A stretch of DNA of 42,599 bases, from positions 1 through 42,599 of the forward strand of contig NZ_ATUO01000010.1 of NCBI RefSeq assembly GCF_000420245.1, read 5' to 3'. Under the pieces are notes generated by a model. The model saw only the letters and a program-made list of their open reading frames with translations. It was not told where the DNA came from and did no database searches. A program made the position numbers and the translations under genes. The stretch is from Psychromonas hadalis ATCC BAA-638. Lineage in GTDB: Bacteria > Pseudomonadota > Gammaproteobacteria > Enterobacterales > Psychromonadaceae. Every line of letters begins with the position of its first letter. Within the stretch, counting starts at the first letter, position 1. Positions 1 to 42,599 of the stretch are shown piece by piece.

Positions 1-48
1 ATTTAAGGCGTAAATTGACGTAAATGGTTGTTCCCTTTACAAAACTTA

Positions 49-111
49 CAACGCAGAAGTGAGTTGTTTTAACCAGTAAAATAGATTAGCTATTTACTGT
101 AATTGGTATTA
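49..111 (+). repeat. Right part of a diverged MITE copy
   Basis: The right-hand 60 bases line up without gaps with 313-372 of the complete copy at 213-375: both carry CAACGCAG, then AACCAGTAAAA, and both end in ATTGGTA. The next three bases are TTA, fitting the TNA target duplication of the other copies. The left part (1-48) does not match the complete copies, and the left end is outside the window, so this is a related variant or a recombined copy. The remainder to 212 holds no gene that I can see. Confidence 0.6.
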
Positions 112-212
112 CATAGCGGATACGAAGATAACACAAAAAACAATCAGTCCTTCAAGACGTTAATTTTTGCTTTCCAAACTTCGTGGTTAATCGGTTTTTT
201 TGGGGAGGAGTG

Positions 213-375
213 TAATACCATTCCGCTTAATATAATGATCAGGTTTTACGCAGGGTAAATGACTAAGGTCAAGGCGCATGATGGAGTAATAGCCGGCTAT
301 TGCGATTGAATGCAACGCAGATATTAGTAATTTAAACCAGTAAAAACGATCAGTTACTTAGGCGGATTGGTATAA
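213..375 (+). repeat. 157-bp MITE with TAA target duplication
   Basis: The core is 216-372 (157 bp). It starts TACCATTCCGCTTAA and ends TTAGGCGGATTGGTA, imperfect terminal inverted repeats. It is flanked on both sides by TAA (213-215 and 373-375). A second core of exactly the same length lies at 6478-6634. Near the middle is the perfect palindrome AATAGCCGGCTATT. It has no coding capacity, so it must depend on a transposase made elsewhere. Its right end is 11 bases beyond the stop codon of ruvX, so it sits just downstream of the rsmE-gshB-yqgE-ruvX operon. Confidence 0.8.
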
Positions 376-383
376 GTGCTCAT

Positions 384-836
384 TCAGCGCTGTTGCAGGT
401 TAGCTTCCATCCAACTCTCTAAAATCAAGGCCGCAGAAACGCTGTCTATTTTCCCTTTGTCTAATGCTTTAAAGCCACCTCGTTCAAAAATAAACTCTTT
501 GGCGCTGGCAGTGGTTAAACGTTCATCTTGCAATGCTGTTTTCACACCGAAACGCCCATTAAGACGATTAGCAAACTTTTTAGCGCGCAGGGTGATCGGT
601 TGCTCTGACCCATCCATATTCAGCGGTAAACCAACTACGATTAAATCGGGTTGCCATTCTTTAATCACTTTTTCAACAGTATCCCAATTAGGAATGCCAT
701 CGTTGGCTTTGATGGCGTGAATGGGTTGTGCGGTGGCGGTAATCATTTGACCGGTCGCGACACCGATACTTTTGGTGCCAAAATCAAAGCCTAATAGGCT
801 TTGTGGTGCTTTATCTGTTGTCGTTGTAGCAGTCAT
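384..836 (-). CDS. ruvX: RuvX/YqgF, Holliday-junction resolvase-like nuclease family
   Basis: RNase H-fold protein of the YqgF/RuvX family. It is implicated in maturation of the 16S rRNA 5' end and is annotated as a putative Holliday junction resolvase. At 150 aa it is slightly longer than usual because of an N-terminal extension of about 12 residues. Visible motifs are [12 protein letters not shown] near residues 16-27 (first catalytic Asp), [12 protein letters not shown] near 67-78, DERLTT near 104, and a final acidic patch KIDSVSAA. Its ATG overlaps the stop of yqgE in an ATGA, so translation is probably coupled. It is the last gene of rsmE-gshB-yqgE-ruvX, the same order as in E. coli. Confidence 0.95.
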
Positions 837-1471
837 GCGTGTCCTGTGGTGGTGGTGAGTTGCTCAGGGCTAATGCCTAAACGTTGCAGAGATGCACTCC
901 AGCGTTTTTCGGCAGGGGTGTTAAAAATAATGTCGTTTTCACTCTCAATGGTGAGCCAATGGTTATCGTTCATCTCTTGCTCTAGTTGCCCAGAACTCCA
1001 GCTTGCGTAACCCAGTGCAACGATATATTTTTCAGGTGCATCATCGGTGCCAAGCGTTGATAATACCGCATTAGAATTAGACATCATTAAGTGCTCGTTA
1101 AGCTCGGTACTCTGTGAGTTATCCGCAAGTGGACTGTGCAGTACAAAACCGCGTTCAAGCTCGAGTGGCCCACCTAAAAAAACAGCATCTTCAAGGGGAG
1201 GCTCAGGTTGATGTTTAATGCTTTCTACATTGCTTAGTAGCTCTTGTAAGGTAAGTTTTACTGGGAAATTAATGATAAATCCCATTGCTCCCTCCTCATC
1301 ATGCTCACAAAGATAAACAACGGACTGCTTAAAGTACGGGTCAGTGAGTGCGGGCATTGCAATTAAAAAGTGATCTTTAAGGGTGCTGAGCACCTCTGTT
1401 TTATCGCTATTAACATCGACTTCATTTTGCTGAAGTTCAGGATTAGCACTTTTATTTATTTTATCATTCAT
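833..1471 (-). CDS. yqgE: YqgE/AlgH family protein
   Basis: UPF0301 (YqgE/AlgH) protein whose molecular function is not established. The family signature is clear: HFLIAMPAL, then [18 protein letters not shown], then [15 protein letters not shown], then [15 protein letters not shown]. It is 212 aa against about 187 in E. coli, because of a roughly 28-residue polar N-terminal extension before the conserved HFLIAMP. I kept the upstream start because an AGGGGG Shine-Dalgarno sequence lies about 8 bases before it. A start nearer the conserved block would have no better site. It is third in its operon and overlaps ruvX by 4 bases. Confidence 0.93.
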
Positions 1472-1486
1472 GTGAACCCCCTTTAG

Positions 1487-1509
1487 TTGCCATACCTTGA
1501 GTATGGCAA
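1487..1509 (-). promoter_or_regulatory. Perfect hairpin between gshB and yqgE
   Basis: TTGCCATAC (1487-1495) and GTATGGCAA (1501-1509) form a 9-bp perfect stem with a 5-base loop in the mRNA between gshB and yqgE. No U-tract follows on the minus strand, so it is unlikely to be an intrinsic terminator. It could be an mRNA processing or stability element; that role is inference. Confidence 0.5.
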
Positions 1510-1520
1510 ATTATAACAAA

Positions 1521-2468
1521 TTATCGAATACGCTTTTCAATGGCGTCCATTAATTTTCCTGCAATGTTTGTGCCGTAGGCGTTATCTATCTCTTGAATAC
1601 AGGTTGGGCTAGTGACGTTAATCTCGGTTATTTTGTCACCAATTACATCTAAGCCAACAAATATCAGCCCTTTCTCTTTGAGTTTAGGACCAATACTGTT
1701 AGCAATAAACCAATCAGATTCAGAAAGAGGTTGTGCGACACCACGGCCACCCGCCGCTAAATTACCGCGTGTTTCCCCTTTCGCAGGAATACGTGCCAAA
1801 GAGTAAGGCATCGGCTCGCCATCAACAATTAAAATACGTTTATCGCCATCTTTGATAGCAGGAATAAAGGCTTGTGCCATAGTGTAACGTGTTTCATGTT
1901 CGGTAAGCGTTTCGATGATCACCCCTAAGTTGGCATCTTTCTCTTTGATACGGAAAATAGACGCGCCACCCATGCCATCAAGTGGCTTTAAAATGATATC
2001 TTTATGTTTTTGGTGGAATGCACGGATTTTATCACTACTGCGTGTTACCAGTGTGGGAGGGGTGAATTCACTAAACCATGCGGTGAACAGTTTCTCATTA
2101 GCATCACGTAGGCTTTGTGGTTTATTAACAATTAAACAACCTTCCTCTTCAGCGCGTTCAAGCAGATAGGTTGCGTAAATGTACTCAGTATCAAAAGGGG
2201 GATCTTTACGCATTAATACGGCGTCTAAATCGGCAAGAGGATGATCAACGGTTTCTTCAAGTTGATAAAAATTTCCCTCTTCACGTTGTACGGTAAGCTT
2301 TTTACTGCTTGCAAAACAACGTCCATCGTCTAAATAAAGATCCTTCATGGTGATGTAATAAAGTTCCCAACCGCGAGATTGTGCTTCTAATAACATCGCA
2401 AAACTTGAGTCTTTTTGAATTTTTATGTTTTCGATAGGATCCATCACGATCCCTATTTTTATAGTCAT
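1521..2468 (-). CDS. gshB: Glutathione synthetase
   Basis: ATP-grasp ligase that joins gamma-glutamylcysteine to glycine, the second step of glutathione synthesis in the cytoplasm. The 315-aa length is normal. The N-terminus (IGIVMDPIENI, then KDSSFAMLLEAQSRGWE) closely follows the E. coli protein. ATP-grasp elements are KPLDGMGGASIF near residues 161-172, the RILIVDGEP strand near 211, and EINVTSPTCIQEI near the C-terminus. An AAGGA site about 6 bases upstream supports the start. It follows rsmE by 9 bases and precedes yqgE, as in other gammaproteobacteria. Confidence 0.98.
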   Translation of the reverse strand: MTIKIGIVMDPIENIKIQKDSSFAMLLEAQSRGWELYYITMKDLYLDDGRCFASSKKLTVQREEGNFYQLEETVDHPLADLDAVLMRKDPPFDTEYIYATYLLERAEEEGCLIVNKPQSLRDANEKLFTAWFSEFTPPTLVTRSSDKIRAFHQKHKDIILKPLDGMGGASIFRIKEKDANLGVIIETLTEHETRYTMAQAFIPAIKDGDKRILIVDGEPMPYSLARIPAKGETRGNLAAGGRGVAQPLSESDWFIANSIGPKLKEKGLIFVGLDVIGDKITEINVTSPTCIQEIDNAYGTNIAGKLMDAIEKRIR

Positions 2469-2477
2469 TTTAAATCC

Positions 2478-3206
2478 TTAAGCAAGATCGCCAAAGCGAC
2501 ATTGTAGTGCGGTAATTGCGGTTAACGCGGCGGTTTCGGTGCGTAATATACGCGGGCCGAGTAGCGTTTCAGTAAAATTAAGCGTTTCTGTTAATGTTAT
2601 CTCTTGCTCACTTAATCCACCCTCTGGGCCGATCAATAGCGAGATATTGGTGATGTTGTCTGGCAGTGTATTAATCGAGTATTTAGCGCGCGGATGCAAT
2701 GTTAGTTTGACTGCATCCGTAGGGGCTGAACACCAAGCAGTTAATTGCTCTGTTGCATGAATGGTAGGCACGCTATTACGACCAGATTGCTCACAGGCCG
2801 CAATGGCTATTTTTTGCCACTGTTGCTGTTTTTTTGCCATGCGCTCAAGGTTGATTTTAACCCCACAACGCTCACTAATGAGGGGGGTTATCTCATTAAC
2901 ACCCAGCTCAACGGCTTTTTGAATGACAAATTCCATGCGCTCACCCCGTGAGATAACTTGTCCTAAATGCAGATGTAAGGGGCTTTCATTATCAGTTTCG
3001 TGAAAATCATCAATGTGTACAGTGCAATTGCGTTTTTGTACATCAATTAACGTAGCAGAGTATTCACCACCTTGACCGTTAAAAAGGGTGATTGTTCCTT
3101 TCACTTTCAAACGCAATACACGGATATGTTGCGTTACATCATCACCCAGTTGCACTGTTTGTTTAACGGTTAATGGTTGTGGATCATAAAATCGAGGTTG
3201 GCGCAT
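2478..3206 (-). CDS. rsmE: 16S rRNA m3U1498 methyltransferase RsmE
   Basis: SPOUT-class, S-adenosylmethionine-dependent enzyme that methylates N3 of U1498 in 16S rRNA. At 242 aa it matches the family. The N-terminal PUA-like part begins MRQPRFYDPQPL. The SPOUT knot is shown by LLIGPEGGLSEQEI near residues 190-203 and LGPRILRTETAAL near 216-228. The segment IQKAVELGVNEITPLISERC is also typical. It is the first gene of its minus-strand operon; the 138-bp spacer to the divergent gene at 3345 should hold both promoters. Confidence 0.97.
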   Translation of the reverse strand: MRQPRFYDPQPLTVKQTVQLGDDVTQHIRVLRLKVKGTITLFNGQGGEYSATLIDVQKRNCTVHIDDFHETDNESPLHLHLGQVISRGERMEFVIQKAVELGVNEITPLISERCGVKINLERMAKKQQQWQKIAIAACEQSGRNSVPTIHATEQLTAWCSAPTDAVKLTLHPRAKYSINTLPDNITNISLLIGPEGGLSEQEITLTETLNFTETLLGPRILRTETAALTAITALQCRFGDLA

Positions 3207-3344
3207 ATTGTTCTATCTTGTTATCTCATTAGGTTGTTAGTATAACGCAAAAAGTTTGTTGAAAACTAACGCTTATTTATTATTAATTTTCACTCAGATA
3301 TGCGACAATTTATTCATATTATTTTGTATTTAAAGAAGAGTGCC

Positions 3345-4301
3345 ATGTCAGATTCAATATTAAGAGATAAGTCGAATGATCCCAAGCAGGGTGTCTATTT
3401 TATTGGTACTACACCACCCAAGCAGGATACTGATATTGCACTTGTTTCAGGCATTGCTGATAAACTGCTCAACCGTTTAGCGGAGATAGATTATGACGGT
3501 TTGATTGTTTACGATATTCAAGATGAAACTTCTCGTATCGATAAACCACGGCCTTTCCCGTTTAAATATACCCATGATTCTCGGCTTTATTCAAAGTTAT
3601 TACACGATAAATGTGGTAAACCGGTGATCACCTATAAAAGTGTTTCTCAACGCGACAGTGCCGATTTTTCTGCGTGGTTAAGTGACGCATGGCATCAATT
3701 TTCAGTGCGTGACATCGTGTTAGTGGGTAGCCCTTCTGCCAATGGCGAAATTAAACTGTCACTCAATGATGCTTATGATGTGTTAAAAAAACACAATTTA
3801 GATTTTCATCTTGGTGGCGTTACCATTGCAGAACGCCATATTGCTAAAGGTGATGAGCACTTACGTTTAACCAATAAAGTGCTACAGGGGTGTGAGTTTT
3901 TCATTTCACAAGCGGTTTATAATGCGCAAGCAACGATTGACTTGTTAACCCGTTACGCGTCGCAATGTAAAGCAAAGGGGGTAAAACCTAAACGTATTGT
4001 ATTAACATTTTCACCTTGTGGCAGCGCTAAAACATTAGAATTTATAGAATGGTTAGGTATCTCGGTACCAGAAGCCACTAAATTGCGTATTTTAGAGTCA
4101 GATAACCCACTTAAAGAATCGTTACTGATTAGTCGCAATAACTTTGAGCAGATTTTACAAGCTTGTCTACCTTTAAATATTCCATTTGGTTTGAATATTG
4201 AAAGTTTAACCAATCGTAAAGAGGAGATAGATGCCGCCATTTTGTTATTCAAACTGCTTAAAGCGACATTAGATCTGAAATTGGCAGAATCGCAGCTGTA
4301 A
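3345..4301 (+). CDS. Methylenetetrahydrofolate reductase-like protein
   Basis: A 318-aa protein that looks like the diverged, short methylenetetrahydrofolate reductase-like TIM-barrel family and not canonical MetF. Recognisable parts are YFIGTTPPKQ near the N-terminus, DYDGLIVYDIQDETSR, DIVLVGSPS, LGGVTIAERH, SQAVYNAQATIDLL, and the C-terminal FGLNIESLTNRKEEID. The likely substrate is a folate C1 unit, but this is inference. I chose the ATG at 3345, not a codon 45 bases upstream, because AAGAAGAG precedes it at Shine-Dalgarno distance and the protein then starts MSDSILRD. It stands alone and divergent from rsmE. No MetJ-type operator was seen upstream. Confidence 0.6.
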   Translation: MSDSILRDKSNDPKQGVYFIGTTPPKQDTDIALVSGIADKLLNRLAEIDYDGLIVYDIQDETSRIDKPRPFPFKYTHDSRLYSKLLHDKCGKPVITYKSVSQRDSADFSAWLSDAWHQFSVRDIVLVGSPSANGEIKLSLNDAYDVLKKHNLDFHLGGVTIAERHIAKGDEHLRLTNKVLQGCEFFISQAVYNAQATIDLLTRYASQCKAKGVKPKRIVLTFSPCGSAKTLEFIEWLGISVPEATKLRILESDNPLKESLLISRNNFEQILQACLPLNIPFGLNIESLTNRKEEIDAAILLFKLLKATLDLKLAESQL

Positions 4302-4317
4302 CCACTATTACAATTTG

Positions 4318-4363
4318 AACTCTGTGCCTTCATTTAATAACATCAACACCAAGGCACAGAGTT
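4318..4363. repeat. Inverted repeat of a 'tgtgcctt' dispersed unit
   Basis: AACTCTGTGCCTT (4318-4330) and AAGGCACAGAGTT (4351-4363) are perfect 13-bp inverted arms around a 20-base loop. It lies 17 bases after the reductase-like gene and may work as a factor-independent stop or mRNA-stabilising hairpin, although no U-tract follows. Related words occur nearby (TTCGTGTCTTCGTGGTTAAT at 4390-4409) and elsewhere (CTTCGTGGTTAAT near 179; TTTGTGCCTTCGTGGTA near 37130), suggesting a dispersed repeat family. The rest of the 4302-4556 spacer is AT-rich and should carry the yjjP promoter, which I cannot pin down. Confidence 0.55.
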
Positions 4364-4556
4364 TATAAAGAGATGATTATTTAACCTTTTTTCGTGTCTT
4401 CGTGGTTAATTTTACTGGTGTTTTCTTCTCTGCTTGCCATCTCGTTCTTTTTTAGCAGTGAATATTTCCCTCAATTCTTCTTTTTTGTGATAAAAAACAA
4501 AGAATTTTTTACATTTATCGTTATGATCCCTTTTTTATTTCTGGATCCCTCTGTTA

Positions 4557-5336
4557 ATGAAGTTAACTCATGAAGCGCAAACTGAACTGACCCGTATTGC
4601 GGTGAAAGCAGGGCAGATTTTGCATCAACATGGTGCTGAAAGCCGTTTGGTTGAACAAACTACTCAACGTATTGGTGTCGCACTCGGTGCGCAAAGTATT
4701 GAACTTTCAGTTAGCTCTGATGCCATTGTGATCACTAGCTTGTTTGAAGGTAATTGCGTCACGACCACAAGGCGCTGTTATGATCGGGGCATCAATATGC
4801 AGATGGTCTGTGATGTACTACGTATCTGTGTGATGTTGGAAAAACAGTTACTTGATGCTGCCCAAGTGAAAGAGCGCTTAGCACGTTTAAAACCCTACAA
4901 ATATAATCGTTGGTTAGTGGTGGTGATGATCGGTTTTTCCTGTGCGAGCTTTAGCCATTTTTTTGGAGGAGATTGGCCTGTTTATATCACTACTTTTTTT
5001 GCATCTGCGGGGGCGATGATTTTACGTCAAGAGTTAGCCCATCGGCATCATAATCCCTTTGTAAACTTTGCATTATCTGCTTTTGTCGCAACCTCTATTG
5101 CCAGTATTGGAGTCATCTATCAGTTTGGTGATAAACCACAAATTGCATTGGCAGCTTCTGTGCTGTTATTGGTGCCTGGTTTTCCATTGATTAATGCGGT
5201 TTCTGACATACTAAAAGGGCATATCAGCACCGGGATAGCACGCTGGGTATTTGCAACGATGCTCACTATTAGTGTATCAATCGGTATTGTTACCTCAATG
5301 ACCCTGACGGGTGTTTCAGGGTGGTTATCCCCATGA
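4557..5336 (+). CDS. yjjP: YjjP, ThrE-type exporter large subunit
   Basis: Inner-membrane protein of the threonine/serine exporter (ThrE, DUF1212) family. With YjjB it forms a split transporter that in E. coli has been linked to succinate export. At 259 aa it matches YjjP length. The soluble N-terminal part contains AGQILHQHGAESRLVEQ and DRGINMQMVCDVLRI. Several membrane helices follow from about residue 115, including ALAASVLLLVPGFPLIN and the last helix ending ITSMTLTGV-like. The stop codon TGA (5334-5336) lies inside the left terminal repeat of the element at 5326-5587, so that insertion may have supplied the present C-terminus. The partner gene yjjB lies just after the element. Confidence 0.9.
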   Translation: MKLTHEAQTELTRIAVKAGQILHQHGAESRLVEQTTQRIGVALGAQSIELSVSSDAIVITSLFEGNCVTTTRRCYDRGINMQMVCDVLRICVMLEKQLLDAAQVKERLARLKPYKYNRWLVVVMIGFSCASFSHFFGGDWPVYITTFFASAGAMILRQELAHRHHNPFVNFALSAFVATSIASIGVIYQFGDKPQIALAASVLLLVPGFPLINAVSDILKGHISTGIARWVFATMLTISVSIGIVTSMTLTGVSGWLSP

Positions 5337-5587
5337 TACTTCAAGATGCAAAGTCAGCAAGGCAAATCGTGCCAAGATGCTAGGCATAAAATTGAAGTAT
5401 AGCGTTCTACAGTGAAGTTTTATAACGACGCAGATTGGTGCAAGTTGCCTTGCCCTTCGGGGTGTGAGCTCGAAAACCAGATCCGCGTTACAACAATCGA
5501 AAAGTGAATAACAATTAGCTCATGTTGTGCCTTGCTCTGGTGTCCGAGCTCGCACCTGACAAAGCATCTTGAGGTAACATGGGGATA
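5326..5587. repeat. 262-bp MITE-like element with 24-bp inverted ends
   Basis: The ends are near-perfect inverted repeats: TATCCCCATGATACTTCAAG... at 5326-5349 against the reverse complement of 5564-5587, differing at only 2 of 24 positions. The interior has no open reading frame of note. It holds an extra inner inverted copy of the end (ATACTTCAA at the left against TTGAAGTAT near 5393-5401) and two GAGCTCG words. It fills the space between yjjP and yjjB, genes that are normally adjacent, and it contains the yjjP stop codon. No clear target-site duplication was found. It is a non-autonomous element or an old dispersed repeat. Confidence 0.75.
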
Positions 5588-5592
5588 TACTA

Positions 5593-6057
5593 ATGGAACT
5601 TTTAACGTTAATAATTATTGATGCATTATTTGCCGCTGTGCCTGCCGTTGGCTTTGCGATGGTCTTTAATGTGCCTAAAAAGATGCTTATCTATTGTGCT
5701 ATCGGTGGTGCGTTGGCACATAGCTTGCGTTTTTTATTGATGAATTTCGATGTGCAGATTGAATGGGCAACCTTGATTGCCTCTAGTTCAATGGGATTTT
5801 TAGGGCTTTATTGGTCACGTAAACGGTTAATCCCCAGACCTGTATTTACGGTGGCTTCTGTTATCCCGATGATCCCCGGTAGTTTTGCATTTACCACCGT
5901 GATTGGTTTGGTTGAGCTTAATAGTGCAGGTTATAGTATTGAAATAATGCAAATAGTCACTGAAAATGGACTAAAAACGCTGTTTATTTTAGGTGCATTA
6001 AGTTTTGGTTTAGCGTTACCGTCAATACTCATTTACCGAGGCAGGCCAATCGTATAA
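5593..6057 (+). CDS. yjjB: YjjB, ThrE-type exporter small subunit
   Basis: Small integral membrane partner of YjjP (DUF3815/ThrE C-terminal half). The 154-aa length matches YjjB. It consists almost entirely of hydrophobic helices: LIIIDALFAAVPAVGFAMVF, then YCAIGGALAHSLRFLLM, then ATLIASSSMGFLGLYW, the characteristic VASVIPMIPGSFAFT, and a last helix LFILGALSFGLALPSIL. It starts only 5 bases after the inserted repeat element, so its ribosome binding site is now made of element sequence (GAGGTAAC about 15 bases upstream, GGGGAT about 6 bases upstream). Whether it is still cotranscribed with yjjP depends on read-through of the element. Confidence 0.9.
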   Translation: MELLTLIIIDALFAAVPAVGFAMVFNVPKKMLIYCAIGGALAHSLRFLLMNFDVQIEWATLIASSSMGFLGLYWSRKRLIPRPVFTVASVIPMIPGSFAFTTVIGLVELNSAGYSIEIMQIVTENGLKTLFILGALSFGLALPSILIYRGRPIV

Positions 6058-6087
6058 ACTGCGCTCAATTAATATGAGGAACAGACC

Positions 6088-6423
6088 ATGTCAGATAAAT
6101 TTTTCTTCAAAGGAAGAAAAGAAAAGAAACCAAAACACACGAGTTACGGTTTTAATACTAAACGCAGTGCAAAATCGGGCACTGAAATACACCCATTTAG
6201 TTTGCTAGTACAAAGTGAAGTAAGAAAGTTAGAAATTGAAGATATCTTAACAGAGCATCACTTATTTGCTGAGATTGAAGTGAACGAAAGCAAAGATGAA
6301 AATATCATTGAGCTTGAAGGTTTTTTAAACAGACCGAAAACAACCACTTTTGAGAAAATGCCTAAGCGCAATGAGCCTTGTTCTTGTGGTAGTGGTAAAA
6401 AATATAAGAAGTGCTGTGGATAG
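6088..6423 (+). CDS. SEC-C metal-binding motif protein (PBPRA1643-type)
   Basis: Small basic 111-aa protein ending in a SEC-C zinc-binding motif, EPCSCGSGKKYKKCCG, the same Cys-X-Cys-X8-Cys-Cys pattern found at the SecA C-terminus. The N-terminus is Lys-rich (FFKGRKEKKPKHTSYGF). It resembles the short SWIM/SEC-C proteins known in marine Vibrionales as the PBPRA1643 family, whose function is unknown; Zn2+ binding by the motif is the only safe prediction. A GAGGAACAG ribosome binding site lies about 7 bases before the ATG. It follows yjjB by 30 bases and could share its transcript. Confidence 0.8.
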   Translation: MSDKFFFKGRKEKKPKHTSYGFNTKRSAKSGTEIHPFSLLVQSEVRKLEIEDILTEHHLFAEIEVNESKDENIIELEGFLNRPKTTTFEKMPKRNEPCSCGSGKKYKKCCG

Positions 6424-6454
6424 ATCACCTGTTTTTAGTGGCGCATGACGTTCC

Positions 6455-6807
6455 TTACTGAATAGGTGGGCATTTCATACCATTCCGCTTAATAAAGTGG
6501 TCAGAGTTTACGTAGGAAAAAGAGTTAAGAGCAAGGCGCATGATTGAGTAATAGCTGGCTATTGTGATTGAGTGCAACGCAGATACTGACTTTTTTAACA
6601 AGTAAAAGTGACCAAATACTTAGGCAGATTGGTATCACATCACCGTAAGAGCAAAAAACACAGCAATCGCCATGTTTAGGTTTTAATCGTGTTTGACACG
6701 ACTGGCATTGATAAAAAAAGAGACAAGCGTCCGTGGGCATTGTCTCTTTTTTTTTGAAAGTGGCAAAATGGGCAGGTCAGTGTACTTTGTAATAAAATTT
6801 CACTCAT
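6455..6807 (-). pseudogene. GDCCVxC-type small Cys-rich protein, broken by frameshift and MITE
   Basis: On the minus strand an ATG at 6807-6805 begins MSEILLQSTLTCPFCHFQKK. Continuation in another frame reads ETMPTDACLFFYQC, CQSCQTRLKPKHGDCCVFC, then SYGDV. This is the small GDCCVxC protein family (about 65 aa, paired Cys motifs, function unclear, possibly metal- or thiol-related). Two lesions are visible. A run of nine A (plus-strand T 6747-6755) puts the two halves in different frames. The MITE at 6475-6637 then splits the gene after GDV. Beyond the MITE the missing tail CPPIQ followed by TAA is present at 6472-6455. Excising the 157-bp core with one TGA duplication restores GDVKCPPIQ-stop exactly. 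The rebuilt protein would be 63 aa. Confidence 0.85.
6475..6637 (+). repeat. 157-bp MITE with TCA target duplication
   Basis: The core 6478-6634 has the same length (157 bp) and orientation as the copy at 216-372 and matches it at most positions, including both ends (TACCATTCCGCTTAAT... and ...AGATTGGTA) and the central AAGGCGCATGAT and GCAACGCAGAT blocks. It is flanked by TCA at 6475-6477 and 6635-6637. It is inserted near the 3' end of the GDCCVxC-type gene. The central palindrome is imperfect here (AATAGCTGGCTATT). Confidence 0.85.
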
Positions 6808-6835
6808 GATCGTTGCCCTTAATCTCACTCAAGTA

Positions 6836-7819
6836 TTACCCCTGCTCTAATAAACGACGAAGATCAATTAAGGCCGCATTGGCGCGTGATACGTAATTTG
6901 CCATGACCAAAGAGTGGTTCGCTAAAATACCAAAACCACTACCATTGAGTATCATCGGTGTCCAAACTGTCTCTTGCGTGGCTTCTAAATCGCGAATGAT
7001 CTGTTTTAGGCTAACCTGTGCATTTTTCTTTTCCAGTACATCTGCAAAGTCAATTTCAGCGGCTTTTAAAAAGTGTAATATTGCCCATGTTGCGCCACGA
7101 CTTTCATAAAAAACATCGTCAATTTTCCACCATGATGTTTTTACCATTGTCTGGGCTGCGGTTGTGGTTGATTGTTTTGCATTTGGATCGCCTGCTAACG
7201 CGGTATTGTATCTGTCGTGACCCACACTGGCACTTAAACGATGTGAGATAGAGCCAAGACGCTTTTCAACTTCACGTAACCAGTCTCCTAAATTATCCGC
7301 ACGGGTGTAAAATTGTGCTTCGCTCGCATCTTGCGCCATTAACCGTGTACGGTAACGTTTCAGGGCTTTAATGGCATCGGAATATTCACTTTCTGCACTG
7401 GGCAGTTGCCAACTTTTATGGGAAATATTAAGTTTACTTTGTGCAATTTCTAAATCTTTATCACCTGTTGATTGCGATTGAGAGCGACTAAAATCTAACC
7501 GCATTGCTAAGGCTAAATCACGAGTTTGCTCTAACACTCCGTACTCAAAGGCCGGCATGTTATCCATTAATATACCCGGTGGGGTAATATCATTTGAGAG
7601 AAAACCACCGGGTTTATTGATTAACCACTCAGTAATATCAATCAGTGTTGAGGTGGTGGTATAACCTGCAACAATAGTATGATTATTCATTTTAGCGGTT
7701 TCAGTGGTTTTGAGTTTTACATTATACGCGACTGGCATCCAACCCCACCAGAGTGAGACAGCCCAAAGAATAAGGGTAACAATAGACAAGCCCGCAATGA
7801 TTGATTTTTTTCCGAACAT
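6836..7819 (-). CDS. DUF2333 family membrane-anchored protein
   Basis: A 327-aa protein of the DUF2333 family (function unknown), recognised from its overall pattern: one N-terminal membrane helix (residues about 7-27, ending SLWWGWMP), then a large region outside the membrane. Conserved-looking blocks are INKPGGFLSNDITPPGILMDNMP, YGVLEQTRDLALAMR, SWWKIDDVFYESRGATWAILHFLKA, and a C-terminal NGSGFGILANHSLVMANYVSRAN. The topology predicts that most of the protein is periplasmic. It is transcribed alone, divergently from folA, and is the likely host-side neighbour of the broken GDCCVxC gene just downstream. I know no experimentally supported function. Confidence 0.8.
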   Translation of the reverse strand: MFGKKSIIAGLSIVTLILWAVSLWWGWMPVAYNVKLKTTETAKMNNHTIVAGYTTTSTLIDITEWLINKPGGFLSNDITPPGILMDNMPAFEYGVLEQTRDLALAMRLDFSRSQSQSTGDKDLEIAQSKLNISHKSWQLPSAESEYSDAIKALKRYRTRLMAQDASEAQFYTRADNLGDWLREVEKRLGSISHRLSASVGHDRYNTALAGDPNAKQSTTTAAQTMVKTSWWKIDDVFYESRGATWAILHFLKAAEIDFADVLEKKNAQVSLKQIIRDLEATQETVWTPMILNGSGFGILANHSLVMANYVSRANAALIDLRRLLEQG

Positions 7820-7935
7820 AATACTTCTTCCATTTTAAGAACAGATCATCTATTCATCATAACAATGCGTAAAATTTTATGCATCATTTAAACTATTTAT
7901 TTGATAACCTTATAAAAAATAAATTAAGGAATATG

Positions 7936-8430
7936 ATGAAAATTTCAATGATCGTTGCGATGGCAAAAAACAGAGTTATCGGCTTTGATAATAAGATGCC
8001 GTGGCATCTGCCAGCAGACCTGAAGTTTTTTAAACGTGTGACATTAGGTAAGCCTGTGATAATGGGACGAAAAACCTATGATTCTATTGGTCGTCCACTA
8101 CCTGGTCGTCAAAATATCGTATTAACGCGTGATAAAACGCTCACCATCACCGGGGTGGATTGTGTACAGACGGTTGAGCAAGCGTTGCAATTAGTTGCTT
8201 CTGTTGATGAGGTCATGGTGATCGGTGGAGCGACTATTTACGAGCAATTTTTGCCAAAGGCAGACCGTTTATACCTTACTTTTATTGATCTTAAAACGCT
8301 GGGAGATACTTTTTTTCCTGATTATGAAGCGTTAGCGAGTTGGTCTGAAGTGGCGCGAGAGAAACATATTAAAGATGATAAAAATGGTTACAACTATCAG
8401 TTTGTTACCTTAAATCGCGTAGTAAATTAA
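7936..8430 (+). CDS. folA: Dihydrofolate reductase (type I)
   Basis: NADPH-dependent reduction of dihydrofolate to tetrahydrofolate, essential for thymidylate and purine synthesis and the target of trimethoprim. Motifs are MKISMIVAMAKNRVIG at the start, MPWHLPADLKFFK with the catalytic Asp at residue 28, PVIMGRKTYDSIGRPLPGR, and EVMVIGGATIYEQFLP. The length is 164 aa. Two adjacent ATGs (7933 and 7936) follow TAAGGA; the second gives the better 5-base spacing and the family's usual N-terminus, so I chose it. A longer frame starting at 7879 adds 18 residues with no family likeness. folA normally sits beside apaH; here a GGDEF gene lies between them. Confidence 0.95.
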   Translation: MKISMIVAMAKNRVIGFDNKMPWHLPADLKFFKRVTLGKPVIMGRKTYDSIGRPLPGRQNIVLTRDKTLTITGVDCVQTVEQALQLVASVDEVMVIGGATIYEQFLPKADRLYLTFIDLKTLGDTFFPDYEALASWSEVAREKHIKDDKNGYNYQFVTLNRVVN

Positions 8431-8479
8431 AAAAGGGCTATCTTTAATAAAAGATAAGACTCATGTGTTTGGAAGAGAT

Positions 8480-9763
8480 ATGTATAACAAGTTATCAAAA
8501 AATATTTTGGTGGTAGAAGACAGCGTGATGTTCACACGCATTTTAAAGCGTAGTATAGAATCTGTAGATGGTTTTAAAGTGATCACTGTAGAAAGTTTTG
8601 GTGCGTTAAAACAGTTATTATCTGAAAAAAAATACCAATTTTTTGCTAGTTTATTAGATGTTAATCTACCTGATGCCCCTAATGGTGAAGTGATTGATTT
8701 TGTTTTAGCACATAATATTCCCTCTATTATTTTTACCGGCAAACTTGATGAGAGCTTTCGCAAAAAGATATACACCAAGGGGATTGTAGATTATGTTTTA
8801 AAAGAGGGCCCTGCCAATATTGAATATGTTGTTTCCCTACTTAGCCAACTTAAGCGTAACAGTAATATTGATGTGTTAGTTGTTGATGATTCTATTAGTG
8901 TGCGCTCTTATATCAAACACCTGTTAGTTATCTATCAATTTACTGTGTTTGAAGCAGTTGATGGTGTTGATGCTTTAGAAAAAGTGAAACGAAACTCCAA
9001 CATTAGTTTAGTCTTAACCGATTTTAATATGCCTAATATGGATGGTTTAGCGTTAACCAAGCAGCTTCGTCGTCAATATAGTAGTCAACAGATGGCGATA
9101 ATCGGCATGTCTGCATTTGGTAATAATCAGTTATCTGCTCATTTTTTAAAGTTAGGAGGCAGTGATTTCATTACTAAACCTTTTCTTGAAGAGGAGTTTT
9201 TCTGTCGTATTAATCAGAATATGGAGTTGCTTGAGCATATTAAACAGTTAAAGTTTTTAGCAACCAGAGACTTTTTAACGGGGTTATTTAACCGACGTTA
9301 CTTTTTTGACGTTGGAAATAATATCGTTTCTGGTTATAAAAAGAAGGGGCTTAAACTGGGTATTGCACTGTTGGATATTGATCATTTTAAAAAGGTGAAC
9401 GATAACTATGGTCATGATGCAGGTGATCTCGTTCTTTGTCAGTTAGGAAAACGATTAATTGATAATTTTGAAGTTGATGATTTAAGCTCTAGTATCGTTG
9501 CGCGTTATGGTGGTGAAGAGTTCTGCTTTTTATTGGTGGCGAAAACCCACTCTGAGATAGAGGCAAGTTTGTCTGCACTTCGGCAAAGTATCGAAGATGA
9601 TAAATACGTATTAAAAGAGGGTTTTGAATTAAAGATAACAGCAAGTATCGGTCTGTTTACTGGAGAATCTGAAGATCTTAAAGTGGCGTTAAGCATTGCT
9701 GATAAAGCGTTATATCAAGCTAAAGCGAGTGGTCGTAATCAAGTTGTGGTACTCGATATATAA
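8480..9763 (+). CDS. Double-receiver diguanylate cyclase response regulator
   Basis: Cytoplasmic two-component response regulator predicted to make cyclic di-GMP. It has two receiver domains, then a GGDEF domain. Receiver 1 (about residues 7-120) has phosphoacceptor D60 in LLDVNLPD. Receiver 2 (about 128-245) has acidic pair DD, D181 in LTDFNMPNMDG and K233 in ITKPF. The GGDEF domain (about 262-425) has LTGLFNRR, DIDHFKKVND and an intact GGEEF at 344-348, so it is probably active. The RxxD product-inhibition site is absent: the aligned residues read LSSS. I chose ATG 8480 after GGAAG, not the upstream GTG at 8465. The 427-aa gene is unlinked to any histidine kinase here. Confidence 0.9.
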   Translation: MYNKLSKNILVVEDSVMFTRILKRSIESVDGFKVITVESFGALKQLLSEKKYQFFASLLDVNLPDAPNGEVIDFVLAHNIPSIIFTGKLDESFRKKIYTKGIVDYVLKEGPANIEYVVSLLSQLKRNSNIDVLVVDDSISVRSYIKHLLVIYQFTVFEAVDGVDALEKVKRNSNISLVLTDFNMPNMDGLALTKQLRRQYSSQQMAIIGMSAFGNNQLSAHFLKLGGSDFITKPFLEEEFFCRINQNMELLEHIKQLKFLATRDFLTGLFNRRYFFDVGNNIVSGYKKKGLKLGIALLDIDHFKKVNDNYGHDAGDLVLCQLGKRLIDNFEVDDLSSSIVARYGGEEFCFLLVAKTHSEIEASLSALRQSIEDDKYVLKEGFELKITASIGLFTGESEDLKVALSIADKALYQAKASGRNQVVVLDI

Positions 9764-9766
9764 ATG

Positions 9767-10591
9767 TCATTTTATAGGCAAAAGGGTACAGGCAAAAGAA
9801 AAGTGTTTTTTATCTTGCCAACGTAACATGGTTAAACTATTTCCCCATACGCAACCGGTGTCTAATCCATAAATACCCTGTTTATTAACCTTGCCTAATA
9901 GTGCTGCCCAGTGACCAAATAAAATGGGGCTACTTTGATCAACACTATCAAGCTCAAACCAAGGTTTCATGATGCTACTATCAGTTTCTGCTGGGCCAAG
10001 TTTATTTTTAAACTCTAATGAGCCATCTAAAAAACAGTAGCGCATGCGGGTAAATACGTTGATGATAAAGCGTAAACGCTCATCACCTTGTTGTGCTTCT
10101 GACCAGTTATTGGGATGGTTGCCGTACATATTTTTTAGTAACGTTTTGAAATGGCTACTGTGTAGTTCAGCTTCTACTTCAAGGGCAAGTTGCTCAGCTT
10201 GTTTGATCGTCCATTGTGGGCTAATGCCCGCATGCACCATTACAAAATCAAATTCTGGGTGGCGCAACATTAAAGGTTGTAAACGTAACCAGTTAAGCAG
10301 TTCATCACAATCGGGGGCATTGAGCAGTACATCGAGTTTATCGTTGCTTTTTGCTAGATGAATCCCTTGCCAAATCGCGAGTAGATGTAGGTCATGATTA
10401 CCTAAAATTACTTTTGCACTGTCACCTAACCCTTTTACAAAACGCAGGGTTTCAAGCGATTGATTACCGCGGGCAACTAAATCACCTGCTAACCACAGTT
10501 CATCTTTATTGCTATCAAAGTTGGCAAGCGCAAGTAACTGTTGTAATTCATCATAACAGCCTTGGATATCACCAACAATATAGGTTGCCAT
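9767..10591 (-). CDS. apaH: Symmetrical bis(5'-nucleosyl)-tetraphosphatase ApaH
   Basis: Metallophosphatase that cleaves diadenosine tetraphosphate to two ADP and also removes dinucleoside caps from RNA. At 274 aa it has the family length. Metal-binding motifs are GDIQGCYDEL near residue 7, GDLVARGNQS near 36, and GNHDLHLLA near 64; VHAGISPQW (about 117) and FGHWAALLGK carry further His ligands. Its ATG overlaps the rsmA stop by one base (TAATG), so translation is probably coupled. In most relatives apaG lies between rsmA and apaH; here there is no room for it. Confidence 0.97.
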   Translation of the reverse strand: MATYIVGDIQGCYDELQQLLALANFDSNKDELWLAGDLVARGNQSLETLRFVKGLGDSAKVILGNHDLHLLAIWQGIHLAKSNDKLDVLLNAPDCDELLNWLRLQPLMLRHPEFDFVMVHAGISPQWTIKQAEQLALEVEAELHSSHFKTLLKNMYGNHPNNWSEAQQGDERLRFIINVFTRMRYCFLDGSLEFKNKLGPAETDSSIMKPWFELDSVDQSSPILFGHWAALLGKVNKQGIYGLDTGCVWGNSLTMLRWQDKKHFSFACTLLPIK

Positions 10592-11415
10592 TAAGCCTGT
10601 TCAGCCTGTTTCTCTTTTCTATCAAAAACGTAGTTAGCTAAACGCACATACTCTTCAACAGTGATGTTTTCTGCACGTTTAGTATGGTCAACTTGTAGCG
10701 CTTTTAGCTCTTCTACATCTAAAATATCACGTAAGCCATTACGAATGGTTTTACGGCGCTGATTAAAGGCCATTGAGCAGACTTGCGTTAATATTTTCAT
10801 GCTTTTGGCAAGAAAAGGAGGCACATCATAAGGCTCTAAACGCACGAAGGCAGAATCTACTTTAGGTGCTGGAATAAAGGCGTTGGGTGGTACTTCTAAA
10901 ACAGGAATAACTTTGCAATAGTATTGTGCCATCACGGTTAAACGTCCGTAAGCTTTACAATTAGGACCTGCGCAAAGGCGGTTTACCACCTCTTTTTGTA
11001 ACATAAAATGCATATCTTTTATTTTATCTGCGTACTCAAAAAGATGGAACATCAATGGTGTTGAAATGTTATAAGGTAAGTTACCAAATACACGCAGTTG
11101 ACGCTCTGTGCTGGCGAGTATGCCAAAATCAAACTGCATCGCATCGGCTTGGGTGATCTTGAGTTTAGGGGAAAGTATTGGATTTTTGGCTAAACGCTCT
11201 GCCAAATCTCTGTCTAATTCAATGACGTTTAAGAGGTTTACTTTTTCTGCCACAGGCATGGTTAATGCGCCCAGTCCGGGGCCAATCTCAACGATATTAT
11301 CATCGGGTTGTGGTGAAATTGCAGAAACGATGGAGTCGATAATGTAATCATCGTGTAAAAAGTTCTGTCCGAAACGTTTACGTGCGGTGTGGCCTAAGTG
11401 TGTTTTATTGCTCAT
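10591..11415 (-). CDS. rsmA: 16S rRNA m6,2A1518/1519 dimethyltransferase RsmA (KsgA)
   Basis: S-adenosylmethionine-dependent enzyme that dimethylates two adjacent adenines in the 3' hairpin of 16S rRNA, a late step in small-subunit assembly. The 274-aa length is normal. Motifs are [10 protein letters not shown] at 13-22, the SAM-binding [10 protein letters not shown] near 43-52, VIELDRDLA near 64, and the catalytic NLPYNIST near 115. The C-terminal helical domain contains [12 protein letters not shown]. It follows pdxA by 12 bases in the lptD-surA-pdxA-rsmA-apaH operon. Confidence 0.98.
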
Positions 11416-11427
11416 TCTCTATCTCTT

Positions 11428-12423
11428 CTATTTGTTCTGTTGGCTTGTAGCCATGGTGATTGCTTCATTCACTGCGCAGAATAAACTGCCTGCGTCTGCT
11501 TTTCCTGTGCCCGCTAAATCAAGGGCGGTACCGTGATCAACTGAGGTGCGAATATAGGGGAGTCCTAAGGTGATATTAACTGCTTTACCAAACCCTTTGT
11601 ATTTAAGTACGGGTAAACCTTGATCGTGATACATCGCCAATACCACATCGGCATCTGCAAGGTATTTCTCTTGGAATAGGGTATCTGCGGGCAGTGGCCC
11701 AATTAAATTTATGCCCTGTAAGCGTAGTTTTTCAAGGGTCGGTTCAATGATTTCTATCTCTTCGCGTCCCATATGACCACCTTCACCTGCATGTGGATTT
11801 AATCCACAAACATAGATGCGTGGCGTTTTAATGCCATATTTAACCTGTAACTCGGTGTTTAAAATATTAATAATCGAGGTTAATCGTGCTTCCGTGATAG
11901 CATCAGAAACATCTTTAAGGGGTAAGTGAGTGGTGACTAGTGCCACGCGTAAATCTGTTGTCGCTAACATCATGACCACTAAGTCTGTATTTGATTGATC
12001 GGCAAAAAACTCTGTATGCCCGCTAAAGGTAAAACCAGCATCATTAATAATGCCTTTATGGACAGGGGCGGTCACTATCGCTGAAAACTCACCCGATAAG
12101 CAACCTTGGTTGGCAAAGCTTAATGTATCAAGCACATACTGGGCGTTACTTTTATTAAGTTTTCCTGCTTCTGAGGTAGTTTTAAGCGGTAGGTGGGCAA
12201 TGGTTAATTCACCAACTTTTATTGTCTTTGAGTGTGGGTAATCAACTAATGTCACCTCCAAGTCTAGCTGCTTGATACGCGCTTCAAGTAAATATTTATC
12301 ACCACAAATAACCAGTGGCGCAGCCCATTCTTGCGCTGCGAGTGTAAGAATAATATCCGTGCCAATACCGCTTGGCTCTCCAGCGGTAATGATGATTGGT
12401 TTAATATTATTGATAACGGACAT
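11428..12423 (-). CDS. pdxA: 4-hydroxythreonine-4-phosphate dehydrogenase
   Basis: NAD-dependent oxidation and decarboxylation of 4-phosphohydroxy-L-threonine in the DXP-dependent pyridoxal 5'-phosphate pathway. At 331 aa it matches E. coli PdxA. Family blocks are [13 protein letters not shown] near the start, [13 protein letters not shown], and the divalent-metal His residues in [24 protein letters not shown] and [26 protein letters not shown] is near the C-terminus. It begins one base after the surA stop, which suggests coupled translation. Confidence 0.98.
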
Positions 12424-12424
12424 C

Positions 12425-13750
12425 TTATTTTTTATCCGTTATATAGTCTGGATTATTAATTTTAATATACGCTTCTTGGCGAATCTCATTCATCCACGCA
12501 TAAACTTCTGCTGGGAATCGTTGTTTAAACAGTAAACCATAGGCTTTTTGTTTAGTTGCATCTTCAGTGGTATCTGATTCACGTTTTTCCATTACCTGTA
12601 AAATATGCCAACCATGCATCGTATGAAAAGGTGCGCTGATCTCTCCCATTGGTATTGATAGTGCAAGATCTCTAAACTCAGGGACATACATGTTAGGATC
12701 TGCCCAGCCTAAATCTCCACCTTTTACCGCAGAACCGGGATCTTGAGAATGTGCAGTGGCAAGCTCTGCAAATGTTTTACTGCCATCTAAAATCTCTTTA
12801 CGGTATTGAACAAGTAATTTTTTGGCTTTCTTATCACTGAGAATGATATTTGCTTTAATTAAGATGTGACGTGCTTTTACTTCAACGGTGATCACATTTT
12901 CAGAGCCTTTTTTGTCTAAGACTTTAATCAGGTGAATACCCATGTTAGTACGGAATGGACCAATGAGATCCCCTTTTTGGGTTTTTTGGTCATCAAAAAC
13001 ATTGGCAAATAAACTTGGGATCTCATCCAATGTTCGCCATCCCCAGTCTCCGCCTTCAAGCGCTTTAGGGCCTTGTGAGAATTCAATTGCCAGCGCTTGT
13101 ACATTCGCACCCTCTGTGAGCTTTTTAGCTAACAGATCCGCTTGGATTATAATGGCCTGTTGTCTATCTTCTGATGCGTCGTCATCAACTCTAAGCATAA
13201 TATGTGCAAAATGGAACTGAGTGGTTTTTTCGCCCTGTTCATTAAGACGTTTTACCATCTGTTCAACTTCTTGATCAGAGATATTAATACGCCGACGTAC
13301 TTGGATTTGACGGATCTCATTGATGGTTAACTCATCACGAATGTTATCCACGTAGGCTGCATAACTATTACCCTGTTTTGCGATCTTTGCTTTTAATTGC
13401 ACCAGTGTTAAACCATCATCTTTGGCAATCTGTTGTAGCGTTTGATCAAGCTGCGCATCATTAATGCGTAAACCGATACGCTGTGCAATTTGTAGCTGTA
13501 ATCGGTCGGTGATCAACTTATCAAGGATCTGTTTTTGTAACTCGCCATCTGCGGGCAGTGCTTGGCCATTTTTTGTATAACGGCTACTAATATCCTTTTG
13601 CATACGCGTGATATCGCTAGTTAAGATAACCTCTTGATTGACCACCGCTTCAATTTTATCAACCAGTTGATTTTGTGCGCATACTATTGTCATGGGTGAG
13701 ATGAAAATTCCGCAGATAAAAGGTAATAACACTTTTTTTAGTAATTTCAT
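12425..13750 (-). CDS. surA: Periplasmic chaperone/peptidyl-prolyl isomerase SurA
   Basis: Periplasmic chaperone that escorts outer-membrane beta-barrel proteins to the BAM complex. The 441-aa protein starts with a signal peptide whose probable cleavage follows IVCA (about residue 25). The N-terminal chaperone domain contains [18 protein letters not shown]. Two parvulin domains follow: the first near 175-275 ([24 protein letters not shown]) and the second near 285-385 ([26 protein letters not shown]). The C-terminal helix closes the chaperone core. LptD, encoded 21 bases upstream, is a classic SurA client. Confidence 0.97.
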
Positions 13751-13771
13751 TTTCTGTCCGTTTTTGTTCGT

Positions 13772-16120
13772 TTACTGTAAATAGAAAGGGCGACCATAAT
13801 CAAAAATCCCTTGTTCACCAGAGCTAAATCCGACACCACCAAGCCCTATTAGTTCAAAGGTGAAATTTATACTCTGCTCTGTTTCTGCGTTTTCTGCAAT
13901 GTTATCTAAGTCACCATAATAGGGCAACATATGTTGATCAAAGGTAAAGCCAAATGCCCAACAGCAAGATTGGTATCTGAATCCAACAATGCTTTCATAG
14001 GATTGGTTATATTCAACATCGTGATAATAACTGGCAAATGCGGTCCATTGACTATTGAGTGACCAATTCATTTTAGCGCCTAGTTGATTGACTAATCCTT
14101 TGCTATCTATATACAAGTCATTCTCTTCTGGAATAGCAATATAGCGGTAGTTCAATTGTGCAAAAGTATTGTATAACCAGCGTTTTTCAAAGGTAGAGTT
14201 AGCACGTTTTATTTTATTGTTATCGGTATCCCACTCAAGTCCTGCATGGAAAAAATAGCTGTTCTCAAAGTTCATATCAAACTCACCAATCAATGATGAG
14301 CGCGTATCATCGATAATTTTATTGCCATTTTGTGGCAAATAGGTTTGCGAGGGGCTGAAGTAGTAGTTTTGACCAAGCGCAAAACGCATCTTCTCTTTGC
14401 CGTGGCTATTTAAGAAACTGCTCGAGATGCCTAAGGTAATTTGGTTAGCATCAGCAATCCGGTCATAACCAGAATAACGATTATCACGAAACAGGCCATA
14501 ATAATCTTGTTGTAAACTGGTGGTATCGTAAACACCAATTGCTGATTGATCTTGATAAGGGACATAAAGATACTGTATCTGTGGCACTAATGTTTGTCGA
14601 TAATCACTGTCCATGAATGAAAAATCACGTTCAAAGTTTACCCCTGAATGAATTTTAAAAGAGGGGATATAACGTGCCACACTTTTTTCTAATTCACTGT
14701 ACCACGCCTCTTTGTGACTGTCGGGGAGAGTCTGTTCATAAAAACTGAGCATATATTTAAGCTCAGTATTTATAAACATTGAATTGTAATAGAGTGGCAG
14801 AGACAGTTTTGGCTCTAAGTGAATACGGGTACCGGTATAAACATTTTTATCACTATGATCAAACTTGGTGATCTCTGAATAAAAATCGAACTGTAAACTT
14901 TTCCAATCAATGGGCTGGTAAGCACTAAAGGCAAGCTTGGGCATCACTTTGTGAGGGGTATCACCCCCACCTAAAATTTGAAAAGAGCGTATTTCTAGTT
15001 CACTGTTCCAGCTCTCCTGACGGTAACTTAATTTTGCGGTTTGTAGTAGTTGGTTATCACTACGATCACCATAGGGGGTATCAATATCACTGAAGTAATA
15101 ATCATCACTTACTTGGTTGTAACGGACGTTAAAGTTCCAGTGTTGTGCAAAATTGATATTATGATCCCAGTGATAAAGGTAACGGTCTTCGCCTCGTATT
15201 TTATCGTCTGCAAGGTATTCAGCTTGAATGCTACCGCTACCAGCGTCAAATAGATATCGGTATTCACCTGCAATTTTAGTACCGCGATTCTGCATATAGG
15301 TCGGGGTGATAGTGGCGTCCATATTAGGCGCTATATTGATATACAGTGGCTGAGTTAAGGTAAAACCATTAGTATCAGACATCTCATGACTTGGAAACAG
15401 AAGACCGGTTTTTCGTTTATCTGTTAATGGGTAAGTTACATAAGGAAAATAAAAAACAGGTACATCTTTAATACGTAACACGGCATTATAAGCACTGCCG
15501 ACCGCCTCTACATTATCAATATACAAGGTGGTTGCATCTAATCGCCAAGTCGTGTCCTCTGGAGGACAAGCTGTATACGATGAGTCATTAAGCTCATACA
15601 GGTCTAAACCATTATCAAAAATACGCTGTGCATCACCCCGACCCCCTTGGCCATGAAATTGGTAGTCAGCTTGGGTTAGAATGCTTTGGTCATTGCTTAG
15701 ATCCATCTCTATATCATCTGCAATGAGTGTTACTCCACCATTGATAAAATTCACATTTCCCTGTGCAGTGGCACGATCTTCATTGAGGTAATAGGTCATT
15801 TCATCTGCAGAGAGAAATTTATCTCCTTGTTTTAGATTTACATCACCTTGGTAGATAAATTTGCTGTTTGAGCCTGAAACAGAGAATGCGTCAATTTTCA
15901 CCGGAATCTGATTATTAGGCTGGGTATTGGTATTCGGCACCAGTGGAGGGACCTTGTTATAACACTGACGGAAAAAGTCGTTAGACGAGCGTGGGGCAAT
16001 CACCTGCTCTTCACTAGGCGCTTCTATTTCTTCATTCTCTGTTTGTGGGGATATTATCTGTTGCGCATAACTGCTTGGCAGAGGTAATAGTAGTAATAAC
16101 CACGGGAATTTTTTAAACAT
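13772..16120 (-). CDS. lptD: LPS-assembly protein LptD
   Basis: Outer-membrane beta-barrel that, with the lipoprotein LptE, inserts lipopolysaccharide into the outer leaflet. It is 782 aa. A signal peptide (residues 1-19, ending SSYA) precedes an LptA-like beta-jellyroll domain (about 75-190: YQGDVNLKQGDKFLSADEM, AQGNVNFINGG) and then the barrel. The four cysteines needed for the inter-domain disulfides are present: C53, C185 and the adjacent pair C719-C720, matching the E. coli pattern. It heads the lptD-surA-pdxA-rsmA-apaH operon, and its promoter must lie in the 213-bp spacer shared with divergent djlA. No convincing sigma-E promoter was seen there. Confidence 0.97.
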   Translation of the reverse strand: MFKKFPWLLLLLPLPSSYAQQIISPQTENEEIEAPSEEQVIAPRSSNDFFRQCYNKVPPLVPNTNTQPNNQIPVKIDAFSVSGSNSKFIYQGDVNLKQGDKFLSADEMTYYLNEDRATAQGNVNFINGGVTLIADDIEMDLSNDQSILTQADYQFHGQGGRGDAQRIFDNGLDLYELNDSSYTACPPEDTTWRLDATTLYIDNVEAVGSAYNAVLRIKDVPVFYFPYVTYPLTDKRKTGLLFPSHEMSDTNGFTLTQPLYINIAPNMDATITPTYMQNRGTKIAGEYRYLFDAGSGSIQAEYLADDKIRGEDRYLYHWDHNINFAQHWNFNVRYNQVSDDYYFSDIDTPYGDRSDNQLLQTAKLSYRQESWNSELEIRSFQILGGGDTPHKVMPKLAFSAYQPIDWKSLQFDFYSEITKFDHSDKNVYTGTRIHLEPKLSLPLYYNSMFINTELKYMLSFYEQTLPDSHKEAWYSELEKSVARYIPSFKIHSGVNFERDFSFMDSDYRQTLVPQIQYLYVPYQDQSAIGVYDTTSLQQDYYGLFRDNRYSGYDRIADANQITLGISSSFLNSHGKEKMRFALGQNYYFSPSQTYLPQNGNKIIDDTRSSLIGEFDMNFENSYFFHAGLEWDTDNNKIKRANSTFEKRWLYNTFAQLNYRYIAIPEENDLYIDSKGLVNQLGAKMNWSLNSQWTAFASYYHDVEYNQSYESIVGFRYQSCCWAFGFTFDQHMLPYYGDLDNIAENAETEQSINFTFELIGLGGVGFSSGEQGIFDYGRPFYLQ

Positions 16121-16333
16121 TAACCATTCTCAAAAATTGCTTAGGAAGTAGAAGGCGCTAAGCGTAAAAGAGAGTAAGAATATCAGCAAATAGCCTCTGC
16201 GAACAATAGTTAGCGCCAAATTTGCATACTCTTTTTATTAAATTGTTCTATTTACCCTAAAAAATTGGCAAATTGCTGCAGAGTTAGTCAAAATAGATAA
16301 AAATATCTTATAAAAACAGAGGTCAGAACGTTT

Positions 16334-17140
16334 ATGCGCATTTGGGGAAAAATACTCGGTGGTTTTTTTGGTTTCATGTTTGGTCATTTTTTTGGCATGT
16401 TATTGGGGATCTGGTTAGGGCATCGCTTTGATCGTGCTCGCGCAATCAACTTTAATGTACAAAATGGTCTATTTGGAAATAGTGTAACCAGTCAGCAAAA
16501 ACAAAAATTATTTTTTAATGCCACATTTTCAGTAATGGGGCATGTTGCTAAAGCAAAAGGGCAAGTCACACAAACAGATATTCAAGTAGCAAATGCGTAT
16601 ATGGATCAGATGCGTTTACAGGGCGAAGCACGCTCTCAAGCACAATCTTCTTTTGCTTTGGGTAAAGAGTCTAACTTTCCATTACAGGATACATTATCTG
16701 AATTTGCGCAGATGGTGCGCGGAGATCGTAATGTATTACAGATGTTTTTGGGTATTCAAATACAGGTTGCCTTCTCAGATGGTGCGATTGACAGTAAAGA
16801 GAAAGCGATTCTTTACACTATCGCAGAGCAGCTTGGTTTCTCTCGTTTTGAGCTTGATCGTCTATTGCAGATGGTTGAGGGACAACAACATTTCCATCAA
16901 GAGCAACAGCATCATCAACAGCAAGCAAGTAGCGAAGATGCGTATAAAATATTGGGTGTTGATGAAACGGTAAGTGATAAAGAGGTTAAGCGTGCTTATC
17001 GTAAATTGATGAGTCAAAATCATCCTGATAAATTGGCTTCAAAAGGGTTACCAAAAGAGATGATGGAGCTTGCTAAAGAGAAAACCCAAGACATTCAAAA
17101 GGCCTATGAAACACTGCGTAAAAAGCGTGGCTTTAAATAG
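16334..17140 (+). CDS. djlA: Co-chaperone DjlA
   Basis: Membrane-anchored J-domain co-chaperone that stimulates DnaK at the inner membrane. In 268 aa it shows the full DjlA plan: a Gly-rich N-terminal membrane segment (GGFFGFMFGHFFGMLLGIWLG, about residues 9-29) of the dimerising type, a TerB-like helical domain (about 50-185), a His/Gln-rich linker, and a C-terminal J domain with DAYKILGVDE near 202 and the HPD tripeptide near residue 230. It is divergent from lptD, as in E. coli. Its TAG stop is followed immediately by the ATG of the next gene, so the two are one transcription unit. Confidence 0.97.
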   Translation: MRIWGKILGGFFGFMFGHFFGMLLGIWLGHRFDRARAINFNVQNGLFGNSVTSQQKQKLFFNATFSVMGHVAKAKGQVTQTDIQVANAYMDQMRLQGEARSQAQSSFALGKESNFPLQDTLSEFAQMVRGDRNVLQMFLGIQIQVAFSDGAIDSKEKAILYTIAEQLGFSRFELDRLLQMVEGQQHFHQEQQHHQQQASSEDAYKILGVDETVSDKEVKRAYRKLMSQNHPDKLASKGLPKEMMELAKEKTQDIQKAYETLRKKRGFK

Positions 17141-17677
17141 ATGCTAATCAGGTTATTGCAACGTTACAGTTTGATGTTGATCTTTGCTAGTAGCTTATTG
17201 ATCGGGTTGCAACTACCTAGTTTTTTACAACAGTATGAAAGTCGTCTTGATGCGCGTTACTTAGAATCAAGCGAGCAATTATTGAAGTATCAAACGCTGG
17301 CAGATCTGTTTTTTGAAGGTTCACTTAATAAATTACTAGATAAACATAAACAAAGTGATGTTGCACTTTTTAAAGCAGAGGCGGATATATTAGAAGCGTT
17401 GATTGAGCGTGTTGATTTTTTAACGGCGCAAAAATACTCATTGAATGGAAATTTGCTGAGTCGTCTTGTTTTTTTAATAACGCAAGTGAATCAACCTCTT
17501 TTCACTGAAACACAATTGAACTATCAAGCGAATATTGAATTAAGCAAAGATGCGATGTTCGCAGGCTTGTTACTTGCATTAATAAGTACTCTCTTTTTAG
17601 AGTTGTTGTTGGCCATGATTCCTCTATTATTTCAAAAAATAAAAACAATCAATAATCAGGTGAACAATCGCAATTAA
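17141..17677 (+). CDS. DUF2937-like membrane protein
   Basis: A 178-aa protein with a membrane helix near each end: SLMLIFASSLLIGLQLPSF (about residues 10-28) and MFAGLLLALISTLFLELLLAMIPLLF (about 139-164). Between them is a soluble, partly helical region, so both termini probably face the cytoplasm. The GLQLPSFLQQY start and overall plan resemble the DUF2937 family, which has no assigned function; that assignment is by pattern memory. The gene begins directly after the djlA stop with no spacer, so it is translated from a site inside djlA and is probably coupled to it. Confidence 0.7.
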   Translation: MLIRLLQRYSLMLIFASSLLIGLQLPSFLQQYESRLDARYLESSEQLLKYQTLADLFFEGSLNKLLDKHKQSDVALFKAEADILEALIERVDFLTAQKYSLNGNLLSRLVFLITQVNQPLFTETQLNYQANIELSKDAMFAGLLLALISTLFLELLLAMIPLLFQKIKTINNQVNNRN

Positions 17678-17767
17678 ATCAGTTGTTTTGCATTTATCTC
17701 TTTAAATCTGCGCTTAGTTCTTTATGATGGTTGCTTTATTTTAGACTTTTAAATTGGAGCTTAATTC

Positions 17768-18796
17768 ATGTCTACATTTTCCCTTGCCTTTGGCACAGCG
17801 ACTAAAAACCGCGATCAAAAAATCATTGAAGCCTTTTTCCCTAACCCTCTATTAAACCCAAGTGACGATCTTGTTGCTGTTGTGGGCGGCATTGTGGGTT
17901 ATCAAGGAGGTAATGAAACAATTGAAATTAGTACTGACGTTGCAGAGCAACTGAGTGCTGCTTTTAATGGGGCAGATGAAACTGCTAATGCTGATTTTGC
18001 CACTGCAGCCGTTAAATCAACGCAACCTCTGTTATTAACTATTTTGGCAACAGATGAAGCGCCAGCAACGGTGGCTGAAGGTTACTTGAAATTACAACTT
18101 ATTTCGCACCGTTTGGTTAAACCACACGGTTTAGTATTAGATGGTATTTTTGGTGTATTACATAACATTGCATGGACTAATAAAGGTGCCATTGACTTAC
18201 CTGAACTTGCTGATCGTCAGATTGAAGCGCGCTTAAACGGCGAAACTATCAGCATTGATTGTGTTGATAAATTTCCTAAAATGGTTGATTACATTGTGCC
18301 AGCAGGTGTACGTATTGCAGACACCGCTCGTGTACGTTTAGGCGCACATGTGGGAGAAGGGACAACGGTTATGCATGAAGGTTTCATTAACTTCAACGCA
18401 GGCACAACAGGTGTCAGCATGGTTGAAGGGCGTATCTCTGCGGGTGTTATGGTTGGTGAAGGTTCTGATATCGGTGGTGGGGCTTCTATTATGGGGACAC
18501 TAAGTGGTGGCGGTAAAATGGTCATCAAAATCGGTGAAAATAGCTTATTAGGTGCGAATGCGGGGTTAGGTATTCCACTGGGTAGTCGTTGTACGATTGA
18601 GTCTGGTTTATATGTTACAGCGGGCTCTAAAGTAAAACTACTTGATAATAAAGGCATCGATGCGGGCTTTGTTAAAGCACGTGAATTGGCAAATAAAGAT
18701 GATTTACTCTTCCGTCGTAATTCAATGACAGGTCAAATCGAGTGTCTAGCAAATAAAAGTGCCGTTGAGTTAAACAGCATGTTGCATTCTAACTAA
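17768..18796 (+). CDS. dapD: Tetrahydrodipicolinate N-succinyltransferase, long type
   Basis: Transfers succinyl from succinyl-CoA to tetrahydrodipicolinate in the diaminopimelate/lysine pathway. At 342 aa it belongs to the longer DapD type known from Pseudomonas and many marine gammaproteobacteria, not the 274-aa E. coli type. The N-terminal domain runs to about residue 170. A left-handed beta-helix of hexapeptide repeats follows (IADTARVRLGAHVGEGTTV, RISAGVMVGEGSDIGGGASI, LLGANAGLGIPLG). A TTGGAGC ribosome binding site precedes the ATG. A strong terminator at 18825-18851 ends this unit. Confidence 0.95.
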   Translation: MSTFSLAFGTATKNRDQKIIEAFFPNPLLNPSDDLVAVVGGIVGYQGGNETIEISTDVAEQLSAAFNGADETANADFATAAVKSTQPLLLTILATDEAPATVAEGYLKLQLISHRLVKPHGLVLDGIFGVLHNIAWTNKGAIDLPELADRQIEARLNGETISIDCVDKFPKMVDYIVPAGVRIADTARVRLGAHVGEGTTVMHEGFINFNAGTTGVSMVEGRISAGVMVGEGSDIGGGASIMGTLSGGGKMVIKIGENSLLGANAGLGIPLGSRCTIESGLYVTAGSKVKLLDNKGIDAGFVKARELANKDDLLFRRNSMTGQIECLANKSAVELNSMLHSN

Positions 18797-18824
18797 TCTT
18801 TTACCTCTTTTGTTTATTTTAGAT

Positions 18825-18851
18825 AAAAAGGCTACATTTTGTAGCCTTTTT
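18825..18851 (+). terminator. Intrinsic terminator after dapD
   Basis: AAAAAGGCTAC, a 5-base ATTTT loop, and GTAGCCTTTTT form an 11-bp perfect stem ending in a U run, 28 bases after the dapD stop. The A-rich left flank makes it partly bidirectional, but no minus-strand gene ends here. Confidence 0.9.
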
Positions 18852-18865
18852 ATCGTCACCTTGTC

Positions 18866-18909
18866 CGGTCATAAAACCGTCATCTCTCTGTCACAGTAAT
18901 CCTTATAAT
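18866..18909 (+). promoter_or_regulatory. Pho box with -10 element
   Basis: Three GTCA half-sites begin at 18868, 18879 and 18890, exactly 11 bp apart: CGGTCATAAAA, CCGTCATCTCT and CTGTCACAGTA. This is the tandem PhoB-site arrangement (consensus CTGTCATAAAN repeated). A perfect -10 hexamer TATAAT (18904-18909) follows. The second and third units form an 18-bp box separated from the -10 by 9 bases, almost the spacing of the E. coli phoA promoter. There is no separate -35, as expected for an activated Pho promoter. The transcript would start near 18916 and read into the PstS-like/OmpA gene. Confidence 0.75.
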
Positions 18910-18944
18910 AGTTTGTAGAGAAAATAGCTATAACAGGGAAGCTG

Positions 18945-20720
18945 ATGTCCGCTCAAGAATCGATCACAAATAGAAAATTAATTATTAACCCTGCATTTAA
19001 AAAGCAACTTTTATTACTCAAAAGTTGTGCTAATGCAGAGCTTAATATCCAACTCTCACTTGATAAAATGGTTTCTGACAAACAGTACCGTTTAACGGTA
19101 TTAACGGAGCTAGATGGTTTAGGGAGTGAGCGTTTAAATGATCTTGTAACGCAGTTAAAACGACTTCCCCTTTATATAAAATTAGCCCCTTCTGTGGCAG
19201 AAAAAAAAGTGCCTCCAGCAGTAAAAGTGAGCGCCAAGAAATCCCCTATGGCCACTATTTTAGCATCATTATTATTGATTATTGGTATCGCTGCTTTTAT
19301 CAGTTGGCAAAATGGTTATGTAAATATTAATGTTCCCACTACTGAGGTACAAGCGGTAGACAAAATAGCACCCCAAACGCTAAAAGTGATTGAAGATGAA
19401 ATTGCTATTATTGCCGCTGTCGTAACGCCTGTGCCAATCCCCAAGAAAGAGCTGACACTACCAAGTGAGCAACGTATTGTTAAGTTGCGCTTACATGGCT
19501 CTAATACCGTGGGTGAGAGCCTTGCGCCTGCATTACTAGAAGCTTACCTCGTATCACAATCGGTGACTCAGATGATGTGGGTACAAGGGCCACAGTTAGT
19601 AGAGCGTGAGTTGCAATATATTCAAGATGAACAGGTTTATGCCATTGAGTTACATGCACATGGCTCAACAACTGGTTTTAAAGATTTGCTCTCGGGTGAG
19701 AGTGATATAAGCATGTCATCGCGGAAAATAAAGATTAAAGAGTTAGATGCACTGCGCCCAACACTGGGAAATTTAGCTTCTGTTGGCCATGAATATATTA
19801 TTGGTCTTGATGGACTTGCCATTATTGTTAATAAAAATAATCCCATTAGTTATATGACCAATGAATTATTAGCAAAAATATTCTCCGGAGAGGTTAGCAA
19901 TTGGAAAGAGGTGGGCGGGGATGATTTAGCGATTAACTTATATGCACGTGATAGCAACTCTGGTACTTGGGATACTTTTAATAGTTTGTTATTAAAGGTA
20001 AATAATAAGCAACTTAAAAAAGAAACCACACGTATTGAGTCCAGTACTGAGTTATCAAGCCGTGTTGCAGAAGATGTTGCCGCGATTGGTTTTATTGGCC
20101 TACCTTATGTGAATAATAGCAAAGCGTTGGCTATTTCAGCCACACAAGAGAGCGCTGTTATCTATCCTACCAGTTTTACGGTGAGCACTGAGGACTACAT
20201 ATTATCGCGTCGCCTTTATCTTTATGTTCCTAATAATAATAAAATGGCACAGAGTTTCAGTCAGTTTGTTATCTCTGCACAGGGACAAAGTGTGGTTGAA
20301 CAGGTCGGTTTAGTTTCCCAAAACATCAAACTTGAACATGCCTATAGAGTAAAAAATGCGCCACAAAATTATAACAATTATGCTGAAATAGCGAGCCGTT
20401 TATCGGTTAGCTTTCGTTTTAAAAGCGGCAGTAATGAGTTTGATAATAAAGCACAACGTGATGTTAAACGCTTAGTGGATTACCTCACGGAACATCGTGG
20501 CAGGCGCATCGTTTTAATGGGTTTTTCTGATTCGTTGGGGGACCCAAAAATGAATTTATCACTCTCTTTGGTACGTGCTAGCAAGCTTGAAAAAGAGCTA
20601 AATGCTTACGGTTTAAATGTTACTGCTGTCGAAGGTTTTGGAGCAAAATTACCTATTGCTTCTAACAAAAGTGCATTAGGAAGAAGTAAAAATCGTCGTG
20701 TTGAAGTTTGGGTCTTTTAG
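18945..20720 (+). CDS. Membrane-anchored PstS-like phosphate-binding protein fused to OmpA domain
   Basis: A 591-aa fusion. Residues 1-100 are a polar N-terminal region without a known domain. One membrane helix (about 103-120) follows. A PstS-like periplasmic binding domain (about 178-450) shows LHGSNTVGESLAPALLEAYL, SGESDISMSSRKIK, IFSGEVSNWKEVGG and ARDSNSGTWDTFN. A C-terminal OmpA-like peptidoglycan-binding domain (about 478-591) includes FKSGSNEFDNKAQRD and GRSKNRRVEVWVF. The N-terminal region would be cytoplasmic, with the rest spanning the periplasm to the cell wall. Phosphate binding is inferred from the fold and supported by the Pho box upstream. AGGGA before the ATG supports the start. 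Confidence 0.8.
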   Translation: MSAQESITNRKLIINPAFKKQLLLLKSCANAELNIQLSLDKMVSDKQYRLTVLTELDGLGSERLNDLVTQLKRLPLYIKLAPSVAEKKVPPAVKVSAKKSPMATILASLLLIIGIAAFISWQNGYVNINVPTTEVQAVDKIAPQTLKVIEDEIAIIAAVVTPVPIPKKELTLPSEQRIVKLRLHGSNTVGESLAPALLEAYLVSQSVTQMMWVQGPQLVERELQYIQDEQVYAIELHAHGSTTGFKDLLSGESDISMSSRKIKIKELDALRPTLGNLASVGHEYIIGLDGLAIIVNKNNPISYMTNELLAKIFSGEVSNWKEVGGDDLAINLYARDSNSGTWDTFNSLLLKVNNKQLKKETTRIESSTELSSRVAEDVAAIGFIGLPYVNNSKALAISATQESAVIYPTSFTVSTEDYILSRRLYLYVPNNNKMAQSFSQFVISAQGQSVVEQVGLVSQNIKLEHAYRVKNAPQNYNNYAEIASRLSVSFRFKSGSNEFDNKAQRDVKRLVDYLTEHRGRRIVLMGFSDSLGDPKMNLSLSLVRASKLEKELNAYGLNVTAVEGFGAKLPIASNKSALGRSKNRRVEVWVF

Positions 20721-20729
20721 GAGAAAAAT

Positions 20730-21380
20730 ATGAGTTTTTTAGTTAAAAATAGAGACACATTAACGCAGTTATTTAGCACTTTTAATTTACAAGAGATACT
20801 CTTGTTAAATCAAAACTTAAATAGCTCATGGCATCTGCTAACCTCTCCTCCTGCGCAACTACTTTTAGCAATGAAAGAGAGACAAGTTAATATAACGTGT
20901 TTTTTAGGGAAAAAATGTTTACCTTTAATTCGCTTTTATCTTGCTTCGCAACAGAGTCAAAAAACGACCTTTTTATCCATGGAGTTATTAACAACACTCT
21001 TTATTAGTTTACCCGCTGTTGAAGCGACGGTATTTAAAGCGCAGATACAAAAAGCACAATACGCCCTACAACAAACCAATCAAGCTCTCTCTGAATTGTT
21101 ATCAGGACAGGTATTAAAGTCATCTGAAAAGAGCAAACTTGTGGTGCAGTTTAATCATTATCAGTCCAATAACAAACCCTCTTTAACTCAGTTAGCAGAA
21201 ATGGATAAAAAATATCTTAATTGTTTTTATTATCTACAAGCAGGCGACATTTTTGTTGTGGCTGAAGGGCAGGGTATTGATGTCGACATGTTGTTGTATA
21301 GTGAGCTTTCACCCCTACAGCAACTTAAAGCACAACAACTTGTTGGTGATGAAATAGTAGAGGTGAGTGTTTCAGCCTAA
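20730..21380 (+). CDS. Unknown protein in the putative Pho operon
   Basis: A 216-aa protein that I do not recognise. It starts 9 bases after the PstS-like/OmpA gene with an AGGAG site, so it should be cotranscribed and Pho-controlled. It has no signal peptide and no clear membrane helix; the most hydrophobic stretch is FLSMELLTTLFISLPAVEATVF (about residues 86-107). Glutamine-rich helical regions (IQKAQYALQQTNQALSELL) suggest coiled-coil or bundle character in the middle. The C-terminal half looks like a compact alpha/beta region (NCFYYLQAGDIFVVAEGQGIDVDML). A soluble cytoplasmic partner of the N-terminal part of the upstream protein is conceivable, but that is speculation. Confidence 0.75.
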   Translation: MSFLVKNRDTLTQLFSTFNLQEILLLNQNLNSSWHLLTSPPAQLLLAMKERQVNITCFLGKKCLPLIRFYLASQQSQKTTFLSMELLTTLFISLPAVEATVFKAQIQKAQYALQQTNQALSELLSGQVLKSSEKSKLVVQFNHYQSNNKPSLTQLAEMDKKYLNCFYYLQAGDIFVVAEGQGIDVDMLLYSELSPLQQLKAQQLVGDEIVEVSVSA

Positions 21381-21403
21381 CTCATTTTGTGTTTTTTATG
21401 TTT

Positions 21404-21703
21404 TTAAGGCAAAACTTTTTTGAATGGTTTTACGATAACGGATGCATAAACACCTGCTTCAACATAGGGGTCCGCATCAGCCCAAGTTTGTGCCTCGGTT
21501 AAAGAGTCAAACTCTGCAATTACCGTTGAGCCAGTAAATCCAGCCTCACTTGGGTCTTCACTATCAATCGCAGGGTTTGGCCCTGCAACAAATAGACGAC
21601 CTTGCTCGTTCAAGTCTTGCAGACGTTTAATATGCGCAGGACGTGATTTAATACGCAGTGGTAAGCTGTTTTCTACATCTTGTGAAAAGATAACGTATAA
21701 CAT
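21404..21703 (-). CDS. yciI: YciI family protein
   Basis: Small ferredoxin-like-fold protein of the YciI family. Members in other systems include dehydrochlorinase-like enzymes, but the core-genome YciI has no settled role. The 99-aa length is typical. Family marks are [28 protein letters not shown] with the conserved His near residue 24, [37 protein letters not shown] with the conserved Asp-Pro-Tyr, and a C-terminal [10 protein letters not shown]. It follows yciB with a 3-base gap and probably shares its transcript. Confidence 0.93.
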
Positions 21704-21706
21704 TAT

Positions 21707-22276
21707 TTATTCCTCTGACTCTTTTTCTGTTATTTTTTTCTTACTTTCTTCGGGTAAGTGTTTGTAAAGGTAAAGTCCACTTAATACGGTAAACAGTAGG
21801 GTGATTGCCAATAGTCCAAATACTTTAAAGTTAACCCAAACCTCTTGTGACATATTAAACGCCACATAGATGTTTACTGCGCCTAACACGGCAAAAAATA
21901 TCGCCCATGCAAAATTAAGATTGTTCCATATATTGTCTGGTAGGGTGAGTTCTTTGCCTAGCATCTGTTTGATGGCGGGTTTTTTAAAGACGAATTGAGT
22001 GACTAACAGGCCGATAGCAAAGACACCATAAACCAGTGTTACTTTCCATTTGATAAACACATCATCATGTAAAAAAAGGGTTAATGACCCAAAAATCAAG
22101 ATCATACCGAGAGTGATGATCTGCATCTTTTCCGCTTTTTTACCATTTTTAAAGTAACTGTAAATAAAAGTGATGGTCATACCTATCATCAGTGCCGCGG
22201 TTGCCGCATAGATATCAACCATCTTATAAACGATAAAAAAGATAACTAACGGGATAAATTCTAATAGTTGTTTCAT
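21707..22276 (-). CDS. yciB: Inner-membrane septation protein A (YciB)
   Basis: Polytopic inner-membrane protein, formerly IspZ, linked to cell-envelope synthesis and septation. The 189 aa include about five membrane helices: LLEFIPLVIFFIVYKMVDIYAAT, MIGMTITFIYSYF, IITLGMILIFGSLTLFL, VYGVFAIGLLVTQFV and the later WAIFFAVLGAVNIYVAF and LLAITLLFTVLSGLYLY. The opening FIPLVIFFIVYK is diagnostic of the family. It lies downstream of trpA, separated by a 78-bp gap with a perfect inverted repeat, so it may be transcribed independently. Confidence 0.95.
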   Translation of the reverse strand: MKQLLEFIPLVIFFIVYKMVDIYAATAALMIGMTITFIYSYFKNGKKAEKMQIITLGMILIFGSLTLFLHDDVFIKWKVTLVYGVFAIGLLVTQFVFKKPAIKQMLGKELTLPDNIWNNLNFAWAIFFAVLGAVNIYVAFNMSQEVWVNFKVFGLLAITLLFTVLSGLYLYKHLPEESKKKITEKESEE

Positions 22277-22299
22277 CTGTTTCTCTTTTGTTTAAGTTC

Positions 22300-22335
22300 A
22301 ATATGTTAAAGTGGAAAAATTCACTTTAACATATT
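22300..22335. promoter_or_regulatory. 14-bp perfect inverted repeat between trpA and yciB
   Basis: AATATGTTAAAGTG (22300-22313) and CACTTTAACATATT (22322-22335) form perfect arms with an 8-base spacer. There is no U-tract on either strand. It lies between the trpA stop and yciB, so it may end or trim trp mRNA as a Rho-assisted or stabilising hairpin, or be an operator for yciB. The sequence alone does not decide. Confidence 0.5.
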
Positions 22336-22354
22336 AGGTCATTTAAGATCGCCA

Positions 22355-23164
22355 TTATAAATGCGTAGCAGCTTTCATTTTTGCAATAAACTTATCCATC
22401 TCAACAAGCAATTTATCAGGATCATCAAGGTTCGCTTCAATCACTTTAACCACCGCTGAGCCTGAAATTGCGCCCGCAGCCCCTGATTTTATCGCCTCTT
22501 TAACCTGTGCAGGTTTTGAAATACCAAAACCCAGCAGAGAAGGAGGCGCATTATGTTTGTTTAAGGTTTCAAGCATATGCTCAACGGGCATGCCCGCTTT
22601 GGCGTCTGCACCTGTCACACCCGCACGACTTAATAGGTAGGTGTAACCCTCACCATATTCAGCGACTTTTTGCAGTGTCTCTTTATCACCATTGGGTGGT
22701 GCGATAAAAATTTGTTGCAGTCCTGTTTTTGCAGCTGCCGTGCGGTAGGGGGCGCTTTCGTGTAAAGGTACATCGGCGATCAAAATCGAATCCACACCTG
22801 CATCAACACAACGCTGATAAAAGTTTTCGATGCCATTACGGTAAACTAAGTTCACGTAAAGCAATAATCCAATGGGAATGGTGGGGTGTAACGCGCGTAT
22901 CTCTTTAATAATCGCTAAGCAGCTATCAGGGGTTGCACCTGCATTAAGTGCACGTGTTGACGCATCTTGAATAACAATACCATCGGCAACAGGATCAGAA
23001 AAAGGAATGCCTAACTCAAGTGCATCAGCACCTGCTTTTACTAAAGTATCGATAATCTTAAGTGACAGTTCACGGTTCGGATCGCCAACCGTAACAAAAG
23101 GAACAAATGCGCCTTGGTTTTCGGTTTTTAGGCGGGAAAATAGGGCTTGATAACGTTTGGTCAT
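22355..23164 (-). CDS. trpA: Tryptophan synthase alpha subunit
   Basis: Cleaves indole-3-glycerol phosphate to indole and glyceraldehyde 3-phosphate, channelling indole to TrpB in the alpha2-beta2 complex. At 269 aa it is standard. The catalytic Glu lies in [10 protein letters not shown] (about residues 48-57) and the catalytic Asp in PVADGIVIQ just after; the phosphate-binding loops include [10 protein letters not shown] near 178 and FGISKPAQV near 212. Its ATG overlaps the trpB stop by one base. It is the last gene of the trp operon. Confidence 0.99.
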
Positions 23165-24351
23165 TACAGAATTCCTCTCTCTTCAAAAATCTCAGCCACG
23201 GTGAAGATATCTTTATCGCCACGACCTGATAGGTTAACAATAATGATCTGATCTTTATCATCATGTTCAATGATTTTAAGTGCATGTGCTAATGCGTGTG
23301 ATGACTCTAACGCAGGAATAATGCCCTCTTTTTGTGACAACGCTTTAAACGCCATTAGCGCTTCATCATCGGTGGCATTTACATATTGCGCGCGGCCTGT
23401 TTCAGCTAAGTGTGCATGTTGTGGCCCCACTGAAGGGAAATCCAGTCCTGCTGAAATAGAGTAAGACTCTTGTACTTGACCATGTTTGTCTTGCATCATT
23501 AATGAGTGCATACCAAAGAAGATACCTTTTGACCCATAAGAGATAGGACAACCATGTTTACCCGTATGGATACCATGACCGCCCGGTTCAACACCAATGA
23601 GTTGTACACTTTCATCGTCAATAAAATCATTAAACATGCCGATAGCATTAGAGCCACCCCCGACACAAGCGATCACCATATCAGGTAATACACCCTCTTT
23701 TTTAAGGCATTGCTGTTTTGCTTCTTCACCAATCATTTTTTGAAATTCACGCACAATGGTTGGGAAAGGATGAGGTCCTGCGGCGGTGCCTAACAGGTAA
23801 TGTGTATCTTCGTAGCTGCCCGCCCAATCACGTAGCGCTTCGTTACACGCATCTTTTAACGTAGATGCGCCACTGTGTACGGCAATGACTTCTGCGCCCA
23901 TTAAACGCATACGAAATACGTTAGGTTTTTGGCGTTCCATGTCTACCGCGCCCATGTATATTTTACACTTAAGATCTAATAATGCACAGGCAAGCGCGGT
24001 CGCAACACCATGTTGGCCTGCACCTGTTTCGGCAATAATCTTGTTTTTCCCCATGCGTTTAGCAAGCAGTGCTTGGCCTAATACTTGGTTAGTTTTGTGT
24101 GCGCCACCGTGCAGTAGATCTTCACGTTTTAGGTACAGTTTGGTTTTTTTGCCTTTGGTTAAATTACGGCACAATGTTAGTGGTGTCGGGCGACCTGCGT
24201 ACTCGGTTAATAACTCTGAAAACTCAGCAATAAATTCAGGACAGGTTTGTGCTTTGACAAATTCCGCCTCTAGTTGCTTTAATGCAGGGACTAAAATTTG
24301 TGGCACATACATACCGCCAAACTGTCCAAAATAGGGATTTAATTTTTCCAT
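23164..24351 (-). CDS. trpB: Tryptophan synthase beta subunit
   Basis: PLP enzyme that condenses indole with serine to give tryptophan. At 395 aa it matches TrpB1. The start [20 protein letters not shown] and PLP-lysine block [18 protein letters not shown] (Lys near 85-90) are diagnostic. [10 protein letters not shown] holds the active-site Glu-Thr-Gly-Ala-Gly region, and [12 protein letters not shown] near 230 binds the PLP phosphate. AAAGG stands before the ATG. A 150-bp spacer holding a repeat separates it from trpCF, whereas the other trp genes are nearly contiguous. Confidence 0.99.
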
Positions 24352-24384
24352 TTTTTGTAACCTTTTGAAATTATTTAATAAGGC

Positions 24385-24493
24385 AGGACTAAAGTCCCAC
24401 TTCCAAGTTTATCTGTTTTGGGACGTGAGGCTTTTGCCTTGCCTGTTTTGATTTGCTTTTAAGCAAACAGTGCAGGATCAAAGTCTCACGTCC
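24385..24493. repeat. Three copies of a 20-bp dispersed unit in the trpB-trpCF spacer
   Basis: Copy A is AGGACTAAAGTCCCACTTCC (24385-24404, plus). Copy B is its inverted form at 24421-24440, reading AAGGCAAAAGCCTCACGTCC on the minus strand. Copy C is AGGATCAAAGTCTCACGTCC (24474-24493, plus). B and C share a 9-bp perfect inverted arm (GGACGTGAG and CTCACGTCC), so the mRNA can fold into a large hairpin inside the trp operon. A fourth copy lies at 40617-40636. This is the only sizeable gap inside the trp operon. Confidence 0.7.
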
Positions 24494-24501
24494 TATGTTA
24501 G

Positions 24502-25911
24502 TTACGCGCGTAACATATACTGTCGAATCTCAGAAAATGCACTATTGATTTTATCGACATCTTTTTGGCCTGGTTTGCTCTCTAGTCCTGAATTAAAATC
24601 AAGGCCAGCAACACCCATTAACGCTGCTTGTTGTGCATTTTCGGGGGTCAGTCCCCCTGCGAGTATAATGTTGTTTTTATCGATATTAGCCTCTGCGAGC
24701 AGTGACCAATCAAATACTTTGCCTGTACCACCTGTTTGATTGCCAATGCGAGTATCAAGCAGGTGTTTATCAACGTTAAATTTTTCAAATGCTGGTAGCG
24801 TTTCAGATACACCGTGTGCTTTCCAAATCTGACAGGTTTTAGGTAATAAGCTACGTAACATTTTAACATCTTTAGGTGTTTCATCACCGTGCAGTTGTAC
24901 CACTGCAAGCCCTAAACGTTTAACGGTATAGGCGATTAATTCAGGATCTTCATTTTGGAAAACACCTACATATTTAAGGGGGGCACCGAACATCACTAAG
25001 CGTGCTTCTTCTGTATCCACAAAACGTGGTGAGGTATCGACAAAAATAAGACCGCCGTAAATAGCCCCCGCTTTATACACGTTGGCTGCTTGATGAGAGT
25101 GCGTTAACCCACATACTTTGTTTTCGCCTAAAATAAGTTGTCGACAGGCAAATTCAATATTGTCTTGGCTCATAATAGAACTACCGACTAAGAAACCGTT
25201 GGCATATTTGCTCAGTTCAACCACTTGGCTGTGGTGATTGATACCTGATTCTGAAATCACAATTCTGTCTGCTGGAATATTTTTAGCCAGTACTTTAGTG
25301 CGATTAAGATCGATGCTCATATCACGTAGGTCACGGTTATTAATACCAATGACTTTTGCGCCAAGGGCAATCGCACGTATGCGCTCTTCCTCATTGCTTA
25401 TCTCTGTGAGCACTCCCATGTTAAGGCTATGTGCTGTATCACGCAGAGCTTGGTAAGCATCATCATCAAGCACAGAAAGCATCAGCAAAATAGCATCTGC
25501 TTTATAGAGGCGTGCAAGGTAAATTTGGTAGGTATCAATGATGAAGTCTTTACAGATAACGGGTTGCGTTACAATGTCACGCACTTGTGTGATGTAATCA
25601 AAACTGCCTTGAAAATATTTTTCATCGGACAATACTGATATTACGTTCGCATGATGTTGGTAAACATTGGCGATCAAGTCTAAGTCAAACTCAGGGCGAA
25701 TTAACCCTTTTGAAGGGGAGGCTTTTTTACACTCTAAAATAAACACCGTTTCATCTTGATCAAGTGCTTCATAAAAATGGCGATCACTGTCGATAAGCTG
25801 ATCTTTGAAACTGATCAGTGGTTGTTCTTTTTGGCGGTTTTTAACCCACTCCACTTTATCATCAACAATTTTTCCTAAAATGGTATCTTGTAAGCTTGTA
25901 TCATTAAGCAT
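24502..25911 (-). CDS. trpCF: Bifunctional indole-3-glycerol-phosphate synthase / phosphoribosylanthranilate isomerase
   Basis: Fused enzyme of 469 aa carrying out two successive steps of tryptophan synthesis. The N-terminal IGPS barrel (about 1-258) has LECKKASPSKG, CKDFIIDTYQIYLARLYKADAILL, GINNRDL and ISESGIN. The C-terminal PRAI barrel (about 262-469) has the catalytic Cys in KVCGLTHSHQ, the VQLHGDE block, GTGKVFDWSLL and LAGGLTPENA. The fusion is the usual arrangement in gammaproteobacteria (E. coli TrpC). It overlaps the end of trpD by 8 bases, indicating coupled translation. Confidence 0.98.
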   Translation of the reverse strand: MLNDTSLQDTILGKIVDDKVEWVKNRQKEQPLISFKDQLIDSDRHFYEALDQDETVFILECKKASPSKGLIRPEFDLDLIANVYQHHANVISVLSDEKYFQGSFDYITQVRDIVTQPVICKDFIIDTYQIYLARLYKADAILLMLSVLDDDAYQALRDTAHSLNMGVLTEISNEEERIRAIALGAKVIGINNRDLRDMSIDLNRTKVLAKNIPADRIVISESGINHHSQVVELSKYANGFLVGSSIMSQDNIEFACRQLILGENKVCGLTHSHQAANVYKAGAIYGGLIFVDTSPRFVDTEEARLVMFGAPLKYVGVFQNEDPELIAYTVKRLGLAVVQLHGDETPKDVKMLRSLLPKTCQIWKAHGVSETLPAFEKFNVDKHLLDTRIGNQTGGTGKVFDWSLLAEANIDKNNIILAGGLTPENAQQAALMGVAGLDFNSGLESKPGQKDVDKINSAFSEIRQYMLRA

Positions 25912-26908
25912 GACTCATCTCCGCTAATTTATTTACTAATTGTAATGGTTTGCCACTGTTCATTGCTGTCAATGCCATATTTGTACCTGCTTTAAAATCG
26001 TCAGCTAAGCCATTTAAGACCAATAAGGCTGAGGTATTTATGGCGACCGCTGCTTGCTGTGCATCGGTGCCTTTACCTTGTAGTATTTTCTCGGTGATGA
26101 TTTTATTATCGGAAGGCGTGCCACCAAAAATAGATTCAATCGGATACGTTTTAACACCAAAATCAGCAGGTGTTAAGGTGTATTCTTTAATTTGACCATT
26201 CACTAATTCCGCAACTTGTGTCTCGCCATGCAGGGCGACTTCATCAAGGCCACTACCAAAGACGACCATCACACGTTCCATACCGAGTTGCTGCTGAACT
26301 TGTGCAATCGGCTTGAGTAGCTCAGATGCGTAAACACCCATTAATTCAAATTTGGGACGTGCAGGGTTTATCAGCGGACCTAACAGGTTGAAAATAGAAC
26401 GGGTTTTCAGTGCCGCACGCACAGGCGCCGCAAAACGCATACCTGCATGATAAGCGGGCGCAAAAATGAAACAGATATTGAGTTCATCTAAACATCGTCG
26501 AGCAACCTCAGCCGACATCTCAAGATTTACTCCAAAGGCGGCTAATAAGTCCGATGATCCTGATTTACTCGATACACTGCGGCTACCATGTTTACATACT
26601 TTTAAGCCACAACTGGCCGCTACAATGGCACTGGCTGTGGAGATATTAATAGTGCCAATGCCATCCCCCCCTGTACCCACAATATCGGTAAACGGATAAT
26701 CAGGTCGTGGAAAGGGTTTTGCTTGCGCAAGCAGGGCGTTAGCGGCCCCTGTTATTTCATCAATGGTTTCACCGCGCATTTTTAAGGCGGTGATTGCTGA
26801 AGATAAGACGATAGGGTCTACTTCGCCTTTAACCACTTGTTCAAAAAAAGTTTGGCTCTGCTCAATGCTGAGGGATTTTCCTTGATATAACTGTTCTAAA
26901 ATATCCAT
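25904..26908 (-). CDS. trpD: Anthranilate phosphoribosyltransferase
   Basis: Transfers phosphoribosyl from PRPP to anthranilate. At 334 aa it is a stand-alone TrpD, not fused to the TrpG glutaminase as in E. coli. Motifs are DIVGTGGDGIGTINIST near residues 75-91 (the PRPP-binding GTGGD), KHGSRSVSSKSGSSDLL near 107-123, the anthranilate-binding region FIFAPAYHAGMR near 151, and RSIFNLLGPLINPA near 168. It starts next to the trpG stop with no spacer and overlaps trpCF downstream. Confidence 0.98.
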   Translation of the reverse strand: MDILEQLYQGKSLSIEQSQTFFEQVVKGEVDPIVLSSAITALKMRGETIDEITGAANALLAQAKPFPRPDYPFTDIVGTGGDGIGTINISTASAIVAASCGLKVCKHGSRSVSSKSGSSDLLAAFGVNLEMSAEVARRCLDELNICFIFAPAYHAGMRFAAPVRAALKTRSIFNLLGPLINPARPKFELMGVYASELLKPIAQVQQQLGMERVMVVFGSGLDEVALHGETQVAELVNGQIKEYTLTPADFGVKTYPIESIFGGTPSDNKIITEKILQGKGTDAQQAAVAINTSALLVLNGLADDFKAGTNMALTAMNSGKPLQLVNKLAEMSHA

Positions 26909-27517
26909 TTAGCTTGCTTCCAAATTAGTCACAAAATTTAAACTGTTTTCCAGTAGGTTTGCACCTTCACAGGTTAAGATTGATTCAGGGTGAAATTGAA
27001 ACCCGATCACCCGCTCTGCTTGGTTGTAAACAGCCATACACATGCCGTTAAAATCAGCGACCACTTCTAAGGACTCAGGAATCGTTGTGCCGACCAGTGA
27101 GTGATAACGTGCCACTGAAAGTGGCTGACTTAACCCACTGAACATGCGATCGCCACAATGGTTAATCAAAGATGATTTACCGTGCATTATCTCATCTGCG
27201 CCACCCACTGTGCCACCATACTGTTCAATTAAGGCTTGATGGCCTAAACAGATACCGATCATTGGAATTTGACCACGGCAAAGTCCGATAAGCTCAATCA
27301 AGCAACCTGCTTTACTGGGAACGCCAGGGCCGGGAGATAAAATGAGCACCACATCGTTTGCACAGGCATCAATATGTGCTTTAATTTGGCTTGCCGATTG
27401 GTTATTACGGTAGATTTTAACCGGGTAACCAAGGGCTTTAAATTGATCTACCAAGTTATAAGTAAATGAATCAAAATTATCCAAGAAAAAGAGGGTCGTT
27501 GTTTTAGTCTCTGTCAT
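26909..27517 (-). CDS. trpG: Anthranilate synthase component II (glutaminase)
   Basis: Class I glutamine amidotransferase subunit that passes ammonia to TrpE. The protein is 202 aa. It has LDNFDSFTYNLVDQ near the start, ILSPGPGVPSKAG near 59, the nucleophile Cys in GICLGHQALIEQYGG near 93-96, and the catalytic His-Pro-Glu of FQFHPESILT near 174-177. It is separate from trpD, as in Vibrio and Shewanella relatives. Only two bases lie between the trpE stop and its ATG. Confidence 0.98.
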   Translation of the reverse strand: MTETKTTTLFFLDNFDSFTYNLVDQFKALGYPVKIYRNNQSASQIKAHIDACANDVVLILSPGPGVPSKAGCLIELIGLCRGQIPMIGICLGHQALIEQYGGTVGGADEIMHGKSSLINHCGDRMFSGLSQPLSVARYHSLVGTTIPESLEVVADFNGMCMAVYNQAERVIGFQFHPESILTCEGANLLENSLNFVTNLEAS

Positions 27518-27519
27518 GC

Positions 27520-29109
27520 TTATTCGCCTTGAACGTCAGTGAGGGTTGTTCCGTGTGCCAGTGCGATAGCATTTAAAACCGCGGCCGCTTTTTGGCGTGT
27601 TTCGTTGGCTTCTAATTGCGGCACAGAATCAAAAACAACACCTGCGCCCGCTTGTGCATAAGCAATATCGTCTTTCACAAATGCACTGCGAATAACAATA
27701 CAGGTATCCATATCACCGACACCGTTAATATAACCCACTGCACCGCCATAACTACCACGACGTTTTTTCTCTACATCACGTACCAGTTGTGACGCGCGAA
27801 TTTTCGGTGCGCCGACTAACGTGCCCATGTTCATACACGCTTGATAAGCATGCAGTGCGTCTAAATCACTGCGTAACTGACCGACTACACGTGAAACAAG
27901 GTGCATGACATGGCTGTAACGATCAACTTGTAACAGGTCTGCTACATGGCGCGTGCCCGGCTCACTGATACGTGCAACATCGTTACGCGCTAAATCAACG
28001 AGCATTAAGTGTTCTGAGGTTTCTTTTTTATCTAAACGCAGTTCTAATTCTAAACGGCTATCTAAGTCTTTGCTGATACTGCCATCTGTATTAAAGCCTC
28101 GACTACGTGTACCTGCAATCGGGTATATCTCAACTTCGTTATTCTCTTTCGTGTATTTCAATGCACTTTCTGGTGATGCGCCAAAGAGAATAAAATCACT
28201 GTCTTTTAGGTAAAACATATAAGGACTAGGATTCGTTTCTTTGAGTTTTGCATAAGCGGCTAACGGGTTAGGGCAGTGTAGAGAGAAACTACGTGATGGC
28301 ACCACTTGGAAAATATCACCCTTTACAATGTTCTCTTTTAATTGATTAACAATGGCACAATATTCATCATCACTGACATCAACGCTGATTTTACCCGTAA
28401 GTGGAATCAGTTTATTGGCACAAGGGGTAAAGTTACGACAGAGATTTTTAATTTCAGCGAGACGCATCGAGATGCGCACATGGTTTTCATCGCTGTATAA
28501 ACCACCAAAGACAGATCCGAGAATTTCACTTTTCTGAGTTTGATGATCGTGGATCATTAAGGTTTCAGCAACATAAAACAGGTAATCAGGACAACAGTTC
28601 TCGCCATCGGGCACATCACCAATCTCTTCAAAACTGGCAATAAAGTCATAAGCGAATATGCCACCTAAAAATAGTGCTTGTGCATGACTTGAATCTTTTT
28701 TAATTTGATCCACGATAAAACGAATAGCATCGACAGGGGAAGATGATTTTAAGCGGTTATCTTCATCACCACTGCGATCAGATTCTGGGAAAAGCAGTAC
28801 CAATTTACTCGGTGATTGTTGTTTAATCAGTTCGATAGAAAATTTAGGAGTGATAAAGGTGATCAAATCTTTACCATTATCAGTGAGTGCCTCGAGTGTC
28901 ACGGTTAACCCGTTGCAGGTGATTTTTAAACAAGCATCGACGAGCATTAAACTTTTGAGGTGCGCTTTAGAATCAATTTCCGCAGAATCAAACAGCAGGT
29001 GGTTAGCACTGTTGACGCTCATCTTTTTAAATAGGCCCAATGAATCTTGGATATATTCACATTTTTTCTGTAGCGTTTTTAAAAGCCCAATTGGGTGGTG
29101 TGTGTTCAT
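27520..29109 (-). CDS. trpE: Anthranilate synthase component I
   Basis: Converts chorismate and ammonia or glutamine to anthranilate, the first committed step to tryptophan. At 529 aa it is normal. The feedback-binding motif LLFDSAEIDSKAH (about 38-50) keeps the Ser of the LLESA-type site, so inhibition by tryptophan is expected. The chorismate-binding half has VVPSRSFSL, GASPESALKY, IYPIAGTRSRGF, HLMLVDLARNDVARIS, and the Mg2+-binding GAPKIRASQLV. AAAGGA precedes the ATG by 7 bases. It is the first structural gene of the operon and lies behind an attenuator and leader peptide. Confidence 0.99.
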   Translation of the reverse strand: MNTHHPIGLLKTLQKKCEYIQDSLGLFKKMSVNSANHLLFDSAEIDSKAHLKSLMLVDACLKITCNGLTVTLEALTDNGKDLITFITPKFSIELIKQQSPSKLVLLFPESDRSGDEDNRLKSSSPVDAIRFIVDQIKKDSSHAQALFLGGIFAYDFIASFEEIGDVPDGENCCPDYLFYVAETLMIHDHQTQKSEILGSVFGGLYSDENHVRISMRLAEIKNLCRNFTPCANKLIPLTGKISVDVSDDEYCAIVNQLKENIVKGDIFQVVPSRSFSLHCPNPLAAYAKLKETNPSPYMFYLKDSDFILFGASPESALKYTKENNEVEIYPIAGTRSRGFNTDGSISKDLDSRLELELRLDKKETSEHLMLVDLARNDVARISEPGTRHVADLLQVDRYSHVMHLVSRVVGQLRSDLDALHAYQACMNMGTLVGAPKIRASQLVRDVEKKRRGSYGGAVGYINGVGDMDTCIVIRSAFVKDDIAYAQAGAGVVFDSVPQLEANETRQKAAAVLNAIALAHGTTLTDVQGE

Positions 29110-29161
29110 CTTGTGATCCTTTATATATTTAGCTTGGCAAATTTAGTTTGTTTTTTTTTGG

Positions 29162-29212
29162 CTATTTTTGCCATCGCCAAGATAGTTTAAGGATGATGTT
29201 CAATATTCTCAT
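29162..29212 (-). CDS. Possible 16-codon ORF with two Trp codons upstream of trpE
   Basis: Between the attenuator and trpE, an ATG at 29212 opens a 16-codon frame reading MRILNIILKLSWRWQK, with Trp codons at 12 and 14. GTGGAAT lies at fair Shine-Dalgarno distance. CTTGGC in this frame can pair with GCCAAG downstream (about 29127-29132), and TGGC with GCCA at its end, but no U-tract follows. It may be a second, translational control element, a relic of a duplicated leader, or chance. Low confidence. Confidence 0.3.
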   Translation of the reverse strand: MRILNIILKLSWRWQK

Positions 29213-29247
29213 TTTTATTCCACTCTATTTTCTAAACGCCAAAAACC

Positions 29248-29270
29248 AAAAAAGCCCGCAATTTGCGAGC
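29248..29270 (-). terminator. trp attenuator terminator
   Basis: On the minus strand GCTCGCA (29270-29264) and TGCGGGC (29260-29254) form a 7-bp stem around a 3-base loop, followed by six U (29253-29248). The first arm, GCTCGC, can instead pair perfectly with GCGAGC at 29321-29316, just after the leader peptide stop, giving the antiterminator. GCGAGC and its neighbour AATGAG (29315-29310) compete with the protector arm CTCATT (29334-29329) next to the Trp codons. All four attenuation segments are therefore visible. Confidence 0.9.
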
Positions 29271-29321
29271 TTCTTAATTTGGTTTTGGGAAAATATTATA
29301 TACAAAAACCTCATTGCTCGC

Positions 29322-29375
29322 TTAAGAGAATGAGTGCCACCAAGAATCAGTAAGAGTAATTGTATTAAAAATCAT
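29322..29375 (-). CDS. trpL: trp operon leader peptide
   Basis: A 17-codon minus-strand frame reading MIFNTITLTDSWWHSFS, with tandem Trp codons TGG TGG at 29342-29337. It precedes the attenuator, and its stop codon abuts segment 2 of the antiterminator, as needed for ribosome-controlled attenuation: when charged tRNA-Trp is scarce the ribosome stalls at WW, segment 2 pairs with segment 3, and transcription reads on into trpE. The start is less certain because only a weak GGGA lies upstream. Too short to be found by usual ORF cut-offs. Confidence 0.85.
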   Translation of the reverse strand: MIFNTITLTDSWWHSFS

Positions 29376-29393
29376 ATATCATGCGTCCCATAA

Positions 29394-29402
29394 ATTATAG
29401 CA
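29394..29402 (-). promoter_or_regulatory. Probable trp operon promoter (extended -10)
   Basis: On the minus strand TGCTATAAT (29402-29394) is a perfect extended -10 element about 19 bases before the leader ATG, which gives a very short 5' untranslated region starting near 29387. No good -35 hexamer stands 17 bases upstream; a TTGACA at 29434-29429 is too far. No TrpR-type operator (ACTAGT palindrome) was found, so attenuation may be the main control. The 29110-29453 gap is otherwise accounted for by the leader, attenuator and the divergent rnm promoter. Confidence 0.6.
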
Positions 29403-29453
29403 ACCATTTTTTGCGATTCGCGCGCTAATGTCAAGTTGATTCTTAGGATATTC

Positions 29454-30317
29454 ATGTTAATTGATCTTCACTCACACACTACCGCTTCAGATGGTCAATT
29501 AACACCCAGTGAGTTAGTGAACCGTGCTGAAAATCGTCAGGTAAATGTATTAGCCATTACCGATCACGATACCATCGATGGCCTTGCAGAAGCGCAACGC
29601 ACTATTGATGATAACGGATTAAAGTTAACCCTGATTAAGGGCATTGAAGTCACTACTAATTGGCTGAATCATGAGATTCATGTGGTTGGGGTGAATATTG
29701 ACCCTACTAATGTGCAATTATCAAACCTTATCACGTTGCAAAAAGAGAAGCGTGAAATTCGTGCTATTGAGATGGGACGCAGGCTCGCTAAGGCGAACAT
29801 TGAAGGTGTTTATGAAGGCGCGAAAGCACTTGCGGGAGAAGGCGCTATTACGCGTGCTCATTTTGCACGTTATCTGGTTGAACAGGGCGTTGCACCGACG
29901 TTTCAAAAAGTGTTCGATAAATATTTAAGCCGTGGTAATACCGGTTATGTACCCCATAACTGGGTCGATATTGACGAAGCGATTGTTGCCATTCAGCAAG
30001 CGGGTGGACAAGCTATTTTAGCGCACCCAAATCACTACAAGCTCTCAAATAAATGGATGCGTCGTCTGTTTACTGATTTTAAAGCGTTAGGTGGGGATGC
30101 AATGGAAGTGGCGATGGGACAACAATCACCACAAGTGCGACTACAATTAGCGATGTGGAGCGAAGAGTATGGTTTGCTTGCATCACAGGGCAGCGATTTT
30201 CATTTTGTAGGACGCTGGCGTGATTTAGGTAAAGCATTACATCTACCCGAGATCGCTAAACCAATATGGGCAGATTGGCCTATTTATAAAGAATTTAAAG
30301 AGAAACAGCTAACATGA
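29454..30317 (+). CDS. rnm: RNase AM (PHP-domain 5'-3' exonuclease, YciV/TrpH)
   Basis: PHP-family metal-dependent phosphoesterase. The E. coli homologue trims the 5' ends of 5S, 16S and 23S rRNA and degrades short RNAs. The length is 287 aa. Metal-ligand motifs are DLHSHTTASDG at 4-14, ITDHDTIDGL near 35-44, GIEVTT near 66, HVVGVNID near 77, ILAHPNHY near 190 and the C-terminal GSDFH near 250. I chose the ATG at 29454, after TTAGGAT, because the family starts directly with the LIDLHSHT strand; an upstream TTG adds six unrelated residues. It is divergent from trp and overlaps yciO by four bases. Confidence 0.95.
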   Translation: MLIDLHSHTTASDGQLTPSELVNRAENRQVNVLAITDHDTIDGLAEAQRTIDDNGLKLTLIKGIEVTTNWLNHEIHVVGVNIDPTNVQLSNLITLQKEKREIRAIEMGRRLAKANIEGVYEGAKALAGEGAITRAHFARYLVEQGVAPTFQKVFDKYLSRGNTGYVPHNWVDIDEAIVAIQQAGGQAILAHPNHYKLSNKWMRRLFTDFKALGGDAMEVAMGQQSPQVRLQLAMWSEEYGLLASQGSDFHFVGRWRDLGKALHLPEIAKPIWADWPIYKEFKEKQLT

Positions 30318-30934
30318 GTCAATTTTTTTATGTACACCCGGATACCCCACAACTGCGTTTAATGAAACAAGCGGTCGAGATCATCAAAAAAGGGGGGGTG
30401 GTTATCTATCCCACCGATTCAGGTTATGCGTTAGGTTGCTTGATGGAAAATAAACGCGGTTTAGAGCGTATTTGTCAGATTCGTGATTTAGACAAAAAGC
30501 ATAACTTTACCCTTGCATGTCGAGACCTTTCAGAGATTGCAACTTATGCGCGTGTTGATAATCAAGGGTATCGTGCACTGAAAAATAATACACCAGGTGC
30601 GTATACGTTTATTTTTAAGTCAACCAAAGACTTGCCTAAGCGTTTAATGAACCCAACAAAACGCACTATTGGCATTCGTATTCCAGATAATGCCATTGCG
30701 TTAGCACTGCTTGAAGAGTTAGGGGAACCATTAATGACCACTAGCTTAATTTTACCGGGCAAAGACAGTACAGAATTTGATCCTGAAGAGATTCGTGATC
30801 AGTTAGAAAATCAAGTTGATTTGATATTAAACGGGGGTTATTTAGGTGAATCGCCGACTACTGTCATCGATTTTTCTGATGATGAAGCTGTCATCGTGAG
30901 AGAGGGGGCGGGGGATCTCGCCCCATTCCAATAA
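30314..30934 (+). CDS. yciO: YciO, Sua5/YciO/TsaC-family protein
   Basis: A 206-aa paralogue of TsaC/Sua5, the enzymes that form threonylcarbamoyl-AMP for tRNA t6A. YciO itself keeps the fold, and its physiological role is not settled. Family blocks are GGVVIYPTDSGYALGCLMENKRG (about 28-50, RNA/ATP-binding cleft), RDLDKKHNFTLACRDL, PGAYTFIFKSTKDLPKRL near 97, IGIRIPDN and LMTTSLILPG. It overlaps rnm by ATGA, as in E. coli where rnm-yciO are adjacent. Confidence 0.93.
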   Translation: MSQFFYVHPDTPQLRLMKQAVEIIKKGGVVIYPTDSGYALGCLMENKRGLERICQIRDLDKKHNFTLACRDLSEIATYARVDNQGYRALKNNTPGAYTFIFKSTKDLPKRLMNPTKRTIGIRIPDNAIALALLEELGEPLMTTSLILPGKDSTEFDPEEIRDQLENQVDLILNGGYLGESPTTVIDFSDDEAVIVREGAGDLAPFQ

Positions 30935-30998
30935 ATAATAACGCAGGTCATCGTCTAGCTTAACCCTTAGGAATCGTTACACAATAACTTGCGCTAAA

Positions 30999-31041
30999 TT
31001 GTTTTCAAAAAGCCTAAAATGACGGGTTATTTTGAAAACAA
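30999..31041. promoter_or_regulatory. 12-bp perfect inverted repeat in the yciO-rluB gap
   Basis: TTGTTTTCAAAA (30999-31010) and TTTTGAAAACAA (31030-31041) are perfect arms with a 19-base spacer. AT-rich, with no U-tract at the end. It is either a weak transcript-end hairpin for rnm-yciO or a protein-binding site. No gene is seen in the 238-bp gap. Confidence 0.45.
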
Positions 31042-31115
31042 AAGCACAACTAATTTTGAAGCCGATCCTAAGTCATTATTAGACTTTAAATAAGCAATTA
31101 AAATTTTAAAAACGT

Positions 31116-31138
31116 TAACACTTAAAATTTAAGTGTTA
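31116..31138. promoter_or_regulatory. 23-bp perfect palindrome upstream of rluB
   Basis: TAACACTTAAAATTTAAGTGTTA is perfectly self-complementary around one central base. It lies 34 bases before the rluB ATG, in the expected promoter or 5' leader position, so it may be an operator or a leader hairpin. No assignment to a known regulator can be made. Confidence 0.5.
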
Positions 31139-31172
31139 GTTGGCATAATGAGAATTACCCAAGGGAATAATT

Positions 31173-32060
31173 ATGAGTGAAAAATTACAAAAAGTATTAG
31201 CACGATCAGGCAAAGGCTCACGCCGTAAAATGGAAGTGGTCATTGCAGAAGGGCGCGTCAGTGTCGATGGTAAAGTGGTTGGCCTTGGCGAGCGTGTGAC
31301 TGAGGGGCAGCTTATCCGTCTTGATGGCCATATGGTGAAATATATCACCGAAGAAAATACCGTGTGTCGCGTGCTTGCATATAACAAACCAGAAGGTGAA
31401 GTGTGTACTCGAAGTGATGAAGAGGGGCGTAAAACCGTTTTTGAACGTCTACCACGTTTAAATGGTGCGCGTTGGATCTCAATCGGTCGTTTAGATATCA
31501 ATACCTCTGGTTTATTACTGTTTACTACCGATGGTGAATTCGCCAACCGTATGATGCATCCAAGTCGTGAAGTTGAGCGTGAATATGCCGTGCGTATTTT
31601 TGGTGAAGTGGATGAAGCGATGCTTAACCGTCTGCGCATGGGCGTGAAGTTGGACGATGGTGAAGCTAAATTCCTGTCGATTAAAGAATCTGGTAAAGAA
31701 GCAGGCGGTGAAGGAATTAATCGTTGGTATCACGTAGTATTAACCGAAGGTCGTACGCGTGAAGTGCGCCGTTTATGGGAGAGCCAAGGTGTACAAGTGA
31801 GCCGTTTAATGCGTGTACGTTACGGTCAGTTGCATCTTGATAAGCAATTACCACAAGGTGGTTGGACTGAGCTGAGCCTGAAAGAGGTCAATCACTTCCG
31901 TAAGCTTGTTGAAATGCCAAAAGAGACTGAAAGTAAAGTGCGTGTTGATGAGAATAAAACTAAAAACACTCAAGCACGTATACGTCGCGCGGTGAAAAAA
32001 CATACTAAACATCGTAAAGCGGGCGAACGTCGTCGTAATACGGCACGTACACGTAACTAG
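31173..32060 (+). CDS. rluB: 23S rRNA pseudouridine-2605 synthase RluB
   Basis: Makes pseudouridine 2605 in 23S rRNA. In 295 aa there is an N-terminal S4 RNA-binding domain ([32 protein letters not shown]), then the RsuA-type catalytic domain with the active-site Asp in [17 protein letters not shown] (about 108-124), [28 protein letters not shown], and a basic Arg/Lys-rich C-terminal tail typical of RluB. AAGGGA lies 7 bases before the ATG. In E. coli rluB is also near rnm and yciO. A strong terminator follows. Confidence 0.96.
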
Positions 32061-32067
32061 CACCTCA

Positions 32068-32101
32068 AATGGCTGATAAATTATTTATCGGCCATTTTTT
32101 T
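32068..32101 (+). terminator. Intrinsic terminator after rluB
   Basis: AAATGGCTGATAAAT and ATTTATCGGCCATTT form a long stem with one G-U or mismatch position, followed by a run of seven T, directly after the rluB stop. It separates rluB from murQ. Confidence 0.85.
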
Positions 32102-32139
32102 ATCCTATCTCCAAAAAACCGCCTCCGTTAGGATCAGCA

Positions 32140-33036
32140 ATGAAAATTGATTTAACAAAATTAGTCACAGAAAGTCGTAATCCCCATTCAGAAAAAATCG
32201 ACACATTATCAACCTTTGAGATGTTAAAGCTGATTAATGATGAAGATAAAAAAGTGGCGATTGCGGTAGAGAAAACACTGCCTGACATTACTCTTGTTGT
32301 TGATGCGGTGGTCAACGCTTTTCAAAATCAGGGGCGTTTAATTTATATCGGCGCGGGTACCTCTGGTCGTTTAGGTATTTTAGATGCCAGTGAATGCCCG
32401 CCTACTTATGGATCGAAACCTGAGCTGGTCATTGGCTTAATTGCGGGGGGTAATAAAGCGATTTTAAGTGCCGTTGAAAATGCAGAAGATAACCGAGAGT
32501 TGGCTGTGGCAGATTTGCAAGCACTGTCATTTAATCAAAATGATTTGTTAGTGGGTATTGCCGCCAGTGGTCGCACTCCTTATGTCTTAGGTGCGATGGA
32601 GTATGCACTCTCTTTAGGGGCGACAGTTGCGAGTGTAAGCTGCAATCCACAAAGTCCAATGACTGAGCTTGCAAGCATTGCTATCACACCCATTGTAGGG
32701 CCTGAAGTGGTGACAGGATCTTCACGCATGAAAGCGGGAACAGCGCAAAAACTGGTGTTAAATATGATCACCTCGGGCGCAATGATCAAAATGGGTAAAG
32801 TGTTTGGCAATTTAATGGTGGATGTTGAAGCGACCAACGCAAAGTTAGTACAACGCCAAAAAAATATTGTCGTAGAGGCAACTGATTGCTCGTTCGAGGA
32901 TGCTGAACAAGCATTAAGCGCTTGTGAGTTTCATTGTAAAACCGCGATTGTGATGATTTTACTGGATATTGATGCGCTGAGTGCTAAGCAGAAACTTAAT
33001 AACAGTGGTGGGTTTATTCGCCAAACATTGAGCTGA
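32140..33036 (+). CDS. murQ: N-acetylmuramic acid 6-phosphate etherase
   Basis: Cleaves the lactyl ether of MurNAc-6-phosphate to GlcNAc-6-phosphate in peptidoglycan recycling. The protein is 298 aa. The SIS-type sugar-phosphate fold is shown by [24 protein letters not shown] (about 69-92, holding the catalytic Glu), [14 protein letters not shown] near 147, and [15 protein letters not shown] near 190. [10 protein letters not shown] is also typical. A TAGGA site precedes the ATG. It stands alone between two terminators; no murP or anmK partner is in the window. Confidence 0.97.
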
Positions 33037-33067
33037 AAATCCAACCTCATTGACGTTGGATTTTTAT
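33036..33067 (+). terminator. Terminator between murQ and ppiA
   Basis: AAATCCAAC (33037-33045) and GTTGGATTT (33055-33063) form a 9-bp perfect stem with a 9-base loop and a TTTTT end. A-run and T-run flanks let it act in both directions between the convergent genes murQ and ppiA. Confidence 0.85.
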
Positions 33068-33078
33068 TAGCGAGGAAA

Positions 33079-33633
33079 CTACTTCATCTCTCTATCAAGT
33101 AACTTAATGCTATTAATAATTACTGGTTGCACAGGTTTATCTTGGCTTGCTGTTTTTACTTTTGCAATTTTATCAACCACATCCATGCCTAATGTCACTT
33201 CCCCAAAGACTGTATAGCCCCAGTTGCCACCTTTAGCATCTAAAAATGCATTGTCTTTATGATTAATAAAGAATTGGCGTGATGCGGAGTGCGGGTTAGC
33301 GGTACGTGCCATGGCGAGTGTGCCACGCTCGTTGCTTAATCCATTACGAGATTCATTTTCAACAGGGGGCAAGGTTGACACTTTGTTGCCTGTTTTCGCT
33401 GAGAATCCACCTCCTTGAATCATAAATCCGTTGATCACACGATGAAAAGTGGTTTTTTTGTAACCATCTTTTTGTACATAAGCTAAAAAATTTGCCACTG
33501 TTTTGGGTGCTTCATCAGGAAACAGTTCAATGATGATCTGGCCCTTTGATGTTTCCATGACTACCGTTGGGTTTTCTGCTGCAAACAGGTTGAAGCTTGC
33601 TATTAACATAAAGAGAGATAAAAAAGTTTTCAT
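33079..33633 (-). CDS. ppiA: Periplasmic cyclophilin-type peptidyl-prolyl isomerase
   Basis: Cyclophilin-class prolyl isomerase exported to the periplasm. The 184 aa begin with a signal peptide (residues 1-19, ending FAA before ENPTV). Cyclophilin motifs are IIIELFPDEAPKTVANFL, FHRVINGFMIQGGGF (catalytic His-Arg near 62), GTLAMARTANPHSASRQFFIN and FGEVTLGMDVVDKI. Close to E. coli PpiA. It lies 47 bases after a lipoprotein gene and may be cotranscribed with it. Confidence 0.93.
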   Translation of the reverse strand: MKTFLSLFMLIASFNLFAAENPTVVMETSKGQIIIELFPDEAPKTVANFLAYVQKDGYKKTTFHRVINGFMIQGGGFSAKTGNKVSTLPPVENESRNGLSNERGTLAMARTANPHSASRQFFINHKDNAFLDAKGGNWGYTVFGEVTLGMDVVDKIAKVKTASQDKPVQPVIINSIKLLDREMK

Positions 33634-33680
33634 GATTTTTCCTATTGTGTTCCGATATATTGCTGTCTGATACGGGAGAG

Positions 33681-34271
33681 TTAAAGTTGCGCTAGTTTAG
33701 CGTTAAGCTCAGGATCTTGAACTATTTGATCCAATAGTTGTGATAACTGTGTATTTAATTGTGTTGTCAGTGCCTTTATATCGACACTAAAAGGTGCTTT
33801 CTCTTCATAATGAGAGCGGAATGTTTTACTAAAGGTGATTTTATCAGTATTAAGTTGTACTTTTATGACCATATTAATATCAGTTTCATGGCTGAGACTA
33901 CCCTGTTCAACCTCTGCTAATAGTTTAATAAGTTGGATCTCTATCTGTTTGTCATTTTGTTTTTTATTGCTGAGGTGATAGCCCTGTTTTAACCAGTGAC
34001 CGTATAATGTTTTTTCAATGGTTAAACGACTGCTTGTTGATTCATGAATCAGTGTTGCCACTTTATCACCAGAGCTAATGGCGATGAGATAACGTGCATT
34101 ACGCAAATCAATGCTATTTACTGACCAGATTTTTTCACTCTCTATCTTATTAATAGTGATATTTTCATCTAGTTGTGGTGTTAATTTTAAACTCGTTGGT
34201 GTGTTTGCACAGGCGGATAAAAGCAGTATAGGTAATAGTAGGCAGATGCCTTTAATGGTTAAACGCTTCAC
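33681..34271 (-). CDS. YajG-like lipoprotein
   Basis: A 196-aa predicted outer-membrane lipoprotein. The signal peptide ends in the lipobox LLSAC (Cys near residue 21); Ala-Asn after the Cys does not suggest inner-membrane retention. The rest (LKLTPQL, SVNSIDLRNARYLI, LTIEKTLYGHWLKQGY, TQLNTQLSQLLDQI) fits the YajG family by general pattern, a family of unknown role. That assignment is moderate; lipoprotein status is firm. It lies upstream of ppiA on the same strand. Confidence 0.75.
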   Translation of the reverse strand: MKRLTIKGICLLLPILLLSACANTPTSLKLTPQLDENITINKIESEKIWSVNSIDLRNARYLIAISSGDKVATLIHESTSSRLTIEKTLYGHWLKQGYHLSNKKQNDKQIEIQLIKLLAEVEQGSLSHETDINMVIKVQLNTDKITFSKTFRSHYEEKAPFSVDIKALTTQLNTQLSQLLDQIVQDPELNAKLAQL

Positions 34272-35083
34272 AATAGTTTTCCTATATAGAGGTGATAAGT
34301 TGCTAGCATAGCAAATTTATCGTCTTGGTTTTGTAAATGGGTGATTTTTAAACATTGGAAAGGTTAAATTTTCAAAAAAACCTTATAAATGCATTGTATT
34401 TGTTAGCTTTTATTATCTACTGCTCACTGTGGGTTACAATTGCTTATTTCAGATAATAATCTTTTTTTGTACAAAATATGATCCAATAGACTTATTCACT
34501 TTCAGTTGAAGATCTTATTCAAAATGCTCTGGTTTTGCTGCAGGCTAGGCACTCTCTAGGCTGGCAATGGTTATCCACTTTTTCTGTGGATAACTCTGTG
34601 GGGCATTATCTGAAAAGGTGCTGAAAGACTGATGTTTGCTTGCTTACGCTTACATTGCTGTAAAAATACACATAAATATTTTATATTTAAAAACAGTAGG
34701 TTATATATGTCAAGAGCTGTTTATTAGTTTTTGTTTGATGTTTTTTTTTTATTATTATAAAAAAGTCGTGTCAATAATTTTCTGTGAATTATTTTCAAGT
34801 TTGTGGAAATATATTAATTGACAAGCTGTTAGAGTTGTAAGTTTTTATTGTTTGTTTTGTAAACATTGATAAACCGTTCTTTATTCAAAAAAAAGTGTAA
34901 GATCATTTGTTGCTTTAATGATCACTTTAAAAACTAATTGTTATTATTGACCCTGTTAATGAATTGTTAATTGTTATAAACAAGCTGTTCGTGCTGTTAT
35001 CTTATCTAAAGTGGTAATTGTGTGACATTTTGAACTTTGTATCTATTATTTTGCTTGCTGTTCTGTTTGATTTTGAGGTTATT
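34272..35083. other. 812-bp AT-rich spacer before uvrB
   Basis: The longest gap in the window. No convincing gene was found; a 61-codon frame at 34636-34821 is low-complexity and has no ribosome site. The first third holds DnaA-box-like sites (listed separately). The part from about 34660 to 35000 is very AT-rich with long T runs (for example 34740-34750) and looks easily unwound. Four GATC sites occur. No LexA box (CTGT-N8-ACAG) was found before uvrB, although uvrB is an SOS gene in E. coli. Confidence 0.6.
34571..34593. promoter_or_regulatory. Inverted pair of DnaA boxes
   Basis: TTATCCACT (34571-34579) and TGTGGATAA (34585-34593) face each other; the second is a perfect complement of the consensus TTATCCACA and the first differs only in its last base. 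The arms GTTATCCAC and GTGGATAAC are perfect inverted repeats. A weaker site, TTATTCACT, lies at 34492-34500. A DnaA box in the uvrB control region has been described in E. coli, so a regulatory role for uvrB is plausible. Confidence 0.65.
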
Positions 35084-37096
35084 ATGGAAAAATTATTTCA
35101 GTTATCATCCCCTTTTTCTCCTGCGGGTGATCAACCTACTGCGATAAAGCAGCTGGTGGAGGGTATTGAATCAGGACTCGCGTTTCAAACGCTGTTAGGG
35201 GTAACAGGATCAGGGAAAACGTTTACGTTGGCGAATGCGATTGAGCAGTTAAATCGGCCCACGTTGATTCTTGCGCCAAACAAAACCTTAGCTGCACAGC
35301 TCTATGGTGAGATGAAAGAATTCTTTCCTAATAATGCAGTAGAATACTTTGTTTCCTATTACGATTATTACCAACCAGAAGCGTATGTGCCAAGTTCAGA
35401 CTCTTTTATTGAGAAAGATGCGGCGGTAAACGCGCATATTGAGCAGATGCGTCTATCTGCGACTAAAGCGCTACTTGAGCGTAAAGATGTTATTTTAATC
35501 GCCTCTGTTTCTGCTATTTATGGGTTAGGTGATCCCGATGCTTATTTAAAAATGATGTTGCACCTCACTGTCGGTGAATTTATCTCTAGTCGTGATATTT
35601 TACAGCGTTTGGTGGATTTACAATATAACCGCAATGAGACCGAACTTAGTCGCGGTACGTTTCGCGTACGTGGTGAGGTGATTGATATCTTCCCTGCGGA
35701 CTCGGAAAAAGAGGCGCTGCGCATTGAACTGTTTGATGATGAAGTTGAAAATATCACTGTGTTTGATCCTTTAACAGGTCAAACCTTAGATAAACTCACC
35801 CGGGTGACCGTTTATCCTAAAACCCATTATGTCACCCCGCGAGCACAGATATTAAAAGCGGTTGATGCAATCAAAGAGGAGTTAAACGCGCGTAAAAAAG
35901 AGTTTATTGCACAGGGTAAGTTAGTGGAGGAGCAACGTATCTCACAACGCACTTTGTATGATATTGAGATGATGAATGAACTCGGTTACTGCTCGGGCAT
36001 TGAAAACTACTCTCGTTATCTCTCAGGGCGTGAGCAAGGTGCGCCACCTCCTACGTTGTTTGATTACTTGCCGAAAAATAGTCTATTAATCATCGATGAA
36101 AGTCATGTTACTGTGCCGCAAATAGGCGCAATGTACAAAGGTGATCGTAGTCGCAAAGAGAACTTAGTGAATTACGGTTTTCGTTTGCCCTCTGCCCTTG
36201 ATAATCGCCCTTTGATGTTTGAGGAGTTTGAAGCGATCTCCCCACAAACCATCTATGTTTCAGCCACCCCAAGTGATTACGAGATTGAAAAATCACAGGG
36301 TGAGATTGTACGTCAAGTGATCCGCCCCACAGGATTGTTAGATCCTGAAATTGAGGTGCGCCCAGTGGATACTCAAGTGGATGATCTGCTTTCAGAAATT
36401 AACCTACGTTTACCCCTCAAAGAGCGTGTTTTAGTCACCACCTTAACCAAGCGCATGGCGGAAGATCTCACCGATTACCTGAGCGAACATGGTATTAAAG
36501 TACGTTATCTGCATTCTGATGTTGATACGGTGGAGCGTGTGGAGATAATTCGTGACTTACGTTTAGGCGTGTTTGATGTATTAATTGGTATCAACTTATT
36601 ACGTGAAGGGTTAGACATTCCCGAAGTCTCGCTGGTGGCCATTTTAGATGCCGACAAAGAGGGTTTTTTACGCTCAGAGCGCTCATTAATTCAAACCATG
36701 GGGCGTGCTGCACGTAATCTCAAAGGTAAAGCGATTCTTTATGCTGCTAGAATCACCGGCTCAATGCAAAAAGCGATTAAAGTAACCGAAGACAGGCGCG
36801 CGCTACAACATCAATTTAATCTTGATAATGGCATTACGCCACAAGGTTTAAATAAAGCGGTCACCGATATTATGCAACTTGGACAACGTAACCTCAAAAA
36901 AGGCAACTCAAAACAGTCAAAAATTGCAGAGTATAAAGCCAATTACGAGATACACAGCGAGCGAGACATTCTCAAGTTGATCGCCAAACTTGAAAAGCAG
37001 ATGTTTGCGTTTGCGAAAGAGTTAGAGTTTGAAAAAGCTGCCCAACTGCGTGACGAGGTGAGCAAATTGCATGAACAGCTAGTAAGTATGGGATAG
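35084..37096 (+). CDS. uvrB: Excinuclease ABC subunit B
   Basis: DNA damage-recognition helicase-like subunit of nucleotide excision repair; it receives DNA from UvrA and recruits UvrC. It is 670 aa (E. coli 673). Motifs are Walker [13 protein letters not shown] (about 37-48), beta-hairpin [15 protein letters not shown] near 93-107, DESHV near 338, [10 protein letters not shown] (motif III) and QTMGRAARN (motif VI), with the UVR domain [25 protein letters not shown] at the C-terminus. I chose the ATG at 35084, after GAGG, so the protein starts [18 protein letters not shown]; an earlier start at 35018 adds 22 hydrophobic residues foreign to UvrB. Confidence 0.98.
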
Positions 37097-37150
37097 AGGG
37101 AATAAGTCGGGTCAGATCAAACTTTATCCTTTGTGCCTTCGTGGTATCAT

Positions 37151-37177
37151 GTTTAAGCCTTTAACATGAGCTTAAAC
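37151..37177. terminator. Hairpin between convergent uvrB and yceF
   Basis: GTTTAAGC (37151-37158) and GCTTAAAC (37170-37177) form an 8-bp perfect stem with an 11-base loop, overlapping the end of yceF. It is only weakly terminator-like, without a good U run. The preceding 37122-37148 carries the word TTTGTGCCTTCGTGGTA, part of a dispersed repeat also seen near 4318-4410 and 179. Confidence 0.4.
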
Positions 37178-37753
37178 TATTTTCATTCCTTCATTTTCTA
37201 ACATCTCGATCAATGATATAAGTGGTAGACCAATTAAGCTGTTAGGATCTTTTCCCTCAAAGCTTGCAAACAGTGTGATGCCATAACCTTCACTTTTAAA
37301 ACTGCCTGCGCAGTTATAGGGTTGCTCTTTATGCAGGTAGTTAGTGATCATCTCATCTGTTAACGCACGAAATTTAACCACAAAAGGTTCAACCAGTGAT
37401 TGGATATTACCTGTTTTGCTGTTTACTAAAGCAAGCCCAGTATAAAAGGTGATACTTTTGCCACTGGCTGCTTTTAACTGTTTAAAGGCGTTTTCAAAGT
37501 TGTGTGGTTTACCTAAAATAACGCCATTATTAATACACACTTGGTCTGAGCCGATGACCAATGCATCTTCAAAATGGGGGCTAATCGCTTGTGCCTTTTT
37601 AATGGCTAAACGTTCAACTAATTGTTGTGCGGTTTCTCCTGCTAGTGCAGTTTCATCTACATTGGGTTTTTCCGTTAAAAAGGTCAGGTGTAACTTTTCT
37701 AGTAACTGTTTTCTAAAGGGAGAAGTGGAGGCTAAAACAACTGTTTGTGGCAT
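37172..37753 (-). CDS. yceF: Maf-family nucleotide pyrophosphatase YceF
   Basis: House-cleaning pyrophosphatase of the Maf family; the E. coli YceF branch prefers 7-methyl-GTP. The 193-aa length is normal. Motifs are VLASTSPFRKQLLEKL near the start, PNVDETAL near 30, IGSDQVCINNGVILGKP near 67-83 (SDQV is the YceF-type variant of the Maf motif), SFKSEGYGITLF and DPNSLIGLPL. It is divergent from yceD, the common arrangement in gammaproteobacteria. Confidence 0.93.
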   Translation of the reverse strand: MPQTVVLASTSPFRKQLLEKLHLTFLTEKPNVDETALAGETAQQLVERLAIKKAQAISPHFEDALVIGSDQVCINNGVILGKPHNFENAFKQLKAASGKSITFYTGLALVNSKTGNIQSLVEPFVVKFRALTDEMITNYLHKEQPYNCAGSFKSEGYGITLFASFEGKDPNSLIGLPLISLIEMLENEGMKIV

Positions 37754-37889
37754 AATGGGCTCATTGTTAGGTAAGAATCTTGCTATATTAAGTGCTGAAA
37801 AATCAGAAAGCGAACGTTAACGTTAAAAGATATAAATAATCACTATTTTTCTTTGACTATCGTCTAACCAATCTATATCATTCGCGCCC

Positions 37890-38414
37890 ATGCAAAAGGT
37901 TAAATTACCGATTAGCGTTGATCCGGTACGCGCTGCTCAGTCTGGCACAGAATTTGAAGCTATAATTCAGAAAGCCTTAATGAGAAGATTAGCGGAATCA
38001 ACAATCAGTATTCAATCTGATATCAAGACTCAATTTATTTTTGAAGTTGACCAACAAAAGTTGCGAATATTTCATGGTAAAGCGAGTGTTGCAGTAGAAC
38101 TCACTTGTCAACGGTGCAATGAGCCTATGATTTATCAGTGTGAAGCTGAATTTACGTATTGTCCTGTTCATAATCAAGAGCAGGAAAATAATTGTCCAGA
38201 CGTGTATGAACCCATTTATTATGATGAAAATGGGGAGGTAAATCTTCACGACATCGTTGAAGATGAGCTGATATTGACTCTGCCTCAGATATCGAAACAT
38301 GCAATCAATGATTGTGTTGAAAGTAAGTTTGACCTTACTTTTGGTGAGATTGAAGAAGAAGAAGAACAACGTCCCAACCCATTTGATGCTTTAGCTCAAC
38401 TAAAGCGCAAATAA
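37890..38414 (+). CDS. yceD: 23S rRNA accumulation protein YceD
   Basis: DUF177-family protein needed for normal 23S rRNA levels in E. coli. At 174 aa it shows strong resemblance to E. coli YceD: MQKVKLPISVDPVRAAQ at the start, ELTCQRCNEPM (Cys-X2-Cys) in the middle, EDELILTLPQISKH, and the C-terminal RPNPFDALAQLKRK. The gene has only a poor ribosome site. It lies 18 bases before rpmF and is the first gene of the fatty acid cluster. Confidence 0.95.
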   Translation: MQKVKLPISVDPVRAAQSGTEFEAIIQKALMRRLAESTISIQSDIKTQFIFEVDQQKLRIFHGKASVAVELTCQRCNEPMIYQCEAEFTYCPVHNQEQENNCPDVYEPIYYDENGEVNLHDIVEDELILTLPQISKHAINDCVESKFDLTFGEIEEEEEQRPNPFDALAQLKRK

Positions 38415-38432
38415 CAAGTAGGAATTTTTACA

Positions 38433-38606
38433 ATGGCAGTACAAAAAAGTCGTAAGACTCGTTCAAAGCGCGGCATGCGTCGTTCACATGATGCACTAAG
38501 TGCTCCAGCTCAACTTACTGTTGACGCTACGTCTGGTGAAACTCATCGCCGTCATCACATGACTGCAGATGGTTTCTATAAAGGCAAAAAAGTAATCGAA
38601 CTATAA
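38433..38606 (+). CDS. rpmF: 50S ribosomal protein L32
   Basis: Read directly from the sequence: [19 protein letters not shown], then [19 protein letters not shown], then [19 protein letters not shown], 57 residues as in E. coli L32. It is too short for a 60-codon ORF cut-off. TAGGAA lies about 9 bases before the ATG. It sits between yceD and plsX, the standard position, linking ribosome and lipid synthesis in one operon. Confidence 0.97.
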
Positions 38607-38613
38607 GATTACC

Positions 38614-39654
38614 TTGCGTAACTATACTATTGCGCTTGATGCCATGGGGGGCGATCTCGGCCCCCATATTTCACTCCTAGCAGCGAAAAAAACACTCCAA
38701 GATTACCCTACACTCTCGCTAATTATTATTGGCACTCGTGAAAAAATAATTCCCCTATTAAAACAGTTCGATCTCTTAGACCATTCAAGACTTACTTTTA
38801 TTCATGCTGATAATGTTATCTCAATGGAAGATGATCCTATTTATGTATTACGCCATGTTTCAAACTCATCCATGCATGTTGCCCTTAAAATGGTTGCTGA
38901 TGGTGAAGCTGAAGCCTGCGTAAGTGCAGGTAATACGGGCGCGTTGATGTTGCTTGCAAAGCGCGCGCTGAAAACCATATCAACCATTTCAAGACCTGCT
39001 TTAGTTTCTGGTTTACCTAATAACGCTGAGGGGCATACCTATCTGCTTGATCTTGGCGCTAATCTTCAATGTGATAGCGATACGTTATTTAATTTTGCAG
39101 TCATGGGTAGCGTGTTGTGTGAAAAGGTAGAGCAACTTAGAAAACCTCGCGTCGCACTGCTCAATGTCGGTAAAGAGAGTAATAAAGGCAGTGATATTAT
39201 TAAGCGCTCTGCTACCTTGCTTCGTGATAGTCAATATATTAACTATGTTGGTTTTATCGAAGCAGATGAACTGTTTTCTTGCCAAGCAGATGTGGTAGTA
39301 ACCGATGGTTTCACGGGTAATATTGCGCTGAAAAGTTATGAAGGAATGGGGCGTGTTTTTTTACAACAGCTTGATAAAGCGGTAAACTCTAATTTTTATA
39401 GTAAGTTACTCGGTAAGTTATTAAGCCCCATCTTAAAAAAGCAATTTAAACATTTACACCCAGATATGTATAATGGTGCGAGTTTAATTGGTCTGCGTGG
39501 TATTGTGGTCAAAAGCCATGGCAGTGCAAATGAAATTGCATTTTCCTATGCGATTGAGCAAGCGATTAAAGAGATCCAGTGGCAGATTCCAAGTTGTATT
39601 TCAAACCGGCTAGAAGCCGTTTTATTAGAGCGAGATTGTTTATCACATGAATAG
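38614..39654 (+). CDS. plsX: Phosphate acyltransferase PlsX
   Basis: Makes acyl-phosphate from acyl-ACP for phospholipid synthesis. At 346 aa it is normal. Conserved blocks are [13 protein letters not shown] near the start, SAGNTGALM near 104, [12 protein letters not shown] near 181, [18 protein letters not shown] near 225, and [12 protein letters not shown] near 300. The start is a TTG at 38614, 7 bases after the rpmF stop; no in-frame ATG or GTG exists upstream before a stop codon, and the next ATG (M11) is inside the conserved ALDAMGGD strand. Translation is probably coupled to rpmF. It overlaps fabH by 8 bases. Confidence 0.95.
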
Positions 39655-40606
39655 CAAAATTACAGGGTCGGGTAGCTATCTACCGACAGCGATACGTAGC
39701 AATGATGATTTAGAAAAAATGGTCGACACCAGTGATGAATGGATCACCGTGCGTACGGGTATTAAAGAGCGTCGTATCGCTAATGCTGATGAGACGATTG
39801 CATTTATGGGGCATCAAGCGGGTTTAAAAGCGCTTGAAGCTGCTAATCTAACAGCGACTGATTTAGACCTGATTGTGGTTGCTACAACCAGTAATCATAA
39901 TGCATTTCCCTCTGCAGCTTGTGAAGTTCAAAATTTATTTGGCATTTATGATATTCCTGCGTTTGACATTGCAGCTGCCTGTGCGGGTTTTACCTATGCG
40001 CTGAGTGTGGCTGATAATTTTATTAAAGCAGGTGCTGCTAAAACAGTGTTAGTGATTGGTGCAGATACACTCGCTGCGACGTGCGATCCTACGGATCGTG
40101 GCACTATTATCCTCTTTGGTGACGGTGCAGGCGCGGTGATTGTCAGTGCCAGTGAAGAAAAAGGCATTTTATCAACCCATATTAATGCCGATGGCCGTTT
40201 TGGTGAACTACTAAAATTACCTAATGCACAACGTGGCAATGCTGATGCGGTCAATGATGCTTACCTTTCGATGGCGGGTAACGATGTCTTTAAAGTGGCG
40301 GTGAAAAAACTCAGCCAAGTGGTTGTTGATACATTAGCCGCCAACAACATTGATAAAGCAGAATTAGATTGGTTAGTACCACATCAAGCCAATAAACGTA
40401 TTATTACAGCTACTGCTAAAAAATTAGGTATGTCGATGGATCAAGTTATTTTAACACTTGAAAAACACGGTAATACCTCTGCTGCATCCGTACCTTTAGC
40501 ATTTGATGAAGGCATACGCTCAGGAAAAATTAAAACTGGGCAGTTGGTATTATTAGAAGCATTTGGTGGTGGATTTACGTGGGGTAGTGCGTTAATACGC
40601 ATGTAG
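39647..40606 (+). CDS. fabH: 3-oxoacyl-ACP synthase III
   Basis: Condenses acetyl-CoA with malonyl-ACP to begin fatty acid synthesis. The protein is 319 aa. The catalytic triad is visible: Cys in [13 protein letters not shown] (about 113), His in [10 protein letters not shown] (about 246) and Asn in [12 protein letters not shown] (about 276). [14 protein letters not shown] and [16 protein letters not shown] at the end are typical. It overlaps plsX and is followed by an intrinsic terminator, so fabD downstream may need its own promoter or read-through. Confidence 0.98.
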
Positions 40607-40616
40607 GCTTCATCAG

Positions 40617-40636
40617 GAAGTAAGGCTTTAGCCCTG
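40617..40636 (-). repeat. Fourth copy of the 20-bp dispersed unit
   Basis: On the minus strand it reads AGGGCTAAAGCCTTACTTCC, matching the units in the trpB-trpCF spacer (AGG, then AAAG, then C and CTTCC or CGTCC). It lies 10 bases after the fabH stop. Its presence in a second, unrelated intergenic gap shows that the unit is dispersed. Confidence 0.6.
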
Positions 40637-40650
40637 ATTAAAAAAATTCA

Positions 40651-40676
40651 AAACAGGAGCTCTCTCCTGTTTTTTC
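40651..40676 (+). terminator. Intrinsic terminator between fabH and fabD
   Basis: AAACAGGAG (40651-40659), loop CTCT, and CTCCTGTTT (40664-40672) form a 9-bp perfect stem ending in a T run to 40675. It lies inside the fab cluster, so it should lower transcription of fabD-fabG relative to plsX-fabH, or separate the two units. Confidence 0.85.
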
Positions 40677-40711
40677 TTATTGATGATTTAACGTTATCAA
40701 GGAATAAAAAT

Positions 40712-41656
40712 ATGACAAACTTTACTTTTGCCTTTCCGGGGCAAGGCTCACAAAGCGTAGCGATGCTCGCTGAACTTGCTGAGCAGTTTCCAACCGTTGT
40801 TGAAACTTACCAACAAGCAAGTGATGTACTGGGTTACGATCTTTGGGCATTAGTACAAAATGGCCCAAGTGAGTCTCTTAATCAAACGGATAAAACACAA
40901 CCTGCATTGCTTGCTGCATCGGTTGCGATTTGGCGTGTTTGGGCGGAGCAGGGCGGTGCATTGCCGACTGTTATTGCAGGTCACAGCTTAGGTGAATATT
41001 CCGCACTGGTTTGTGCGGGGGTTATTGATTTTCAAGAAGCGATTAAGTTGGTTGAACTACGTGGTCAATTGATGCAACAAGCAGTACCTGCCGGTGTTGG
41101 CGCAATGACCGCAATTATCGGTTTAGCGGATGATAAAATTAGCGATGCATGTATTGCAGCTGCGCAAGGTGAAGTGGTTTCACCTGTCAATTATAACTCT
41201 CCGGGTCAAGTTGTTATCGCGGGTAATAAAGCCGCTGTGGAACGTGCGGGTATTTTATGTAAAGAAGCAGGCGCAAAACGTGCGTTACCGTTACCTGTCT
41301 CGGTGCCGTCACACTGTGCCTTAATGAAACCTGCTGCGGAAAAATTAGCAATCGCATTAAAAGAGATTGAATTTAAAATACCTAAAATTTCTGTTATTAA
41401 TAACGTTGATGTGATTGCGCAAACAGAGTCAGATAAAATTAAAGATGCCTTAGTGCGTCAACTATATTGTCCTGTTCGTTGGACGGATATTATTGAAAAA
41501 ATGGCTAAGCAAGGGATTAACGTTCAAATAGAAGCGGGTCCGGGTAAAGTATTAAGTGGTTTAGTACGTCGTATTGATAAAAGCTTTACGGCACAAGTAA
41601 TTAATAGTCCTGCAACGTTGGAAGCAACATTAATTGCAGTGAAAGGAGCACAATAA
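40712..41656 (+). CDS. fabD: Malonyl-CoA:ACP transacylase
   Basis: Loads malonate from CoA onto acyl carrier protein. At 314 aa it is standard. FAFPGQGSQSVAML at the start, the nucleophile Ser in AGHSLGEYSALVCAG (about 92), Arg in ELRGQLMQ (about 117), and the catalytic His in VSVPSHCALMKPAA (about 200) are all present. EAGPGKVLSGLVRRI closes the family pattern. AAGGA precedes the ATG. Its stop overlaps the fabG ATG by one base. Confidence 0.98.
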   Translation: MTNFTFAFPGQGSQSVAMLAELAEQFPTVVETYQQASDVLGYDLWALVQNGPSESLNQTDKTQPALLAASVAIWRVWAEQGGALPTVIAGHSLGEYSALVCAGVIDFQEAIKLVELRGQLMQQAVPAGVGAMTAIIGLADDKISDACIAAAQGEVVSPVNYNSPGQVVIAGNKAAVERAGILCKEAGAKRALPLPVSVPSHCALMKPAAEKLAIALKEIEFKIPKISVINNVDVIAQTESDKIKDALVRQLYCPVRWTDIIEKMAKQGINVQIEAGPGKVLSGLVRRIDKSFTAQVINSPATLEATLIAVKGAQ

Positions 41657-42384
41657 TGAAAGATAAAGTAGTATTAATAACAGGCGCAAGCCGTGGCATC
41701 GGCCGTGCAATCGCAGAAAAATTTGTCTCTCTAGGCGCAACGGTTTTAGGCACTGCAACCAGTGAAAAAGGGGCTACAGCAATCAGTGATTACCTTGGTG
41801 AATCAGGTAAAGGTTATGTTTTAAATGTGACCGATAATGACTCAATTGCAGCACTTTTCGCTGATATTAAAAAAGAATTCGGCGGTGTGGATGTCTTAGT
41901 TAATAACGCAGGGATCACACGTGACAACTTATTAATGCGCATGAAAGATGATGAGTGGAACGATATTATCGATACCAACTTAACGCCTATCTTCAAAATG
42001 AGTAAAGCTGCAATACGTCCAATGATGAAAAAACGTTCCGGTCGTATTATCAATATTGGCTCTGTTGTTGGTACAATGGGTAATGCGGGACAAGCAAACT
42101 ATGCGGCAGCTAAAGCGGGTGTGATTGGTTTTACTAAATCACTTGCGCGTGAAATTGCAAGCCGTGGCATTACTGTTAATACGGTGTCTCCAGGTTTTAT
42201 TGAAACAGATATGACCAAAACATTAACCGATGAACAGCGTGCGAATACACTTGCAAATGTACCCGCAGGACGTTTAGGTGACCCAAGTGAAATTGCAGCA
42301 ACAGTCGTGTTTCTCGCGTCGGAAGGGGCTGCTTACATCACCGGTGAAACAATCCATGTAAATGGCGGTATGTACATGGTCTAG
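41656..42384 (+). CDS. fabG: 3-oxoacyl-ACP reductase
   Basis: NADPH-dependent reduction of 3-oxoacyl-ACP in fatty acid elongation. A 242-aa short-chain dehydrogenase with TGASRGIGRA (about 9-18), NNAGITRDN near 85, active-site Ser in IINIGSVVG (about 136) and the Tyr-X3-Lys of NYAAAKAGV (about 149-153). The C-terminus GGMYMV is typical of FabG. A strong AAAGGAG lies in the end of fabD. acpP normally follows at once, but it is not present in the 215 bases left. Confidence 0.98.
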   Translation: MKDKVVLITGASRGIGRAIAEKFVSLGATVLGTATSEKGATAISDYLGESGKGYVLNVTDNDSIAALFADIKKEFGGVDVLVNNAGITRDNLLMRMKDDEWNDIIDTNLTPIFKMSKAAIRPMMKKRSGRIINIGSVVGTMGNAGQANYAAAKAGVIGFTKSLAREIASRGITVNTVSPGFIETDMTKTLTDEQRANTLANVPAGRLGDPSEIAATVVFLASEGAAYITGETIHVNGGMYMV

Positions 42385-42445
42385 CGTAAACATTTTATGT
42401 GTCGTCATTTGACTCGATTTCGGCGTTGAAAGTACTCACTTGGTA

Positions 42446-42554
42446 AACCAAGCTCTGTGCTTTCGCCTTGAACTCACACCAACTGACTTAACATAAACTG
42501 CTTACAGTGAATGTGCTTAGGGTAAAAGCAACCAAGCTCCGCGCTTTCGCCTTG
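42446..42554 (+). repeat. Imperfect direct repeat downstream of fabG
   Basis: AACCAAGCTCTGTGCTTTCG (42446) and AACCAAGCTCCGCGCTTTCG (42530) begin two copies of a repeat spaced 84 bp apart. The likeness continues through GCCTTG and a looser CACCA...ACTTA tail, about 45 bases each. The second copy also sits inside an imperfect inverted repeat (GTGAATGTGCTTAGG near 42507 against CCTTAGCACCATTCAC near 42556). No gene is visible in 42385-42599. Confidence 0.6.
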
Positions 42555-42599
42555 TCCTTAGCACCATTCACTTAGTCTGAATCATCACTTGAGTATGAA

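Follow-up and report, generated by a model that had tools for sequence, protein, structure and literature searches.

A predicted PhoB-activated promoter ahead of a gene for a PstS-like/OmpA fusion protein and its partner in Psychromonas hadalis

In the window analyzed here, the 42,599 nucleotides of contig NZ_ATUO01000010.1 of Psychromonas hadalis ATCC BAA-638, positions 18,866 to 18,909 of the forward strand would form a PhoB-activated promoter, with three 11-bp repeats in the place of the -35 element and a good -10 element behind them. Downstream on the same strand lie a gene for a 591-aa fusion of a PstS-like phosphate-binding domain and an OmpA-like domain (18,945 to 20,720) and, 9 bp after it, a gene for a 216-aa helical protein with two repeats and no known family (20,730 to 21,380). 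The explanation that we favor, with a probability of roughly 0.6, is that the fusion is a starvation-induced, tethered phosphate-capture protein that supports uptake by Pst and is made with its partner from a PhoB-activated promoter. Under phosphate shortage, phosphorylated PhoB would switch on this two-gene unit.

Direct reading of the sequence located the three GTCA half-sites at 18,868 to 18,871, 18,879 to 18,882, and 18,890 to 18,893, with the 11-bp spacing given by the first-pass annotation, whereas the gap from the last GTCA to TATAAT (18,904 to 18,909, forward strand) is 10 bases and not the 9 stated there. The half-sites fall in forward-strand Pho box repeats 1 (CGGTCATAAAA, 18,866 to 18,876; sequence reading, consensus search, and matrix), 2 (CCGTCATCTCT, 18,877 to 18,887; sequence reading and matrix), and 3 (CTGTCACAGTA, 18,888 to 18,898; sequence reading, matrix, and pattern search), and ATCCT stands between repeat 3 and the -10 element. 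A promoter scan found no TTGACA-type promoter at the place of the Pho box; a missing -35 of this type is expected because the promoter would be activator-dependent. A fourth GTCA, at 18,855, is out of phase (13 bp), and a terminator-like hairpin of the upstream dapD (GGCTACA-TTT-TGTAGCC with a T-rich tail; 18,830 to 18,853, forward strand), recognized by eye, is absent from the listing of that scan. The PhoB promoters of phoA, pstS, phoB, and phoH in Escherichia coli likewise combine 11-bp direct repeats carrying GTCA with a good -10 and no -35, and share the distance from the last GTCA to the -10 element (10 bases at the fusion gene, 10 to 11 in its relatives). Unlike them, the P. hadalis site has three perfect GTCA cores and, to our knowledge, the PstS/OmpA fusion gene class is absent from the E. 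coli Pho regulon.

Across the 3.98-Mb genome (351 contigs), the exact GTCA-N7-GTCA-N10-TATAAT architecture occurs once, at 18,866 to 18,909, with about 0.07 copies expected per spacing from base composition; the same pattern with a spacing of 11 has no copy in this genome. This uniqueness, together with a Pho box and -10 element located 35 to 79 bp ahead of the start codon, argues against a chance run of GTCA that has no role, in front of a gene outside the Pho regulon. The case for such a run is that the exact GTCA triple, with one genomic copy, one in the control, and about 0.4 expected, proves little by itself, and that matches with two to three mismatches are at control level: allowing up to two, the spacing-10 architecture gave 29 matches against 55 in the control and the spacing-11 architecture 44 against 50, neither above control. 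Since recurrence before homologous genes also far exceeds three controls, as detailed below, we regard a chance run as very improbable.

The Pho box consensus, used here as an 18-mer search pattern, is CTGTCATAWAWCTGTCAY. Allowing three mismatches at most, it matched 31 sites in the genome; since the reversed pattern matched 24, the bulk of these matches are noise. Only five sites had two mismatches or fewer, and they precede phoB (one mismatch), pstS, the fusion gene, pstC, and an EAL gene (two each). The last of these (G000:C147:2665-2682, minus strand) lies 50 to 67 bp before a gene for an EAL and a partial GGDEF domain, and a link of phosphate starvation to c-di-GMP is possible. A three-mismatch Pho-box-like site (G000:C3:34231-34248, minus strand) stands some 100 bp ahead of a gene for a porin (PF00267).

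A PhoB weight matrix, the check that the first-pass annotation had proposed, was built from nine sites of six E. coli K-12 promoters (seven were examined and phnC yielded none); leave-one-out scores for the seven ranged from 5.2 to 23.0. The fusion site scored 19.7, compared with 18.7 for phoB, 18.1 for pstC, and 17.2 for pstS of the same genome. Within the window the two highest scores were 19.7 (at 18,877) and 17.2 (at 18,866), and the next best among 85,156 positions was 11.5. Consensus-search sites with no evident promoter role score similarly (18.7 for L046; 18.4 for L054 and L055), and the matrix score alone therefore does not discriminate.

We then considered the stretches upstream of homologous genes. 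From 100 scored loci, nine that repeated a genome and one duplicate upstream stretch (L115) were dropped, leaving 90 homologs that are top relatives only, the scan having retained the best 80 of at least 570 confirmed. Close relatives such as L079 and L081 were kept, so the 90 are not independent. Start codons were set at the most upstream ATG, possibly wrongly in places; the L073 stretch was lengthened and the L075 start moved after inspection, and the choice of 10 and 11 as spacings was made with the window already known. A matrix score of at least 11 was found upstream of 41 of these 90 best homologs; the reversed matrix gave 4 such genes and the opposite strand 1. The pattern GTCA-N7-GTCA-N10/11-TATAAT reached at least 11/14 before 40 of the 90, versus 6 reversed, 5 on the other strand, and about 1.9 in shuffles, and the scoring genes include those of Psychromonas, Pseudoalteromonas, Kangiella, Pseudomonas, Cellvibrio, Neptuniibacter, Catenovulum, and Aestuariicella. 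The remaining 50, including most of the genes from Marinobacterium, Amphritea, and Rheinheimera, were below 11/14. Many relatives retain both the fusion gene and the predicted Pho box, and putative PhoB control is not universal across the family.

Within Psychromonas, 9 of 24 genomes carry the fusion gene, which is thus an accessory gene. The flanking sequence has diverged in the genus, and eight of the ten fusion genes in these nine genomes reach 11/14; a ninth (L074) has a 13/14 site, seen by eye, just beyond the scanned stretch. A block of the form ...TGTCAY-N4-6-ATCCTTATAAT is visible before several of them. Upstream of the genes of Psychromonas sp. AH-709-K23 (L074) and Psychromonas sp. 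RZ22 (L076), at least four GTCA-like half-sites could be discerned by eye, apparently in an 11-bp phase that continues to the -10 element. In one genome (G056:C2:232898-238332) the fusion-partner unit is a tandem duplicate (L006, L071) with a Pho box before the downstream copy only, the upstream copy (L071) having no such site. The proposed PhoB-activated promoter architecture is supported, as the P. hadalis site ranks with those of its own phoB, pstS, and pstC and recurs before homologs. From these comparisons PhoB would bind at the predicted Pho box, and the fusion gene is very likely under PhoB control, even if roughly half of the family lacks a clear site.

The genome encodes PhoB (TIGR02154, 354.1 bits; cut-off 296.2), and the adjoining phoR, cut by the locus end, scores under its cut-offs. 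As the first-pass annotation had remarked, the fusion gene is apart from the pst genes: the genome's own pstS, over the TIGR02136 cut-off, lies on contig C1, and C21 carries pstC-pstA-pstB-phoU, the latter four named from permease family matches, from gene order, and from the 558-aa and 270-aa products, which match E. coli pst genes. Both pstS and the split-off pstC-pstA-pstB-phoU (L036, L188) have their own Pho-box-like site, and long proteins are encoded by pstC (741 aa) and pstA (558 aa). In the flanks of 100 fusion loci, queries with the genome's own pstC, pstA, pstB, and phoU gave only a 26% ABC-ATPase match (L148). E. coli phoB, phoR, pstA, pstC, and pstS queries gave none in the 100 loci, a search that is insensitive for pst: the E. 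coli queries also missed the genome's own pstS and pstC, and only the E. coli query was used to look for a separate pstS close to the fusions.

The domain assignment of the first-pass annotation was borne out by Pfam, with 94.9 bits for PF12849 (cut-off 27) and 49.6 bits for PF00691 (cut-off 27.2), and its agreement of site and function holds in that the Pho box spacing fits a gene class with a PstS-type domain. An AlphaFold2 model from 50 sequences (mean pLDDT 89.9) comprises a four-helix N-domain (residues 14 to 83; 18,984 to 19,193), a helix at residues 102 to 122 (19,248 to 19,310), a PstS-type domain (residues 178 to 465; 19,476 to 20,339), and an OmpA-type domain (residues 484 to 590; 20,394 to 20,714), all encoded on the forward strand. 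The PstS-type domain, found by Pfam, structure model, and structure search, has as its top Foldseek match the Vibrio cholerae phosphate-binding protein 1twy (E 2.2e-20), whose fold it shares with a TM-score of 0.84 to 0.86 by target length; unlike the fusion, 1twy is a free periplasmic protein with neither OmpA part nor membrane anchor. G185, S186, N187, T188, S259, R260, R335, S339, G340, and T341 are invariant in the 50 sequences; these residues are typical of the PstS phosphate site, where they would contact phosphate. The OmpA-like domain, assigned from Pfam, alignment, and model, carries D529 and R544, which show conservation of 90% or more across the 50 sequences and align with the Asp and Arg of peptidoglycan-binding domains, presumably their functional pair. 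Foldseek also matched the C-terminal domain of OprF; OprF (5u1h), PA0833 (6jfw), and omp38 (3td3) are alike in OmpA-like fold and Asp/Arg pair and unlike the fusion in that their domain is joined to barrels or lipoproteins. In two homologs (L017, L018) the phosphate-binding part is kept and the OmpA-like end is degenerate, the usual Asp/Arg region being gone.

These domains bear on what the protein would bind. The fusion could instead be an envelope protein of the Pho regulon, with a PstS-like domain that takes another anion, or a phosphorylated part of the wall or LPS, for remodeling under phosphate stress. This would explain the OmpA domain, the absence of pst genes alongside, a TIGR02136 score (166.5 bits) under the curated cut-off of 206.6, and the distance from the transport PstS (35% identity to the genome's own PstS over residues 233 to 459). 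It is hard to square with the invariance of the anion-site residues across the 50 sequences and with closest solved relatives that are phosphate-binding proteins, one of them (4gd5) phosphate-bound according to its title, and we judge it improbable.

The N-domain has no match in Pfam or NCBIfam and is predicted from the model to be cytosolic, and the transmembrane helix is indicated by structure model and hydrophobicity. Export by a signal peptide does not fit the fusion, about 100 residues preceding its sole membrane helix. A hydrophobic membrane helix with at least 60 preceding residues occurs in 69 of the 90 best homologs, is nearer the start in 14, and is below threshold in 7; the forms of Pseudomonas and Kangiella, with a short N-terminus, fall into these latter two groups. 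From sequence and model, the fusion protein probably has two anchors, one in the inner membrane and one at the cell wall. Under tethered capture, it would span the inner membrane by one helix with the N-domain in the cytosol, and outside that membrane the PstS-type domain would bind phosphate while the OmpA domain gripped peptidoglycan. A phosphate-catching domain kept close to the inner membrane may allow more phosphate to be captured for the Pst transporter, to which the fusion may hand it over.

The partner product matched nothing in Pfam or NCBIfam, and a search for a known fold gave 11 PDB matches with E no higher than 10, of which none reached 0.001. Its structure model has a mean pLDDT of 73.8, and residues 3 to 62 match residues 77 to 136 (hhalign, E 3e-9). 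Kinship of the N-domain with the partner was rejected (hhalign probability 0.5%). Partner homologs follow 33 of the 90 best fusions, leaving 57 with none directly downstream. Among 148 genomes of the order, in which fusions were counted at E 1e-60 or better, six genomes hold seven partner genes and eight further genomes have a fusion with no partner. All seven partner genes are beside a fusion, which suggests that the two work jointly, and we propose that the partner is a cytosolic factor contacting the N-domain.

The same arrangement could belong to a Pho-induced transmembrane phosphate receptor in which the periplasmic domain senses phosphate, the wall anchor positions it, and the N-domain signals its state to the partner. 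In favor of this reading are a folded N-domain ahead of the helix in most homologs and a partner gene that, across 148 genomes, occurs only next to the fusion. It is weakened by the lack of a known signaling domain in N-domain or partner (Pfam, NCBIfam, and PDB fold search), by the 57 homologs with no adjacent partner, by the short N-terminus of the Pseudomonas and Kangiella forms, and by an N-domain and partner that do not match each other, and we consider it rather unlikely. That fusion and partner form a starvation receptor unit separate from Pst-PhoR, the cytosolic partner reading phosphate binding through the helix and N-domain, is doubtful.

Proteins of comparable make-up occur in Pseudomonas. 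The part of Lidbury et al. (2016, PMC5082522) that concerns Psp3 describes it as having an OmpA domain, as present in all Pseudomonas screened, as enriched (PSTAA_2217) in the exoproteome of one strain, DSM4166, under phosphate depletion, and as functionally uncharacterized. Psp3 is a probable relative of the window's fusion, likened to it by the PstS-type and OmpA domains in one protein. The five Pseudomonas homologs found here (43 to 45% identity to the fusion over the phosphate-binding and OmpA part) have a short N-terminus in place of N-domain and membrane helix, and no partner gene. For PP_3818 of Pseudomonas putida KT2440, annotated as a phosphate-binding protein with an OmpA domain and thus alike by description, the section of a 2022 study that deals with it (PMC9358898) calls its function little known and reports it only as a deletion in a multiple mutant: in a Pst- and Pit-deficient strain, its loss only lowered final density. 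This counts against tethered phosphate capture, as do the 50 best homologs below 11/14, the tandem copy with no site, a gene confined to 9 of 24 genus genomes, and the subthreshold TIGR02136 score.

In the open-licence literature we found no description of the form with N-domain and transmembrane helix, of its Pho box and broad footprint, or of the partner gene; the earlier link that we found, in the part of PMC5082522 cited above, is a response at the protein level in a single strain of Pseudomonas. What the present comparison adds is evidence at the level of regulation, drawn from many genomes, for counting OmpA-linked phosphate-binding proteins among the members of the Pho regulon. It also indicates a form equipped with a cytosolic domain and an orphan partner dedicated to it. 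If true, it would be unusual for a scarce nutrient to be gathered or sensed by a transporter-type binding protein that is held at the inner membrane and at the wall.
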